A DNA stretch of 64,000 bases from Pseudomonadota bacterium (lineage in GTDB: Bacteria > Pseudomonadota > Gammaproteobacteria > Pseudomonadales > Oleiphilaceae). The notes beneath the pieces were generated by a model. That model was given only the letters and a program-made list of their open reading frames with translations. It ran no database searches and was not told the DNA's origin. The stretch is taken from the NCBI GenBank assembly GCA_002747395.1, contig PDPE01000025.1, forward strand, positions 186,001 through 250,000, given 5' to 3'. The translations under genes were made by a program, and so were the position numbers. This document shows, piece after piece, positions 1-64,000 of the stretch (position 1 is its first letter; each line of letters starts with the position of its first letter).

Positions 1-530
1 ATGACCACCGCGTATTGACTGAAGAATTCATTGCCAAAGGCGGCTTTAAAGACGGCTGAAATAATGATGGCTACCATCAAGGTGGAAAATGACAGCTGCA
101 CATCGGCCAGACGCATCAGAACCCCATCCAGGCGGCCTCCGAAATACCCGGCAGACAGGCCAATCACTATCCCCAGGAACAACTGCAGGCCGACGGCCAG
201 AAAGCCAATGGTCAAAGACAGGCGGGAACCGTACAGTATGGTCGACAGGATATCCCGGCCCTGTTCATCTGTACCCAGAACAAACCTCGGATCAGACTCT
301 TCGAGCCATACCGGAGGAATCTCCGAATCCATAATGTCTATGGACATTTTGTCGTAGGGGTCAGTCGGTGCAATGACCGGTGCCAGGATCGACAGAACAA
401 GAAATGCGAGAAAGACAGCAAAGCTGAACATTGCGACCTTGTCGCGTTTAAAGTGATATAAAAAATCCGATTGCCTGAAGCGTTGCCAGGTGCCGGGGGC
501 TTCGGGAGCGGTAACAGTTTGATTCGCCAT
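1..530 (-). CDS. ABC transporter permease, DppC/OppC-like (3' end truncated by window edge)
   Basis: Minus-strand reading from ATG at 530 gives MANQTVTAPEAPGTWQRFRQSDFLY...; adjacent to DppB-like permease; DppC-like 'GTDEQGRDILSTILYGSRLSL' region. Confidence 0.85.
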   Translation of the reverse strand, partial: MANQTVTAPEAPGTWQRFRQSDFLYHFKRDKVAMFSFAVFLAFLVLSILAPVIAPTDPYDKMSIDIMDSEIPPVWLEESDPRFVLGTDEQGRDILSTILYGSRLSLTIGFLAVGLQLFLGIVIGLSAGYFGGRLDGVLMRLADVQLSFSTLMVAIIISAVFKAAFGNEFFSQYAVV

Positions 531-532
531 AA

Positions 533-1510
533 TTATGCTCCTTTGCCTAACAGGTTGACTGTCGGGTTAATCAGCCCGTACAGCAGGTCAACAATGGTAT
601 TGGTGACTACGAAAATAAAGCCGACAAAAATGACATAGGCGGTAATCAGAGGGGTATCCACCCGGTTAACCGCTTCCAGGAACAGAAAACCCATTCCCGG
701 CCACTGGAACACACGCTCGGTTAAAATGGTGTAGGCTACCATGGTGCCTATCTGTACTCCACCTACAGTCAACACGGGCAGCATGGTGTTTTTCAGCGCA
801 TGCTGGTAGTACACCTTGTTGAGTTCCAGGCCTTTGGCTTTGGCGAACTTGATGTATTCGGAACTCAATACTTCCAGCATCTCGGAACGAACCAGGCGAA
901 TAAAGAGGGGTAACATGATGGACGACAGGGCGATACAGGGCAAAACCAGGTGTTTCAGGCCGTCAAATGAAAAATAACCGGATTCAAAACCCAAAAAGGT
1001 ACCAGGGTCGCCGCGCCCGAATGACGGCATCCATCCAAGGTGGATGGAGAATATATAGGTCAGCCCGATTGCAGTCAAAAAGACCGGAATGGATATGCCG
1101 ATGCTGCTGAGGGCCATAATCACTTTGGTCAAAAACGTATTGGGGTGAACGGCTGAGTAGACCCCCAAAGGAATGGAAAACACGATAATGATCAGGGTAG
1201 CGCCAAACACCAGTTCCAGGGTCGCGCCCAGTTTGTCAAGAATGACATCCAGTGCGGGCCGCTTGAAAAAGTAGGAGGTGCCCAAATCTCCGTGAAGTGC
1301 GCCAGACAAAAAGCGCGTATACTTTTCAAAAAACGGATCATTGAGCCCCATTTCATCCCTGAGCCTTTCTCTTTCTGCCTCGGAAACAGAAACGCCCACC
1401 ATTTCCCGGAGCGGGTCACCCAGATTATCCTGTATTGAAAATGCGATAACACTGATAACCAGCATTACCACCACAGCTTGAACGGTACGTCTGAACAGAA
1501 ACGAAAACAC
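533..1510 (-). CDS. ABC transporter permease, DppB/OppB family
   Basis: 325 aa; typical DppB motifs (GDLGTSYFFKRPALDVI, EYIKFAKAKGL, HALKNTMLPVLTVGG). Confidence 0.92.
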   Translation of the reverse strand: MFSFLFRRTVQAVVVMLVISVIAFSIQDNLGDPLREMVGVSVSEAERERLRDEMGLNDPFFEKYTRFLSGALHGDLGTSYFFKRPALDVILDKLGATLELVFGATLIIIVFSIPLGVYSAVHPNTFLTKVIMALSSIGISIPVFLTAIGLTYIFSIHLGWMPSFGRGDPGTFLGFESGYFSFDGLKHLVLPCIALSSIMLPLFIRLVRSEMLEVLSSEYIKFAKAKGLELNKVYYQHALKNTMLPVLTVGGVQIGTMVAYTILTERVFQWPGMGFLFLEAVNRVDTPLITAYVIFVGFIFVVTNTIVDLLYGLINPTVNLLGKGA

Positions 1511-1525
1511 TTCTTGCCCCTTAAA

Positions 1526-3235
1526 TTATGCTATATCTTCTTTTAATCCGGTAAATTCCGGCATAAAGGAAATGAGTTGCTGACTGTATTCATGTTGAGG
1601 GTGTTCGAACAGCGCCTCGGTCTCGGCCACTTCCAGCAGGGTACCCATTTTCATTACACCAATCCGGTCACACATCTGGCGAATGACCGGCAGGTCATGG
1701 CTGATAAACATCATGGTCAGGTTCAGTTCATCCTGGAGATCCTTTAGCAGGTTGAGAATTTGTGCCTGTACTGAAACGTCCAGTGCCGAAGTCGGTTCAT
1801 CACAAATCAGCAATCGCGGGCGTGTGGCCAAAGCCCGGGCAATGGAAATTCTTTGCCGTTGTCCGCCGGAAAACTCGTGCGGGTATTTTACACCGGCGGC
1901 AGTGCCCAGACCGACATGATCCAGCAAATCATTGACAATTTGCCGGGTTTGCGCCTCGCTGTCTGCCAGGTGGTGAAAACGTATGGGCTCGGCAATGATA
2001 TCCATAATCTTCATACGAGGATTCATCGAGGTGTAGGGATTCTGGAATACCATCTGCATTTGCCTGCGAAACGGTCGGCGCTCCTGATCTGAGCGTAATG
2101 AAGTCAGGTCAATGCCTTCAAAGATTATTTTGCCTTCATTGGGCTCAAACAGGCCCGCAATTACGCGGGCAATGGTTGATTTGCCCGATCCGGATTCACC
2201 GACCAGGCCAAAGGTTTCGCCTTCCTCTACGGTAAAGCTGACGTGGTTGGAAGCCTGTACATACTCCCGCTGACTCGGAAAAATGGAGTTTTTGGTAACA
2301 AACCGCAAACTGATATCCTCAACGCGCAGCAAAGACCCTTCGTATGCCCGCTGATCCTGGCTCTGACCGAGCCAGTGGTTTTTGACATCCAGCTTCTGCA
2401 TCTCCTGGGCATCTTCAATGTAGGTAACCAGGGGAAAACGATCCAGCTTGATATCAGAGCGTGGCACAGCGGATATCAGGCTTTTGGTATATTGGTGCTC
2501 CGGTGTCTTTAGCACCTTGTCGGTCGGGCCGATTTCCACCAGTTGACCCTGATACATCACAGCGACACGATCCGTCACGTTCGATACCACGCCCATATCG
2601 TGGGTGACCAGCATGCAGCCGACGTTGTGGTCAACACACAATCGACGAATCAGTGTCAGAATCTGATCCTGAATCGACACATCCAGTGCTGTGGTGGGTT
2701 CATCCGCAATAATCAGTGAGGGTTCGGCTGACAGGGCGATGGCAATGACTGCCCGCTGGCGCATGCCGCCGGAAAGCTGGTGGGGAAACTGTTTCAGGCG
2801 ATTCTCGGGTTGCGGAATGCCGACCTGGCGCATCAATTCAAGTGAACGGTCATAGGCTTCCTGATCAGAAACGTCCATATTGGCATGAATGGTTTCCTTG
2901 ATCTGGTGCTCTACCGTGAACAGAGGGTTGAGCGATGTCATGGGGTCCTGGAAAATAAACCCGATTTTGGAACCGCGCACCCTGCGAATGGCCTCAGGCC
3001 CCAGGCCGGAGATCAGCTCACCTTCAAGGTACACCTCACCATCTGCAACGACACCCGGCGGGCTAAGCAGATCAATAATGCCGTTACCGACGGTAGACTT
3101 GCCTGCCCCGGACTCGCCGACAACGCCAATTATTTCGCCACGCTCAACGGTAAAGGATAATGCACTAACGGCTTTGTGGGTGCCATGCCGCAGTGGATAC
3201 TCGATACATAAATTCTTGACTTCTAGAAGTGACAT
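1526..3235 (-). CDS. Dipeptide/oligopeptide ABC transporter ATP-binding protein, fused DppD-DppF-type (two NBDs)
   Basis: Two Walker A motifs (GESGAGKST, GESGSGKST) and two LSGG/FSGGQ signatures in one ORF; start likely MSLLEVKNL at 3235 rather than 3286. Confidence 0.92.
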   Translation of the reverse strand: MSLLEVKNLCIEYPLRHGTHKAVSALSFTVERGEIIGVVGESGAGKSTVGNGIIDLLSPPGVVADGEVYLEGELISGLGPEAIRRVRGSKIGFIFQDPMTSLNPLFTVEHQIKETIHANMDVSDQEAYDRSLELMRQVGIPQPENRLKQFPHQLSGGMRQRAVIAIALSAEPSLIIADEPTTALDVSIQDQILTLIRRLCVDHNVGCMLVTHDMGVVSNVTDRVAVMYQGQLVEIGPTDKVLKTPEHQYTKSLISAVPRSDIKLDRFPLVTYIEDAQEMQKLDVKNHWLGQSQDQRAYEGSLLRVEDISLRFVTKNSIFPSQREYVQASNHVSFTVEEGETFGLVGESGSGKSTIARVIAGLFEPNEGKIIFEGIDLTSLRSDQERRPFRRQMQMVFQNPYTSMNPRMKIMDIIAEPIRFHHLADSEAQTRQIVNDLLDHVGLGTAAGVKYPHEFSGGQRQRISIARALATRPRLLICDEPTSALDVSVQAQILNLLKDLQDELNLTMMFISHDLPVIRQMCDRIGVMKMGTLLEVAETEALFEHPQHEYSQQLISFMPEFTGLKEDIA

Positions 3236-3427
3236 CTCCAGGCCTCTGTATTCCGGTTTGAATTTACCGGTTGCACAGTGATACAAGCAGGGCTGCGAAC
3301 CACAATCAAACAGGGTTCAGCGCAATTGCCGTTTGATCGCGGTGAATGAGCGGATGAAATACGGAAAGTTCACCCATCAGAACAGTCACTGACAGACTGG
3401 CGACAAACTGCTTGTAGTACGAATACG

Positions 3428-3460
3428 AAAAAAGGCCCGGATGCCGCTGGCAGCCAGGCC
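3428..3460 (-). terminator. Rho-independent terminator after the substrate-binding protein gene
   Basis: Minus strand GGCCTGGCTGCCAGCGGCATCCGGGCCTTTTTT: GC-rich hairpin plus T run, just downstream of the 3478 stop. Confidence 0.75.
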
Positions 3461-3477
3461 CCTGACTTCATTTTCGG

Positions 3478-5028
3478 TTATTCAATAACCAGGTCGCCAA
3501 TGTACGGGAAGTTCATACCGTTGACGATGGGCGCAATATTGACGCCTTTGCGGGCACCCCAGCTCAGGTTTTGCCAGTGCAGAGGGACAAATGCCGCGTC
3601 TTCATAGGCTATTTTTTCCATTTCCTGCATGATTTTGGCGCGTTTCTCCGGGTCAATCTCGGAGTTGGCCTGTTCGATCATTTGGTCAATTTTCTTGTTG
3701 CAGTAGTTGGCACTGTTGTACTGACCTGCGCCGGTTTCAGTATTGGGGCAAGCGGCCAGGAATTCAAAGAAGTTGTTGGTGTCTTCGGTATCAGAGTGCC
3801 AGCCGATCATCATTATGTCCGCCGCACGTTTGTCAAACTCGGGCCAGTATTGCGCTTTGGGCATGGTTTTCAGGTCAACCCTGATCCCGATTTTGGATAA
3901 CATGGACGCCACTGCCTGGGCAATCTTGGCATCGTTCACATAGCGGTTGTTCGGTGCCATCATGGTAACGCCAAAGCCTTTTTCGTAACCGGCTTCCTTC
4001 ATCAACTGTCTGGCCTTTTTCAGGTTATAGCGAGGCTTCAGGGCGGGGTCATGTCCCAGATAGCCTTTGGGCGAAAACTGGGCAGCGGGTGTCGCGAAGT
4101 TTTTCATGATCTTTTTCACGATGCCCACCTGGTTGATGGCATAGTTGATTGCCATGCGCACCTTGGGGTTTTTGAATGCTTCAACGCGTTCCTGGTTCAA
4201 CTGGAACAGGATGATGCGCGTGCCACCCATGGTGACCAGTTCAACGTCCTTGTTATTTTTGATACGGTCGTGATCAATAGGCGGAACCGGCGCGACGAAG
4301 TCAACACCGCCGGACAAAAGTGCTGCGACACGTGTCGGAGCTTCCTTGATCGGCGTAAAAATGATGGTATCTACATTTCCGGGAGACTTCTTGTCCCAAT
4401 AATTCGGGTTACGTGCAAACTCGACCTTTACACCCTGTTCCCGATGCGTGATGGTATAGGGGCCTGTACCTGAAACGGTGCGAGAGGCAAAGGAGTTGCC
4501 ATGCTTGACGAGCTCATCCTTTGGTTTGCCATTTTCATCGGTACCGGTAAAGAACTTGCTGTCCATTGGAAACATATAGGTGACATTGTTCAGCACCAGC
4601 GGAAAAGGTTCGGTAGTAATAAAATCTATGGTGTAGTCGTCAATCACCCTGAGGCCGGAAAACGGAGCAAAAACGCCTTTAAAGTCCGGTGAGTCTTTTA
4701 AACGATAAAAGGTGAAGACCACATCTTTGGCTGTAAAGTCATTGCCACTGTGGAACTTGACGCCCTTGCGCAAGTGGAAACGCATGGTTTTGTCATCGAT
4801 TCGCTCCCAGCTCTCAGCCAGACGAGGTTCAAAGCCCAGGTTTCTGTCCCAGCGGAGCAGGGGGTCGTAAGTCATGTGCGACAACTGCAAGGTGCCGCCG
4901 GACAATTGCTCGTAAGGATCCAGAGACACGGGGTCGGCGTCATAAGCCATCTTCAGTGTGGCGGCTTGAACATTTGCCATGCCCAGTGTGAGCACTGCGC
5001 TGGCAAATAGTGCGGAAATTTTTTTCAT
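3478..5028 (-). CDS. ABC transporter substrate-binding protein, family 5 (DppA/OppA-like)
   Basis: 516 aa, signal peptide (MKKISALFASAVLTLGMANVQA), SBP_bac_5 features (DPVSLDPYEQ, LRKGVKFHSGNDFTAKDV). Confidence 0.93.
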   Translation of the reverse strand: MKKISALFASAVLTLGMANVQAATLKMAYDADPVSLDPYEQLSGGTLQLSHMTYDPLLRWDRNLGFEPRLAESWERIDDKTMRFHLRKGVKFHSGNDFTAKDVVFTFYRLKDSPDFKGVFAPFSGLRVIDDYTIDFITTEPFPLVLNNVTYMFPMDSKFFTGTDENGKPKDELVKHGNSFASRTVSGTGPYTITHREQGVKVEFARNPNYWDKKSPGNVDTIIFTPIKEAPTRVAALLSGGVDFVAPVPPIDHDRIKNNKDVELVTMGGTRIILFQLNQERVEAFKNPKVRMAINYAINQVGIVKKIMKNFATPAAQFSPKGYLGHDPALKPRYNLKKARQLMKEAGYEKGFGVTMMAPNNRYVNDAKIAQAVASMLSKIGIRVDLKTMPKAQYWPEFDKRAADIMMIGWHSDTEDTNNFFEFLAACPNTETGAGQYNSANYCNKKIDQMIEQANSEIDPEKRAKIMQEMEKIAYEDAAFVPLHWQNLSWGARKGVNIAPIVNGMNFPYIGDLVIE

Positions 5029-5310
5029 CAGGTTATCCTTTAAACAGAATTATCATTGTTTGATGTTCACAGCGCTAGACTAACGAACAACGACAAAATC
5101 ATCAATCTAAAATATCATTCAATTGGCCAAATCACGGAGTCCCCTGCCTCGGGTATGGCAGATATTAAATCGCTTTTTGTTCAGGGTGGTCAGCACTCGG
5201 GGGTGGTTCCGCCCCTCGACCCGGATGCAGGTGATCTGTTATCCTTGGGAGTTGCGGGGCGATCGGCACTTATCCCGGTCGGCAAATCGTGTCATGTTCG
5301 GCGTTACGTT

Positions 5311-5390
5311 TCGCAAACATACTATAATTTCAGCAAGCGCACCATGATTTCAACAAACACACCATGATTTCTGCAAACACACCATGATTT
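5311..5390 (+). repeat. Four tandem ~20-bp repeats ending over the start codon of the downstream ORF
   Basis: TCGCAAACATACTATAATTT / CAGCAAGCGCACCATGATTT / CAACAAACACACCATGATTT / CTGCAAACACACCATGATTT. Confidence 0.95.
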
Positions 5391-6070
5391 CGTTAATCGA
5401 GAAAAGTAAAAAACTTGTTCGTGAAATGGGACTGCCTGTTTCGCTGCTGTACATCCTGTCAAAACTGCTCGCAGGAATAAGCAAAAGAATCAGGTTGCAC
5501 TATTATCTTTTTGTAAACCAGAAAATATCTGCCAGCCCCAGGTTACCTGCCCACAGAGGTAAAAACTTTCAGTTTCAGATAATCAACAAACGCGTACCCT
5601 TGCTGGATGCATTGCCTCGTCCGTCGGAGGTAATAGACAATCGATTTGCTCAGGGGTACGTCTGTATTGCGGCGACCAGGGATGAGGAATTTATTGGTTG
5701 TATCTGGTTTTCGCTGCATTCCTATATTGAAGATGAAGTGCGAGCCATCTTTATACCCTTGCCGGCCGGCAGGGCAGCGTGGGATTTTGATGTTTATATT
5801 GCCCCTGAATATCGGGCTACCTACCTTTTTCCGAAGCTGTGGGATGAGGCGGATGCCTTTTTAAAATCACAGGGCTATGAATCTACGACAAGTCGTATTG
5901 AAGGGTTCAATATCCAGTCGGTCAACTCTCATAAAAAACTGGGTGCAGACACCATTGCCAGGGCGGTTTATCTGAAAGCAGGCACACTGCAATTGTCATT
6001 CTGTACGGTGTACCCATACCTGCATTTTTCCTTCGGCGAGAAAAGCATTCCAAAGTACGAGCTTGAATAG
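5384..6070 (+). CDS. GNAT-like N-acetyltransferase family protein
   Basis: 228 aa; DFDVYIAPEYRATYLFPKLWDEADAFLKSQGY...SHKKLGA resembles the GNAT core; no clear Shine-Dalgarno at the ATG inside the repeat. Confidence 0.6.
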   Translation: MISLIEKSKKLVREMGLPVSLLYILSKLLAGISKRIRLHYYLFVNQKISASPRLPAHRGKNFQFQIINKRVPLLDALPRPSEVIDNRFAQGYVCIAATRDEEFIGCIWFSLHSYIEDEVRAIFIPLPAGRAAWDFDVYIAPEYRATYLFPKLWDEADAFLKSQGYESTTSRIEGFNIQSVNSHKKLGADTIARAVYLKAGTLQLSFCTVYPYLHFSFGEKSIPKYELE

Positions 6071-6088
6071 AAAATATATCCCGGCTTT

Positions 6089-6117
6089 CCGGGCATGGTT
6101 CGATGCCCGGTTTCGTT
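6089..6117. terminator. Hairpin between convergent genes (possible bidirectional terminator)
   Basis: CCGGGCAT-ggttcg-ATGCCCGG followed by tttcgttt. Confidence 0.6.
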
Positions 6118-6120
6118 TGA

Positions 6121-6840
6121 TCAGGACAGGCGATGGTCTGCGATTTCGCTGATTTTATCGACCACCAGGTCTGACCACAGCTCATAGGCGGTGCCGCTGG
6201 GGTGGAATCCGTCCTCGGCAATATAGGCGTGTGTGATGGGAAAGCTGACACCGACATATTCAAGATTTGGCTGCGAGAGGGTAAAGGTTTTCAGATGCTG
6301 ATTGAACAGATCGGCCTTTCGCCCCAGATACCAGCGTAAGGGTTGGGGGAGCGCCGGAAAATGCCCCATGGGGGGAACATTGGTGAACACAACGGTTTTT
6401 GCCTGATAGTTGTTGACCAGCAAGGTTTGAATTTGCCTCAGGTGTTCAATCCAGCGCTTTGCAGAGATACCACCGGTAATATCATTGACACCCACCGAGA
6501 CCAGGGCGATGTCCGTGCCGAAAACCGGGCTTTGCTTCAGCTTGTCGATCACTTCTGCTGCACTCAGTCCGGTTTCGGCGAGCAACTTCCATTCGAGCGT
6601 AAAGTGGCCGGACAATTTGTTCGATAAAGTGCCGGAAAGCGCCTTGCTCTGGCAGGCCACGCCGACACCGGCCGCAGCGGAATCGCCAAGTATCAGCAGC
6701 CTTAACCGCGGGCCACTGCCGATACAGCCTTGCCTTGGCCCGGCCGGCTCGGGCAGTTTGGGGGTGACTTTTCGGGTATAAATGGCCTGGCCCAGCAGTA
6801 TCGGGGCCAGGAGCAGGCTGGTAAGGGGGTAGTCTGGCAA
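6121..6840 (-). CDS. SGNH/GDSL hydrolase family protein
   Basis: LLILGDSAAAGVG (block I), VSVGVNDITGG (GxND), DGFHPSG (block V). Confidence 0.88.
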   Translation of the reverse strand: MPDYPLTSLLLAPILLGQAIYTRKVTPKLPEPAGPRQGCIGSGPRLRLLILGDSAAAGVGVACQSKALSGTLSNKLSGHFTLEWKLLAETGLSAAEVIDKLKQSPVFGTDIALVSVGVNDITGGISAKRWIEHLRQIQTLLVNNYQAKTVVFTNVPPMGHFPALPQPLRWYLGRKADLFNQHLKTFTLSQPNLEYVGVSFPITHAYIAEDGFHPSGTAYELWSDLVVDKISEIADHRLS

Positions 6841-6938
6841 AATGGTACCTTTTGGTTGGTTGTTGATTCTTGTCTGCCTGCGGAGGCCTGCGCCGTGCGA
6901 GTAATCCGGTCAATCCGTTTTTCCCGTCAGCAGCCCGT

Positions 6939-7856
6939 TTACAGCAGCCACTCGCCGTAACCGGCATAGTAAATATCATCCAGCAAGGGCTGGGTGTTGA
7001 CAATGTTTTCAATCGAGTCTGAAAAACGTGCCAGCACTTCGGCTCTGTCCATGCCCTGTTCCAGTTGTCCTGTCCAGTAATCAAGGCCGGCATTTTCCGG
7101 TGGCCTGTCCAGCACGTTAAGGTAGAGTACATCGATGTATTCTACATCACTGAGCTGACCATAGGTTTGCACGAACTCGTTGGAGAAATAAAAGTGGGAT
7201 GAAATGGTATCCAGGTTCATCCCTGACTCCCACTCGTCTATCCAGTAATTCAGACCTCCATTATCGGGAAGCCGATCAAATGCGGCGTTATACAGTCGCG
7301 CTATGGTCAGTACATCATCCTTGTCTGCCTGACGGTCGCCCCAAAAATCGAAGTCGTCGCCAGCACTGTCACCACCATCATCATTGAGTGTTTCATGAAT
7401 GGACAGGCTAACATAGTCGTCCCGGTAATCAAACTGCCAGCTTGCATCGACATAGTACCAGCCTGTGTAGGGGGCTTCGAACTGCTCGATGCTGTCTTCG
7501 CCGTCAATCAGGTCATCGTTGATGGCAATAACATGGCCATAATCGTCATAGAGTCTGAGTTCGAAAGGGTCGTAGTAGCTGGTTGAAAAGATGTCATAGC
7601 TGGCTCCCTCGAAACCGAAAAAGGCAAAGTTTGATGTGGACAGGGAAGAAGCCGAATCAGCAAAGTGATACTCATAGTCCCGGTCAGAGCAGGAAGTGTC
7701 CGATAGTGAGAAAGTGATTTCAATGGCGCTGTTTTGCTGCCAGCTGCTCATGGTTGGCAAATAATCGTAGATCGGGTAGTCAACGACTGAATGGTCAATA
7801 TCTGAATAGTTAATGGCTGAGTGGTCAATAGCTGAATAGTCAATAGAGGTTGTCAT
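6939..7856 (-). CDS. DUF4214 domain-containing, probably secreted/surface protein
   Basis: C-terminal repeats (LYNAAFDRLPDNGGLNYWIDEWESGM; LYLNVLDRPPENAGLDYWTGQLEQGM) typical of DUF4214; acidic; no classical signal peptide. Confidence 0.75.
   Translation of the reverse strand: MTTSIDYSAIDHSAINYSDIDHSVVDYPIYDYLPTMSSWQQNSAIEITFSLSDTSCSDRDYEYHFADSASSLSTSNFAFFGFEGASYDIFSTSYYDPFELRLYDDYGHVIAINDDLIDGEDSIEQFEAPYTGWYYVDASWQFDYRDDYVSLSIHETLNDDGGDSAGDDFDFWGDRQADKDDVLTIARLYNAAFDRLPDNGGLNYWIDEWESGMNLDTISSHFYFSNEFVQTYGQLSDVEYIDVLYLNVLDRPPENAGLDYWTGQLEQGMDRAEVLARFSDSIENIVNTQPLLDDIYYAGYGEWLL
7774..7848 (-). repeat. 15-bp in-frame tandem repeat (5 degenerate copies) encoding N-terminal pentapeptides
   Basis: gaatggtcaatatct/gaatagttaatggct/gagtggtcaatagct/gaatagtcaatagag plus gggtagtcaacgact; encodes IDYSA IDHSA INYSD IDHSV VDYPI. 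Confidence 0.9.
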
Positions 7857-8111
7857 GGGGTTACCCTTTATGCTGTTTTCCTGTTATTTCGGTGCCCGGG
7901 CTGGAACGCCGAATGTGGTTTTTTGTTTCCATAGGTAAAGCATACGGCGTGCAAACTGAATGAGAACTGAATGGAAAAGCCGGGTATTCAACAAAAAAAC
8001 CACTGAAAATCTGAAAAAATGACATAAATACCTGCCTCCTGCTGTCATGTATTCTGGTAGAATACGCGCCCGTAAACTCTCGAACGATTTGAGCCAGGGT
8101 GAAGGATTATT

Positions 8112-10937
8112 ATGGATTTTGTTGTTGGCCAGCGTTGGATCAGTCAAACCGAACCCCGGCTTGGTCTGGGTATGCTGATTGAAATCGATACGCGCCACAT
8201 TGCTCTCAGCTTTCCTGCCGCAGAAGAAACTCGCACTTACGCCAAACAGAGCGCACCGCTTGTGCGTGTTCACTACCAGCAGGGTGATGTGGTTAATACC
8301 CGGGAAGTCGAGCATGTCACCCTGACAGAGGTGCACGAGCACAACGGAATTATTCATTATCGGGGATTTGATGCCAGGCACGAGATGGTTCAGTTCACTG
8401 AAATGGACCTGGACAGCTCAGTACTGCTATCGTCTCCGAAAGAGCGCCTCCTCAGCAGTCAATTTGACAAGAAAAAATGCTTTGAGCTGCGAGTCGCGAC
8501 TCTGAACCATCTCAACCGTCAGCACATCTCGCCAGTGAAAGGTCTGATTGGTGCTCGAACCAGCCATTTGCCGCACCAGGTTTATATTGCCAGTGAAGTG
8601 GCGCAAAGGTATGCGCCCCGTGTTTTGCTTGCTGATGAAGTCGGCCTGGGTAAAACCATAGAGGCGGGAATGATCCTGCATTACCAATTACACACGGGGC
8701 GTGCATCACGGGTGCTGATTATCGTGCCCGAAAGCCTGGTTCACCAATGGCTGGTTGAAATGCTGAGGCGGTTCAATCTGGCATTCTCGATCTTTGATCA
8801 TGGTCGTTATGAGGCCTTGCTGGAAGAAGGGCAGGAAAATCCGTTCGAGACCGGGCAGCTCGTTCTGTGCAGTCTGGATTTCCTGGTTCATAATGCGAGT
8901 GCATTCGAGTGTGCAAAAGCGGCGGGCTGGGATCTGATGGTGGTGGATGAAGCGCATCACCTGCATTGGTCGGAGCTTGAACCGAGTGCAGAATACCGTT
9001 GTGTCGAGCAACTTGCAGAGCAGAGTGAGGGGCTGCTTTTGCTAACGGCAACACCTGAACAGGCAGGTATTTCGAGCCATTTTGCACGTTTGAGGTTGCT
9101 TGACCCTGACCGCTTTTTTGACTTGTCCCGGTTTGAACAGGAAGAAAAGGGGTATCAGCAGTTGAATCAGATGGTTCGAAGTCTGCAGCAAGACCCGGGT
9201 TCTCTGGGGGCTGAAGAACAAAGGCTTCTGACCGGTTATCTGGGTGGGGATGTTGATATCACCAGGGTGCTGGCTGGCGAACAATCTGTTGATACCCTGA
9301 TTGACCGATTGCTGGACAGACATGGAACCGGCCGTGTACTGTTTCGAAATACGCGGCAGGCGATTCAGGGGTTCCCCGAACGAAAGGTGATTCCTCATCC
9401 TTTACCCCAACCGGAACTTTACTCCGTCGGGGGGCTGGATCGGGGAGTGGAAGCCTTGACTCCCGAAGCCGGCGTGTCTGAACAGCTCTGGTTGCAGCAT
9501 GATCCCCGGGTAGAGTGGGTAAAGGATTTGTTGGCGGGTCTGAAGCAGGAAAAGATTCTGGTGATTTGTGCCAGGGTAGATACCGCAATTTCCCTTGAGC
9601 AGCACCTGCGCCTCTACAAAGGGGTTCGCAGTGCTGCATTCCATGAGGATTTGTCCCTCCTGGAGAGAGATCGTGCCGCTGCCTACTTTGCCGATATGGA
9701 ATTTGGTGCCCAGGTGCTGATTTGTTCCGAGATTGGCAGTGAAGGCAGAAACTTTCAGTTTGCACACCATCTGGTGTTGTTTGATTTGCCCCTGAACCCG
9801 GATTTGCTTGAGCAACGGATAGGTCGGCTTGACCGGATTGGTCAAACAGAAACCATTCATATTCATGTTCCCTACCTGGAATCCGGGGCCCAAGAGGCGC
9901 TATATCGCTGGTATCACTTCGGCCCGGGGTTGTTTGAGCGCAGTGTGGCGGCAGCCTTCGCCATTTACAAACACTTTGAAGAGCCATTGCTTGCGGCCCT
10001 GTCTGCCGATGATCCGGTCGCGCTTGAGGCGCTGGTGACCGAGGCCGCGGCCTATACCTCCGGGGTACTGAAAGCCCAGCAGGAAGGTCGGGATCAACTG
10101 CTTGAGCTTCATTCCTGCAACAAGGAAAAGGCGGCCGAAATCATCGACCGGATTGATGAGCAGGAGGATAGCCCGGAGCTGATGGCCTATATGGAAAGCA
10201 TGTTTGATGTGTATGGTGTGGATAGTGATGAGCATTCGGAACATGCGCGAATCATTATGCCTGGTGACCACATGCGCGGAGGCCATTTCCCCGGACTGAG
10301 AGATGAGCCGATCACAGTGACATTTTCCAGGGAGCAGGCATTGTCCAGGGATGATATGCATTTTCTCAGCTGGGAGCACCCCATCGTTGTCGAGTCTATG
10401 GATATGGTCTCCAGTTCCGAGCTGGGCAATGCCTGCGTGGTGACCATTTCGATCAAGGCCTTGCCTCCCGGCACCCTGTTGCTGGAGTCTGTGTTTACTG
10501 CCAGTACCGTCGCGCCCAAATACTTGCAGGTTGACTCGTTTTTGCCGGTCACACCGATTCGTTTTCTGGTTGATGTGACGGGCAAGGATTTGTCCGCGGT
10601 GGTACCCCATGACAAGCTCAATGCCATGTCTGAGAACATAAGAAGACAAACCGGGCAGGCCGTGCTGAAGCAGGTCAGGGATGAGTTTTTCCTGATGCTT
10701 GAGAAGAGTACGGCGATGGCAGAAAAACAGCTGCCGGATATTCTTCTGAAAGCCAGAGAAAACCTGGAGCACTCGCTGGATGTGGAAATTGAAAGACTGG
10801 TAGCGCTGAAAAAAGTGAATCCGTCGATTCGCCAGGATGAAATTGATTTTTATCTCGCCCGTAAAGAGTTGGGTCTGGCTGCCATTGACGGGGCGACCAT
10901 ACAGGTTCAGGCCTTGAGATTGGTGGTCAACTCCTGA
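8112..10937 (+). CDS. rapA: RNA polymerase-associated protein RapA (SWI2/SNF2 ATPase)
   Basis: 941 aa; MDFVVGQRWISQTEPRLGLG, LADEVGLGKTIEAGMI, VVDEAHHL, EQRIGRLDRIGQ. Confidence 0.97.
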   Translation: MDFVVGQRWISQTEPRLGLGMLIEIDTRHIALSFPAAEETRTYAKQSAPLVRVHYQQGDVVNTREVEHVTLTEVHEHNGIIHYRGFDARHEMVQFTEMDLDSSVLLSSPKERLLSSQFDKKKCFELRVATLNHLNRQHISPVKGLIGARTSHLPHQVYIASEVAQRYAPRVLLADEVGLGKTIEAGMILHYQLHTGRASRVLIIVPESLVHQWLVEMLRRFNLAFSIFDHGRYEALLEEGQENPFETGQLVLCSLDFLVHNASAFECAKAAGWDLMVVDEAHHLHWSELEPSAEYRCVEQLAEQSEGLLLLTATPEQAGISSHFARLRLLDPDRFFDLSRFEQEEKGYQQLNQMVRSLQQDPGSLGAEEQRLLTGYLGGDVDITRVLAGEQSVDTLIDRLLDRHGTGRVLFRNTRQAIQGFPERKVIPHPLPQPELYSVGGLDRGVEALTPEAGVSEQLWLQHDPRVEWVKDLLAGLKQEKILVICARVDTAISLEQHLRLYKGVRSAAFHEDLSLLERDRAAAYFADMEFGAQVLICSEIGSEGRNFQFAHHLVLFDLPLNPDLLEQRIGRLDRIGQTETIHIHVPYLESGAQEALYRWYHFGPGLFERSVAAAFAIYKHFEEPLLAALSADDPVALEALVTEAAAYTSGVLKAQQEGRDQLLELHSCNKEKAAEIIDRIDEQEDSPELMAYMESMFDVYGVDSDEHSEHARIIMPGDHMRGGHFPGLRDEPITVTFSREQALSRDDMHFLSWEHPIVVESMDMVSSSELGNACVVTISIKALPPGTLLLESVFTASTVAPKYLQVDSFLPVTPIRFLVDVTGKDLSAVVPHDKLNAMSENIRRQTGQAVLKQVRDEFFLMLEKSTAMAEKQLPDILLKARENLEHSLDVEIERLVALKKVNPSIRQDEIDFYLARKELGLAAIDGATIQVQALRLVVNS

Positions 10938-11004
10938 TTGTTCTGATTTTTGTTATTCAGGGTTCAGGCCCGGGAGGGCGAGCCCGGGCCGTTGGCGCCG
11001 GCTG

Positions 11005-11919
11005 CTAATAGATGCTTTCGGCACCCGCAGGTCGGGTCTTGAATCGGCGGTGCAACCACAGATACTGATCCGGGTATTGCCGGATTTTGTTTTCCAGGTA
11101 CCGGTTCCAGACCTGCGCATCTTTTTCGTCGTTTTGCCCGAAATCTTCCACTATCGGGGAAAAGGTGACCTCATAGTCTCCATTGGGTAATCTCAAATGG
11201 CTGACGCAGATGACACTTGCTCCCGACTCCCTCGCGATCTTGCCAGGTGCATTGATGCAGCCGGCAGGTACACCAAAAAAGGGAACAAACACAGAGGTGC
11301 GAGGGCCAAAGTCCTGGTCACAGGCATACCAGACCGCCCCCCCTTCCTTGAGGTAAGAGATCATTTTCGGGATTTCCCGTTTGGAGAATGGCCGAATATT
11401 GTAATGACGCCTTCGACCCCGCTCTATCATCCAGTCTATGGCCGGGTTGTCATTGGGTCGATAGACATAGCCGGGCCTGGGGGGTTGCACTGCAATCAGG
11501 GGCAGGGCGAGGTCAAAAATAGTATAATGACCGCCGATCAGCAGCACGCCTTTGCCACGCCGGACTCCTTCTTGAAGATTGTCTTCACCCTGGATGCGCA
11601 ACTTTTGCATTTGCGGGGTAACATCGCACCACCAGCTATGTATCGACTCCATCAACCCCTTGCCAACCGAGATAAAGGCTTTCTCGACCAGCGCGTCCTG
11701 TTCGTCTCTGCTCAATTCTGGAAAACAGGCCTGAATGTTTTTGGTGGCCACCTTGTTGCGTGATCGAAGCCTTTTGTTTGCCCAGCGTCCCAATTTTTCA
11801 CCAAAGGCAAGTTTGGTGTCGAAAGGCAGCCTGGAGATCAGGTAGACCAGGCCGATCACAATCCAGGTTGGCCAGAGCACCGGGTGCCAGAGGGGTTTGT
11901 TCTTTGTTATTTTTGCCAT
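11005..11919 (-). CDS. Lipid A biosynthesis acyltransferase, LpxL/HtrB family
   Basis: 304 aa; LIGGHYTIFDLAL (HX4D-type), YVYRPNDNPAIDWMIERGRRRHY. Confidence 0.9.
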   Translation of the reverse strand: MAKITKNKPLWHPVLWPTWIVIGLVYLISRLPFDTKLAFGEKLGRWANKRLRSRNKVATKNIQACFPELSRDEQDALVEKAFISVGKGLMESIHSWWCDVTPQMQKLRIQGEDNLQEGVRRGKGVLLIGGHYTIFDLALPLIAVQPPRPGYVYRPNDNPAIDWMIERGRRRHYNIRPFSKREIPKMISYLKEGGAVWYACDQDFGPRTSVFVPFFGVPAGCINAPGKIARESGASVICVSHLRLPNGDYEVTFSPIVEDFGQNDEKDAQVWNRYLENKIRQYPDQYLWLHRRFKTRPAGAESIY

Positions 11920-12024
11920 ACTGTTTGCTCTTGCGTGTTTTGTTGGTATCTGCTCACGTCCCCGCAGGCAGATCGCCGACGGAGGCTATATGCCGGGTGG
12001 GGGGAGTAGTTATGGCCGGTTTTG

Positions 12025-12465
12025 TCAGTCTTTACCTGGTACGAGTCGCGGGATTTCCTCTTTCGGGCAGCGATCAAACACGACCTTCAACCCGGCCTTT
12101 GCCGCTATTTCATTGGCTTGTTCATTCACGACTCCTTTCTGAGTCCAGAAAACCTTCGCTCCTATATTTACCGCCGACTGTGCAATCGGTTCAATCAGGG
12201 TCGGCCTGAGAAATACATCTACCATATCAACAGGCGTTGTAATCTCTTCCAGGGTGCTGTGAACCGGTTCACCATGAACGGTTTTTCCGGCCAGCCGCGG
12301 ATTGACCGGTATGACTCGATAGCCGTGGCTTTGCAGGAACGCCATCACAAAGTTGCCTGGACGATCGGGCTTATCGCTGGCACCTACCAGTGCAATGGTT
12401 TTAACCGAAGTCAGAATGTCTTTAATGTGCTGATCCTGAATGAGTTGTTCCTGGTTTTGTGTCAT
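12025..12465 (-). CDS. CoA-binding protein (YccU-like, Rossmann fold)
   Basis: TIALVGASDKPDRPGNFVMAFLQSHGYRVIPVNPRLAGK; likely start MTQNQEQ at 12465. Confidence 0.87.
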   Translation of the reverse strand: MTQNQEQLIQDQHIKDILTSVKTIALVGASDKPDRPGNFVMAFLQSHGYRVIPVNPRLAGKTVHGEPVHSTLEEITTPVDMVDVFLRPTLIEPIAQSAVNIGAKVFWTQKGVVNEQANEIAAKAGLKVVFDRCPKEEIPRLVPGKD

Positions 12466-12647
12466 AAGTAAATGTCCAGATGAGTAAAGGGAGGTCGCCA
12501 CCCTGACAATCCGATTGACCAGAGCATTCGAATTGCCAGAGTCGTCAAGTGACCGAAACTACAGTACCATGAAAAAACGATTCGTCACAGTTCCCTGTTC
12601 TGTTAAAATGCCGGTTTCCATCAATTGCTGGTGTAGCTGCTCCGTCA

Positions 12648-15600
12648 ATGAGATTTCGGCCCCGATTCAGGCGTTTGTATTTTAATTACCTCAGGTGGTT
12701 TACCAATACGGTTTGGTATGTGCTTCTCACCCTGACCGTGTTGCTGGCTGTATACGTGGCGCTGGGACGCCAGTTTTTTCCCGCGATCAGTAACTTCAGG
12801 CCGGATCTGGAAGCATTTCTGTCCCGGAATCTGTCCTCACCCGTGCAGATTGAAGGGTTGACGGGCAAGTGGAATGGTCTGAATCCTGTTGTCGTGGTTG
12901 ACGCACTCTCTTTTCAGGGGCAGGGCGAAAAAGCGTTCAGGCTTGACTCGCTAACCATTGAGCTTTCTTTTATTGATACCCTCAAATCGGCAGCGATAAA
13001 GCTTGGGGAATTCCGTTTTAGCGGGCTTCATTTGCATTTCAAACAACAGGCTGATGGTCAGTGGAGCCTGCCCGGTTTTTTTGGTGAAGCTGATCTGCAC
13101 GCGGGCGATTCACCGAATTCCGAAAACTCGCTGAACCCGGGAGAATGGTTTCAACGGTACCTGGTTTACCCTTTCGTTGAAATAGCAGACAGTTCTCTGA
13201 TCATTGAAAGCAGTAATGGCGACTTTTACACCTGGCAGGCCCCGAAAGCGCAACTGGTCTTTTCGAATGAGCGCTTTGCTATCAATGGCCAGATTTTTTC
13301 ATCAGGCCATGACGAATCATTCAGCCGGTTTGTTATTGAGGGAGCGCTCGGTTCAGACTGGTCACAGTTTCAGGCCAGGATGTATTTTGACTGGGACAGT
13401 GGCAATTTTTTTAATGAGTACCTTGACTCCTATTTATGGCAAGGTGTGCAAGTTGACAACTTCACTACCTCCGGCCAGCTTTGGATGACTGTCTCGGATA
13501 GTTGGGTGAGCGATGTAAGAGGTATAGTCGATGTACCCCTTATGCAGCTCAAGGCTGGAGGGGAGTTGCTCGATCCGCTGGAAGAACTGCATTTTGATGT
13601 TCATTGGTCGGGTAATCAGCAACGAAATATCATCAAGGTGGCGGATTTCGGCTTTCGCTGGAAAGACAGGGTATGGCAACCCTCTCAGGCTGTTTTATCC
13701 ATTGACAATGAGGGGTATCGGGCGGAGTCGAGCTATCTGAATGTGACCTTGCTGGCGGAGTTGCTGGCTGATTCGAAGATTTTGGGGGAAGAGGGAACGG
13801 CTGCATTGAAAGGCTTTGCACCGGAAGGGGAGCTGAACAGAGTCCATTTTGAGTTTCCCGGGGCAGGCGAGAGTAAAGCTCGTTCGGGGATCGATTCCTC
13901 TCCCACCTTTCATCTGGATGCAGAACTGGCCGGTGTATCTGTGAATGCCTATGACAGCAAGCCGCAGGTCGAGAATATCAACGGTTATATCGGGATGACT
14001 GAAAGCGAGGGGGAGGTCATCATCGATTCTGATAACTTTACTCTGGGTTTCCCTGAACTGTTTTTGGCGCCGTGGAAGGTGCAGAATGCGACCGCCTCCC
14101 TGTACTGGCGTATCGATTCGGATGACGTGCTCCACCTGGGTTCAAAGGGTATCAGGCTCGGCTTTTCCGGGGAAAGCTGGGTCACTGGCGATTTCAGAAG
14201 TGTTCTGCCGGCCGGGGGGGCTGAAAACTGGTTATCCCTTGCCATTGCGCCGCACAATATACCTGCAATTAATACCCCCGACTTTGTCCCATTTTATCGG
14301 GTGGATGAGTCTTTGTATCAGTGGCTGGACAAATCAATTCAGTCGGGTACCCTGGTTGACGGGATCTATATCGGGCACGGGCTTGTTGGCAGTGATGACC
14401 CATCCGGCCTGTTCTCATCCGGTATGTACTTTGATATCGACAATGGTGAAGTCAAATACGCGGATACCTGGCCCTCTTTGGAGAAGATAAAGGGGCATCT
14501 TACGTTGACCGAAAATGCGCTCGATTTGCAGGTAAGTCAGACAGAAATGAACCAGGTTCCCTTCACTCGGGTCTCGGCCAGTCAAAAGTATACCGGTGAC
14601 GGCAAAAAGCATCCGTTAACGGTAACCTTTCATTCCCGGCTCGATGGTGCCCTGGCTGAGCACATTCTGGCCGACTACCCGTTCCGGGATACTACCGGTG
14701 CCATTGCCGATGCACTCGACGTCAGGGGGACAAGCTCGCTGCGGGGGACAGTGACTGTGCCGTTATCCAGGCCGGAAGAATCCTCGGTCAACCTGGCCAT
14801 AAAATTACGTGGCGTGGATTTGACTGTACCCGAAGCGGAACTGAATTTCAGCGATGTACGTGGAATGCTTTATTATCACTCCCGCGAGGGTCTGTCTGCT
14901 GACGGGATCAGCATGACCCTGTTTGAGAAACCCGCAATGCTGGATATCAGCACAGAAAACACAGGGCGGTTATCGGATATAAGAATGAATCTTCATGGCG
15001 ATATTTCGGTTGAGGCGTTGTCAGACTGGTTGGGCGTGCCCCGGAATATCGGCCTGACTGGCGAAACCCGGTTCGATGCCGAATTGAATATCTTTAGCGA
15101 GCAGCACGCTGCGGGCAGCGAGGTAAAAACCCGTCTGGATGTCAAGAGCAAGCTGGTCGGGATAGAATCATCATTGCCCCAACCCTTTTATAAAATCAGC
15201 CCTTCTATCATGGATTTTCACTATACCAGATTCATAGAAGGCTATTTGGCGCGGGACAAATTCAGGCTGGGGAGGAAAATCTGGGGGACACTATCCACCC
15301 ATCCCGGCAGTACAACGCCTTCGATCACTGTCTCCCTGATGAACGAAGATATCGAGCACAGTGCTGAGCCCGGTTTGCACATTCAGGGTGCGTTCGATAC
15401 ACTGGATCTTGATCCTTGGCTGGAATTTCTGGAACGCCTGGACAATGCACAAACCGGTTACGAAATCGGGGAAAAGCAAGCACAGAAAGCAGGCCGGGGC
15501 AGTGACCTGCACCAGAGTCGCAACCACAGAGAGCAAACTGGCGACACCAGGCGGGCTGCCGAATCTGATTCCAGTCTGTTTCGAAGTGCAAACATCCAGG

Positions 15601-16733
15601 CGAAAAAGCTGCTCCTGAAGGGAATGACGTTTTCCAACCTTTCTACCGATGTGGTGAACACCAATGAAGATGCCTGGTTAGTCAACCTGGCAGGTGACCA
15701 GGTGCTGGGGTCGGTCAGTGTCCCTGTATTATCAGGTTCAGCGGATACGCGTCCCGTGAAGATACGGTTTGATCGGTTATCCATTACCGAGAAAGATAAA
15801 ATGACGCCTGGGAAGACGCGCAAAAAGCAGTCCGTGGCAGGCGGGGATGATTACCTGTCAATCCATGATATCCCCGCACTCGATGTTGAAATAGCTAAAC
15901 TGATTGTTGACGGGGATAACCGCGGGCGCTGGAAGTTCAAGACACAGCATCGTGAATCGGAGATAGTCTTTGAACCGTTGGAATGGCAGGTGCAAAATTC
16001 CCGCTTCGATGGCAGACTGAGCTGGAAACAGGATGAGATGACCGGACATCAGAGCACGATTCTTATGGGTCAGGCCAATGTGACCGACCTGCTTGAAACC
16101 GCCCGGTTGCTGGGTTATAACGCCCCCCCTCTGGATGCAGCCGATGGCAATATCGATTTGGCGCTGGTCTGGCCGCGCAGCCCGCAGGAGTTTGGCTTCG
16201 ACGGGTTGTCCGGCAATATTAATGTTACGTTGAACAACGGTTTGATTGTTGATACCGCCCGTTCGTCCGACGCACTCAAACTGCTGGGTATCCTCAACCT
16301 GGACACACTGAGCCGCCGATTGCGCCTGGATTTTTCCGACCTGTTTCAACGAGGTATCAGTTTTGATAGACTGGGGGCGGATGCCAATGTTCAGCTTGGC
16401 AAATTGACCCTCGCCAGTCCCTTGGTGATCCAGGGCCCATCAACCGCTTTCAAGATAAGTGGAAACACCCATTTGGTCAAAGAGACTCTGGACATGGAAA
16501 TGGTCATGGTGCTTCCCCTGGCGAAGAATCTGCCACTGGCGGCGCTTGTGGTAGGAGCACCGACGGTGGGTGGGGCTTTGTGGGTTATTGATACGCTGCT
16601 TGAAAAAATTGGTGATCCGCTGAGCCGGTTCACCAGTGCTACCTACTCAATTTCCGGTTCATGGGATCAGCCTGACGTGAAGTTGAAGCGAGTATTTGAT
16701 AATTCGTTATTGTCAGGCGAAAAAGCGGACTAG
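12648..16733 (+). CDS. yhdP: YhdP family protein (AsmA-like/DUF3971 envelope lipid transport protein)
   Basis: 1361 aa, N-terminal TM segment, AsmA-like C-terminus (LGILNLDTLSRRLRLDFSDLFQRGISFDRLGADANV); followed by nit gene as in other gammaproteobacteria. Confidence 0.9.
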   Translation: MRFRPRFRRLYFNYLRWFTNTVWYVLLTLTVLLAVYVALGRQFFPAISNFRPDLEAFLSRNLSSPVQIEGLTGKWNGLNPVVVVDALSFQGQGEKAFRLDSLTIELSFIDTLKSAAIKLGEFRFSGLHLHFKQQADGQWSLPGFFGEADLHAGDSPNSENSLNPGEWFQRYLVYPFVEIADSSLIIESSNGDFYTWQAPKAQLVFSNERFAINGQIFSSGHDESFSRFVIEGALGSDWSQFQARMYFDWDSGNFFNEYLDSYLWQGVQVDNFTTSGQLWMTVSDSWVSDVRGIVDVPLMQLKAGGELLDPLEELHFDVHWSGNQQRNIIKVADFGFRWKDRVWQPSQAVLSIDNEGYRAESSYLNVTLLAELLADSKILGEEGTAALKGFAPEGELNRVHFEFPGAGESKARSGIDSSPTFHLDAELAGVSVNAYDSKPQVENINGYIGMTESEGEVIIDSDNFTLGFPELFLAPWKVQNATASLYWRIDSDDVLHLGSKGIRLGFSGESWVTGDFRSVLPAGGAENWLSLAIAPHNIPAINTPDFVPFYRVDESLYQWLDKSIQSGTLVDGIYIGHGLVGSDDPSGLFSSGMYFDIDNGEVKYADTWPSLEKIKGHLTLTENALDLQVSQTEMNQVPFTRVSASQKYTGDGKKHPLTVTFHSRLDGALAEHILADYPFRDTTGAIADALDVRGTSSLRGTVTVPLSRPEESSVNLAIKLRGVDLTVPEAELNFSDVRGMLYYHSREGLSADGISMTLFEKPAMLDISTENTGRLSDIRMNLHGDISVEALSDWLGVPRNIGLTGETRFDAELNIFSEQHAAGSEVKTRLDVKSKLVGIESSLPQPFYKISPSIMDFHYTRFIEGYLARDKFRLGRKIWGTLSTHPGSTTPSITVSLMNEDIEHSAEPGLHIQGAFDTLDLDPWLEFLERLDNAQTGYEIGEKQAQKAGRGSDLHQSRNHREQTGDTRRAAESDSSLFRSANIQAKKLLLKGMTFSNLSTDVVNTNEDAWLVNLAGDQVLGSVSVPVLSGSADTRPVKIRFDRLSITEKDKMTPGKTRKKQSVAGGDDYLSIHDIPALDVEIAKLIVDGDNRGRWKFKTQHRESEIVFEPLEWQVQNSRFDGRLSWKQDEMTGHQSTILMGQANVTDLLETARLLGYNAPPLDAADGNIDLALVWPRSPQEFGFDGLSGNINVTLNNGLIVDTARSSDALKLLGILNLDTLSRRLRLDFSDLFQRGISFDRLGADANVQLGKLTLASPLVIQGPSTAFKISGNTHLVKETLDMEMVMVLPLAKNLPLAALVVGAPTVGGALWVIDTLLEKIGDPLSRFTSATYSISGSWDQPDVKLKRVFDNSLLSGEKAD

Positions 16734-16787
16734 ACAGGTCTGAAAACCAATAGCGATCCAACCCTCAATCTGTTTTGGTCAGGTGCC

Positions 16788-17627
16788 ATGTCAGCCACGA
16801 TGTTTTCTGTCATCCAGATGGTGAGTTCACAGGATGTCAGCAGTAATCTGGAGCAAACCCGGGAACTGGTGCAGCAAGCGGCTGATCAGGGAGCCAGACT
16901 GGTCGTATTGCCAGAAAATTTTGCGATACTGGATAGCGAAAACCTGCGAGCGGCGGCGGAAGAAGAACAGGCATCTCGACGAATCCGGAGTGCATTGACT
17001 GAAATTGCCAGGGAGTGCAAGGTTTGGGTGGTGGCGGGGACCCTGCCCGAGGTGTCAAGGCCTGATGGTCATCCTGTTCCGAATGGCAGGGTGAGGGCTG
17101 CCTGCCACCTTGTTGATGATCAGGGGGAGTGGGTTGCGCGTTACGATAAAATTCATTTGTTTGATGTTGAAGTCGGAGACCGGACTGGCGTATATCGCGA
17201 GTCTGCACGGATAGAACCGGGCGAGGAAGTCGTGGTTGTAAAAACGCCGTTTGGGAGGTTGGGTCTGGCTGTTTGTTACGATTTGAGATTTGCCGAACAG
17301 TTTCTTTTGATGGCGAAGAAGGGGGTCGAGATTGTTGCTTTGCCGGCAGCATTCACCTACCGCACCGGTCAGGCTCACTGGGATACACTGGTGCGGGCAA
17401 GAGCCATTGAATTTCAGGCTATCATGCTGGCATCGAACCAGGGCGGGGTTCACTCTCCTGCACGAGAAACCTGGGGGCACTCCATGATTGTTGATGCCTG
17501 GGGTGTGGTGTCCGGCATGATTCCTCAGGGTTCCGGCATTCTGAACGCCAGGTTGGCAGTAGCCCGTATTGCCGAGATTCGAAAAAAAATGCCCATTGCA
17601 GATCATCGTGTTCTGCCATCGGGTTGA
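16788..17627 (+). CDS. Carbon-nitrogen hydrolase (Nit/omega-amidase family)
   Basis: LVVLPENFAILD (Glu), YDKIHLFDVEVGDR (Lys), GLAVCYDLRFAEQF (Cys). Confidence 0.94.
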   Translation: MSATMFSVIQMVSSQDVSSNLEQTRELVQQAADQGARLVVLPENFAILDSENLRAAAEEEQASRRIRSALTEIARECKVWVVAGTLPEVSRPDGHPVPNGRVRAACHLVDDQGEWVARYDKIHLFDVEVGDRTGVYRESARIEPGEEVVVVKTPFGRLGLAVCYDLRFAEQFLLMAKKGVEIVALPAAFTYRTGQAHWDTLVRARAIEFQAIMLASNQGGVHSPARETWGHSMIVDAWGVVSGMIPQGSGILNARLAVARIAEIRKKMPIADHRVLPSG

Positions 17628-18184
17628 GACTGCCGGTCGACTTGTCCGTTTTCTCCGGTTGCTGTTTCCGCAATCGACTTGATCAGGCGAAACAGCTTTT
17701 TATGTTGCCCGGTATTTTTTTGAGACTGTAACTCTTTGCCGGCTTGTCTGATTGCCTGCCTCAACTGCTGTACGTCAGCCTCCGGGTAGTGGTTGATAAA
17801 CTCGGTGAGTGCGGTCTTGCCTTCCTGAAGCAGGCGGTCGCGCCATCTTTCTATCAGGTGCAACCGGCGTGCGTGTTCAACCGAGTTGGTATCAAATTCT
17901 TTCAAGGCCTGCGAAACTGCATCGGCATCTTCCCCCCGCATCAGCTTGCCGATGAGCTGCTTTTGTCGGCGGATTGCCTCTCTCGCTTTCAGTCGGCCAC
18001 ATTCAAGAATTTCCTGTTTTATTCTGCCCCCGAGCGGGAGTTTGTCCAGCTGGCCAGGTGGCAGCTCAATCAACTGTTCACCAAGTGCCTGGAGTGCCTC
18101 CATCTCTCTTTTTATCTGACTTTTACTTGGCCCGAAATCTTCCTCGTTTTCGCCTTCGTAACAGTCGTATTGATCGTTGTTCAT
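17603..18184 (-). CDS. darP: Ribosome biogenesis factor DarP (YjgA/DUF615 family)
   Basis: PSKSQIKREMEALQALGEQLIELPPGQLDKLPL hallmark; 3' end overlaps convergent nit gene by 25 bp. Confidence 0.93.
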   Translation of the reverse strand: MNNDQYDCYEGENEEDFGPSKSQIKREMEALQALGEQLIELPPGQLDKLPLGGRIKQEILECGRLKAREAIRRQKQLIGKLMRGEDADAVSQALKEFDTNSVEHARRLHLIERWRDRLLQEGKTALTEFINHYPEADVQQLRQAIRQAGKELQSQKNTGQHKKLFRLIKSIAETATGENGQVDRQSQPDGRTR

Positions 18185-18280
18185 AAGGATACCTGGCCTG
18201 AAGGAGAGGGGGAAGGTTGACCAAAACCGGGATCAGGCAAAACTTGTGCACTGCGCTAGAACTTGTGTTCTGTGCAAAAG

Positions 18281-18550
18281 CTACTGCTCTTCACCAAAAC
18301 GGTCATTGATCAGATCGACAACGGCCTGCATTGCCTGCTGTTCATCCTGACCTTCTGTTTCGACGATAACGGGTGTTCCAATAGATGCTGCCAGCATCAT
18401 GACAGACATGATACTTTTTGCATCAACGGTTTTATTTTCTTTGGTGATACGGACAGCGCCTTCGAAGCGTGATGCTGTGGCGACCAGTTTGGCAGCAGCG
18501 CGTGCATGTAAACCAAGTTGATTGATAATTGTTACTTCCTGTTGTTGCAT
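18281..18550 (-). CDS. HPr-family phosphocarrier protein (NPr)
   Basis: 89 aa; NQLGLHARAAAKLV with HPr His; upstream of rapZ and ptsN. Confidence 0.93.
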   Translation of the reverse strand: MQQQEVTIINQLGLHARAAAKLVATASRFEGAVRITKENKTVDAKSIMSVMMLAASIGTPVIVETEGQDEQQAMQAVVDLINDRFGEEQ

Positions 18551-18561
18551 AGTCTCTGATG

Positions 18562-19458
18562 TTATCCGGTTTCATTCATTTCCTGTTCCTGTGAGTCAGG
18601 AGTCGGTAGTTCTCTGTGCCGAATCTGAACATTATTGTGCAGGCTGCGGAATTTTTTAACGAGTTGTTCGCAAATATAGACAGATCTGTGCTGTCCACCG
18701 GTGCAACCGATGGCGATAGTCATGTAGGTTCGGTTGGAGTCCTGAAATTTTGGAACCCAGCTTGTTAAAAAGTCGGCAATATCCTGCAGCATCCTGCCAG
18801 AATCTTCCTGCGCAGACAGGAAGTCTATGACAGGTTGTTGATTTCCGTTGAATTTTCGGAGAGAGTGATCCCAATAGGGGTTGGGCAGGCAGCGAACGTC
18901 AAAAACAAAGTCGGCGTCGCCAGGTGTGCCGTTTTTAAAGCCGAATGACTGAAAGAGAAGAGACAGCTCCTGGTATTTATGACCAACCACTCTTTCCTTT
19001 ATTGCGTTCCTGAGCTCGTACATACCCAAATTGCTGGTATCTATATTCAGGTCTGCCAGTCGCGACAGAGGAGAAAGCAGGCCGATTTCTGCCTCTATCG
19101 CTTCCCGAAGGGATAGCAGGTCACTGCTGAGCGGGTGCTTTCGGCGCGTTGCATGGAAGCGTTTCAGCAAGGTTGTGCTTTGTGCATCGAGGTATATCAT
19201 CTCCACCTCAACCTGACTGTCCAGAAGTTGCTGGTAAATCGAGTCGAAACTTGAAATGTCGTTCGACAGGTTTCTCGCGTCGATGCTCACTGCGATTTTA
19301 TTCAAGCGTCGGGTATCGCCGACCAGGGCCTGTTCTGTCAGGGGAATCAGCAGCCCGATGGGCAGATTATCAATGCAGTAATAGCCGACGTCTTCCAATA
19401 CATGTAGCGCGGTACTCTTGCCCGAGCCCGAGCGACCGCTGACGATGATCAGTTTCAT
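18562..19458 (-). CDS. rapZ: RNase adapter protein RapZ
   Basis: MKLIIVSGRSGSGKSTALHVLEDVGYYCIDNLP; CTGGQHRSVYICEQL; internal Met at 19458 is the likely start. Confidence 0.95.
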   Translation of the reverse strand: MKLIIVSGRSGSGKSTALHVLEDVGYYCIDNLPIGLLIPLTEQALVGDTRRLNKIAVSIDARNLSNDISSFDSIYQQLLDSQVEVEMIYLDAQSTTLLKRFHATRRKHPLSSDLLSLREAIEAEIGLLSPLSRLADLNIDTSNLGMYELRNAIKERVVGHKYQELSLLFQSFGFKNGTPGDADFVFDVRCLPNPYWDHSLRKFNGNQQPVIDFLSAQEDSGRMLQDIADFLTSWVPKFQDSNRTYMTIAIGCTGGQHRSVYICEQLVKKFRSLHNNVQIRHRELPTPDSQEQEMNETG

Positions 19459-19575
19459 AAGAGTGAAATCGGGTTTCCCTGGTGGATTAAGGTATTGTGG
19501 CTGACGCCAACCCCTCACCACCCATTTTGAACCGGGCAGTGATGTGGTGATGATAGCGATATACTGTTGCCGTGA

Positions 19576-20040
19576 TCAAGAATCCATTACCGTGTTATAC
19601 AGTTCCTTGTTATTTTTGCAGGCCCTCAGCTTTTTGCAAAAATCCGTTTGATTGAATTTTTCAGCAACCTGACCAAGGAGTTCCAGGTGTTGGCTCGTCG
19701 CCTCTTTGGGTACAACCAAAACAAACAGTATGTCCACGGGTTCGTTATCGATCGCATCAAAGGGTACTTTCTCATCAAGTATCAACAGCGCACCGATCAC
19801 CTTGTCGGAGTCTTGAAGCCTGCAATGGGGTATCGCTATGCCCTGGCCAATTCCTGTGCTTCCCAGTCGTTCCCTGCCCAGCAAGCTGTTAAATATCGTG
19901 TTCTCGTCCAGTTCAACGTATTGCTCGGCAATGTAACTGGAGATTTTTTCCAGAATACGCTTCTTGCTGCTCCCCGGAACGCCCACTATTGTGAGTTCCG
20001 GGGACAGGATTGACTGGATGGTAATATGGTTTTCAGTCAT
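19576..20040 (-). CDS. ptsN: PTS nitrogen regulatory protein EIIA-Ntr
   Basis: 154 aa; GIGQGIAIPHCRL (phospho-His); rpoN-hpf-ptsN-rapZ-npr synteny. Confidence 0.95.
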   Translation of the reverse strand: MTENHITIQSILSPELTIVGVPGSSKKRILEKISSYIAEQYVELDENTIFNSLLGRERLGSTGIGQGIAIPHCRLQDSDKVIGALLILDEKVPFDAIDNEPVDILFVLVVPKEATSQHLELLGQVAEKFNQTDFCKKLRACKNNKELYNTVMDS

Positions 20041-20069
20041 TTTCTGTGTCTTGCCTGATTGAATGGCAA

Positions 20070-20378
20070 TTATCTACCGGTTGCGCCATGAGACCGGTCT
20101 ACGTTTTTTTCCTTATGCTTTAAAATCTGACGATCAAGCTTGTCAGACAGTGCGTCAATCGCCGCGTACATGTCTTCGTTTTCGGACGTGGCATGGATAT
20201 CTGTGCCACTTAAATACATGGTTGCTTCTGCTATCTGTCGCTGCTTTTCAACTGACAGGGTGACTTGTACGTTGCTGATATTGTCAAAATGCCGCTCAAG
20301 TCTTTTGATTTTGTTAGATACATACTCTTTGAGGGCATCCGTTAAATCAACATGGTGACCAGAGATATTTAGTTGCAT
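20070..20378 (-). CDS. hpf: Ribosome hibernation-promoting factor
   Basis: MQLNISGHHVDLTDALKEYVSNKIKRLERHFDNI; rpoN-linked. Confidence 0.95.
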   Translation of the reverse strand: MQLNISGHHVDLTDALKEYVSNKIKRLERHFDNISNVQVTLSVEKQRQIAEATMYLSGTDIHATSENEDMYAAIDALSDKLDRQILKHKEKNVDRSHGATGR

Positions 20379-20533
20379 GTTTTACTCCTATTTATTTTAA
20401 GCCTGGCCTGATTCGCACTCAGGTTCGGTCTTTTCTCAAACAAGTTCAAGGATCGTGAACTTATATTCTTTCCAGGAAACAAGCGGTTTTGCGTCCAAAC
20501 AGGTTTTACCCTGTTTCCCGGCCATGTGAGCCG

Positions 20534-22099
20534 TTATAGCAGCCTTTTCCTTTCGTTTGAAGGCGGGATTGACATCGCCTCCCGGTACTTGGCAATGGTT
20601 CGTCTCGCTACCTTGATACCTTGTTCATCCAGTATGCCGGCTATTTTGCTATCACTCAGCGGCTTTTTGGGTGACTCTGCGGCGACCAGTTTTTTAATTA
20701 TTGCACGTATTGCCGTTGACGAGCACTCTCCGCCCCCGGTTGTTGATACGTGACTGGAAAAAAAATACTTGAGTTCAAAGACTCCCCGTGGGGTATGCAT
20801 GTATTTTTGTGTTGTGACCCTGGAAATCGTTGATTCGTGCATGTCGACAGCACTGGCTATGTCGTGAAGCACCATGGGTTTCATGGCTTCATCGCCGTAG
20901 TCAAGAAATCCTTGCTGATACTCAACTATCTTTGTGGCCACCTTCAGCAGTGTTTCGTTTCTGCTTTGCAGGCTTTTTATAAACCATTTTGCTTCTTGCA
21001 GGTGGTCTTTCAAAAAGGTATTGTCCGCGCTGGAATCAGCCCTTTTGACCAGAGAAGCGTACTGTTGATTGACTCTGATTTTCGGTGAGACCTCGGCATT
21101 CAATTCAATTTTCCAGCGACCGTTTTCTTTCTTGACGATGACATCCGGTACGATATATTCCGGTTTCACCGTGCTGATCGCTTCGCCAGGCCTGGGGCTC
21201 AGTGACTGAATGAGTTGAATGACGCACTTGAGTGCTTCTTCTTTGAGTCGGCTTCTTCTCATCAACTGGGCATAGTCCCTGTTTCCCAATTGTGACAGAT
21301 AATGGCTGACGACCAGTTTTGCCTGGGGTAGCCAGGGAGTGTCCTCGGGGAGTTGGCCGAGTTGAATAAGCAGGCACTCCTGCAGGTTGCGACTTGCGAC
21401 TCCTGGCGGATCAAAATGCTGAACCCGCCTTAATACCGCTGCGACTTCATCAAGGTCAATATCTTCTATCTCGCCGGTCAGGCCGGCGTGAATTTCCTCA
21501 ATGCTGACACTCAGGTAGCCGTCCGGGTTTATCGAGTCAATAATCGCCATGGCAATGGCGTTGTCTGTTTCAGTCATCGGTGTGAGATTGAGTTGCCAGC
21601 AAAGATGATCCTGCAGCGTTTCGCTCGCAGAGTTGCGGGAATCATAGTCCACATCATCATCAGGCACACTGCCAACATTGGTGGGTGCATTCTGGTAGAT
21701 ATCATCCCAGGCGGTATCAACCGGCAAGTCGTCAGGGATGGAGTTTGAAGACCATTCCTCACCGATTTCAAAATCGGTTTCGCCGGCAGCCGTTTGTGGC
21801 GTTTCGCCAGTCATTCCCGGGTCTGTGTCCGACCCTGTATTGGTCAGTTCATCATTGGCCTGCCCACTGCTGTCACCGGATTGATCTGCAGACGACTCTG
21901 TCGATGAACTCTCTGTCTCGTTTGCTGGCGGGTTGCTGTCATCTTCAATTTCAAGCATCATATTCGAATCCAGTGCTTCCTGGATTTCCTGCTGAAGGTC
22001 AAGCGTTGACAGTTGCAATAAGCGAATGGCTTGCTGCAATTGCGGTGTCATCGTCAATTGCTGGCCGAGCTTGAGCTGAAGAGATGCCTTCATTACCAT
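20534..22099 (-). CDS. rpoN: RNA polymerase sigma-54 factor
   Basis: [32 protein letters not shown]; RpoN box [10 protein letters not shown]. Confidence 0.98.
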
Positions 22100-22144
22100 T
22101 TAGTTGCTACCACCGTGGCTGGAACAGTCCGGGCAATGCTGTCT

Positions 22145-22220
22145 GAAAGTCATAAGAGTCAATAAAAGTCACCAGAGTCAATAAAAGTCACCAGAACCAG
22201 TAAAAGTCATAAAAGCTGGT
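22145..22220. repeat. Four tandem 19-bp repeats in the lptB-rpoN intergenic region
   Basis: gaaagtcataagagtcaat/aaaagtcaccagagtcaat/aaaagtcaccagaaccagt/aaaagtcataaaagctggt. Confidence 0.95.
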
Positions 22221-22417
22221 ACAAAACCGTAAGAGAAAAACATAAAGCAACAAGGACTAATATAATTGTTTTGGTGAAATGCGCAAGAAGGCGATGTGTT
22301 TATCTGCATCCGATTTGCAGGCTTTTGTGTCACAAGTCAAAGATTGCAAATTGATAGCCGGTTTCGTGCCCCTGTTGTCGGTTACGAGTGAATGGCTGCG
22401 CCCGTTATGAACATCTG

Positions 22418-23158
22418 TCACAGTCTGAATTCATCTCCGAGGTATACTTCTTTTACCTTTTTATTGTTCAGGATATCCTGCGCCGACCCTTCGGCTATGA
22501 TGTGACCGTCGCCCACAATATACGCTTTTTCGCAAATATCAAGCGTTTCTCTTACATTGTGGTCAGTGATGAGGATGCCTATGCCTTTTTTGGTCAGCAT
22601 GGTGATAATGTGTTTGATGTCGCTGACAGAAATGGGGTCGACACCTGCAAAAGGTTCATCGAGCAGGATAAATGAGGGTTCTGTTGCCAGCGCGCGGGCG
22701 ATTTCAACCCGCCTTCTTTCACCGCCGGACAAGCTCATTCCGAGATTTTTTCGGATATGAGTAATGGTAAACTCGAGCAGAAGCCCTTCCAGTTTTTCTT
22801 TTCTTTGTGATTTGTTCAGGTCTTTCCGGGTTTCCAGAATAGCCATGATATTGGCTTCTACGGAGAGTTTTCTGAAAACAGAGGCTTCCTGTGGCAGGTA
22901 GCCGATACCCTTACGGGCACGGCCATGCATGGGAAGACGGGTGATATCGGTATCATTGATGATCACCGCCCCCTTGTCAGCATCAACGAGCCCGACAATC
23001 ATATAAAAGCAGGTTGTTTTTCCCGCACCATTCGGGCCCAGCAGGCCAACAATTTCGCCACTGTTGACGCGAAGAGAGACATCCTTGACGACCTGCCTTT
23101 TCTTATAGCTTTTGGCCAGCGTGCGCACTTCAAGACAATTGGATTTTGATTGATCCAT
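22418..23158 (-). CDS. lptB: LPS export ABC transporter ATP-binding protein
   Basis: [28 protein letters not shown], lpt gene order. Confidence 0.97.
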
Positions 23159-23209
23159 TCCGGCCCTGCCTGGTTGGTGGTGTCATTAAGGGGGGCGTTT
23201 GAGCCCGGG

Positions 23210-23830
23210 TCACCTTTTTTTACCCTTGTTAATGCGGGCGGGGCCCTTGGCCTTTTTCGGGTGAAAAATAAGCTCAACCCGGCCGCCAGGCGTATTCCTT
23301 CGGCCGTTGCCCGTCGCTGTTACAACACGGCTTTCCGTATTATATTCGATGACATCACCCTGGAATCTGTTTTTCCCCTGTTCCAGCCTGGCGTTCTTTT
23401 GCAATGTGATCGTTCTGGCGGCGTGGGTATAGGTGATCCTGTCTCCAAATGCATGTGTGGTGAGCGTGCTATCATTCATTTTTTGCTGAAAATGGGCAGG
23501 TGACCCTGTGGCAATAATTTTTATCAACCCGCTGTCATTGGCATAGATAATGACGGTGTCTGCCTCCAGGGTTGATGTGCCCTGACTGATTATGACGTCC
23601 CCTTTGTAGGTAGCAATGCCCTTTTGATCATCCAGTTTTGCCTTGTCCGCCTTAATGTGTATCGGGGCATCGCTGGTACTGCTCATTGCCAGGGCGCCCT
23701 GACCAAGGCATAGCGATAACAGCAGAGTGAAAAGTCGAGCGATATGAAAGAATCGACAACTCCGGGCAGATTGCTGTTGTGCTATCGAGTGGGGGCGTCG
23801 GGGCAGCGATCTGTAGATAGTATGATTCAT
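23210..23830 (-). CDS. lptA: LPS transport periplasmic protein LptA
   Basis: OstA-like: IHIKADKAKLDDQKGIATYKGDVIISQGTSTLEAD; between lptC and lptB. Confidence 0.93.
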   Translation of the reverse strand: MNHTIYRSLPRRPHSIAQQQSARSCRFFHIARLFTLLLSLCLGQGALAMSSTSDAPIHIKADKAKLDDQKGIATYKGDVIISQGTSTLEADTVIIYANDSGLIKIIATGSPAHFQQKMNDSTLTTHAFGDRITYTHAARTITLQKNARLEQGKNRFQGDVIEYNTESRVVTATGNGRRNTPGGRVELIFHPKKAKGPARINKGKKR

Positions 23831-24426
23831 TTTTTCTGTATCTTGGCGGATGTGGGGTAAAAGGTGCCTTCAACATGAGAGTGAAGCTCTATTCGCTTTT
23901 CTTTCAACCATGCGCTCATGCCAATGGCCTTACTATAGTTCGGGTTATCCGTTATTCTAACCGGTTGATCGGTGGTTATAAATCGCGAGTCTGTAAAAAG
24001 TACCAGTTCATCAGTGGCAAAAGAGGTGGCTGTTTCCGGTTCCCTCGGGTGAATAACCGTGACCGAGCCGGTCAGGAGCAGTTTTTTCTCATCCTGAAAG
24101 TATTGCCCCCGGTTTGCATTGACCAGCCAGTTGGGAGTCCGGTTTTCGTATATGATCACTTCAGGAGAGCCAAAGACCGCTTCTTCGGAGTCCGGAAAGT
24201 GTACCCCCTGCCCTGTACTGAACAAGATCGACAAGTGGCCTGCCTTGTTGTACTCTCGATATACTCCTTTCTCCATAAAGGCATCCGGCTCCTCATCAAA
24301 AAAATTCGCGGAGTCTTGCTCCGGGGCAGGGGTGTCACCATACCACGCAAGAAACAGTGCTATTGCGCTTGTCAGAGCCAACAGGCCGGTTTTGATCTGG
24401 CTGTTGTACTTTTCTGAAAATGTCAC
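23827..24426 (-). CDS. lptC: LPS export protein LptC
   Basis: 199 aa, N-terminal TM, synteny kdsC-lptC-lptA. Confidence 0.9.
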   Translation of the reverse strand: MTFSEKYNSQIKTGLLALTSAIALFLAWYGDTPAPEQDSANFFDEEPDAFMEKGVYREYNKAGHLSILFSTGQGVHFPDSEEAVFGSPEVIIYENRTPNWLVNANRGQYFQDEKKLLLTGSVTVIHPREPETATSFATDELVLFTDSRFITTDQPVRITDNPNYSKAIGMSAWLKEKRIELHSHVEGTFYPTSAKIQKK

Positions 24427-24962
24427 AGATAGCTCTCATGTATTCGAGTCAACAGGCCTTGTGAATCAAGGATGAAGTCTGCCACTTCGCGTGCCACTCC
24501 GGTTCCCCCCGAGGCTTCTGTGCACCAGTCGGCGTGCTGTTTGACGAACCGGTGACCATTGGCAACGGTGATGCCCAGAGCGGCAGCCCGAATGGCAGAC
24601 AGGTCTGGCAGGTCATCACCGATATAGGCGACCTGTTTCAAATCGACAGCCAGTTTCCCGGTCAGCTCTTTCAGTGCGACCAGTTTATCCTCTCGCCCCT
24701 GCATGAGGTGACGGATGCCGAGGTCTGAAATTCGCCTCTCGGTGAGGGGAGACCGTCTGCCTGTGATAATGGCGACTTCAATGCCGCTATTCATCAGCAT
24801 TTTGATGCCGAGTCCATCCAGAATGTTAAACGCTTTCATTTCATCGCCGTCGGCGCTGAAGTAAAGCCTGCCATCTGTCAGTACACCGTCAACATCAAAG
24901 GCGACGAGTTTGATCCTTTCAGCTTTTTCGCAGAGAGATCGACTGATCATTGTTATTCTCAT
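24423..24962 (-). CDS. kdsC: 3-deoxy-D-manno-octulosonate-8-phosphatase
   Basis: HAD motif FDVDGVLTDGRLYFSADGDEMKAFNILDGLGIKML; likely start MISRSL at 24950. Confidence 0.96.
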   Translation of the reverse strand: MRITMISRSLCEKAERIKLVAFDVDGVLTDGRLYFSADGDEMKAFNILDGLGIKMLMNSGIEVAIITGRRSPLTERRISDLGIRHLMQGREDKLVALKELTGKLAVDLKQVAYIGDDLPDLSAIRAAALGITVANGHRFVKQHADWCTEASGGTGVAREVADFILDSQGLLTRIHESYL

Positions 24963-24980
24963 CCTCTCGGGTCATGTGCC

Positions 24981-25955
24981 TCAGATAACTCCGGCTTGCA
25001 GAAGGTCGTGCATGTTGAGCGCTCCTACGACACAATTCTCGTCATCCGTTACTATGAGGCCGTTGATCTTTCTTTCTTCCATGATGGCGAGAGCTTCGGC
25101 TGCCAGAATGTTTGCCGGAATCGTTGTACAGTCGAGGGTCATCAGTTCGTCAATAACCGTGGTTCGAATATCGATATTTTTGTCCAGGGAGCGGCGCAGA
25201 TCGCCATCCGTAAACAATCCGGCGATTTTGTTGTCATTATCGACAATGGTGGTCATTCCCAACCCCTTTTCCGACATTTCAATCAACGCAGCGGACATGG
25301 GGGTGCCGGTTCTGACCCGGGGAATTTGATCGCCATCGTGCATGATATCAGCCACTTTCAGCAAAAGTCGCTTGCCAAGGCTGCCACCCGGGTGTGAAAA
25401 CGCGAAATCCTCTTCGTTAAACCCCCTTGCTTCCAGCAAGGCAATGGCAATGGCGTCTCCCATAACCAGGGTTGCAGTCGTGCTCGAACTCGGTGCAAGC
25501 CCCAAAGGGCAGGCTTCTTTTGCCACACTGACATCCAGATTGATCGCCGCCTCGGTAGCCAGGGTTGATGATGCCGAGCCGGTCATGCTGATTAGTGGCG
25601 CCCCCATTCGTTTAATCAGCGGGAGAATGGTGATAATCTCGGAGGTGTTTCCAGAGTTTGAAATGGCAATGACTACATCATCCGCCGTGATCATTCCCAG
25701 GTCACCGTGACTGGCTTCTCCCGGATGAACAAAAAAAGAAGGTGTGCCCGTGCTTGCCAGGGTGGCGGCAATTTTATTGCCGATATGTCCTGATTTTCCC
25801 ATTCCGGTCACCACAACCCGGCCCTTGCACTTGATAAGGATTTCGCAGGCCCTGGCGAAAGTGTTATCAATGCGGGGGAGTAGGGCGTCGATCGCCGACC
25901 GTTCAATTTCGATCACCTTTTTTGCCGAGGAAATGAAGTCAATTTCGCTATTCAT
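24981..25955 (-). CDS. kdsD: D-arabinose 5-phosphate isomerase
   Basis: SIS + CBS domains: VVVTGMGKSGHIGNKIAATLASTGTPSFFVHPGEASHGDLGM; internal Met start. Confidence 0.96.
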   Translation of the reverse strand: MNSEIDFISSAKKVIEIERSAIDALLPRIDNTFARACEILIKCKGRVVVTGMGKSGHIGNKIAATLASTGTPSFFVHPGEASHGDLGMITADDVVIAISNSGNTSEIITILPLIKRMGAPLISMTGSASSTLATEAAINLDVSVAKEACPLGLAPSSSTTATLVMGDAIAIALLEARGFNEEDFAFSHPGGSLGKRLLLKVADIMHDGDQIPRVRTGTPMSAALIEMSEKGLGMTTIVDNDNKIAGLFTDGDLRRSLDKNIDIRTTVIDELMTLDCTTIPANILAAEALAIMEERKINGLIVTDDENCVVGALNMHDLLQAGVI

Positions 25956-26033
25956 GGTTAACTGTTTCCAGCTCTGTTGATTGTGTATTGCCGGCAAATG
26001 ACAGGTTTGGCCGGTTATATTAAAGCCTGTTGA

Positions 26034-26996
26034 TCAGAATCCGGATGCTGTTTGATAGATTAACAAAAGGTACGCAATATATGCAGCGAACATCACTCCG
26101 CCCTCGGCCCGGCTGATTCTTCCCTTTCGTCGCATGATATAGGCAAAGCCTGCGATCAGGAGCGTCATCGCCAGCATATAGCCATAATCCCTGTAAACCG
26201 CTATTGGTTCCAGTGGCCCCGGGCTTATCAGGGCAGGCAGGGGTAAAACCGTGAGTAAATTAAACAGATTGGATCCAATGACGTTACCAAGGGCGATGTC
26301 ATGGTGCCCCTTGAGGGCGCTGGCTACCGAGGCGGCAAGCTCGGGCAGGCTGGTTCCAATGGCGACGATGGTCAACCCGATGATCAGGTCACTGACGCCC
26401 ATAAACTTCGCCAATCCGGTGGCACCCCATACCAGCAGTTTGGAGCTGCCAATCAGGGCGATAAGGCCGATCGCAAACCAGGCTATGGCTTTCAATGTGT
26501 TCGATTCGGGAATGTTTTCCAGCTCTTCATCCAGCTCGGGTGCCTGCTCTCCCTTGCGCGTAAGGACAAACATGGCTATCACCATGAGCGTGAGAAGGAA
26601 TGCACCGTCAAAGTACGAGAGCGTGCTGTCATAAAGCACCACAAGCACAAGCAGCGATACCGCAAGAAGAACCGGCAGCTCCCGTTTTAGCACGAGGGGC
26701 TTGACGGGCAGGGGAGAGATCAGTGCCGTAACGCCGAGCACCAACCCGATGTTGGCAATGTTGGAGCCTATGGCATTGCCTGTTGCCAGGCCCGTGGATC
26801 CTTCAAAGGCGGCTGTCGCCGAAACTACCATCTCAGGTGCCGAGGTGCCGAAAGCGACCACGGTCAGCCCGATAACGATAGTGGATACTCCCATATTTCG
26901 GGCAATGGAAACGGATGAGCTGACGAACTGGTCTGCGCTCCAGACCAGCAACGCAAGGCCGGCTCCGATGGCGGTGAAAAAAAGAACTAAATCCAT
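26034..26996 (-). CDS. yrbG: Calcium/sodium antiporter, YrbG family
   Basis: Duplicated GTSAPEM / GTSLPELAAS alpha repeats; 320 aa; adjacent to kdsD. Confidence 0.93.
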   Translation of the reverse strand: MDLVLFFTAIGAGLALLVWSADQFVSSSVSIARNMGVSTIVIGLTVVAFGTSAPEMVVSATAAFEGSTGLATGNAIGSNIANIGLVLGVTALISPLPVKPLVLKRELPVLLAVSLLVLVVLYDSTLSYFDGAFLLTLMVIAMFVLTRKGEQAPELDEELENIPESNTLKAIAWFAIGLIALIGSSKLLVWGATGLAKFMGVSDLIIGLTIVAIGTSLPELAASVASALKGHHDIALGNVIGSNLFNLLTVLPLPALISPGPLEPIAVYRDYGYMLAMTLLIAGFAYIMRRKGRISRAEGGVMFAAYIAYLLLIYQTASGF

Positions 26997-27160
26997 ATGC
27001 TATTCATTAAATCCACAGGCTGTTGGTAGTGCGGTAACAGGTTATGCGGTTGCAGGCTGCACCCTGACAGACCTGTTTGAGGTGCAGTTTGATGATGCCG
27101 CAGCCTTGATTAATTGCTGTTAATCATTGTTCCCATTCAGGATTTACTAATGATATAGTT

Positions 27161-27886
27161 TTGCACAGGATAAGCAACCTGATGAAACGACTATTGTGTG
27201 GTAAAAGGAGAACCCTGGTGAAAATGACCACTGGTAACGAATATGGAATCTGCTTCAGTCGTGGCTGGCTGTTTGTGTTGGTGCTGTTGTTCTGCCAACC
27301 GGCCCTGAGTTATGTGAATGCACCGGAGGTGAAGAAAATTGTGGAAGACAATACCCGGAAGCTGGTTGCTCAACTGGAGAAATCAAGGGGGTTGTATTTT
27401 ACCGAGCCTGACAGATTCTATTCTGAAATGGAGAGTGCCCTGGAAGACGTGGTGGATTTCCGCAGAATAGCGGGGCGTGTTATGGGGCGGTATGCGCGGC
27501 AGGCCAACTTGAAACAGAGAGACTCATTTGTTCAGTCCTTCAAGGTCAGTCTGTTCTCTACCTATGCTCGGGCTCTGGTGGAAAGTGGTGACTTCGACAT
27601 TGCTGTTCTGAATTCCAAAATGGTGTCAGCAAAAAACAATCGCGCTTCGGTTGAGCTTGAAATCACTTCGGAAGCCGGAAACACCTATCCGGTGATTTAT
27701 TCCATGTACCTGAACCCGAAGCGAAAAACCTGGTTGCTGGAAAACATGATTGTAAACGGGGTCAACGTAGGTCTGGCTTTCAGAGACAGATTTGAAGAAG
27801 AAGTGATCAATCACAAGGGAAACCTGGATGCGGTGATTGCAAACTGGAATGCCGAACTTTCAACCGGGCCAAAAGGGCGACAGTGA
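27161..27886 (+). CDS. mlaC: Phospholipid-binding protein MlaC (Ttg2D-like)
   Basis: ALEDVVDFRRIAGRVMGRYARQANLKQRDSFVQSFKVSLFSTYARAL; followed by ibaG-murA. Confidence 0.9.
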   Translation: MHRISNLMKRLLCGKRRTLVKMTTGNEYGICFSRGWLFVLVLLFCQPALSYVNAPEVKKIVEDNTRKLVAQLEKSRGLYFTEPDRFYSEMESALEDVVDFRRIAGRVMGRYARQANLKQRDSFVQSFKVSLFSTYARALVESGDFDIAVLNSKMVSAKNNRASVELEITSEAGNTYPVIYSMYLNPKRKTWLLENMIVNGVNVGLAFRDRFEEEVINHKGNLDAVIANWNAELSTGPKGRQ

Positions 27887-27994
27887 TCCGGGATCGCTAC
27901 TGCTTACTCGTGCGCCAGCAAGCCTCCATAGGCGGATACCTGAGATGTGACAAGCGAGTAAACTTTTGTTGATTGGTCGGAATTCAGGTATGAT

Positions 27995-28039
27995 ACCGCC
28001 CGCTGAGCATCCCTGATGCCCCGCGGGCGGTTCTGTTTT
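27995..28039 (+). terminator. Probable intrinsic terminator after mlaC
   Basis: ACCGCCCG...GCATCCCTGATGC...CGGGCGGT followed by tctgttttt. Confidence 0.65.
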
Positions 28040-28062
28040 TAGTGAATGTTGAGGTTTTTGTG

Positions 28063-28296
28063 ATGGATGCAGCAAAAGTGAAACAAAAAATCGCCAGTCA
28101 ACTTCAAGACTGTGAAGTTCGTGTGGAGGGTGAGGGGGCGAATTACAGTGTGACTGTCATCGGTGAAGTGTTTCGCGGATTGAGTCCGGTTAAAAAGCAA
28201 CAACTTGTCTATAGCTGCCTCACCCAGGATCTGTCAGACGGAACGATTCATGCCTTGACGATCAGGGCGTTCACACCGGATCAGTTGCCGGACTAG
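28063..28296 (+). CDS. ibaG: BolA family protein IbaG
   Basis: VRVEGEGANYSVTVIGEVFRGLSPVKKQQLVYSCL; directly upstream of murA. Confidence 0.93.
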   Translation: MDAAKVKQKIASQLQDCEVRVEGEGANYSVTVIGEVFRGLSPVKKQQLVYSCLTQDLSDGTIHALTIRAFTPDQLPD

Positions 28297-28391
28297 CCCG
28301 AGAGGATTCGCTTCAGCTTTACGTTGCCCGATTTCGTACCAGGTTAGCCATAATTCAATCCGGTCGCCGTGTTACCATACAGAATTGATGA

Positions 28392-28411
28392 GTCGGCCCG
28401 GGTGGGCCGAC
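28392..28411. promoter_or_regulatory. Perfect 8-bp-stem hairpin between ibaG and murA (terminator or attenuator-like)
   Basis: GTCGGCCC-gggt-GGGCCGAC, about 50 bp upstream of the murA start, no strong T run. Confidence 0.45.
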
Positions 28412-28440
28412 GGTCTATCTGTCCTGACCAAAGCAACTGA

Positions 28441-29724
<1,284 letters not shown>

Positions 29725-29772
29725 TGTCCGGCTTTTGCCGTCGCCCGTAAACCGGTAAACAGAATAATCGAG

Positions 29773-30426
29773 TTGAGCAGTATGAAACACAATCTCACTA
29801 TTGCCCTGTCCAAAGGGCGAATATTGAAAGAAACCCTCCCGCTGTTGGCAGGAGCCGGTATTGAACCGGTGGAAGATATTCATTCCAGTCGAAAGCTGAT
29901 CTTTGATACCACAGCAGAGCAGGTGAAACTGATCGTTATTCGTGCTACGGATGTTCCCGTGTACGTTCAGTATGGTGGTGCGGATCTGGGGGTAACGGGT
30001 AAGGATGTTCTGATGGAGCACGGAGCCGAAGGTGTCTATGAGCTGTTGGATTTGCATATCGCAGAGTGTCGGCTGATGACCGCCGGACCGAAGCAGCGAG
30101 CAACCCCGAAAGGCCGGATTAAAGTGGCGACCAAATTCGTTAACCTGGCCAAGGAATACTATTCCCGGCAGGGGATTCAGGCAGATATCATCAAGCTCTA
30201 TGGCGCAATGGAGTTGGCACCCATCCTTGATCTGGCTGATGAAATCGTTGATATTGTAGATACCGGAAACACTCTCCGTGCCAATGGTCTTGAGCCGAGA
30301 GAGTTGATCCATACGATCAGTTCAAGGTTGATTGTAAACAGTGGTGCCATGAAAATAAAGCATCACCTGATTGCACCTGTTCTGGAGCAGGTCTCTGTCG
30401 CAACCGGAGGTGCCCGGAGTGCCTAG
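29773..30426 (+). CDS. hisG: ATP phosphoribosyltransferase (short form)
   Basis: [42 protein letters not shown]. Confidence 0.97.
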
Positions 30427-30445
30427 GCGCCTTGCTTCTCGTTAC

Positions 30446-30479
30446 GTTACTTCTTGATTACTTTACTTCTCGATTACTT
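30446..30479. repeat. 17-bp tandem direct repeat between hisG and hisD
   Basis: GTTACTTCTTGATTACT / TTTACTTCTCGATTACT; a degenerate third copy precedes it. Confidence 0.85.
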
Positions 30480-30491
30480 ACAGGATTTCCC

Positions 30492-31844
30492 ATGACTGAC
30501 GACAATTCTATTTCACGCAAGGCCGCTTCCGGGTATACCATTCAGCGACTGGACTCGGGACAGGCTGATTTTCATGCTCAACTGCACAGGTTGCTCGCCT
30601 GGGATGAAGTGTCGGATGATCGGGTCAATCAAACGGTCAGGCAGATTATCAATGACATTCGGCATCAGGGGGATGTATCCCTGCTGGATTATACCAATCG
30701 CTTTGATCGCGTTGATGCAAAATATGCGGGCGATCTGGAAATGAGCCAGGAAGAGTTGCGTGCTGCGCTGGACAGAATACCTGCGGATCAGCGCAAGGCA
30801 CTTGAAATTGCCGCCGACAGGGTTCGAGCCTACCATGAACGGCAGTTACAGCAATCCTGGCAATATCAGGAAGACGATGGAACTGTACTTGGCCAGAAGA
30901 TGACTCCAATGGACAGTGTGGGCTTGTATGTACCGGGCGGCAAGGCGGCTTATCCGTCTTCCGTGTTAATGAATGCCATTCCCGCAAAAGTGGCCGGTGT
31001 TGGTCAGATTGTGATGGTGGTACCAACGCCGGATGGTGCAAAAAATGATCTGGTGTTGGCTGCCGCTGCCATTTGCGGAGTTGACCGTGCCTTTACCATA
31101 GGTGGAGCGCAGGCTGTGGCCGCATTGGCCTGGGGAACGGAAACGGTACCCGCTGTTGACAAGATTGTAGGGCCTGGCAATATCTATGTGGCGACGGCCA
31201 AACGAGAGGTATTCGGAAAAGTCGGTATTGATATGATTGCCGGGCCGTCCGAGATTCTGGTGATCTGTGATGGTAAAACCGATCCTGACTGGATTGCCAT
31301 GGATTTGTTTTCGCAAGCCGAGCACGACGAAGATGCGCAGCCCATTCTCATGTCCCCTGATGCCGAATTTATTGATGCGGTTTACGCCAGCATCGAGCGT
31401 CTTCTGGGTGGTATGGAACGGTCGGCGATTATCGAAAAATCACTGGCCAACCGCGGGGCACTGATAAAGGTCGCAGACCTGGACGAAGCTGCGGATCTCT
31501 GTAATCGAATTGCGCCCGAGCACCTGGAATTGTCGCTGGAAAACGCTACCGAATACATGGATAAAATCAAACACGCAGGCGCTATTTTTGTCGGGCGGTA
31601 CACGGCAGAAGCCCTGGGTGACTATTGCGCCGGGCCCAATCACGTTTTGCCCACTTCCGGGACAGCCCGGTTTTCCTCCCCCCTGGGTGTCTATGATTTC
31701 CAGAAGCGCTCTTCCATTCTCAGCTTTTCAAGGGAAGGGGCGAGTAACATGGGTAAAGTGGCATCAGTACTGGCGCGAGGTGAAGGGCTGCAAGCGCATG
31801 CCCGCTCTGCCGAGTATCGCATTAACGATGACGGGCAAAAATGA
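30492..31844 (+). CDS. hisD: Histidinol dehydrogenase
   Basis: [60 protein letters not shown]; start ATG at 30492. Confidence 0.97.
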
Positions 31845-31845
31845 C

Positions 31846-32967
31846 ATGAGTAAGAGTAGTGCCGATCGGCCCGTTTATCAGCGGGTTCGATCCCTTGTCA
31901 GACCCGAAATTGCCTCGCTTGATTCCTATCATGTGCAGTCCTCCAAAGGCATGATCAAGCTGGATGCCATGGAAAACCCCTTTGCCTGGCCCGGCGATCT
32001 CGAACAGCAGTGGCTGGACAGGTTAGGAAATGCTTCGCTGAATCGTTACCCGGACCCGGTAGCAACCGAATTATCGCAATCAATTCGCCATTACTTTGGT
32101 GTTCCCGATGAGTTGGGGGTGATGCTTGGTAACGGTTCGGATGAATTGATTCAGATCATCGCGATGGCTGTGGCGCAGAGTGGTCGAACAATTCTGGCTC
32201 CCGAGCCCGGTTTTGTCATGTATCGGATGATTGCGGCATTTGTCGGGATGCGGTATGTGGGGGTGCCACTGGCACAGGATTTCACTCTGGATGTCCCGGC
32301 AATGCTGGCGGCAATCCGGGATACCCGGCCAGCGCTGGTTTTTCTGGCGCAACCGAACAACCCTACCGGCAACCTGTTCGGCCTTGATGCGACAAAACAG
32401 ATTATCGAGGCCAGTGAAGGGTTGGTTGTCATTGATGAGGCATATTTGCCTTTTACCAAAAGTGATCTGCTTCATTTGGCATCGGACTATGAAAATGTCG
32501 TGGTGATGCGTACGTTTTCCAAAATGGGCCTGGCCGGGCTTCGTCTGGGAATCCTGGTCGGAGATACTGCCTGGTTGTCCGAGTTTGACAAGGTTCGATT
32601 GCCATACAATATCAATTCGTTGACACAAATGAGTGCGAGGTTTGCGCTTGACCATATCGATGTGTTGGAGCGACAGGCAGAACAGCTTTGTGACAGTCGT
32701 CGCTGGTTGATGCAGGCACTCGGAGAAATTGACGGGCTTGAAGCTTTTCCCAGCGAAGCCAACTTTATTCTTGTTCGATTACCTGCTCGCTACTCTGCAC
32801 GTGATATATTTGAGGGCATGAAGTGTGCCGGGGTGCTTGTCAAGTGTATGGATGGTGCGCATCCCTTGCTGGCCAACTGCCTGAGATTGACTGTCGGTCT
32901 GCCAGAGGAAAACAGTCAAATGATGGAGATACTCAAGTCCGTGCTGTCAACTGTCGGAACACCCTGA
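31846..32967 (+). CDS. hisC: Histidinol-phosphate aminotransferase
   Basis: LDAMENPFAWP, LNRYPDP, VIDEAYLPF, FSKMGLAGLRLG; ATG at 31846 just past the hisD stop. Confidence 0.95.
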   Translation: MSKSSADRPVYQRVRSLVRPEIASLDSYHVQSSKGMIKLDAMENPFAWPGDLEQQWLDRLGNASLNRYPDPVATELSQSIRHYFGVPDELGVMLGNGSDELIQIIAMAVAQSGRTILAPEPGFVMYRMIAAFVGMRYVGVPLAQDFTLDVPAMLAAIRDTRPALVFLAQPNNPTGNLFGLDATKQIIEASEGLVVIDEAYLPFTKSDLLHLASDYENVVVMRTFSKMGLAGLRLGILVGDTAWLSEFDKVRLPYNINSLTQMSARFALDHIDVLERQAEQLCDSRRWLMQALGEIDGLEAFPSEANFILVRLPARYSARDIFEGMKCAGVLVKCMDGAHPLLANCLRLTVGLPEENSQMMEILKSVLSTVGTP

Positions 32968-32978
32968 GGAGCGAAACC

Positions 32979-33758
32979 ATGCCTGCTGATCTGAATGAAC
33001 TGGTCGCTGCCTGCAACCGCTGGTTGTCCCCGGACAGGATTAAAGACTACTGCCCCAACGGATTGCAGGTTCAGGGTAAAAGCCGGGTTCAGACTATTGT
33101 CACCGGTGTCACTGCCAGCCAGAAATTGATAGACCGTGCAATTGAGCTGAACGCCGATTTGATACTGGTGCATCACGGATATTTCTGGAAAGGGGAGTCG
33201 TCTGTTATCACCGGGATGAAATATCAGCGCATTGCCTCTTTGATCAAGCATGATATCGGTTTGCTTGCCTACCACCTTCCACTGGATGTCAACGACGAGA
33301 CAGGTAACAATGTCGAGCTTGGGCGATTGCTCGGATTCAAGGTTACCGGTGCATTGAGCAATGAGGGGGATTTTGCTCTCGGGTTGACAGGAGAGTGTTC
33401 GGGCGAGCCCGGTCTGGCTGATCTCGCCCGGATGATCGAGCAGCGTCTGGGGCGCAAACCACTCGTTATCGAAGGGACAGAGGGTGCTTTGGCCGGGAAC
33501 CGGAAGATTGACAAGGTAGCCTGGTGCACCGGGGCGGCCCAGGGGTTTCTTGAACAGGCTGCCGAACAGGGTGTTGATGTTTATATTAGTGGTGAGGTCT
33601 CGGAGCCAACGGTTCACATGGCGAGAGAATCGGGAGTACACTACATTGCAGCCGGACATCATGCCACGGAGAGATATGGCGTCAAGGCGCTTGGAGAAAG
33701 GCTGGCTCGCTCCTTTGATGTTCAGGCTGTCTTTGTGGATATCGACAACCCGGTTTAG
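32979..33758 (+). CDS. Nif3-like dinuclear metal center hexameric protein
   Basis: YCPNGLQVQGKSRVQTIVTGVTASQKLIDRAIELNADLILVHHGYFW; internal ATG at 32979. Confidence 0.93.
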   Translation: MPADLNELVAACNRWLSPDRIKDYCPNGLQVQGKSRVQTIVTGVTASQKLIDRAIELNADLILVHHGYFWKGESSVITGMKYQRIASLIKHDIGLLAYHLPLDVNDETGNNVELGRLLGFKVTGALSNEGDFALGLTGECSGEPGLADLARMIEQRLGRKPLVIEGTEGALAGNRKIDKVAWCTGAAQGFLEQAAEQGVDVYISGEVSEPTVHMARESGVHYIAAGHHATERYGVKALGERLARSFDVQAVFVDIDNPV

Positions 33759-33908
33759 CTGGTATCCGGTGTCCTGTTTCGGGGCGGTTGAACGGTGCAT
33801 TTGTTCGCGTTGCTGTGGATAAAACGGCAAAATGTCGGCCTGTGAACCAGGCATTGATACACGTTTGGCAATTATGGCGATTTTGGCAATAAGGGTGGTA
33901 CCTGCATT

Positions 33909-35009
33909 ATGACTCCAATGGAACGTTATCATCTGGATTTGAAAAAAGACGGGTTCAGCTATGATAGTGCCCAGGAACATGCTGTCCAAAAACTGGATGA
34001 CCTTTATCACCGGCTGATTGCAGCAGAGTCTGCGAAGCCCAAAGGCAAACTTGACTCGTTTAAAGACAGATTCAGAAAAAGGAAACCGTCACCTGAGCGG
34101 GGGCTGTATTTCTGGGGAGGGGTAGGGCGAGGAAAAACCTGGCTTATGGATACCTTTTTCGACAGTCTGCCGTTTGACCGAAAAATGCGCGTGCACTTTC
34201 ACCGTTTTATGCATCGTGTGCATCACGAGCTGAAGGGACTGGAAGGTGTCAAGGATCCGCTAAAAACCATCGCCCGGACTTTTGCTGCAGAGGCCAGGGT
34301 GATCTGCTTCGATGAATTTTTTGTCAGCGATATCGGTGATGCCATGATTTTGGCGGGTTTGCTGGACGAACTTTTTGCCAATGAGGTTTGTTTGGTGTGC
34401 ACGTCAAATATCATCCCTGACGGCCTGTACAAGGACGGGTTGCAGAGAGCCCGCTTTTTACCCGCCATCGCCCTGGTCAATGAGCATACTGAAGTCATCA
34501 ATGTGGATGGCGGGGTTGACTATCGCCTGAGAACTCTTGAGCAAGCAGAGCTTTACCATTTTCCGCTGGATTCGGGTGCGAACCGGAGTCTGGAAAAGAG
34601 CTATGAGGGGCTGGCCGTCGAGTCGGGCGGGCATGATCTTGATCTGGAGATAAACAGTCGAATTATCAAGGCGGTCAGGCGCTCGGATGACGTGGTCTGG
34701 TTTGAGTTTGCCGAGTTGTGTGATGGTCCCCGGAGTCAGAACGACTATATTGAGCTGGCGAAAGAGTTTCATGCGGTACTGATTTCAAATATACCGGTCA
34801 TGGGAGGAGATACTGACGATCAGGCACGCCGCTTTATCAACCTGATAGATGAGTTCTATGACAGGAACGTAAAACTTGTCGTTTCAGCGGAAGCATCAAT
34901 TGACAAGCTGTATCGCGGCGGCAAACTTGATTTTGAGTTTGAAAGAACCCAAAGCAGACTGCTGGAGATGCAGTCTCAGGAATACCTTGAAGCACCTCAC
35001 AAACCATAA
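33909..35009 (+). CDS. zapE: Cell division protein ZapE (AFG1-like ATPase)
   Basis: GLYFWGGVGRGKTWLMDTFF; HFHRFMHRVHHEL; ICFDEFFVSDIGDAMIL. Confidence 0.95.
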   Translation: MTPMERYHLDLKKDGFSYDSAQEHAVQKLDDLYHRLIAAESAKPKGKLDSFKDRFRKRKPSPERGLYFWGGVGRGKTWLMDTFFDSLPFDRKMRVHFHRFMHRVHHELKGLEGVKDPLKTIARTFAAEARVICFDEFFVSDIGDAMILAGLLDELFANEVCLVCTSNIIPDGLYKDGLQRARFLPAIALVNEHTEVINVDGGVDYRLRTLEQAELYHFPLDSGANRSLEKSYEGLAVESGGHDLDLEINSRIIKAVRRSDDVVWFEFAELCDGPRSQNDYIELAKEFHAVLISNIPVMGGDTDDQARRFINLIDEFYDRNVKLVVSAEASIDKLYRGGKLDFEFERTQSRLLEMQSQEYLEAPHKP

Positions 35010-35030
35010 TCAAGACAAACCATAATCAAG
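34999..35030. repeat. 16-bp perfect tandem duplication spanning the zapE stop codon
   Basis: acaaaccataatcaag x2. Confidence 0.95.
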
Positions 35031-35133
35031 CCTAATGTCGCTGATTTGGCCCTGTTCATGCGGAGCTGAGCGCATACCGGTGATCTCACAGAGTCACCGG
35101 CATGTGTGGCGCCTGGTTCAGCTAACAGTCTGG

Positions 35134-36321
35134 TCAGATCATTTCAATTGCCATTGCATTGGCTTCTCCGCCTCCAATACAAAGCGCTGCAATACCCCTT
35201 TTGCCTTTGGTTTGCTTCAGCGCATGAATCAGTGTGACGAGAATGCGGGAACCTGTTGAACCCACCGGGTGACCTTGCGCACAGGCACCGCCATGAATAT
35301 TGACCTTTTCGTGATCCAGTCCCAGCTCTCTGATTGGCATCATGGTGACCATGGCAAATGCTTCGTTGATCTCGAACAGATCAACATCCTCTTTGGTCCA
35401 GCCGGTTTTTTCCATAAGCGAGGTAATTGCCCCGATTGGTGCTATGGTGAACTCTGAAGGGTGCAGGGAGTTGGTGCTATGGCCGACGATTCTTGCCAGT
35501 GGCTTGATGCCGCGCTTTTCAGCTTCGGATTCTCTCATCAGAACCAGGGCTGATGCGCCATCCGAAATGGAAGAGGAGTTGGCCGCCGTGACGGTTCCAT
35601 CTTTTTTGAAGGCAGGGCGCAGGCTGGGGATTTTCTCGATGTTGGCGTTATGAGGTTGTTCATCATCTTTGATGACGGTCTCACCTTTTCGGGTTTTAAT
35701 GGTAACAGGGATGATTTCCTCTTCCAGCTTGCCTTGCTCGATGGCCTGTTTGGCCCGCTTGAGAGATTGAATGGCATAGTTGTCCATATCTTCCCGGGTG
35801 TAGCCTTTTTCGTCTGCCACTTTCTGTGCAAAGGCACCCATCAGAATACCGGTTTCGGCATCTTCAAGCCCGTCAAAAAACATGTGATCCTTCGCCTGAT
35901 CGCCGTGTCCCATGCGATACCCCTTGCGGGCATTCGGCAGGATATAGGGTGCGTTGCTCATGCTTTCCATGCCACCGGCTACCATGATGTCGTTGGTTCC
36001 GGCCTTGATCAGGTCGTGTGCCAGCATGGCCGACTTCATGCCTGAGCCACACAGCTTGTTAATGGTGGTCGACCCCGTTGAATCCGGCAGACCTGCCTGG
36101 CGTGCCGCCTGGCGGGCCGGGCCCTGTTTCAGGCCGGCGGGAAGCACGCACCCCATGATAACTTCCTGAATGTCTTCGGGTTTCAAACCCGCTCTCGCCA
36201 CCGACTCCCTGATGACGATCGAGCCGAGGTCAACCGCCGACAGAGCGCTCAGGCTGCCCTGAAATCCGCCCATGGGAGTACGCACACCGCTGACGATAAC
36301 AATACTGTCATTAGAACTCAT
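35134..36321 (-). CDS. Acetyl-CoA C-acetyltransferase (thiolase)
   Basis: NKLCGSGMKS, GGMESMSNAPYILP, GGACAQGHPVGSTGSRI; 395 aa. Confidence 0.95.
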   Translation of the reverse strand: MSSNDSIVIVSGVRTPMGGFQGSLSALSAVDLGSIVIRESVARAGLKPEDIQEVIMGCVLPAGLKQGPARQAARQAGLPDSTGSTTINKLCGSGMKSAMLAHDLIKAGTNDIMVAGGMESMSNAPYILPNARKGYRMGHGDQAKDHMFFDGLEDAETGILMGAFAQKVADEKGYTREDMDNYAIQSLKRAKQAIEQGKLEEEIIPVTIKTRKGETVIKDDEQPHNANIEKIPSLRPAFKKDGTVTAANSSSISDGASALVLMRESEAEKRGIKPLARIVGHSTNSLHPSEFTIAPIGAITSLMEKTGWTKEDVDLFEINEAFAMVTMMPIRELGLDHEKVNIHGGACAQGHPVGSTGSRILVTLIHALKQTKGKRGIAALCIGGGEANAMAIEMI

Positions 36322-36538
36322 TTTCTATCCTTTCGTTTTCAAGTAGCACAAATTGTCACAGGCGCAGAGTGTAGCAAATTTGTTCTCCCTGCGGCGAATA
36401 AATCATATCATTCCGGCACACAATAATAGTATCATTGCCATTGGTTTAATCGGTGAACAGTGTCTATAGTTTGAGTTCTATCGTTAGACAAACGTTCATT
36501 GATTACCACATGAAAACAATACGACGGAGCAGCGTTCG

Positions 36539-38377
36539 ATGATAAGAAAAACACTACGAGTGCACAACCTGGCCAAATTCCCTTTGGCTGCAGCGATAGC
36601 CGCAACGGTGTCATCGCCGGTCAGTGCGTTTCAATTTTACATGGGGGATGTGGAGGCTTCATTTGATACCACACTTTCTGCCGGTGCAAGCTGGCGGCTT
36701 TCTGACCGTGATACCCGGCAATTGGCTCAGGGAAACCTGGGGCCCGAGTATGGCTACACGACAACAGGTGCTTCCACCAACAACTATGATGATGGCAACT
36801 GGAATTTTGACAAGGGTGATTCCTACTCCCAGTTGATCAAGGGTAACAGTGAGTTGCTTGTCAGTTACGACAACTACGGTGGATTTATCCGGGCAAAGTA
36901 CTGGTATGACTTTAAACTCAAGGATGGAGACCTTGCTACAGATGGTGTCGGTCAGACCCGGCCACTGAACAAGGTTGCCGATGCCAACGCTTCCGGTGCC
37001 TCACTTCTGGACGCCTATGTGTGGGGAGACTTTGATATTGGTGACATGCCGCTAAGCCTGCGGCTTGGCAAGCAGGTTGTCAGTTGGGGGGAAGGGCTTT
37101 TCATTCAGGGCGGTAACTCTGTGATCAACCCGATCGATGTTTCAGCTATCAGGGCACCGGGGGCAGAGCTGAAAGAAGCGTTTATTCCTGTCAATATGCT
37201 GTACACATCGTTGGGTGTGTCGGAAAATGTGTCGCTCGAAGGCTTTGTGCAGCTGGAGTGGGAAAAAACACTGCCGGACGACTGTGGTACGTTTTATTCG
37301 ATGAATGACTTTGGTGCTGATGGCTGCGGCCCCGTACTGCTAGCCGGTCAAATACCTGACAGTCAGGCTTATGCCCAGGGCATTGCAGCTTACCGGTTTG
37401 CCGACCATGAGCCGGATGATACTGACCAGTTTGGTGTCGCAGTGCGCTGGTATGTGCCTGAACTCAATGACTCCGAGCTGGGCTTTTACTTTATCCAGTA
37501 CCACAATCGCTTGCCCATGGTCAGTGGCCAGGTGAATAATTTCCTCACTGGCCAGAACTTTCCCAAATATAATATTGTTTACCCGGAGAAAGTTCAGAAC
37601 TTTGGTGTCAGCTTTAATACCAGCACCGAATCGGGCTGGTCTGTCGCTGGTGAAGTAACCCATAAGCTGGATGTGCCGGTTCAGTGGAACGCGTTTGAAC
37701 TGATTTACGGCGGCCTTTCTTCGAATGCGAGCTTGCTTTATGATCGTGAAGTTGCAAAAGCCGGAGGTGATCCGACGGCTCTTTTTGGAGAGCAACTCGA
37801 TGGTTTTGACCGGTTTGATATCTCCCAGATTCAGTTTACCCTGATCAAGTTTTTCGATCAGGTTGCCGGAGCGAGTCGGTTGACATTTGTGAGCGAGTTC
37901 GGGGCGACCTATATCCATGATTTGCCCGGTTTGGATGAAGCCAGATATGGCCGAGCCGGTACCTTTGGTATCGGGCCGATTGACGCGAGCACCCTGATTG
38001 GCAATCCCGTAAGCTGTGACGGTTCCATCCCCGGCACGGGCCCTGCCAACATCAATATCGCCAACTGCGTTAACGAAGGCTATACCACTGACTTTTCCTG
38101 GGGCTATCGAATGCGGTTTGCGCTGGATTATAACGACGTAGTGGCCGGAGTGAACTTCAGGCCGACTCTGGCATGGTCGCATGATGTTCGCGGTTATTCT
38201 GCAGAACCCGGACCCAACTTTATCGAGGGCAGAAAGGCAATCGGTCTCTCTTTGAAGGCAACCTACCTCAATGCGTATAGTGGTACTATCGGGTACACCA
38301 ACTATTTTGGCGGTGGGCGTTTCAATATGATCAATGATCGAGACAATATTTCAGCCAGTGTTTCGTACTCATTCTAA
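36539..38377 (+). CDS. DUF1302 family outer membrane protein
   Basis: 612 aa; FQFYMGDVEASFDTTLSAGASWRL, RLGKQVVSWGEGLFIQGGNSVINPIDVSAIRAPGAELKEAF; C-terminal aromatic residue. Confidence 0.87.
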   Translation: MIRKTLRVHNLAKFPLAAAIAATVSSPVSAFQFYMGDVEASFDTTLSAGASWRLSDRDTRQLAQGNLGPEYGYTTTGASTNNYDDGNWNFDKGDSYSQLIKGNSELLVSYDNYGGFIRAKYWYDFKLKDGDLATDGVGQTRPLNKVADANASGASLLDAYVWGDFDIGDMPLSLRLGKQVVSWGEGLFIQGGNSVINPIDVSAIRAPGAELKEAFIPVNMLYTSLGVSENVSLEGFVQLEWEKTLPDDCGTFYSMNDFGADGCGPVLLAGQIPDSQAYAQGIAAYRFADHEPDDTDQFGVAVRWYVPELNDSELGFYFIQYHNRLPMVSGQVNNFLTGQNFPKYNIVYPEKVQNFGVSFNTSTESGWSVAGEVTHKLDVPVQWNAFELIYGGLSSNASLLYDREVAKAGGDPTALFGEQLDGFDRFDISQIQFTLIKFFDQVAGASRLTFVSEFGATYIHDLPGLDEARYGRAGTFGIGPIDASTLIGNPVSCDGSIPGTGPANINIANCVNEGYTTDFSWGYRMRFALDYNDVVAGVNFRPTLAWSHDVRGYSAEPGPNFIEGRKAIGLSLKATYLNAYSGTIGYTNYFGGGRFNMINDRDNISASVSYSF

Positions 38378-38431
38378 CTGTTTGGTTGAACTTTCTGTTT
38401 GACGAGTGATATTGGTATATAAGGCATAAAA

Positions 38432-39799
38432 ATGAATAGGAATAAAAAATTATTAGCTACCGGGGTGTTGGCCTTTTCCTTTGCGGCAGTCGGAGTACAG
38501 GCAAAGGTGTCATCCGAAGAAGCAGCCAGACTGGGCGCGGAACTGACTCCCATGGGAGCGGAAAAAGCGGGTAATGCAGAAGGAACCATTCCTGAATGGA
38601 CTGGTGGTATCTCCAGCCCCCCATCGAGCTTTGTGCCCGGTTCGGGTTTTTACCCGGATCCGTTTCCCGAGGATAAACCTGTATTTACGATAGATGCATC
38701 CAACATGGATCAGTATGCGGATAAGCTGACTCCGGGCCAGAAAGCGTTGTTACAAAAATATCCAACCTACAAAATGCCTGTGTTCAAAACAAGGCGGACG
38801 GCAAGCTACCCTCAAGAGGTCTATGATGCGGCAAGGAAAAATGCCACTACCGTGACCCTGGTGGAAGGTGGAAACGGCATGTCGATCTTTGAGAAGGCAA
38901 CGCCATTTCCAATCCCCAACAATGCCCTGGAAGTTATCTGGAACCACATTGTTCGGTATCGTGGCGGGTCGAGCAGGCGAAATATCGGGCAGGTAACCCC
39001 CATGGCGAACGGTGATTTCAGTGTGGTGAGGTTCCAGGATGAGGTCACCTGGCGAACCGCGCTGACCGATGCAAACAAGGTGAAAGACGACAATGTGCTG
39101 TTTTACTTTAAACAGGTGGTGACTGCGCCGTCCCGATTGGCGGGTAATGTGCTTCTGGTTCACGAAACCATTGACCAGGTCAAGGAGCCGCGACGAGCCT
39201 GGATTTACAATGCCGGTCAGCGGCGAGTGCGCCGTGCTCCCCAGGTCGCTTATGACGGGCCGGGAACGGCTTCGGACGGGTTGAGAACCTCTGACAACTT
39301 CGATATGTATAACGGGTCGCCTGATCGCTATGACTGGAAGCTGATTGGCAAGACGGAGAAGTATATCCCTTATAATTCGTACCGGATGGCTTCGCCGGAA
39401 ATCACCTATGAGGAGCTTATCACGCCAGGACATCTGAATCAGGACTTTGCCCGCTATGAGCTTCATCGTGTCTGGCAGATAGAGGCGACGGTTAAAAGTG
39501 GCCAGCGACATGTCTATGCGAAACGTGTGTTTTATATAGATGAAGATAGCTGGGCTGCAGCCACCATTGACCATTATGACGGTCGGGGAGAGCTGTGGAG
39601 GGTGGCCGAGGCACACCTGATGTCTTTCTATGATGTGAAAACACTGTGGTATGCAGTGGAAGTGCTGATGGATTTGCAGTCCTCCCGTTATCTCGCTCTG
39701 GGTCTGATGAATGAGGAGAAAAAGCCCTATACCTTCGGTACCAGTGCATCTTCCAAGGATTACAGGCCAGCGGCGTTGCGCAGAGCGGGCAAGCGATAG
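38432..39799 (+). CDS. DUF1329 family envelope protein
   Basis: AARLGAELTPMGAEKAGNAEGTIPEWTGGI; HRVWQIEATVKSGQRHVYAKRVFYIDEDSW; downstream of DUF1302 gene. Confidence 0.87.
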   Translation: MNRNKKLLATGVLAFSFAAVGVQAKVSSEEAARLGAELTPMGAEKAGNAEGTIPEWTGGISSPPSSFVPGSGFYPDPFPEDKPVFTIDASNMDQYADKLTPGQKALLQKYPTYKMPVFKTRRTASYPQEVYDAARKNATTVTLVEGGNGMSIFEKATPFPIPNNALEVIWNHIVRYRGGSSRRNIGQVTPMANGDFSVVRFQDEVTWRTALTDANKVKDDNVLFYFKQVVTAPSRLAGNVLLVHETIDQVKEPRRAWIYNAGQRRVRRAPQVAYDGPGTASDGLRTSDNFDMYNGSPDRYDWKLIGKTEKYIPYNSYRMASPEITYEELITPGHLNQDFARYELHRVWQIEATVKSGQRHVYAKRVFYIDEDSWAAATIDHYDGRGELWRVAEAHLMSFYDVKTLWYAVEVLMDLQSSRYLALGLMNEEKKPYTFGTSASSKDYRPAALRRAGKR

Positions 39800-39840
39800 C
39801 CGAACTGCAACTTGTGCCTTTTATAAGGTAAAAAAGGAAG

Positions 39841-39873
39841 AAAAATGCCAACCCTTTCCAGGTTGGCATTTTT
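39841..39873 (+). terminator. Intrinsic terminator after the DUF1329 gene
   Basis: aaaaATGCCAACCctttccaGGTTGGCATtttt: 9-bp perfect stem with A/T tails. Confidence 0.9.
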
Positions 39874-39964
39874 CGTTGTTTGGAAAAGAAATTATTGTAA
39901 AAAGCACTCGACCTTACCCGGCACTCTTGCTTTTCTTTTTATCTTCTTATCTTCCTGGTACGGA

Positions 39965-40282
39965 CTACTCACTTCTGTGAGGCAGTGAGTCTTCAGATGT
40001 GTTGTAGGTGTAGGATTTTACAACGCCGTTATCATCAAATTTTATAAACAGGTCTTCCGACCGCAGGGGGTTAAATGCGGAGTACTGATAGTGCGCATAG
40101 GTCCAGGTAACCAACCCGTTCTCCAGACCTCTTCTCCAGGGGGGGCCAAATAATTGTTGTACCTGTTCACGGGTTGTTTTTCCTGACTCAATCTGGAATA
40201 TATTACCGGATTCAAACGTTTTTCCTACATTGGCGCATGCCTGCAGCAGACATATCAGGCCGGTTATGCATACCTTTTTCAT
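39965..40282 (-). CDS. Small lipoprotein with SmpA/BamE-like domain
   Basis: Lipobox LLQAC; IFQIESGKTTREQVQQLFGPPWRRGLENGLVTWTYAHY. Confidence 0.7.
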   Translation of the reverse strand: MKKVCITGLICLLQACANVGKTFESGNIFQIESGKTTREQVQQLFGPPWRRGLENGLVTWTYAHYQYSAFNPLRSEDLFIKFDDNGVVKSYTYNTSEDSLPHRSE

Positions 40283-40743
40283 TACTGTTTATCCTGAGTG
40301 GGGTCGTTATCCTGAGCGAGGTCTTTATCCTGAATGGAATCAATTGTCTCTGAATCTAGAGGCTTGCCGAATAGCCTCTCCGTTTGTTCCTGTGCTTTTT
40401 TCTTTAACTCCGGTGTGATATGAGCCGCGATGGTGCCGATCGCAGCGACCATTATGGATAGGTCATCAGTATATCCGAGAATTGGTGTTAAATCGGGTAT
40501 TGCATCTATCAGCGTGACAAAATACCCCAGGGCACCCAGTATCACGCCTTTGGCCCAGGAGGGAGTTTCCTCCGCCCTGGCTGTGTGGTAGAGAACCAGT
40601 GAGTAAAATACGGCTTTTTGCCCGGCCGATTGAAATGCAGAACCGATTTTACTCCAGAATCGGATTTCATTGAATGACCCTGTGTCGTTATTGGTTTCGT
40701 GCCCTTCTTGCAAGGCAGTTTTTTCATCCTGTTGTTTGTTCAT
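40282..40743 (-). CDS. DUF1232 (YkvA-like) membrane protein
   Basis: LGYFVTLIDAIPDLTPILGYTDDLSIMVAAIGTIA. Confidence 0.85.
   Translation of the reverse strand: MNKQQDEKTALQEGHETNNDTGSFNEIRFWSKIGSAFQSAGQKAVFYSLVLYHTARAEETPSWAKGVILGALGYFVTLIDAIPDLTPILGYTDDLSIMVAAIGTIAAHITPELKKKAQEQTERLFGKPLDSETIDSIQDKDLAQDNDPTQDKQ
40285..40338 (-). repeat. 18-bp x3 in-frame repeat at the 3' end of the DUF1232 gene
   Basis: ctgtttatcctgagtggg/gtcgttatcctgagcgag/gtctttatcctgaatgga; encodes the QD-rich tail IQDKDLAQDNDPTQDKQ. Confidence 0.9.
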
Positions 40744-40791
40744 GGTTCCGGCCTGTATCTGTTGTTGGTGATAGGATATGAGTGATATCTC

Positions 40792-43119
40792 TCAGCTTCG
40801 AGGCAGCGACAGGTTTCTCATGCCCAGGAGCAGACCGATACGGTTGCCGTGCCTGGCGAGCAGTTGCAGTGTTTCGCTGTTCTTTGAGATGAAACCCTTT
40901 ACTGAAAATGGCTGACCATCAATATTGCCAAAGTCAATTTGCAATAACCCTTCCTCAACAATAACCATACCTGTTGGTGGTGAAGCGGTTGGCCGATTCT
41001 TTCTCAAGCCGGTCGCCTCCATCGTTATTGTATTCTGAGACGCAGACGCACTTTGCAAGTGGAGTGTCGCGACACTGTTTTCATCAATACTGATCGAGCT
41101 GCCATTATAGGTGGTGAGTTCACTCGACTCAGCATGAATGCCCAGAGTGTGCCCCTGAATCTGGTATTCTACATTTGCCAGTGAGCCAATCGAGTGCTCT
41201 GTTTCCGTCGCCAGGATCAATCCTTGTGACTTTGCAGTGGAACTGACAAACGCCATTTTTTGCCCCTGGGGGTTGGCAGCTCCGGTTGCGTACTCCGTAC
41301 CGGAATCAAGCAGCTGTACCCTGCCAAGATGTTTGTCCACCAGCGCTTTCAAACCGGAGTCATATACGGTAGACGCGGCCGACTCAAGCTGGAGATCAAA
41401 TACGCCGGGGGGCGATATTGCCAATGGTTGAGCAATTTGCTGACGGTTTCGCGAGATTTCCAGTTTCTGATAAAAGCCGGTATCAGACAGATCAACCGGG
41501 CCGGAAAAGATACTCCCCCGGTTGATCTGCCAGCGTGACAGCTCCACGGAAAAGCTCAGGGGAGTATCGCTGTCAGCATCGAGTTTTTGTTCCAGTGCGA
41601 CAACCCCAAAGGTCTTTCCGTTGGTGGCAGTGATGATATCGACGGGTTCGGAGCCGGCTTCAAGATGGAGTATGTAGTTGAATTCGGAGGTGTTTTCGAC
41701 AATCCGGTTTCTCTGGTAGTCTTTGTTGCCAAGCTCGGTCAGGTCATAGATTCGCCCGGTACTTGCGGGCGCTGACATCAAATAGCTGCGTTCAATGTCG
41801 CCATACAGACTGGTAAACAGGGGGTTGGTCAGCCAGCCGCGAACAGAGTCGCTGCCTTTTCCTGTGATCGTTTGATACGGAGTTTCCGTCAAATTGAGAA
41901 ACCCTTTGGTATTGATATAGGAGTTGGAGGGGGCAGATGCAAAAGAGTTGATTTCATCTGTTGTATTCTCGTTGGTAATGAATGAACCGGAGTCAGGCTG
42001 GCCGAGTGAAAGTCTGATATAGGGTAAGTCGCCAAACACTGACCGGGTGGTGATCGTTGTTTTAATGCCGGTTTCATCAAGATTGGGGTAGATATATTCG
42101 GTGCTGCCATCAGCCAAACGGTTTGTCGCCGGAGTGGATGTACGATTAAACAGAACGCTGCCGCCGTCGGGTTGTTCGGGTTCTCTTTGGCCCAGCCCCA
42201 GTGAAAAGAATACCGAGTTGAAAGGGGTCGTTTTTGTTTCAAGGAGATCGGTAAATTCCAGTGGCGCACTGATGGCTTGAATAAAGCCTTTGTCCAGCAC
42301 ACTGGCAATCCCCGCCTCGACAAAGGTCTGAAAGCTGCTGATATTGGCAAGGAAGGTTCTGGCTTCCAATGCGGACAGTTGTTCGGGAATCAGGATATCG
42401 AAGTTCTGGGCGTTCTGTGTAACGCCCGACCAGAGTAACAGGCGTGCTTCATGCTGGTTTTCACACCCGAATTCCCTGCCGCAAGGAGTCAGCCCGGAAA
42501 GTGTCATGCCCTGGTTTTGAACCGCTCTGAATAGCTGTTCAATCAGGTAAGTGGAAACAATATTGACTTTGATGGTTTTCCGGTTACTGATCAGAGGCGC
42601 CCATAGCAGTGTGCCATTTTCCAGTTGGGCCCTGATTACTACATCGATCCTGGCAGGAATGGAAACTGCGTCATCGAAAAGAATGCTGTAGGTGCCGTCA
42701 TTGTTTTCACGTGTCGAGTAATTCAGCCTGACAGATGAGCTGGAGGTGATGCCAAAGGAGCTGGTGACCTGATGAACAGAGAGGTTTCGCACCCTGACCC
42801 TTTCCAGCCCGTTGAACGCATATGTACTGGCCGGAGTCAGCGCCTTGAACAGGGAGCGATGCCAACTTGCAAGCAGACCTTCCGTTGCCTGCACGGATAC
42901 GACCACTTCGTTGGTGCCGGGGTTGGGTTGCCCGGTTGAGTTGTCTGGCGTTTCAAACGGTTCATCAGACGGCGGGGGGAAGGAGTTTTCCGTACTCCTG
43001 GCACCGGAACTCGGGGCGTTGCCATCAGCACAGCCCATTAGCAACAGAGTGACCAGAAAGAACAGTGAAAGAAGTCGGGTTGTCATCGCAGGCGACCTGT
43101 ATTTGTCTTGATTCTCCAC
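40792..43119 (-). CDS. Large predicted lipoprotein, no recognised family
   Basis: 775 aa; signal plus lipobox LLLMGCADG; Ser/Thr/Pro-rich linker; beta-rich composition. Confidence 0.75.
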   Translation of the reverse strand: MENQDKYRSPAMTTRLLSLFFLVTLLLMGCADGNAPSSGARSTENSFPPPSDEPFETPDNSTGQPNPGTNEVVVSVQATEGLLASWHRSLFKALTPASTYAFNGLERVRVRNLSVHQVTSSFGITSSSSVRLNYSTRENNDGTYSILFDDAVSIPARIDVVIRAQLENGTLLWAPLISNRKTIKVNIVSTYLIEQLFRAVQNQGMTLSGLTPCGREFGCENQHEARLLLWSGVTQNAQNFDILIPEQLSALEARTFLANISSFQTFVEAGIASVLDKGFIQAISAPLEFTDLLETKTTPFNSVFFSLGLGQREPEQPDGGSVLFNRTSTPATNRLADGSTEYIYPNLDETGIKTTITTRSVFGDLPYIRLSLGQPDSGSFITNENTTDEINSFASAPSNSYINTKGFLNLTETPYQTITGKGSDSVRGWLTNPLFTSLYGDIERSYLMSAPASTGRIYDLTELGNKDYQRNRIVENTSEFNYILHLEAGSEPVDIITATNGKTFGVVALEQKLDADSDTPLSFSVELSRWQINRGSIFSGPVDLSDTGFYQKLEISRNRQQIAQPLAISPPGVFDLQLESAASTVYDSGLKALVDKHLGRVQLLDSGTEYATGAANPQGQKMAFVSSTAKSQGLILATETEHSIGSLANVEYQIQGHTLGIHAESSELTTYNGSSISIDENSVATLHLQSASASQNTITMEATGLRKNRPTASPPTGMVIVEEGLLQIDFGNIDGQPFSVKGFISKNSETLQLLARHGNRIGLLLGMRNLSLPRS

Positions 43120-43227
43120 AGAATAGGCGAGTTTGGTAGAAAGTTTAACCCGCTTTTAGTGGAATTGTGAATCGGTAGTGGGGTTATGAGTCATTATGGC
43201 TTTGGTGAATCACCCAAAAGCGGCTTC

Positions 43228-43269
43228 CCGCTGTCTGTTCAGAGCCTTCGGCTGTCTGTTCAGAAATGG
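43228..43269. repeat. 21-bp tandem direct repeat over the yfaZ-like gene stop codon
   Basis: ccgctgtctgttcagagcctt / cggctgtctgttcagaaatgg. Confidence 0.85.
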
Positions 43270-43850
43270 AGGCTCACGCCAAGATAAAAGCTCGAATCGA
43301 GGGTTTGGCTTTTGCTGTTCTCCATGCCCGACTTGATATAGCGATAGCCCAGTTTTACGTCTGCATTCTGAATCATTCGGTAGCGGCTCTCCAATTCCAG
43401 CCAGCCAATGCCCTCTGCATCATCAAAGGAGGTGATAGAGGGAGCATAGTGCAGAGAACCCATCACAGAAAGTCCGGGCACTTCGGGAATATTGATGACA
43501 GCAAAACCACCGAGTCCAAGGCCGTGGCCATCAATATTTTTTTGATGAAAACCCACTCCGCGGATACCAATGCCTGTGGTCGTGGGCAGGTTGCCAATGG
43601 CGGTTTGCCCCTGGGCATGTGCATCCAGGTGGTAAACATGGCGAGCACCCTGGTGATACAGATAACCGGCAGAAAAACTCGCTTTGGACACATCCGGGGA
43701 GGCTGACAATTTGATATAGGCAGAGTCATCGCTCAGGGTAAACACGGTTTCAATGGCCTGAGCGGAGGAAATGCCTGCGCACAATGTAACGGTTGTACAA
43801 AGCAGATACCGGGTAAAAAATGACGAAAGTGAGTGGTGGTGTGTGTGCAT
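43260..43850 (-). CDS. YfaZ family outer membrane protein
   Basis: 196 aa; signal peptide; YIKLSASPDVSKASFSAGYLYHQGARHVYHLDAHAQGQTAIGNLPTTTGIGIRG; terminal Phe. Confidence 0.7.
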   Translation of the reverse strand: MHTHHHSLSSFFTRYLLCTTVTLCAGISSAQAIETVFTLSDDSAYIKLSASPDVSKASFSAGYLYHQGARHVYHLDAHAQGQTAIGNLPTTTGIGIRGVGFHQKNIDGHGLGLGGFAVINIPEVPGLSVMGSLHYAPSITSFDDAEGIGWLELESRYRMIQNADVKLGYRYIKSGMENSKSQTLDSSFYLGVSLHF

Positions 43851-43872
43851 CCTGAAACCTCAAATACTTTTT

Positions 43873-43904
43873 ATTTTCCGATTTTCCGATTTTCCGATTT
43901 TCCG
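43873..43904. repeat. Octanucleotide tract (attttccg)x4 about 22 bp upstream of the yfaZ-like start
   Basis: Direct reading: attttccgattttccgattttccgattttccg. Confidence 0.97.
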
Positions 43905-44010
43905 GACGAGGATGGTATCGCTCTCCTCCTGTTGGCACAAGTTAAACCCGATTTAGAATTGGCAGGCCGTTCATTGTCGTCGTCAGTCTGCAATCAATGG
44001 TCGAAAGCGC

Positions 44011-44343
44011 TCAGTTGTCGAAAGCGTTGCCAAGGTCGCTGATTTCTTTGCTGATACCGTCGCAAACGATATCGCATAAATCGAATACAAATGGTGCACC
44101 AATCGAGAAAAATGCCTGATTGCTTTCCTGACGGCGCTTCACCAGCCCCGCATTGCGCAATGCTGATAAATGCTTGGATATATTGGGTTGGCTGGCATTT
44201 GTCTCGGCGACAAGTTGAGATACGGATTTTTCACCATTTTGCATTGCGTGGAGCAGGGTGAGTCGCATCGGGTCGCCAAGCAGTTTGAATCGCATTGCTA
44301 TCAATTCCAGGGCTTGAGGTGACAGTTTGTTGTCTGTGGTCAT
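44011..44343 (-). CDS. ArsR/SmtB family transcriptional regulator
   Basis: LLGDPMRLTLLHAMQNGEKSVSQLVAETNASQPNISKHLSALRNAGLVKRRQ. Confidence 0.93.
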   Translation of the reverse strand: MTTDNKLSPQALELIAMRFKLLGDPMRLTLLHAMQNGEKSVSQLVAETNASQPNISKHLSALRNAGLVKRRQESNQAFFSIGAPFVFDLCDIVCDGISKEISDLGNAFDN

Positions 44344-44422
44344 GGTGCGAACTCTCGTTTAATGAACTCGATGCGGTTGGGCAGCAAATTATACAGAAAA
44401 GAATAAAATTTTTCTTGATCAT

Positions 44423-44446
44423 ATAACTATTTGGTTATATAGTTAT
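44423..44446. promoter_or_regulatory. Inverted repeat, candidate ArsR operator in the divergent intergenic region
   Basis: ATAACTAT-ttggttat-ATAGTTAT (perfect 8-bp arms) between arsR and the MMPL gene. Confidence 0.6.
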
Positions 44447-44479
44447 CGTATTCAAACACTTTTTCATTGTTTGTTTGGG

Positions 44480-44509
44480 TCATGCAGTTCATGCAGTTCA
44501 TGCAGTTCA
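44480..44509. repeat. 9-bp tandem repeat (TCATGCAGT)x3.3 in the leader of the MMPL gene
   Basis: tcatgcagttcatgcagttcatgcagttca. Confidence 0.95.
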
Positions 44510-44539
44510 ACGAGTTATAACAAGACGCAGGTACTACAA

Positions 44540-47143
44540 ATGGTTGCTTCCAATTATCGTCCGGGTAGCGGAGGTTCAGCTCTGGTGAGCTGGTCCATGT
44601 TACATGCCAAATGGGTTTTTCGCATTTTGTTGATCGCCGTGCTACTTGTCGGTGCGCAAATCTTCAGGATTCAAGTGGATACAGATCCGGAAAACATGCT
44701 GGCACCTGATCATCCCGAGCGGGTGCTGCATGATCAAATCAGGCACTCTTTCGGTTTGTCCGACATGCTGGTTGTCGGAATTGTCAACAAAAAGCATCCC
44801 GATGGTGTGTTTAATGCCGAGTCACTGTCTCTGGTCTCTGATATATCGAAATTTGCCCTGGGAATAGAAGGTGTCGTTCAGAAAGACCTGATGTCGCTGA
44901 GTACTGTTGACGATATAAAACAGATGGGGCCGGGTACCATCCAGTTTCGCTGGATGATGGATCAGGTACCCGAAACCACAGAGAAAGCCGCGGCTATTCG
45001 TGAGGCGGTATCGCGCCTGCCCATGTTGCAAAACACCCTGGTGTCTGGCGATGGTCAGGCAGTGGCAATCTATGTGCCCATTGTGGCCAAGAGTGAAAGC
45101 TATCGGGTAGCGACAGAATTGAGAGACTTCGTGACACAAAAAAATCCGTCTGATGAGTTCTACATCACCGGCCTGCCCGTCGCGGAAGACACCTTTGGTG
45201 TGGAAATGTTCATCCAGATGGCAATATCAGCCCCTGCTGCTGCCTTGATGATATTTTTGCTGATGTGGCTGTTTTTCCGAAATGTTCCCCTGGTTACCTC
45301 TCCCATGATTATGGCTATGGCTGTGGTGATTCTGATCATGGGGTTAATGATCGGTATGGGTTATACCGTACATATTATGAGTTCAATGATCCCGATATTC
45401 CTGATGCCCATTGCCGTAGTGGACTCGGTTCACATCCTGTCCGAATTTGCTGATGATTACCGGGAAGGTGATGACGTCAAGGTTGTGGTCAGGCGCGTTA
45501 TGGCCAATCTGTTCAAGCCCATGCTGTTTACCTCTATCACCTCATCAATCGGTTTTGCTTCATTGGCATTGACGCCCATTCCACCTGTACAGGTTTTTGG
45601 TCTGTTTGTCGCAGTCGGCATTATGTTGGCGTTCTTCCTGACCCTGACCTTTATTCCTGCCTATATTGCCAGTCTCAAGCCCGAAACGTTGCGAAAACTG
45701 GCCTCTCGTACTCACAGGGTTGACGGCAGTCAGGGTCGTTTTGCCCGGATCCTGAATCAGATGGGAACTCGTTCCCTGCAATTCAAAAAGGGAGTGCTGG
45801 TCTTTTTTGTGGCATTGATTGGTCTCAGCTTCTGGGGTATTCAGCAAATAAAAATCAACGATAACCCGGTTCGCTGGTTCGCCGAAGGACATGAAATAAG
45901 ACAGGCCGACAAAGTGATGAACGCCCATTTTGCTGGCACCTATGAAGTCTACCTGTCTCTGGAGTCCGATCATGCCGAACAAATTTGGCGGGAATTTAAA
46001 ACCCGTGCTGAATCAATGGCACGGCCAGTGCCTGGTCTGTCAACGTGGCTGAATGAGCAGTTCGACCTGATTGATGAGAGCGAGGAAGAGCCGTTCAATA
46101 CACTTGTCACCGTACTGGATAATGCGCTATTTGACGGGGAATACCAGAATCGGGAAGCAGTGCTGGAGGAGTTGCTGGAAGCGGCCTCGGTGCAACAGGC
46201 CAAAGCCCGCTATTTCCAGCAACCTGAAGCGCTGGCCTACATTGGTCGATTGCAGGAATACCTGAATGGCACCGGCCTGGTTGGTAAAAGCAACTCCCTG
46301 GCCGACCTGGTGAAAACTGTGTACCGTGAGTTGAAAGGCGAGAAAGGGACGCTTGCAATACCCGAAACCGCACAGGGAGTGGCCGATACCCTGCTCAGTT
46401 TTCAGGGGTCACACCGTCCTCAGGATCTTTGGCACCTGGTCACGCCGGATTACAATTCGACCGTTATCTGGCTGCAGTTAAAATCCGGTGACAATCAGGA
46501 TATGGAAGCCGTGCTGGATTCGGTGAACCGCTTTTTCGAGAACAACCCCCTGCCGGAGGGCGTGACGGCAAACTGGGCGGGATTAACCTATATCAATGTG
46601 GTCTGGCAGGATGCCATGGTCAAAGGGATGGTGGCCAGCCTGCCGGGTTCCTTTGTGATGGTGTTTATCGTGATGGTGATTCTGTTCCGTTCGTTGCTAT
46701 TTGGTGTGCTGGCGATGCTGCCATTGACAATCACCATTATGTTTATTTACGGCCTGATCGGAATCATTGGCAAGGACTATGATATGCCAATCGCTGTGCT
46801 TTCTTCCCTGACCCTTGGCCTGTCAGTGGACTTTGCCATCCATTTCCTTCAGCGAAGCCGAGAAATATACAGTCAAACCGGTAATTGGAAGGAAACCGTG
46901 TCACTTATGTTTGATGAGCCGGCGCGTGCCATTGGCAGGAACGCCACGGTCATTGCGCTCGGGTTTACCCCCTTGCTGCTTGCTCCTCTGGTGCCATACA
47001 ACACCGTTGGTGTGTTTCTGGCCGCAATCATGCTGGTTTCCTGTCTTGTGACGTTGGCACTGTTACCCGCTATTATGGGTATGACAGGAGCCAGGCTGTT
47101 TGCCGGACGGGGTACCGGGGACTCAGAACAAAATCCATCCTGA
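44540..47143 (+). CDS. RND superfamily/MMPL transporter
   Basis: About 867 aa from MVASNYRPGSGG; two MMPL halves (PIAVVDSVHILSEFADDYREG; LGLSVDFAIHFLQRSREIY). Confidence 0.92.
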   Translation: MVASNYRPGSGGSALVSWSMLHAKWVFRILLIAVLLVGAQIFRIQVDTDPENMLAPDHPERVLHDQIRHSFGLSDMLVVGIVNKKHPDGVFNAESLSLVSDISKFALGIEGVVQKDLMSLSTVDDIKQMGPGTIQFRWMMDQVPETTEKAAAIREAVSRLPMLQNTLVSGDGQAVAIYVPIVAKSESYRVATELRDFVTQKNPSDEFYITGLPVAEDTFGVEMFIQMAISAPAAALMIFLLMWLFFRNVPLVTSPMIMAMAVVILIMGLMIGMGYTVHIMSSMIPIFLMPIAVVDSVHILSEFADDYREGDDVKVVVRRVMANLFKPMLFTSITSSIGFASLALTPIPPVQVFGLFVAVGIMLAFFLTLTFIPAYIASLKPETLRKLASRTHRVDGSQGRFARILNQMGTRSLQFKKGVLVFFVALIGLSFWGIQQIKINDNPVRWFAEGHEIRQADKVMNAHFAGTYEVYLSLESDHAEQIWREFKTRAESMARPVPGLSTWLNEQFDLIDESEEEPFNTLVTVLDNALFDGEYQNREAVLEELLEAASVQQAKARYFQQPEALAYIGRLQEYLNGTGLVGKSNSLADLVKTVYRELKGEKGTLAIPETAQGVADTLLSFQGSHRPQDLWHLVTPDYNSTVIWLQLKSGDNQDMEAVLDSVNRFFENNPLPEGVTANWAGLTYINVVWQDAMVKGMVASLPGSFVMVFIVMVILFRSLLFGVLAMLPLTITIMFIYGLIGIIGKDYDMPIAVLSSLTLGLSVDFAIHFLQRSREIYSQTGNWKETVSLMFDEPARAIGRNATVIALGFTPLLLAPLVPYNTVGVFLAAIMLVSCLVTLALLPAIMGMTGARLFAGRGTGDSEQNPS

Positions 47144-47165
47144 TACACATTTTGGAGAGATAACC

Positions 47166-47975
47166 ATGAACGACTTTGGCTTATTTATGAAAAGACTACT
47201 GTTGGCAGCGTTTGGCTGCATGGGCTTTTTCAGCCTGGCACAGGCCGACCTCGGCCCTGAAGAAATTGTCGCAAAGGCCAATATTGCCGCTCTGTACAGT
47301 GGTGCAGATGGCAGGGCGGAAGCGCGGATGAAAATTGTCGATGCCCGGGGGCGCACCCAGTATCGGCAGTTCACCATGCTGAGGAAGGATATCGAGGATG
47401 GAGGCGACCAGTTGTTCTACGTGATTTTCAGCCGCCCTTCCGAGGTTGCCAGAACCGTCTTTCTGGTCAATAAACACCCGGGAACTGATGATGAACGGTG
47501 GTTATACCTGCCCGGCCTGGATCTGGTCAAGCGAATCGCGGCAGGTGACAAGCGAACCAGCTTTGTCGGCTCGCACTTCTTCTACGAAGACATATCCGGG
47601 CGCGATATCCAGGCTGACACCTATCGATTGCTTGAATCTGACCAGGATCATTATGTAATAGAAGCGACACCCAAAGACGCAGAGGCAGTCGAGTTTTCCC
47701 GTTATGTTATCACCATAGACAAATCAAACTTTTTACCGGTCAGGGCCGAGTATTTCGATAAGCAGGGCGTGGCTTATCGCCTGGCTGAAACGGTTAAGGT
47801 GGATGTGATAGACGGTCACCCCACGGGCACCCGATTGGTGATGAAAGATTTGCGGGATGGTGGGCAAACCATGACCGAAATGCGCTTTGTCAACTACGAT
47901 ATCGGTGTGCCGGAAACTGTGTTCACCGAGCGCAGCATGAGAATACCGCCAAAAGACTGGATAAAAAGGAGGTAG
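47166..47975 (+). CDS. LolA-like outer membrane lipoprotein-sorting protein
   Basis: Signal peptide; PSEVARTVFLVNKHPGTDDERWLYLPGLDLVKRIAAGDKRTSFVGSHFFYEDISGR. Confidence 0.88.
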   Translation: MNDFGLFMKRLLLAAFGCMGFFSLAQADLGPEEIVAKANIAALYSGADGRAEARMKIVDARGRTQYRQFTMLRKDIEDGGDQLFYVIFSRPSEVARTVFLVNKHPGTDDERWLYLPGLDLVKRIAAGDKRTSFVGSHFFYEDISGRDIQADTYRLLESDQDHYVIEATPKDAEAVEFSRYVITIDKSNFLPVRAEYFDKQGVAYRLAETVKVDVIDGHPTGTRLVMKDLRDGGQTMTEMRFVNYDIGVPETVFTERSMRIPPKDWIKRR

Positions 47976-47981
47976 CCTCCA

Positions 47982-49355
47982 ATGAAAGCGTCACTGCGGA
48001 ATGTCGTGGCCCTGTCCTTGATTCTGGGTCAGACAACCTTGCCTGCATTGGCCGGGAACAGTGCCACCGGAAATGATGCGGCATGGGATGAATCCGGCTT
48101 TGATTTGACACAGCAAGAGTGGTCTGACGACTGGGGTGATTCAGGCTGGGAGCAGCCGGATGAAGAGCAGGCCGCATCATTGAACTGGAGTGGCTTCGGC
48201 GAAATTCTGGTCGGTACGAGAGTGCAAGACAGCCCGGCGATTGATAGCGACTTTACTGCCGGAGAGGCCATGATCAGACTGAACGCAGATAGCTATTTCG
48301 GAGACTGGTTTTTTTCCGGCCAGGGCGACCTCTTTGCTGACGGGGTGACCGACAGGTATTCCCTGTCTGTTCGGGAGTTATCCCTGTCTGGAAGCCTGTC
48401 TGACCATATGGATGTCAGAGTTGGGCGATTTGTTTCTACATGGGGAACCGGTGACCTGCTTTTTCTCAATGACCTGTTTGCCAAGGACTGGGAGGCCTTT
48501 TTTGCCGGCAGGGAAATGAACTATCTCAAGCGGGCATCCAATTCGATCAAGTTCGGTTTTTTTCTTGAATCGTTCAATATTGATGTTGTCTGGACACCGG
48601 TATTCAGTCCCGACCGGATAATTGATGGTGAGCGTTTCAGTTATTTCAATCCGATGGCGGGTCAGATCGTTGCGGCCGATCCACGCCTTATCAGCGCAAA
48701 GCCGGACAAAACCCTGGCAAATGGCGAGTTTGCCGTCAGAGCTTACGGGCGGGTTGCCGACTATGATCTGGCAGCCTATGCCTGGCGAGGCTTTTTCAAA
48801 CAGCCTCTGGGGTTGGATACATCGAAGTCCTTACCGAACTTCCCCCGCCTGAACGGTATTGGCGGCAGCGTTCAGGGAAATCTGTACAAGGGTATCTTCA
48901 ACCTGGAGGCCTCCTGGTATGACTCGGCAGATGACCGGGATGGAGACGATCCGTCGGTACCGAATAGTCAGCTGCGATTGTTGCTCGGGTATCAACAGGA
49001 ACTGGTCAAAAACCTGACCTTTTCAACCCAGGCCTATGCCGAGTGGACGATGCAGCATGATGAGCTGATAGCCAACAGCCCGAGGCCCGGGTTTGAAACG
49101 GAAGAGCTGCGCCAGGCACTGAGTGTCCGGCTCACCCATCAGGCGATGATGAACAACCTGACAAGCAGTGTCATGCTGTTTGTTTCACCGACTGATAAGG
49201 ATTACTTCCTGCTGCCATCGATGGCGTACCGGGTCAACGACCGCCTGAGTGGTGAAATAGGGGGGCGCCTGTTTGGTGGTCGGCAAACACATACCTTTTA
49301 TGGTCAACATAAAACCAACAGCAATCTGTACGGCAGGGTTCGTATGCGATTTTAA
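47982..49355 (+). CDS. Outer membrane beta-barrel protein (DUF1302-like), 7 bp after the LolA-like gene
   Basis: 457 aa; signal peptide; VRVGRFVSTWGTGDLLFLNDLFAKDW; terminal VRMRF. Confidence 0.75.
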   Translation: MKASLRNVVALSLILGQTTLPALAGNSATGNDAAWDESGFDLTQQEWSDDWGDSGWEQPDEEQAASLNWSGFGEILVGTRVQDSPAIDSDFTAGEAMIRLNADSYFGDWFFSGQGDLFADGVTDRYSLSVRELSLSGSLSDHMDVRVGRFVSTWGTGDLLFLNDLFAKDWEAFFAGREMNYLKRASNSIKFGFFLESFNIDVVWTPVFSPDRIIDGERFSYFNPMAGQIVAADPRLISAKPDKTLANGEFAVRAYGRVADYDLAAYAWRGFFKQPLGLDTSKSLPNFPRLNGIGGSVQGNLYKGIFNLEASWYDSADDRDGDDPSVPNSQLRLLLGYQQELVKNLTFSTQAYAEWTMQHDELIANSPRPGFETEELRQALSVRLTHQAMMNNLTSSVMLFVSPTDKDYFLLPSMAYRVNDRLSGEIGGRLFGGRQTHTFYGQHKTNSNLYGRVRMRF

Positions 49356-49375
49356 TCAGGCAAGGAGAATGAAAA

Positions 49376-49579
49376 ATGACAATTAATGAAGGTCTAAGAA
49401 TGCTAGCCGGTGTTTTCATTATTTTGAGTGTGATACTGGCCCATTATGTCCATGAATACTGGCTGTTTTTTACCCTGTTCATTGGAGCCAACCTGCTTCA
49501 GTCGGCATTTACCAAATGGTGTCCGGCTATGTGGGTGTTGTCCAGGATGGGGTTTAGGAAGGAAGTTGTTGCGGAGTGA
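49376..49579 (+). CDS. DUF2892 (YgaP C-terminal-like) small membrane protein
   Basis: 67 aa: MTINEGLRMLAGVFIILSVILAHYVHEYWLFFTLFIGANLLQSAFTKWCPAMWVLSRMG. Confidence 0.85.
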   Translation: MTINEGLRMLAGVFIILSVILAHYVHEYWLFFTLFIGANLLQSAFTKWCPAMWVLSRMGFRKEVVAE

Positions 49580-49746
49580 AAAACAGCATATATGATAAGG
49601 TCATTACCACCAAATGATTGCGGGCATGCCCAAATCGGTATGGTAAGTTGAGACCTCATTTCAGTGGCGGCCCTGCCGGATCATCCAGCAGGGTGCGCTG
49701 TACTTTTTCAATTCATACGCCAGAAATCATCATGGCTCTTGCCCGG

Positions 49747-49763
49747 TGTCGAATAAATTTACA
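49747..49763. promoter_or_regulatory. Candidate upstream activator site copy 1 for the PEP-CTERM gene
   Basis: TGTCGAATAAATTTACA, imperfect dyad; near-identical copy at 49949-49965. Confidence 0.45.
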
Positions 49764-49939
49764 TGTTTACGGGTCTGCCAGCCATTTTTCACTTTCTTCT
49801 CTCCTGAATTATGCTGTTGTACGCCCCGGTTGGCAGAGTCGGGCCGCAATAACTGGCGCAAAATGCAGCCAGTAACCCGGATGTGCACGATTTTATAAAC
49901 ATATTCCGTATCAGTGTTTGTTCAACGCGGTTGATTTCC

Positions 49940-49965
49940 TGACACATGTGTCAAATAAATTTACA
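49940..49965. promoter_or_regulatory. Candidate upstream activator site copy 2, overlapping a 14-bp perfect palindrome
   Basis: TGACACATGTGTCA (49940-49953) and TGTCAAATAAATTTACA (49949-49965). Confidence 0.5.
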
Positions 49966-50029
49966 TGGTTATCGGTCTATAAACGGTTTGTTGAATAAAA
50001 ATAAAAGAAAAATAACGGGTTATCCGTCC

Positions 50030-50045
50030 TGGTATAAAAGATGCT
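50030..50045 (+). promoter_or_regulatory. Candidate sigma-54 (-24/-12) promoter for the PEP-CTERM gene
   Basis: TGGTATAAAAGATGCT: GG-N10-GC spacing, 61 nt before the ATG. Confidence 0.55.
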
Positions 50046-50105
50046 TTTGCTACGGTGCAATTTTTTGTATGCATTGAGAATAATCTGTTAGACGAGAGGT
50101 TTATT

Positions 50106-50627
50106 ATGTTTAGACAGTCATTGGTGGCGATTGCTTTTGCGGGGGCAGCTTTATCGGCTCAAGCAGTTGTTTTTACTGACGTATATGATCCTGATCCAGA
50201 TATTTCCGTTAATGGCGGCTGGATTTATTTTGAACACAACTTTGATACCACCCTGGGTGTGATTGATTCTGCATCACTTGAAATGTCTGTATCTGATATT
50301 GACTGGGATACCGATGTTTTGGTTTCTGTCGGTAATAACTGGGAGACTGTTGGTGTTTTGGATGGTACTACCTGGGCGTGGGATACAAGCACTTACACTT
50401 ATGATTTCGATCTTGGTACCAGTATGCTTCAGGAGCTTGCGTCCACCGGTTCTTTACAGTTTGCCTTTCAGGAGTCTTTTTCTTCTATAACAACAGCTGT
50501 TTATGAAGCATCAACCTTGACTGTGAACTACACTCCGAACTCGGTTCCAGAGCCTGCATCATTAGCCTTGTTTGGCCTTGGCCTTGCCGGTTTGGGTCTG
50601 GCCCGTCGTCGTAAATATCAGGCATAA
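50106..50627 (+). CDS. PEP-CTERM sorting domain-containing protein
   Basis: Signal peptide MFRQSLVAIAFAGAALSAQA; C-terminus VPEPASLALFGLGLAGLGLARRRKYQA. Confidence 0.95.
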   Translation: MFRQSLVAIAFAGAALSAQAVVFTDVYDPDPDISVNGGWIYFEHNFDTTLGVIDSASLEMSVSDIDWDTDVLVSVGNNWETVGVLDGTTWAWDTSTYTYDFDLGTSMLQELASTGSLQFAFQESFSSITTAVYEASTLTVNYTPNSVPEPASLALFGLGLAGLGLARRRKYQA

Positions 50628-50787
50628 GCCCCAAAATCCGGGATGACCAGCATTCAATCCGGTGTTCATTGCTGCCGTGAATACGTCCTTACGGGCCCGG
50701 CTTTGGTATTCATGCCAAAGTCGCTTCCTGTGCGGACTGCCCGCGGGGGCTGCACCGGGTGGTGAGCAGTTGCCCAAAAACAACCGG

Positions 50788-51564
50788 TCAGGGTTTCTTC
50801 TGGCCTGCAGGCAAAATATCCAGAATGATGGCAATCCGGTTGATTACCTTCCATTGAACATCAAATTCAAAAAGACGGGTACCGTAAACCCGATTCTGAT
50901 CCTCTTGATAGGCAGGGCGCGGATCAAGAGACAGGGTGGCTTCAATTATCTCTTTCAGGTTCGGGTGATCGGCCTCAGACTGTTTTAGCTGGTGACAGGC
51001 TGTTTTTTGCCATTCGATTTGCAATCTCGCTTTCGGGGCGTCGGATGCAAATGAACTGCAGGCATCCGGTTTATTGTCTGCATAGGGCAGATAAGGTTTG
51101 ATATCAAGAACGGGTGTCCCCTCCATTATATCGACCCCGGTGATGTCGAGCCATAGCCCGTCACTTTCCTTGCGCAGTCTTTCAAATTTCACACAGGATA
51201 ATCCCAACCCGTTGGGCCGAAAGGGGCTGCGTGTGGCAAAGACGCCACGCTTTTCGTTTCCGCCCATGCGAGGGGGGCGCACTTTCGGTTGCCAGCCTTT
51301 CTCCGTGTTTTTATGAAATACAAATTCAATCCAGAGATGAGAGAAGCTTTCTATTCCGTCGAACGCGTCCGGTGTGTCAAACGGGTGGAGCATATGTATT
51401 GATGCCGGCATGGGAATCAGGCCGGGCTGCCGGGGGGTGCCAAACTTCTCTTTAAATCCGGAGGTGAGAATGCCGATGGGGGTCATTTCAAACCAATCGG
51501 TTCCAGAGTTGCTGTTTTTATCCTCACTGTTTTTGGAGCGGTTCTTTTTGGAAGGGGCAGTCAT
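50788..51564 (-). CDS. trmO: tRNA (N6-threonylcarbamoyladenosine37-N6)-methyltransferase TrmO (TsaA/YaeB)
   Basis: MTPIGILTSGFKEKFGTPRQPGL; FDGIESFSHLWIEFVFH; RPPRMGGNEKRGVFATRSPFRPNGLGLS; start may be internal MTPIG. Confidence 0.92.
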   Translation of the reverse strand: MTAPSKKNRSKNSEDKNSNSGTDWFEMTPIGILTSGFKEKFGTPRQPGLIPMPASIHMLHPFDTPDAFDGIESFSHLWIEFVFHKNTEKGWQPKVRPPRMGGNEKRGVFATRSPFRPNGLGLSCVKFERLRKESDGLWLDITGVDIMEGTPVLDIKPYLPYADNKPDACSSFASDAPKARLQIEWQKTACHQLKQSEADHPNLKEIIEATLSLDPRPAYQEDQNRVYGTRLFEFDVQWKVINRIAIILDILPAGQKKP

Positions 51565-51567
51565 AAT

Positions 51568-52683
51568 CTATCTTTTTTTGGAAAAAAGCACTTCAAGCTT
51601 AAATGTAATTGAGGGGTTGATACCATAGTCATCATGCTCGGGGAGAGACAGTAAAGGGGTGACCTCGAAAAACAGCCAGTTTCGATAGAGTTTTTGTCTA
51701 TAGGTGAGTTCAAGGTAAAAGTCACTGAAAAAGGGGTGCGGTTTGCTCTCTACCAGTGTGGCAAGTTTGTAACGGATAACCCGATGGTTATCCAGTTCCT
51801 GAAAAAGATTGAATGAGTTTGAAAACTCGTAGTTGTCCTTGTCCCTTGACCACTGGGTTTCAAATGTATTTCGGAAAAAGAGTGTGTCTGTTAGCTGCCG
51901 GTCAAGATTGTTTACTATATTTGCACCCAAATCCTCACTGAGGAGATAGTATACGCTGGCTTGCACGCTGGTATACCAGTCGTTATCCAATTGCCAACCA
52001 TTGCTGGCCCGGCTGCGGAAAAACGGGTCTGGTGGAAAGTGAAACTTGATGCCGATGTCATTGGTCAGAGTCCAGTTTTTCCTGAGCTCAGAGATGATTC
52101 GCAATGAACCCGTGGTGTCATTTTCTTCATCCTCCGCTCCTTCAATCTGCTCTGCTGTTCTGGTTCGCAGTGATTTTCCTTCTGACGGGTGGTTTTCAAC
52201 AATGAGGCGGTATTTGTCTTTGGTTAAAGGCAGGTTCAGTTTGAACTTGATATCGGGAGCAAAGTCATGGTTGCCTTTTTTTTTGTAAGTTGGGCCAAGC
52301 CGCACCCTGAGGAAACTGGTATTGGTGAAGCTTTGGGTTTGCTCGCCTGCAAAATACGCATCAAGTCGGCTGCCTGTGTTGGCTACCCAGTCAGACCAGC
52401 TGTTACGAGTGTCTAACAACCAGATCAACTGCTTTTCGATCAAGTTTAGTTGCGCAGGTTCCACGTCATCAAAATCCGGGTCGTAGTTGTAAAGGAATTG
52501 CTCGATATAAAGGTCGGTTTCCTGTCGGGAACGCTGCCCGTCGATTGCTACCGACCCGGACAGGGCGAGTAAGGGTATCGGGGTGGAATCTGCCCGGGTT
52601 GACTGTGTGGCCAAAAATGACAGGCCGATTATCAGCCAGCATAGTATCCTGATGCTTGAGCCCGAAGTGTTGACAGTGATCAT
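51568..52683 (-). CDS. Predicted outer membrane beta-barrel protein, uncharacterised
   Basis: 371 aa; signal sequence; alternating aromatic beta-strand pattern (FFEVTPLLSLPEHDDYGINPSITFKLEVLFSKKR). Confidence 0.6.
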   Translation of the reverse strand: MITVNTSGSSIRILCWLIIGLSFLATQSTRADSTPIPLLALSGSVAIDGQRSRQETDLYIEQFLYNYDPDFDDVEPAQLNLIEKQLIWLLDTRNSWSDWVANTGSRLDAYFAGEQTQSFTNTSFLRVRLGPTYKKKGNHDFAPDIKFKLNLPLTKDKYRLIVENHPSEGKSLRTRTAEQIEGAEDEENDTTGSLRIISELRKNWTLTNDIGIKFHFPPDPFFRSRASNGWQLDNDWYTSVQASVYYLLSEDLGANIVNNLDRQLTDTLFFRNTFETQWSRDKDNYEFSNSFNLFQELDNHRVIRYKLATLVESKPHPFFSDFYLELTYRQKLYRNWLFFEVTPLLSLPEHDDYGINPSITFKLEVLFSKKR

Positions 52684-53390
52684 AAGCGGAAAAGCACTAT
52701 CAGATAAGGAAGTGTCACTGAAATATAGATCCCCATCAGTCCCATTCCCAGCGCTGAAAACGCGCCGGTTTTGTTGTCGAGTTCGAAAGCTCGCGCGGTG
52801 GCGATGCCATGCCCGGTCATGCCCATTGCCAGCCCCCGAATCATCGGGTCATCTTCCCGCAGCAGAGCAAATGCAGGGGTGGCAATGATTGCGACCAGTA
52901 TGCCGGTGAGGATAACGATTGCGGCGGAGAGGGAAGGGTAGCCGCCGATGGCGTTGGAAACACCGATCGCAAAAGGTGTCGTGATGGATTTTGGTGCAAG
53001 TGACAGCAGTATGCGGTTGTCTGCTTCAAGTAGCCAGGCAAGGAAAACGGCAAGACCACTGCTGACTGCGCCAGATACCAGGGTGGCAAAAAGAATGGGG
53101 CGAAGGTTGTTTCTGATCAGGGTCAGGTTCTGATAGATAGGGACGGCCAGACAAACGGTGGCCGAGCCTAGCAGGATATTCAGTATGTTGACGTGCCGGT
53201 TATAGGTGTCGAATTTGATGTCCAGCACCTGGAGCAAGCCGATAATACACAAAATGCCGATCAGTATGGGCTGTGCAAGCGAGTGCTGGTTGCATTTTCG
53301 GTAGACAGCGATGCCAGACAGGTAGGCCGCCAGAGTCGCTATCAGGAAAAAAAGAGGGGTATCCAGCACAGTGCTTTTAAGTTCATTCAT
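52680..53390 (-). CDS. lrgB: LrgB family protein
   Basis: APKSITTPFAIGVSNAIGGYPSLSAAIVILTGI; MGMTGHGIATARAFE; start MNELKST at 53390. Confidence 0.92.
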   Translation of the reverse strand: MNELKSTVLDTPLFFLIATLAAYLSGIAVYRKCNQHSLAQPILIGILCIIGLLQVLDIKFDTYNRHVNILNILLGSATVCLAVPIYQNLTLIRNNLRPILFATLVSGAVSSGLAVFLAWLLEADNRILLSLAPKSITTPFAIGVSNAIGGYPSLSAAIVILTGILVAIIATPAFALLREDDPMIRGLAMGMTGHGIATARAFELDNKTGAFSALGMGLMGIYISVTLPYLIVLFRL

Positions 53391-53754
53391 TGTGTTGTGC
53401 TGTATGTTGATCTGAATGTTGAACTGCAAATCGACGTATGCATTTTATGGTAAACACAAAGGCAACCAGTGTCCCTGCAACAAGTGCGACAACAATGGGC
53501 AACAGGTTGGCCAGCAGTTCATCGGTAAAGGCCATAATGCCGACACCGGCGGGAATGAAAAACAGGGGAAGGAAACGAATCAGTGCAGATGCGGTCTCTA
53601 CCATTGCCCTGGGCGGCCTGACGAAGGCAAAGGTAACCAGCAAGGCCAACATGCCAATAATTGCACCAGGAATTGGCAGGCCAAGTAATTCCCTTAGCAC
53701 TTCCCCCATTATCTGGTAGACAAAGATGACAAGTAGAAAGAAAGGGTTAATCAT
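53383..53754 (-). CDS. lrgA: CidA/LrgA family protein
   Basis: GLPIPGAIIGMLALLVTF; RFLPLFFIPAGVGIM; overlaps lrgB by 8 nt. Confidence 0.92.
   Translation of the reverse strand: MINPFFLLVIFVYQIMGEVLRELLGLPIPGAIIGMLALLVTFAFVRPPRAMVETASALIRFLPLFFIPAGVGIMAFTDELLANLLPIVVALVAGTLVAFVFTIKCIRRFAVQHSDQHTAQHNE
53391..53426 (-). repeat. 12-bp x3 repeat in the lrgA 3' end, abutting the lrgB start codon
   Basis: tgtgttgtgctg/tatgttgatctg/aatgttgaactg; LrgA tail VQHS-DQHT-AQHN-E. Confidence 0.88.
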
Positions 53755-54235
53755 CTTCCTCGCCTGAATAAAGCTCTTTTTTGATACCCCGTGCCTGCTT
53801 TTGCAGTGTTTGAGTATCGGTTCGAAAGCCGAAGAAGCCGGAGAGGTGCATGGCCAGCCTGACGATAGATTGAATCAGGTCTCCGCTTTTTCTTGGAATC
53901 AAATGAATATGTACATGCGGGATAGTCTGATTTGCGGCTTTACCATCATTGATCAGCAAATTGGTTCCTTCCTGGCCAAACCCGGCCTTTCTTTGTGCTT
54001 CTATAATCTTGTTTGCGATATCAAAAAGGTGCCCTTGTGTGCTATTGCCCAGTTCTTCCAGGCGAGTTGCATGCTGCTTTGGAACGACCAGAACATGACC
54101 TTTCCCCAGTGGATAAATATCCATAAAGGCGAGGCAATCGTCATCTTCATGGACGACAACAGAAGGCTCGTTTTTGGCTGCAATGTTGCAGAACAGGCAG
54201 CTTTCTTCAATGTGCAAGGGGGGATGAATGTTCAC
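53747..54235 (-). CDS. HIT family hydrolase
   Basis: CLFCNIAAKNEP; IPHVHIHLIPRK (HxHxH). Confidence 0.93.
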   Translation of the reverse strand: MNIHPPLHIEESCLFCNIAAKNEPSVVVHEDDDCLAFMDIYPLGKGHVLVVPKQHATRLEELGNSTQGHLFDIANKIIEAQRKAGFGQEGTNLLINDGKAANQTIPHVHIHLIPRKSGDLIQSIVRLAMHLSGFFGFRTDTQTLQKQARGIKKELYSGEEDD

Positions 54236-54381
54236 AAGGGAATGCTCACAGAGGTTCCAGTATTCAGGGTGGTTTATACTGCGGCCAGAGCAGTGGTCAA
54301 GGCTCGGTGACGGTTATTGTATCAGTACGAGTATCGTATCAGTTCGATTTATGCGCAGTTTCGAATAATACATAACTGCCA

Positions 54382-54660
54382 TCAATGTAACCGGTTCGCT
54401 GAGTCATTTTGCTGATTTTCTACCAAATCTTCAAGTGCCTCTTCGTCCAATTCGTTGATGTCCGGTCTGGCCGGAATCTTGTAGCTCTCATTAGACCATT
54501 CGCCAAAGTCGATAGCCTGGCAGCGTTGACTGCAAAAGGGTCGGTAGTCGTTGGCCGCGACCCAGGCCACCGGTTTTTTGCAGGTCGGGCAGTTGACCTG
54601 TTTTATGGATGCAGTCTCGTTATGTTGTTTTGGATGTTGTTTGAGATGTTGTTTCGGCAT
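54382..54660 (-). CDS. yacG: DNA gyrase inhibitor YacG (zinc-binding)
   Basis: [11 protein letters not shown]...[24 protein letters not shown]; start [15 protein letters not shown] at 54660. Confidence 0.93.
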
Positions 54661-55354
54661 GGGTGGCGGCCAGCTCCAGATAGTGTGAGTGTAGTTGTTC
54701 GACTTGCCTGCGCAAATCATTCAGTGATCCGTCGTTGACAATAATATCATCTGCCTTTGTGGTTTTGTAAGACCTGGTTGCCTGTGTTGCAATAATGCTT
54801 TTGACCTGTTGCCTGGATACAGAGTCACGAGTGGTGGTTCGGCTAATCTGGAGTTCCACGGGAACATCGATCAGCAATACCCTGTTCACCAGCCGGTTTT
54901 GGTTTGTTTCCAGCAATAATGGCGACGAGAGTATGGCGTAAGGGGAAGTGCTTTGGTGTAATCGGGTTATAATCCGTTCGCGTATCAGCGGGTGCAGTAA
55001 CTCTTCAAGCCATTTTTTCTGGTCAGGATCAGCGAAGACGATTTCCCTGAGGCGAGACCGGTCAAGCGTGCCTGGTTGTGTGAGTATCTCCGGGCCAAAA
55101 CGCGCTGCGATTTCGTGTAAGGCAGGCGAACCCGGTTCGACCACTTCACGTGAGACAAGATCGGCATCAACGACATCAATTCCCAACGATTCGAAAACAC
55201 GCGTGGCTGCTGTCTTCCCGCTGCCGATACCGCCGGTTACACCTACAATATACACAGGGCTTGCACTAATCGCAGGACTGGTAATAACCACAAAGTTTGC
55301 TCCTTTTGAATTGAAGTCAAATGGCCAGGGTGTCGTCCCGGTTGCAGAGGACAT
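54620..55354 (-). CDS. coaE: Dephospho-CoA kinase
   Basis: [45 protein letters not shown]. Confidence 0.96.
54622..54657 (-). repeat. 12-bp x3 repeat in the coaE/yacG overlap, coding in two frames
   Basis: atgttgttttgg/atgttgtttgag/atgttgtttcgg; CoaE tail [10 protein letters not shown], YacG head [14 protein letters not shown]. Confidence 0.92.
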
Positions 55355-55357
55355 GGC

Positions 55358-56251
55358 TCAGGCTGACAGTGGCGCAAAAGAGGATAGATAAAACCGGATG
55401 ATATCATGTCCCCATACTAACGCGATCCAGCCGGCTATGGCCAGGTAGGGGCCAAAGGGAATGGGGATGTTTTTGTCTTTCCCCAAAAAGAGTATCAGGC
55501 AGATTCCCACGGCGGCCCCGACAAAGGAGGAAAGAATAATGATCAGGGGCACAAGCTGCCAGCCCATCCAGGCGCCCAATACGGCAAGCAATTTGAAGTC
55601 ACCAAACCCCATGCCTTCCTTGCCGGTCAGCAGCCTGAACCCCTGGTATACCGTCCACAGGCTCAAGTAGCCCGCCACGGCTCCCCATAAGGCATTGTCA
55701 AGGCTGGTAAAGACTCCCCCGGCGTTAACGATGAGGCCCAGCCAGACAAATGGCAGGGTGATGTTGTCGGGTAACAATTGAGTGTCAATATCTATCATCG
55801 TCAGTGCAATCAGTGCCCACACCAGGGGCAAGGCTGCCACGCCCTGCGCATTGATACCAAGCAGGCAGACTGTTGCCAGTGAAAGAATGCCGGTTACCAA
55901 TTCGATAACCGGGTATCGAATTGATATCGGGTTTTTACAGCTGCTGCATTTACCCCTGAGAAAAAGGTAACTTAGTACAGGGATATTCTCCCAGGGTCTG
56001 ATTTCATGGCCACAGTCGGGGCAGGTGGAGTTGGGTGCGCTCAGGGTGAGTGTGCTTGAGGCGAGGGCAGGTGGCTCATCCGGGGGAATGTTCAAAATGT
56101 CTCGACACTGGCTTGTCCACTCGTTTTCCAGTATTTTGGGGAGGCGATAAATCACCACATTCAGAAAACTGCCGATAACCAGCCCCAGAACGCTGACAAA
56201 AATGAAGGTGATGGTCGGGTGGGACTGAAGGTAATGTAAAGCATTGATCAT
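55358..56251 (-). CDS. pilD: Type IV prepilin peptidase/N-methyltransferase
   Basis: SFLNVVIYRLP; CPDCGHEIRPWENIP/CSSCKNPIS Cys motifs; GMGFGDFKLLA. Confidence 0.96.
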   Translation of the reverse strand: MINALHYLQSHPTITFIFVSVLGLVIGSFLNVVIYRLPKILENEWTSQCRDILNIPPDEPPALASSTLTLSAPNSTCPDCGHEIRPWENIPVLSYLFLRGKCSSCKNPISIRYPVIELVTGILSLATVCLLGINAQGVAALPLVWALIALTMIDIDTQLLPDNITLPFVWLGLIVNAGGVFTSLDNALWGAVAGYLSLWTVYQGFRLLTGKEGMGFGDFKLLAVLGAWMGWQLVPLIIILSSFVGAAVGICLILFLGKDKNIPIPFGPYLAIAGWIALVWGHDIIRFYLSSFAPLSA

Positions 56252-56264
56252 TGTATCGCTCCAA

Positions 56265-56289
56265 TAAAAAAGGCCGCGAGAACACGGCC
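56265..56289 (-). terminator. Hairpin plus T run downstream of pilC
   Basis: Minus strand GGCCGTGTTCTCGCGGCCTTTTTTA. Confidence 0.7.
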
Positions 56290-56320
56290 AGAAAAAGGAA
56301 CACTGTCAACAGGTCGGGGG

Positions 56321-57550
56321 TTAGCCGACAGCCTGACCCATCTGGAAGATCGGGAGGTACATGGCAATAATGAGGCCGCCCACGAGAACGCCGAGCACAG
56401 CCATGATAACAGGCTCCATGAGTGTGGTCAGGTTATCGACCAGGTTGTCTACTTCTTCCTCAAAGTGGTCGGCCACTTTTTCCAGCATGGAATCAAGTGC
56501 ACCTGACTCTTCGCCGATGGCAACCATTTGAACCGCCATGGTGGGAAATACGCCTGAGGATCTCATGGAAAACTGAAGCTGGGTTCCCGCTGCCACCTCT
56601 TCCTTGATCCGGATAATGGCATCCCGGAATACCGAATTACCTGTCGCTCCGGCTACGGACTCCAGTGCGTCTACCAGCGGGACACCCGCAGCAAAGGTGG
56701 TTGAAAGCACCCGGGCAAACCGGGCGACGCTGGATTTATCAATAATGTCGCCCACAATCGGGGCTTTGAGCACGTATTTGTCAACGCCATCAGAGAACCG
56801 TTTTGATCTGCGCATTGCCTCTCTGAAGCAGGTGACGAAAAGCAGAATGCCAATTAAGACAATGAACCACCATTCCTGCATCCACTCTGAAATATGTATT
56901 ACAAACTGGGTAAATGCAGGCAGTTCTGCGCCAAATCCGGCAAACAGGTCTTCAAATTGAGGTACTACTTTCACCAGCAGTATACCGGTCACTACGACTG
57001 CGACGACCAGAACGGCGATCGGATAGGTCATGGCTTTTTTGACCTTTTTCTTCAACGTTTCCGTTTTTTCCATGTAAGTGGCAACGCGGTCGAGCATGGT
57101 TTCCAGTGCACCGGATTTCTCACCGGAATCAACCAGATTGCAAAAAAGGTCATCAAAATGCCCGGGATGCTTTCTCAGTGCGCCCGCAAAATCATTACCT
57201 GCCGAAACGTCTTCCCGTATGGTAAGAACCAGTTGCTTTAGCGCCGGGTGTTCAAGGCCATCCGCCACTATCTCAAACGATTGAACCAGCGGAACCCCGG
57301 CTTTCATCATGGTTGCCATTTGCCTGACAAATACTGCAATATCAAACGGGGTGATTTTCTTGTTCCCGCCCATTCCTCCAAAAAGAGGCCGGGGTTTTTT
57401 TCGTACCCTGGTCGGGCTGATGCCTTGCTTTCTCAGGTTGGCTTTTACAACAGCCGCATTGGGACCCAGGCTTTCACCTTTGGTTTTATTGCCCTTTTTA
57501 TCCGTGCCTTCCCAAAGAAAGGCGCCTAATTTCTGAGTATCTTGTGCCAT
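56321..57550 (-). CDS. pilC: Type IV pilus inner membrane platform protein PilC
   Basis: 409 aa; FVRQMATMMKAGVPLVQSFEIV; LSTTFAAGVPLVDALE. Confidence 0.97.
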   Translation of the reverse strand: MAQDTQKLGAFLWEGTDKKGNKTKGESLGPNAAVVKANLRKQGISPTRVRKKPRPLFGGMGGNKKITPFDIAVFVRQMATMMKAGVPLVQSFEIVADGLEHPALKQLVLTIREDVSAGNDFAGALRKHPGHFDDLFCNLVDSGEKSGALETMLDRVATYMEKTETLKKKVKKAMTYPIAVLVVAVVVTGILLVKVVPQFEDLFAGFGAELPAFTQFVIHISEWMQEWWFIVLIGILLFVTCFREAMRRSKRFSDGVDKYVLKAPIVGDIIDKSSVARFARVLSTTFAAGVPLVDALESVAGATGNSVFRDAIIRIKEEVAAGTQLQFSMRSSGVFPTMAVQMVAIGEESGALDSMLEKVADHFEEEVDNLVDNLTTLMEPVIMAVLGVLVGGLIIAMYLPIFQMGQAVG

Positions 57551-57570
57551 GGTCGTTCCTGATTCGACAA

Positions 57571-59271
57571 TTAGTCTTTGGTGATTCTGTTGGCTTCTTC
57601 AAGGCTGGTCAGGCCCTGGGCGACCTTCTCCAGGGCTGATTGCCGCAAATTGTTAAAGCCCGCGTTTGAGGCGGCTTTGGCTATCTCAATAGAGCTGGCC
57701 TCCTGCATGATAAGCTCGGATATTTCCGGGGTGATTTTGACCACTTCGTAAATCCCGACCCGTCCTTTATAGCCCCCGCTACATTTACCGCACCCTTTGG
57801 GTGAGTATATGGTGAATCCGGTAGCAATTTGTTGTTCTGTGAACCCTTCCTCAAGCAATATTTCCCTGGGTACCCTGATTTCCTGCTTGCAATTGGGGCA
57901 CAGGCGCCTGCCCAGTCTCTGGGCAATAATCAGACTGACCGATGTCGCGATATTAAAGGCGGGAACCCCCATGTTAAGCAGTCTGGTCAGGGTTTCGGGT
58001 GCGCTGTTGGTATGCAGTGTCGACATAACCATGTGACCGGTTTGTGCTGCCTTGATGGCAATCGAGGCGGTTTCCAGGTCGCGTATCTCTCCTACCATGA
58101 CAATGTCCGGGTCTTGCCGCAAAAACGACCTCAACGCCTCAGCGAATGTCAGGCCGACTTTGGTGCTGACGTTGACCTGATTGATCCCTTCCAGGTTGAT
58201 TTCTACCGGGTCTTCCGCCGTGGAAATGTTCACTTGCGGCGTATTGAGAATATTGAGCCCGGTATAGAGTGATACTGTCTTGCCACTCCCCGTCGGCCCG
58301 GTTACCAGTATCATTCCCTGCGGCTGATGCAGGGCATCCAGGTACATCTGTTTCTGGTCTTCTTCGTAACCCAGTGCGTCAATACCCATTTTGGCACTGC
58401 TCGGGTCGAGAATCCGCAACACAATTTTTTCACCCCACAGGGTAGGCAGGGTATTTACACGAAAATCAATGGCCCTGGTTTTGGACAGCTTCATTTTTAT
58501 CCGGCCATCTTGCGGAATGCGCCGTTCCGATATGTCCATTCGGGACATCACCTTCAGTCGGGCGGCGAGCTTGTTGGCAAGTTTGATACTGGGCCTGGAT
58601 ACTTCGTGCAGAATCCCGTCTGACCTGAAGCGCACCCGGTAGGTTTTTTCATAGGGTTCGAAGTGAATATCGGATGATCCGCTCTTGATCGCATCCAGCA
58701 GCATTTTGTTGACGTACTTGACGATTGGCGCATCGTCTGCGCCAGTGGGCTCCTCCTCTTCCTCTCTGTCGTCGACCTCCAATCCGTCCAGATCGGCATC
58801 GTCCATTCCGTCCATGGCCGAGCTGCTATCATCCAGATAGTTGTCTACTGCGAGCTTGAGTTTGTCATCCTCCACCAGAATGGGATCGGTGTTCAATCCG
58901 GTATTGAACCGGATTTCATCCAGTGCCTGGATATTGGTCGGGTCTGAAACAGCGACGAAAAGACGGGTCCCTCTTTTAAACAAAGGCAGCGCGTTATGTT
59001 TGCGTATGATTTTTTCGTCGACAATTTTCTCCGGCTGGGTTTCTCTTAACAGAGCCGAGATATCCATGACCGGGACACCAAATTCGCGTGACGCGGCAAA
59101 GGCCAGGTCTTTGGCCTCTCCCAGCGAGTTTTCAACCAGGTAGGAAATAAACGGGATATTTTGGTTGCTCGAGTGCACAAATGCGTCTTTTGCCACATCT
59201 TCATCCAGAATGCCATCATCGACGAATTTTCGAGCCAGACCGGTTAAGATCACATTGGTTGATGAAGCCAT
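57571..59271 (-). CDS. pilB: Type IV pilus assembly ATPase PilB
   Basis: GPTGSGKTVSLYT; SSDIHFEPYEKTYRVRFRSDG; CPNCKQEI...CGKCSGGYKGR; start MASSTN at 59271. Confidence 0.97.
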   Translation of the reverse strand: MASSTNVILTGLARKFVDDGILDEDVAKDAFVHSSNQNIPFISYLVENSLGEAKDLAFAASREFGVPVMDISALLRETQPEKIVDEKIIRKHNALPLFKRGTRLFVAVSDPTNIQALDEIRFNTGLNTDPILVEDDKLKLAVDNYLDDSSSAMDGMDDADLDGLEVDDREEEEEPTGADDAPIVKYVNKMLLDAIKSGSSDIHFEPYEKTYRVRFRSDGILHEVSRPSIKLANKLAARLKVMSRMDISERRIPQDGRIKMKLSKTRAIDFRVNTLPTLWGEKIVLRILDPSSAKMGIDALGYEEDQKQMYLDALHQPQGMILVTGPTGSGKTVSLYTGLNILNTPQVNISTAEDPVEINLEGINQVNVSTKVGLTFAEALRSFLRQDPDIVMVGEIRDLETASIAIKAAQTGHMVMSTLHTNSAPETLTRLLNMGVPAFNIATSVSLIIAQRLGRRLCPNCKQEIRVPREILLEEGFTEQQIATGFTIYSPKGCGKCSGGYKGRVGIYEVVKITPEISELIMQEASSIEIAKAASNAGFNNLRQSALEKVAQGLTSLEEANRITKD

Positions 59272-59581
59272 GAAGCAGATTTTTCCTTTTGCTGGTAGAC
59301 GGGTTGCGATAAAAACAGCTTTTGGATACATGAAGTCTAGATTGAATTCTGCAAAATGAAAGAGAAAACAGGAATTAAAAGGGGTAGCCCCGCGAGCAGC
59401 AACAGGCCGACGGTAACATGGTGAGGGTGGCAGGGGAGGCGAAAAGAAAAGGGAGAGAGTGACATTTTTTGTCAGTTATTGCCGTGACGTGTTACTTCAG
59501 GCAGCTCAAAAATTGAGCTGGTATTTTTTCTGTTTTATTTAATGCTATGAAAAATAGAGGGTTATAAGGGTTTCTTGAAAA

Positions 59582-59597
59582 TGGCATATCCTGTGCT
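59582..59597 (+). promoter_or_regulatory. Sigma-54 promoter for pilA
   Basis: TGGCATATCCTGTGCT: GG-N10-GC, close to TGGCACG-N4-TTGCW, 68 nt upstream of the pilA ATG. Confidence 0.8.
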
Positions 59598-59664
59598 AAG
59601 TTTACGAGTAAGGTAAGCGCATAGATTGTGCACCTAATCTTTAAACACCTGGAGGAAGATTGAC

Positions 59665-60090
59665 ATGAAGACAATGCAAAAAGGTTTTACCCTTATCGAA
59701 CTTATGATCGTTGTCGCGATTATCGGTATTCTGGCAGCGGTAGCGATTCCTGCGTACCAGGATTATATTGCCCGATCTCAGGTGACCGAGGCGGTTAACC
59801 TGGTCGGTGGCACCAAATCACCGCTGGCCGAATTCCTGCAGGATAGAGGGCGTTTGCCTCTTAGTTTGGCCAGTATTAACGCGAATACAGACGGTAAGTA
59901 TGTGGCTTCATTGGTACTTGCTGGAGACACCACAGATTTCACCGTGACGGCCACGATGAAGACCACAAATGTTAACGCAAAAATTGCTGGCGGAACTCTT
60001 GTCTTGAGGTCTACTACTCAGGGTGAAGATTGGGATTGTACAGGTGGTGACATTGACCCCAATCTGAGACCAGGAGCCTGTCGCCCATAA
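59665..60090 (+). CDS. pilA: Type IVa major pilin
   Basis: [40 protein letters not shown]-terminal Cys pair (DWDCTGG...GACRP). Confidence 0.96.
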
Positions 60091-60114
60091 GTGTCGGTTG
60101 GATCGCGAGAAAAC

Positions 60115-60147
60115 AAAAAAAGCCACTGTTACGGTGGCTTTTTTTGT
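60115..60147 (+). terminator. Intrinsic terminator downstream of pilA
   Basis: aaaaaaGCCACtgttacgGTGGCtttttttgtttt. Confidence 0.9.
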
Positions 60148-60201
60148 TTTTGGCTGATTGAAAAAAGGGGTAAATAGAAACGTGACACTAAGGCTTTTGA
60201 C

Positions 60202-62130
60202 GTGGTAAGGGTGCCGTTTTTTCTTCGAAGTTCATCAGCACTCGCCTTGCTTTTTCTTTTTTTGGTGGCGTTTTCTGTCCTTTATCCGGTATTGGCTGGA
60301 TGGTTTATGTTTGACGACTATCCAAATCTGGATTCTCTGGCAGCACTGAAAGAGAATTGGACCTGGGCAGGTGCCTGTGAGTTTGTCGCCAATGGCAGAA
60401 GCAGTGTTATTGGCCGCCCGGTGGCTTTGCTAACATTTGTGCCTCAAGCCTCTGACTGGTTGGTTGATGCGTCCGGGTTCAAATTGTTTAATCTGTGTGT
60501 GCATACCATTAACTCTTTTTTTGTGTATCTGGTCACCAAAAAACTGCTTTTTCTCCACCAGTATCGATCCGGTCATGTTCAATCAGGTTCTGCATATCAC
60601 GCTGTTATTGCGCTTGCCGTGGCTATGGTGTGGCTGTTGCACCCTGCGAATATCTCCACCTATGCCTATGTTATTCAGAGAATGACTCTTCTGAGTGCGT
60701 TTTTTTCCCTGCTGGCCATCAACTGTTATATTCAGCCATTTGTTTTGATGGAGCACAACCCGGATAGAGTGATTAATTATCCCGTTCGCGCCCTGAGCAT
60801 TTTGTTTTTGGTTTTCCTGGGGTTGCTATGTAAAGAGAACGGCTTGCTTGCAATAGCGGGTATATTGGCAATTCGCTATTCATTTTTACGCGATACCAAA
60901 GTGAAAGTGTTTGATTTTTTACTGATTTACCTGCCATTAATTGCTGGTGTGATCGGGCTTGTCGTGTTGTGGGACAAACTGGTTGTGGCAGGCTATCAGT
61001 ACCGGGACTTTTCTCTTTATGAACGCCTGTTGAGCCAGGCCAGGATTCTTTTACAGTATTTACATCTTTTTTATTTGCCCTTGCCTTCCGACCTTGTTTT
61101 CTTCAAGGACAGCTTTTCCAAATCGGTCAGTCTGATGCAGCCGTTGACAACGCTTTTTGCCGTTATCGCCTGGGCACTGGTTATTCTGTTCTCTCTCTTT
61201 TGCCGAACCCGCTTGCCCTGGCTGTTTTTTTCCGTTGTCTGGTTTTTGGGTTTTCATGTGCTGGAAAGCACTATTCTGCCATTGGAGTTGTATTTTGAGC
61301 ACAGGAACTATATGCCATTTGCCGGTTTGTCGATTGCCCTGGTTGTGTTTCTTGTCAGTGCCTGTCGGTGGCTGTTTATAAGAAAGTATCACCTGGCCTT
61401 GCTGGTCTCTGTATTCAGTATCACGTTCTGGTTGGTCGGTCTGGTTTATCTGAGTCACCAGCATGCCAGCCTTTGGGGCAGCCCGCTCCGGCTTGGCGAG
61501 TTCTTGTATAAAGTGAATCCGGGTTCAGAGCGCACGCTGGATTATTACGGCAAAACGTTGCTTCAGTATGGCAGGTATAAAGAAGCCAGCCGGATTTTTG
61601 ACGAAATGTTATCTCTGTCTGATGGCCCGACCGCTGTTATAAACCAGTTATATCTGAGCTGTTATCTGGGAGATGAGGTGCTGCCTGAAGATGAGGTGTT
61701 TGTTGAACGAATACGAGGCAGCTCCAGTACCGGGAAAATAACCGGGGCGCTGTTTTTTGTGTTGCAGGCGATGCCTGAAAAAAAATGCATCTATCCTCCC
61801 GTTACAAGAATGAGGCGGCTGATTGATGCTATATTGAAACTTGAAGGTTATCAAACTCCTGACATGTATCGAATCAGCGCCATCGTCTATGCTTTTCAGG
61901 GGCGTTTCAATGAAGCTTTGAATGCATTGGATGAAAGTATAACCAGGGTGAATCATAATGACATAAAGCGCTTTGATTACCAGCTGGATAAACTGGAAAT
62001 GTTGTGCTTGTCGGGAAGACGGGATGCCAGTCAGGCGTTATTGTCAAAACTGAAGATGAAAAGGAATGATATGCTTGAGTCGCAAAGCTATCGTCTCGAC
62101 CAACTGGAAGGGCAGCTCGGTGCAAGATAG
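60202..62130 (+). CDS. Polytopic GT-C-like membrane protein with C-terminal TPR-like region (candidate pilin glycosyltransferase)
   Basis: 642 aa; WFMFDDYPNLDSL...GRPVALLTF acidic-loop pattern shared with TMTC-like GT-C proteins; many TM segments; helical repeat tail; GTG start. Confidence 0.6.
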   Translation: MVRVPFFLRSSSALALLFLFLVAFSVLYPVLAGWFMFDDYPNLDSLAALKENWTWAGACEFVANGRSSVIGRPVALLTFVPQASDWLVDASGFKLFNLCVHTINSFFVYLVTKKLLFLHQYRSGHVQSGSAYHAVIALAVAMVWLLHPANISTYAYVIQRMTLLSAFFSLLAINCYIQPFVLMEHNPDRVINYPVRALSILFLVFLGLLCKENGLLAIAGILAIRYSFLRDTKVKVFDFLLIYLPLIAGVIGLVVLWDKLVVAGYQYRDFSLYERLLSQARILLQYLHLFYLPLPSDLVFFKDSFSKSVSLMQPLTTLFAVIAWALVILFSLFCRTRLPWLFFSVVWFLGFHVLESTILPLELYFEHRNYMPFAGLSIALVVFLVSACRWLFIRKYHLALLVSVFSITFWLVGLVYLSHQHASLWGSPLRLGEFLYKVNPGSERTLDYYGKTLLQYGRYKEASRIFDEMLSLSDGPTAVINQLYLSCYLGDEVLPEDEVFVERIRGSSSTGKITGALFFVLQAMPEKKCIYPPVTRMRRLIDAILKLEGYQTPDMYRISAIVYAFQGRFNEALNALDESITRVNHNDIKRFDYQLDKLEMLCLSGRRDASQALLSKLKMKRNDMLESQSYRLDQLEGQLGAR

Positions 62131-63064
62131 TAATAATGCAAGTTTGGTGGACGAAAAGGCGAGTCTTGTGTCTTTGTCCATAGTTATTCCCGCAAAAAAC
62201 GAGGCACCTTCCTTGCGGGTATTATTGCCTGATTTAAAGTCCGGTTATCCGGATGCAGAAATCATCGTCGTTAATGATGGCTCGGCAGATGACACTTCAA
62301 ATGTATGTCTGTCTCACCGTGTGATTGAAGTTCGTCACCCTTATTCAAAAGGCAATGGCGCGTCAATTAAAAGTGGTGCCAGAGCAGCGACAGGCGATGT
62401 AATTGTTTTTATGGATGGGGATGGGCAGCATCAGGCAAAAGATGTGGGGCGGTTGGTGGCCGAGCTGGACAAAGGCTTTGATATGGTTGTTGCAGCCAGG
62501 GGCGCCAGGTCGCAAGCAAACTGGAGTCGGCTGGCTGCCAATACTGTTTACAACAAACTGGCGACCTGGATGGTTGGGCATAAGGTGCAGGACTTAACTT
62601 CCGGGTTCAGGGCGGTAAACGCGCGTCTGTTCAGGCAATTTCTTTCCATTCTGCCTAACGGGTTTTCCTATCCGACAACGATTACCATGGCGTTTTTCAG
62701 AGCGGGTTACTCCGTTTCATATTTGCCTGTTATGGTTCTAAAGAGAGAGGGAAAAAGCCATATACATCTGGTGAAGGACGGTGTCCGGTTTCTTTTGATT
62801 ATATTTAAAGTGGGTACGCTTTATTCTCCATTAAAGCTGTTTACGCCCATTAGCCTGATTTTGTTTTTCACCGGATTGTCTTATTACTTCTACACATATA
62901 CAACAGTGGCGCGGTTTACCAATATGTCAGCATTATTGTTTTCGACTTCAATGCTGGTATTTTTGATGGGGTTGGTTGCGGAGCAGATTACTTCGCTCCT
63001 GTACAGTTCGCGAGGGGAGGTGATAACCACGGAGATCAAAAGACACATTGAAAACAATGATTGA
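62066..63064 (+). CDS. Family 2 glycosyltransferase (polyprenyl-phosphate sugar synthase-like) with C-terminal TM segments
   Basis: LSIVIPAKNEAPSLRVLLPDLKSGYPDAEIIVVNDGSADDT; VFMDGDGQH; start may lie downstream of 62066. Confidence 0.88.
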   Translation: MICLSRKAIVSTNWKGSSVQDSNNASLVDEKASLVSLSIVIPAKNEAPSLRVLLPDLKSGYPDAEIIVVNDGSADDTSNVCLSHRVIEVRHPYSKGNGASIKSGARAATGDVIVFMDGDGQHQAKDVGRLVAELDKGFDMVVAARGARSQANWSRLAANTVYNKLATWMVGHKVQDLTSGFRAVNARLFRQFLSILPNGFSYPTTITMAFFRAGYSVSYLPVMVLKREGKSHIHLVKDGVRFLLIIFKVGTLYSPLKLFTPISLILFFTGLSYYFYTYTTVARFTNMSALLFSTSMLVFLMGLVAEQITSLLYSSRGEVITTEIKRHIENND

Positions 63065-63093
63065 AGAAGTCGAATTTGGTGGCAGGTGCAGTG

Positions 63094-64000
63094 ATGATTT
63101 ACAGTCCTTTGGCGTCAGGGAATGGTGCTTATATTCTCCATTCCCAGCTTTCTCGATATATTGATAATTACCATGTGTGCGCGGTTCCGGCCAAATTAAC
63201 CGTGTTTCCGCCCCTGCTTGCTCGATATGTGAAAAATGCCCGATTGGTTCATACCGTGCCAGAATATGGTGATGTATTTTTGCAAGCCGCAGAAAAATCA
63301 GTTGTGACATTTCATAACTATTTCTGGGATGAGGCTTATTTCAACTATTGCCAACCGTTACGTCGACTTTTTTATAAATATGTGCAAAAAGCATATGTAA
63401 AACGTGCCTTGATTCAGGCTGATGTGATCACCACAGTGAGTGATTTTACTGCAAATCTGATTTCCTCTGCTTTTCCCGGAGTCTCTGTCAAAACAATATA
63501 TAACGGGGTAGATGTAGACAAATTCAAACCCATACAAAGTAAAGAAGGGCGGAAAATAAAAGTGCTGTTTTCCGGAAATACATCCAGAAGGAAGGGGGGG
63601 CACATTTTGTCTGCTATAGCTGATAGCCTGCCTGGCGGAGTAATGTTACAGGTGACGGGAGGGCCAAGTGTTAACTCTGCACATATTAATCACCCGAATA
63701 TAGAGTTTCTTGGAGCTGTTCACCATGATTCAATGCCAAATCTTTATAATCAGGCTGATATGCTGCTGTTACCCAGTTACCGTGAAGGGCTGAGTTTGTC
63801 AGTGCTTGAGGCAATGGCTTCGGGGCTGCCTGTAATCGGTTATGACAGTTCTTCTATGAGTGAACTGATTGTGGCTGAAAAAGGGGGGATTTTGTGTCAG
63901 GCAGGTGATGTGAGTGCACTAAACGTCGCGATCAGGGAGTTAGCCGGAGATCCTCTCAAGCGATATGAGATGGGGCAATTTAATCGCGCTCGCACCGAAC
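63094..64000 (+). CDS. Family 4 glycosyltransferase (truncated at right window edge)
   Basis: Own reading: MIYSPLASGNGAYILHSQLSRYIDNYHV...YNGVDVDKFKP...PSYREGLSLSVLEAMASGLPVIGYDSSSMSELI; missing from the ORF track because it runs off the end. Confidence 0.9.
   Translation, partial: MIYSPLASGNGAYILHSQLSRYIDNYHVCAVPAKLTVFPPLLARYVKNARLVHTVPEYGDVFLQAAEKSVVTFHNYFWDEAYFNYCQPLRRLFYKYVQKAYVKRALIQADVITTVSDFTANLISSAFPGVSVKTIYNGVDVDKFKPIQSKEGRKIKVLFSGNTSRRKGGHILSAIADSLPGGVMLQVTGGPSVNSAHINHPNIEFLGAVHHDSMPNLYNQADMLLLPSYREGLSLSVLEAMASGLPVIGYDSSSMSELIVAEKGGILCQAGDVSALNVAIRELAGDPLKRYEMGQFNRARTE

Follow-up and report, generated by a model that had tools for sequence, protein, structure and literature searches.

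The analysed stretch (hereafter the window) comprises 64,000 nt of contig PDPE01000025.1, positions 186,001 to 250,000, and all coordinates below are window positions. Within it, an arsR gene diverges from a four-gene pump operon, and all five open reading frames could be located, together with a promoter and a putative operator:

44011–44343, minus strand: ArsR-family repressor, 110 aa (HTH_5, 4.7e-16; HTH_metalloreg, 75 bits against a cut-off of 55)
44415–44443, plus strand: predicted sigma70-type promoter of the pump operon, TTGATC (44415–44420), 17-bp spacer, TATAGT (44438–44443), from a sequence scan
44421–44440, no strand assigned: putative ArsR operator ATATAACTATTTGGTTATAT, overlapping the promoter spacer and the −10 box
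44540–47143, plus strand: MMPL/RND inner-membrane pump, 867 aa (PF03176, 1.3e-38)
47166–47975, plus strand: LolA_like periplasmic carrier, 269 aa, with an N-terminal signal-peptide-like stretch (PF17131, 4.6e-52)
47982–49355, plus strand: outer-membrane beta-barrel, probably of the DUF1302 type, 457 aa (AlphaFold2 model; PF06980 matches of homologues)
49376–49579, plus strand: YgaP-like TM (DUF2892) protein, 67 aa (PF11127, 1.8e-11)

The preliminary description of this DNA had reported an arsR divergent from four tightly spaced genes, and its coordinates, strands and intergenic gaps (22, 6 and 20 bp from pump to LolA_like to barrel to YgaP-like TM gene) all match ours; the Pfam entry that it called DUF2892 is PF11127, YgaP-like_TM. 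Directly 3′ of the operon lies a gene for a PEP-CTERM protein (50055–50627; PF07589, 2.5e-8), which points to exosortase-type sorting of proteins in this organism.

Using a profile built from eight pumps, we identified 537 relatives among the named genomes, 80 of which were retained. The order MMPL-LolA-barrel was found at 86 of 89 loci, with the other three meeting a contig end, and the YgaP-like TM gene was present at 59 and an ArsR gene at 51 of these loci. The preliminary description had let its proposal of a trans-envelope unit hinge on whether the neighbourhood recurs in other genomes; the genes do recur, conserved as such a unit across relatives, which rules out a chance neighbourhood. 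The unit occurs mostly in Gammaproteobacteria and, rearranged, in one fusobacterium, Ilyobacter, where the orthologous trio (46, 48 and 34% identity) is ordered LolA-barrel-pump. The pump is patchy in evenly drawn genomes (14 of 370 of the class; 9 of 398 of the phylum at a stricter limit), and the other genomes sampled from the family to which the window belongs have neither barrel nor pump, so the operon seems to be often gained or lost. A mobile or phage element was considered and rejected, since relatives were found in no viral contigs and in a single plasmid record, that of a 0.96-Mb replicon, and composition showed no clear break across the operon in the window. The same genome also encodes a second, paralogous MMPL / LolA_like / DUF1302 set (L025:5597-10153, G000:C19), which is 20–27% identical by segment.

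The MMPL domain of the pump (PF03176) scored 133 bits against a gathering cut-off of 20.5, in two stretches, and the best NCBIfam match was HAE3 (TIGR00921) at 177.6 bits, below the curated cut-off of 351.9. Scores against lipid transporter profiles (HpnN, 93 bits; BstA, 29 bits; MmpL3, 26 bits) were far under the curated cut-offs. Intramembrane Asp295 (VVDSVH) and Asp764 (SVDFAIH) are invariant in the pump and its relatives (n = 8), and from what is known of RND proteins we infer that they may serve proton coupling. The carrier scored 176.8 bits for PF17131 (gathering cut-off 30), and solved structures related to it are 9tp6, 4z48 and 3bk5. We discarded a role in lipoprotein sorting, as "lipoprotein-sorting" is merely the Pfam name of PF17131 and no support for such a role was found.

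The window's barrel protein had no Pfam match at E ≤ 0.1, and 32 of its 48 aligned homologues match DUF1302 (PF06980), the best at 1.2e-12. The AlphaFold2 model made with these 48 homologues is a confident beta-barrel (pLDDT 84.5), and its nearest folds were AlgE and porins, with a TM score of only about 0.5; this was too weak, and therefore no function was transferred to the barrel. The mature N-terminus is an acidic, Trp-rich tail (about residues 36–67; 48087–48183) that AlphaFold2 predicts to be disordered. The motif DDWGDxxWxEE is present in most homologues, and by a rough count a tail with at least two Trp and at least eight Asp/Glu occurs in 61 of 80 of them. The LolA-like carrier might dock onto this tail in the periplasm. 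The YgaP-like TM protein (PF11127, 44.4 bits against a cut-off of 25.3) consists of the TM domain only, without the fused rhodanese domain of YgaP, and carries a single conserved Cys, in W-C-P in the window and F-C-P in most relatives; a Cys that had earlier been called conserved-looking is thus retained across linked homologues.

The pump start codon is the ATG at 44540, with a TTG also present upstream in frame. The putative operator sits between the −35 and −10 boxes and overlaps the latter, and a longer perfect inverted repeat, ATAACTAT-N8-ATAGTTAT, lies within the promoter region at 44423–44446; the pattern derived from the repeat has one site in the window against 0.09 expected. Aligning five arsR-pump intergenic regions (the window's and those of four other divergons, L022, L023, L031 and L062) revealed a common layout, TTGACC / ATATAACTATATAGTTATAT / TATTAT, with little else conserved. 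With this layout common to five divergons and the repeat rare in the window, comparison gives good evidence for repression of the pump operon by the divergent ArsR through a conserved putative operator footprint inside the promoter; control by ArsR had been proposed earlier. The SqrR box, ATTC-N8-GAAT, had no match upstream of any linked arsR, and the SqrR operator is therefore not common to these ArsRs. Three tandem CATGCAGTT repeats (44480–44508) lie in the leader between promoter and pump start and are absent from the aligned relatives.

The linked ArsRs fall into two classes by their cysteine arrangement. Class I (n = 41) has an alpha2 Cys and a C-terminal Cys in 40 of 41 members, the pair found in the persulfide sensors SqrR, BigR and YgaV; in YgaV and BigR, this pair forms a polysulfide or disulfide bridge (PMC9774250). 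Class II consists of nine regulators, the window's included, plus those of L158–L160, L166 and L167, and its only cysteines form a C-x3-C motif in the last helix that is invariant in every member seen. In the window's ArsR, alpha2 reads LTLLHAM and FDLCDIVC stands in the C-terminal helix, so that the C-x3-C pair of the preliminary description is confirmed and the SqrR/BigR/YgaV pair is lacking. The BigR equivalog (NF040642, cut-off 155) was not reached by the window's ArsR (51 bits) or by two class I members (90 and 99 bits). Class II operons form deep branches in a quick pump tree, and the class II arsRs of G152 and G480 are also divergent from the pump. Class II ArsRs 62–66% identical to the window's occur without a pump operon in L163, L164 and L165 (genomes G105, G039 and G133), where the gene diverges from one for an ApbE-like lipoprotein; we dropped these as a clue to the signal, since this sole neighbour is uninformative.

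A regulator of the ArsR/SmtB family with two cysteines one helical turn apart could bind a soft metal, and this raises the alternative that the unit exports metals, metalloids or organometals, in which C-x3-C would let ArsR bind organotin or a soft metal and a hydrophobic metal complex would be removed by the pump. Tributyltin derepresses E. coli ygaVP (PMC9774250), and the Ilyobacter trio lies 3′ of selD, yedF and a Se/S-carrier gene, placing selenium genes at that locus. However, the class I pair is that of persulfide sensors, and no metal-resistance family was recurrent beside the operon across loci; we consider metal export very unlikely.

The neighbour families that recur most, unselected by function, include rhodanese, SQR, Blh-type persulfide dioxygenase, TauE, cytochrome bd, a FisR-like sigma54 activator and a CsoR-type regulator. 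Of 78 named loci, 49 carried one or more genes of the types SQR, PDO, rhodanese, FisR-like, BigR-like or CsoR-like, compared with 1 of 39 control regions (random 20-kb regions from operon-bearing genomes, to which few genomes contribute). At loci of evenly and independently drawn genomes, sulfur genes were present in 14 of 26 cases, and none of those sought in the remaining 12. The enrichment p-values (2e-11 and 2e-6) assume an independence that related genomes violate, and because of this and the few genomes behind the control, the variety of sensor types weighs more than these values. A true SQR is encoded beside the operon in relatives (A. ferrooxidans SQR family, E 1.5e-158), and the Blh-type dioxygenase, rhodanese, TauE and FisR-like activator were also confirmed by profile. 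Of the class-drawn genomes, 8 have both SQR and the pump, and in 4 of these the two genes are no more than 3 kb apart. Genome-wide, the co-occurrence of SQR with the operon (9 of 21 operon genomes against about 103 of 356 others) was too weak to be retained as support, and SQR is not required at that scale.

The arrangements vary between loci. At L171, the operon is followed by FisR-like, SQR, PDO and TauE genes, and at L176 and L177, a rhodanese gene lies immediately 3′ of the YgaP-like TM gene, a pair that resembles a split YgaP; at L054, L064 and L074, the rhodanese gene comes next after the barrel instead. Seven Oceanospirillaceae loci (L027, L042, L047, L051, L055, L061 and L068) carry, about 1.5 kb past the barrel and in the opposite orientation, a larger YgaP-like TM gene, with a GGDEF gene in between.

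Since AmeABCD-like parts are found alongside reactive-sulfur sensors and enzymes, the simplest account, and in our view the most likely one, is that the unit exports hydrophobes in the manner of AmeABCD and is induced by reactive sulfur. The repeated placement of the relatives' unit next to sulfide and persulfide detoxification genes suggests a possible role in exporting hydrophobic sulfur or in shielding membranes against it. Spelled out in full, as a proton-driven hydrophobe exporter that is repressed by a thiol-based ArsR, triggered by reactive sulfur and part of the sulfur-detoxification response, with zero-valent sulfur or a lipid-like adduct as its likely cargo, the proposal is one that we favour tentatively and with somewhat less than even confidence. 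We infer that a small hydrophobic molecule would be moved outward, driven by protons, from the MMPL/RND pump in the inner membrane to the LolA-like carrier in the periplasm and on to the barrel in the outer membrane. To repress, ArsR would sit between the −35 and −10 boxes, and modification of its cysteines would release it from the operator, with sulfide, persulfide or polysulfide as the probable family-wide trigger. The likeliest cargo would be polysulfane or S8 that has partitioned into the inner membrane, or a lipid-like adduct thereof, and the YgaP-type protein and rhodanese could pass sulfane sulfur on at the membrane. A narrower idea is that the unit, in Gammaproteobacteria and, rearranged, in Fusobacteriota, is dedicated to carrying zero-valent sulfur in hydrophobic form (polysulfane or S8) out across the envelope; sulfane sulfur from SQR or rhodanese would enter the pump and leave by way of carrier and DUF1302-type barrel. 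In our judgement this is unlikely.

Reactive sulfur might also be the signal and not the cargo, with the unit carrying a lipid of the envelope, or a hydrophobic metabolite that has been damaged, to the outer membrane and so giving resistance to sulfide, polysulfide or low oxygen. The RND relatives HpnN, BstA and MmpL3 move lipids (the profile matches are weak), the carrier belongs to the LolA superfamily, and cytochrome bd genes are also near the operon at 6 named loci. Yet it is sulfur-transfer genes that recur beside the operon, even in the fusobacterium, and no lipid-biosynthesis family was recurrent there across loci; we consider this explanation rather unlikely. The lipid-trafficking route of the preliminary description likewise found no specific support, as the neighbourhoods favour reactive sulfur over lipids, metals and fatty acids.

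Alternatively, the unit could be a general efflux system for hydrophobes (a solvent, terpene or fatty acid), like AmeABCD, whose kinds of parts it shares, with the sulfur neighbours reflecting a stress island shared in some lineages. The L025 set, which is preceded by a multihaem-cytochrome-like gene and has none of the sought sulfur genes nearby, agrees with this and indicates that three-part sets of this kind extend beyond the sulfur-linked subfamily. A single stress island is nevertheless hard to uphold, because the linked sensors (BigR-like, FisR-like and CsoR-like) are of unrelated types and the gene order in Fusobacteriota differs, and we regard this account as distinctly improbable.

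For the window's own operon, the induction by reactive sulfur that we favour has to be read through its relatives. The window holds none of the sulfur genes sought, and its genome (estimated 93% complete) yielded no homologue to the SQR query and none to the Blh-type dioxygenase query; for this reason, and because operon genomes do not all need SQR, the connection to sulfur, strong across the family, is weaker in this member. An earlier guess of thiol or sulfide sensing is strongly backed by the ArsRs and neighbours of relatives, but not by a SqrR/BigR pair in the window's ArsR, which, judging by family context, may sense reactive sulfur as the rest of the family would.

In the literature searched, no paper links this unit to sulfide, and none describes a dedicated exporter that would account for the removal across two membranes of zero-valent sulfur in hydrophobic form, or of the damage that it does to membranes. 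As the unit recurs beside unrelated types of sulfur sensor and sulfide-oxidation enzymes, it supplies concrete genes with which to test such removal, in marine genera that can be cultured, among them Alteromonas, Marinobacterium and Idiomarina. It also offers a hypothesis of function for three poorly understood families (LolA_like PF17131, DUF1302 and free-standing YgaP-like TM proteins), and a second ArsR class with an invariant C-x3-C is described.

Several characterised systems resemble parts of the unit. In the bigR operon, the SqrR regulon and ygaVP, a two-cysteine ArsR like that of most relatives has SQR, persulfide dioxygenase, rhodanese or YgaP-type TM partners nearby, whereas no RND, LolA or barrel component of these systems is reported in the literature searched, and the window's ArsR differs from theirs in cysteine arrangement and putative operator. 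The FisR-controlled pdo-sqr-tauE operon of Acinetobacter and Cupriavidus (PMC7315123) has its FisR-like activator, SQR, PDO and TauE counterparts directly beside the unit in L171, and some of them in other loci of Alteromonadaceae; the characterised operon lacks a trans-envelope exporter (PMC7315123). HpnN, BstABC and MmpL3 share the RND fold with the pump, but their substrates are lipids, the similarity is weak and the operons are different.

The closest likeness is to AmeABCD, the apolar-monoterpene exporter of Castellaniella defragrans, for which hydrophobe efflux linked to the proton motive force was shown by deletion and Nile Red assays (PMC6394551). There, an HAE3-like RND pump, a LolA-superfamily periplasmic protein and a DUF1302 outer-membrane protein are encoded together (PMC6394551), as are an RND pump nearest to HAE3, a LolA-superfamily carrier and a probable DUF1302-type barrel here, and by analogy efflux of hydrophobes is probably the task of the window's operon. 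The two differ in the carrier, a 451-aa DUF1329 protein in AmeABCD and a 269-aa LolA_like (PF17131) protein here, and in the YCF48-like AmeC, for which the window's operon has no gene and a YgaP-type protein in its place. This YgaP-like TM protein and the ArsR are additional to AmeABCD, and the neighbours of the family are sulfur and not monoterpene genes. The label "uncharacterised" in the preliminary description thus holds for this subfamily, but not for its three-part layout, which is already known from AmeABCD (PMC6394551); what is new here is the signal side, that is, the link of the unit to sulfide and persulfide sensors and enzymes.
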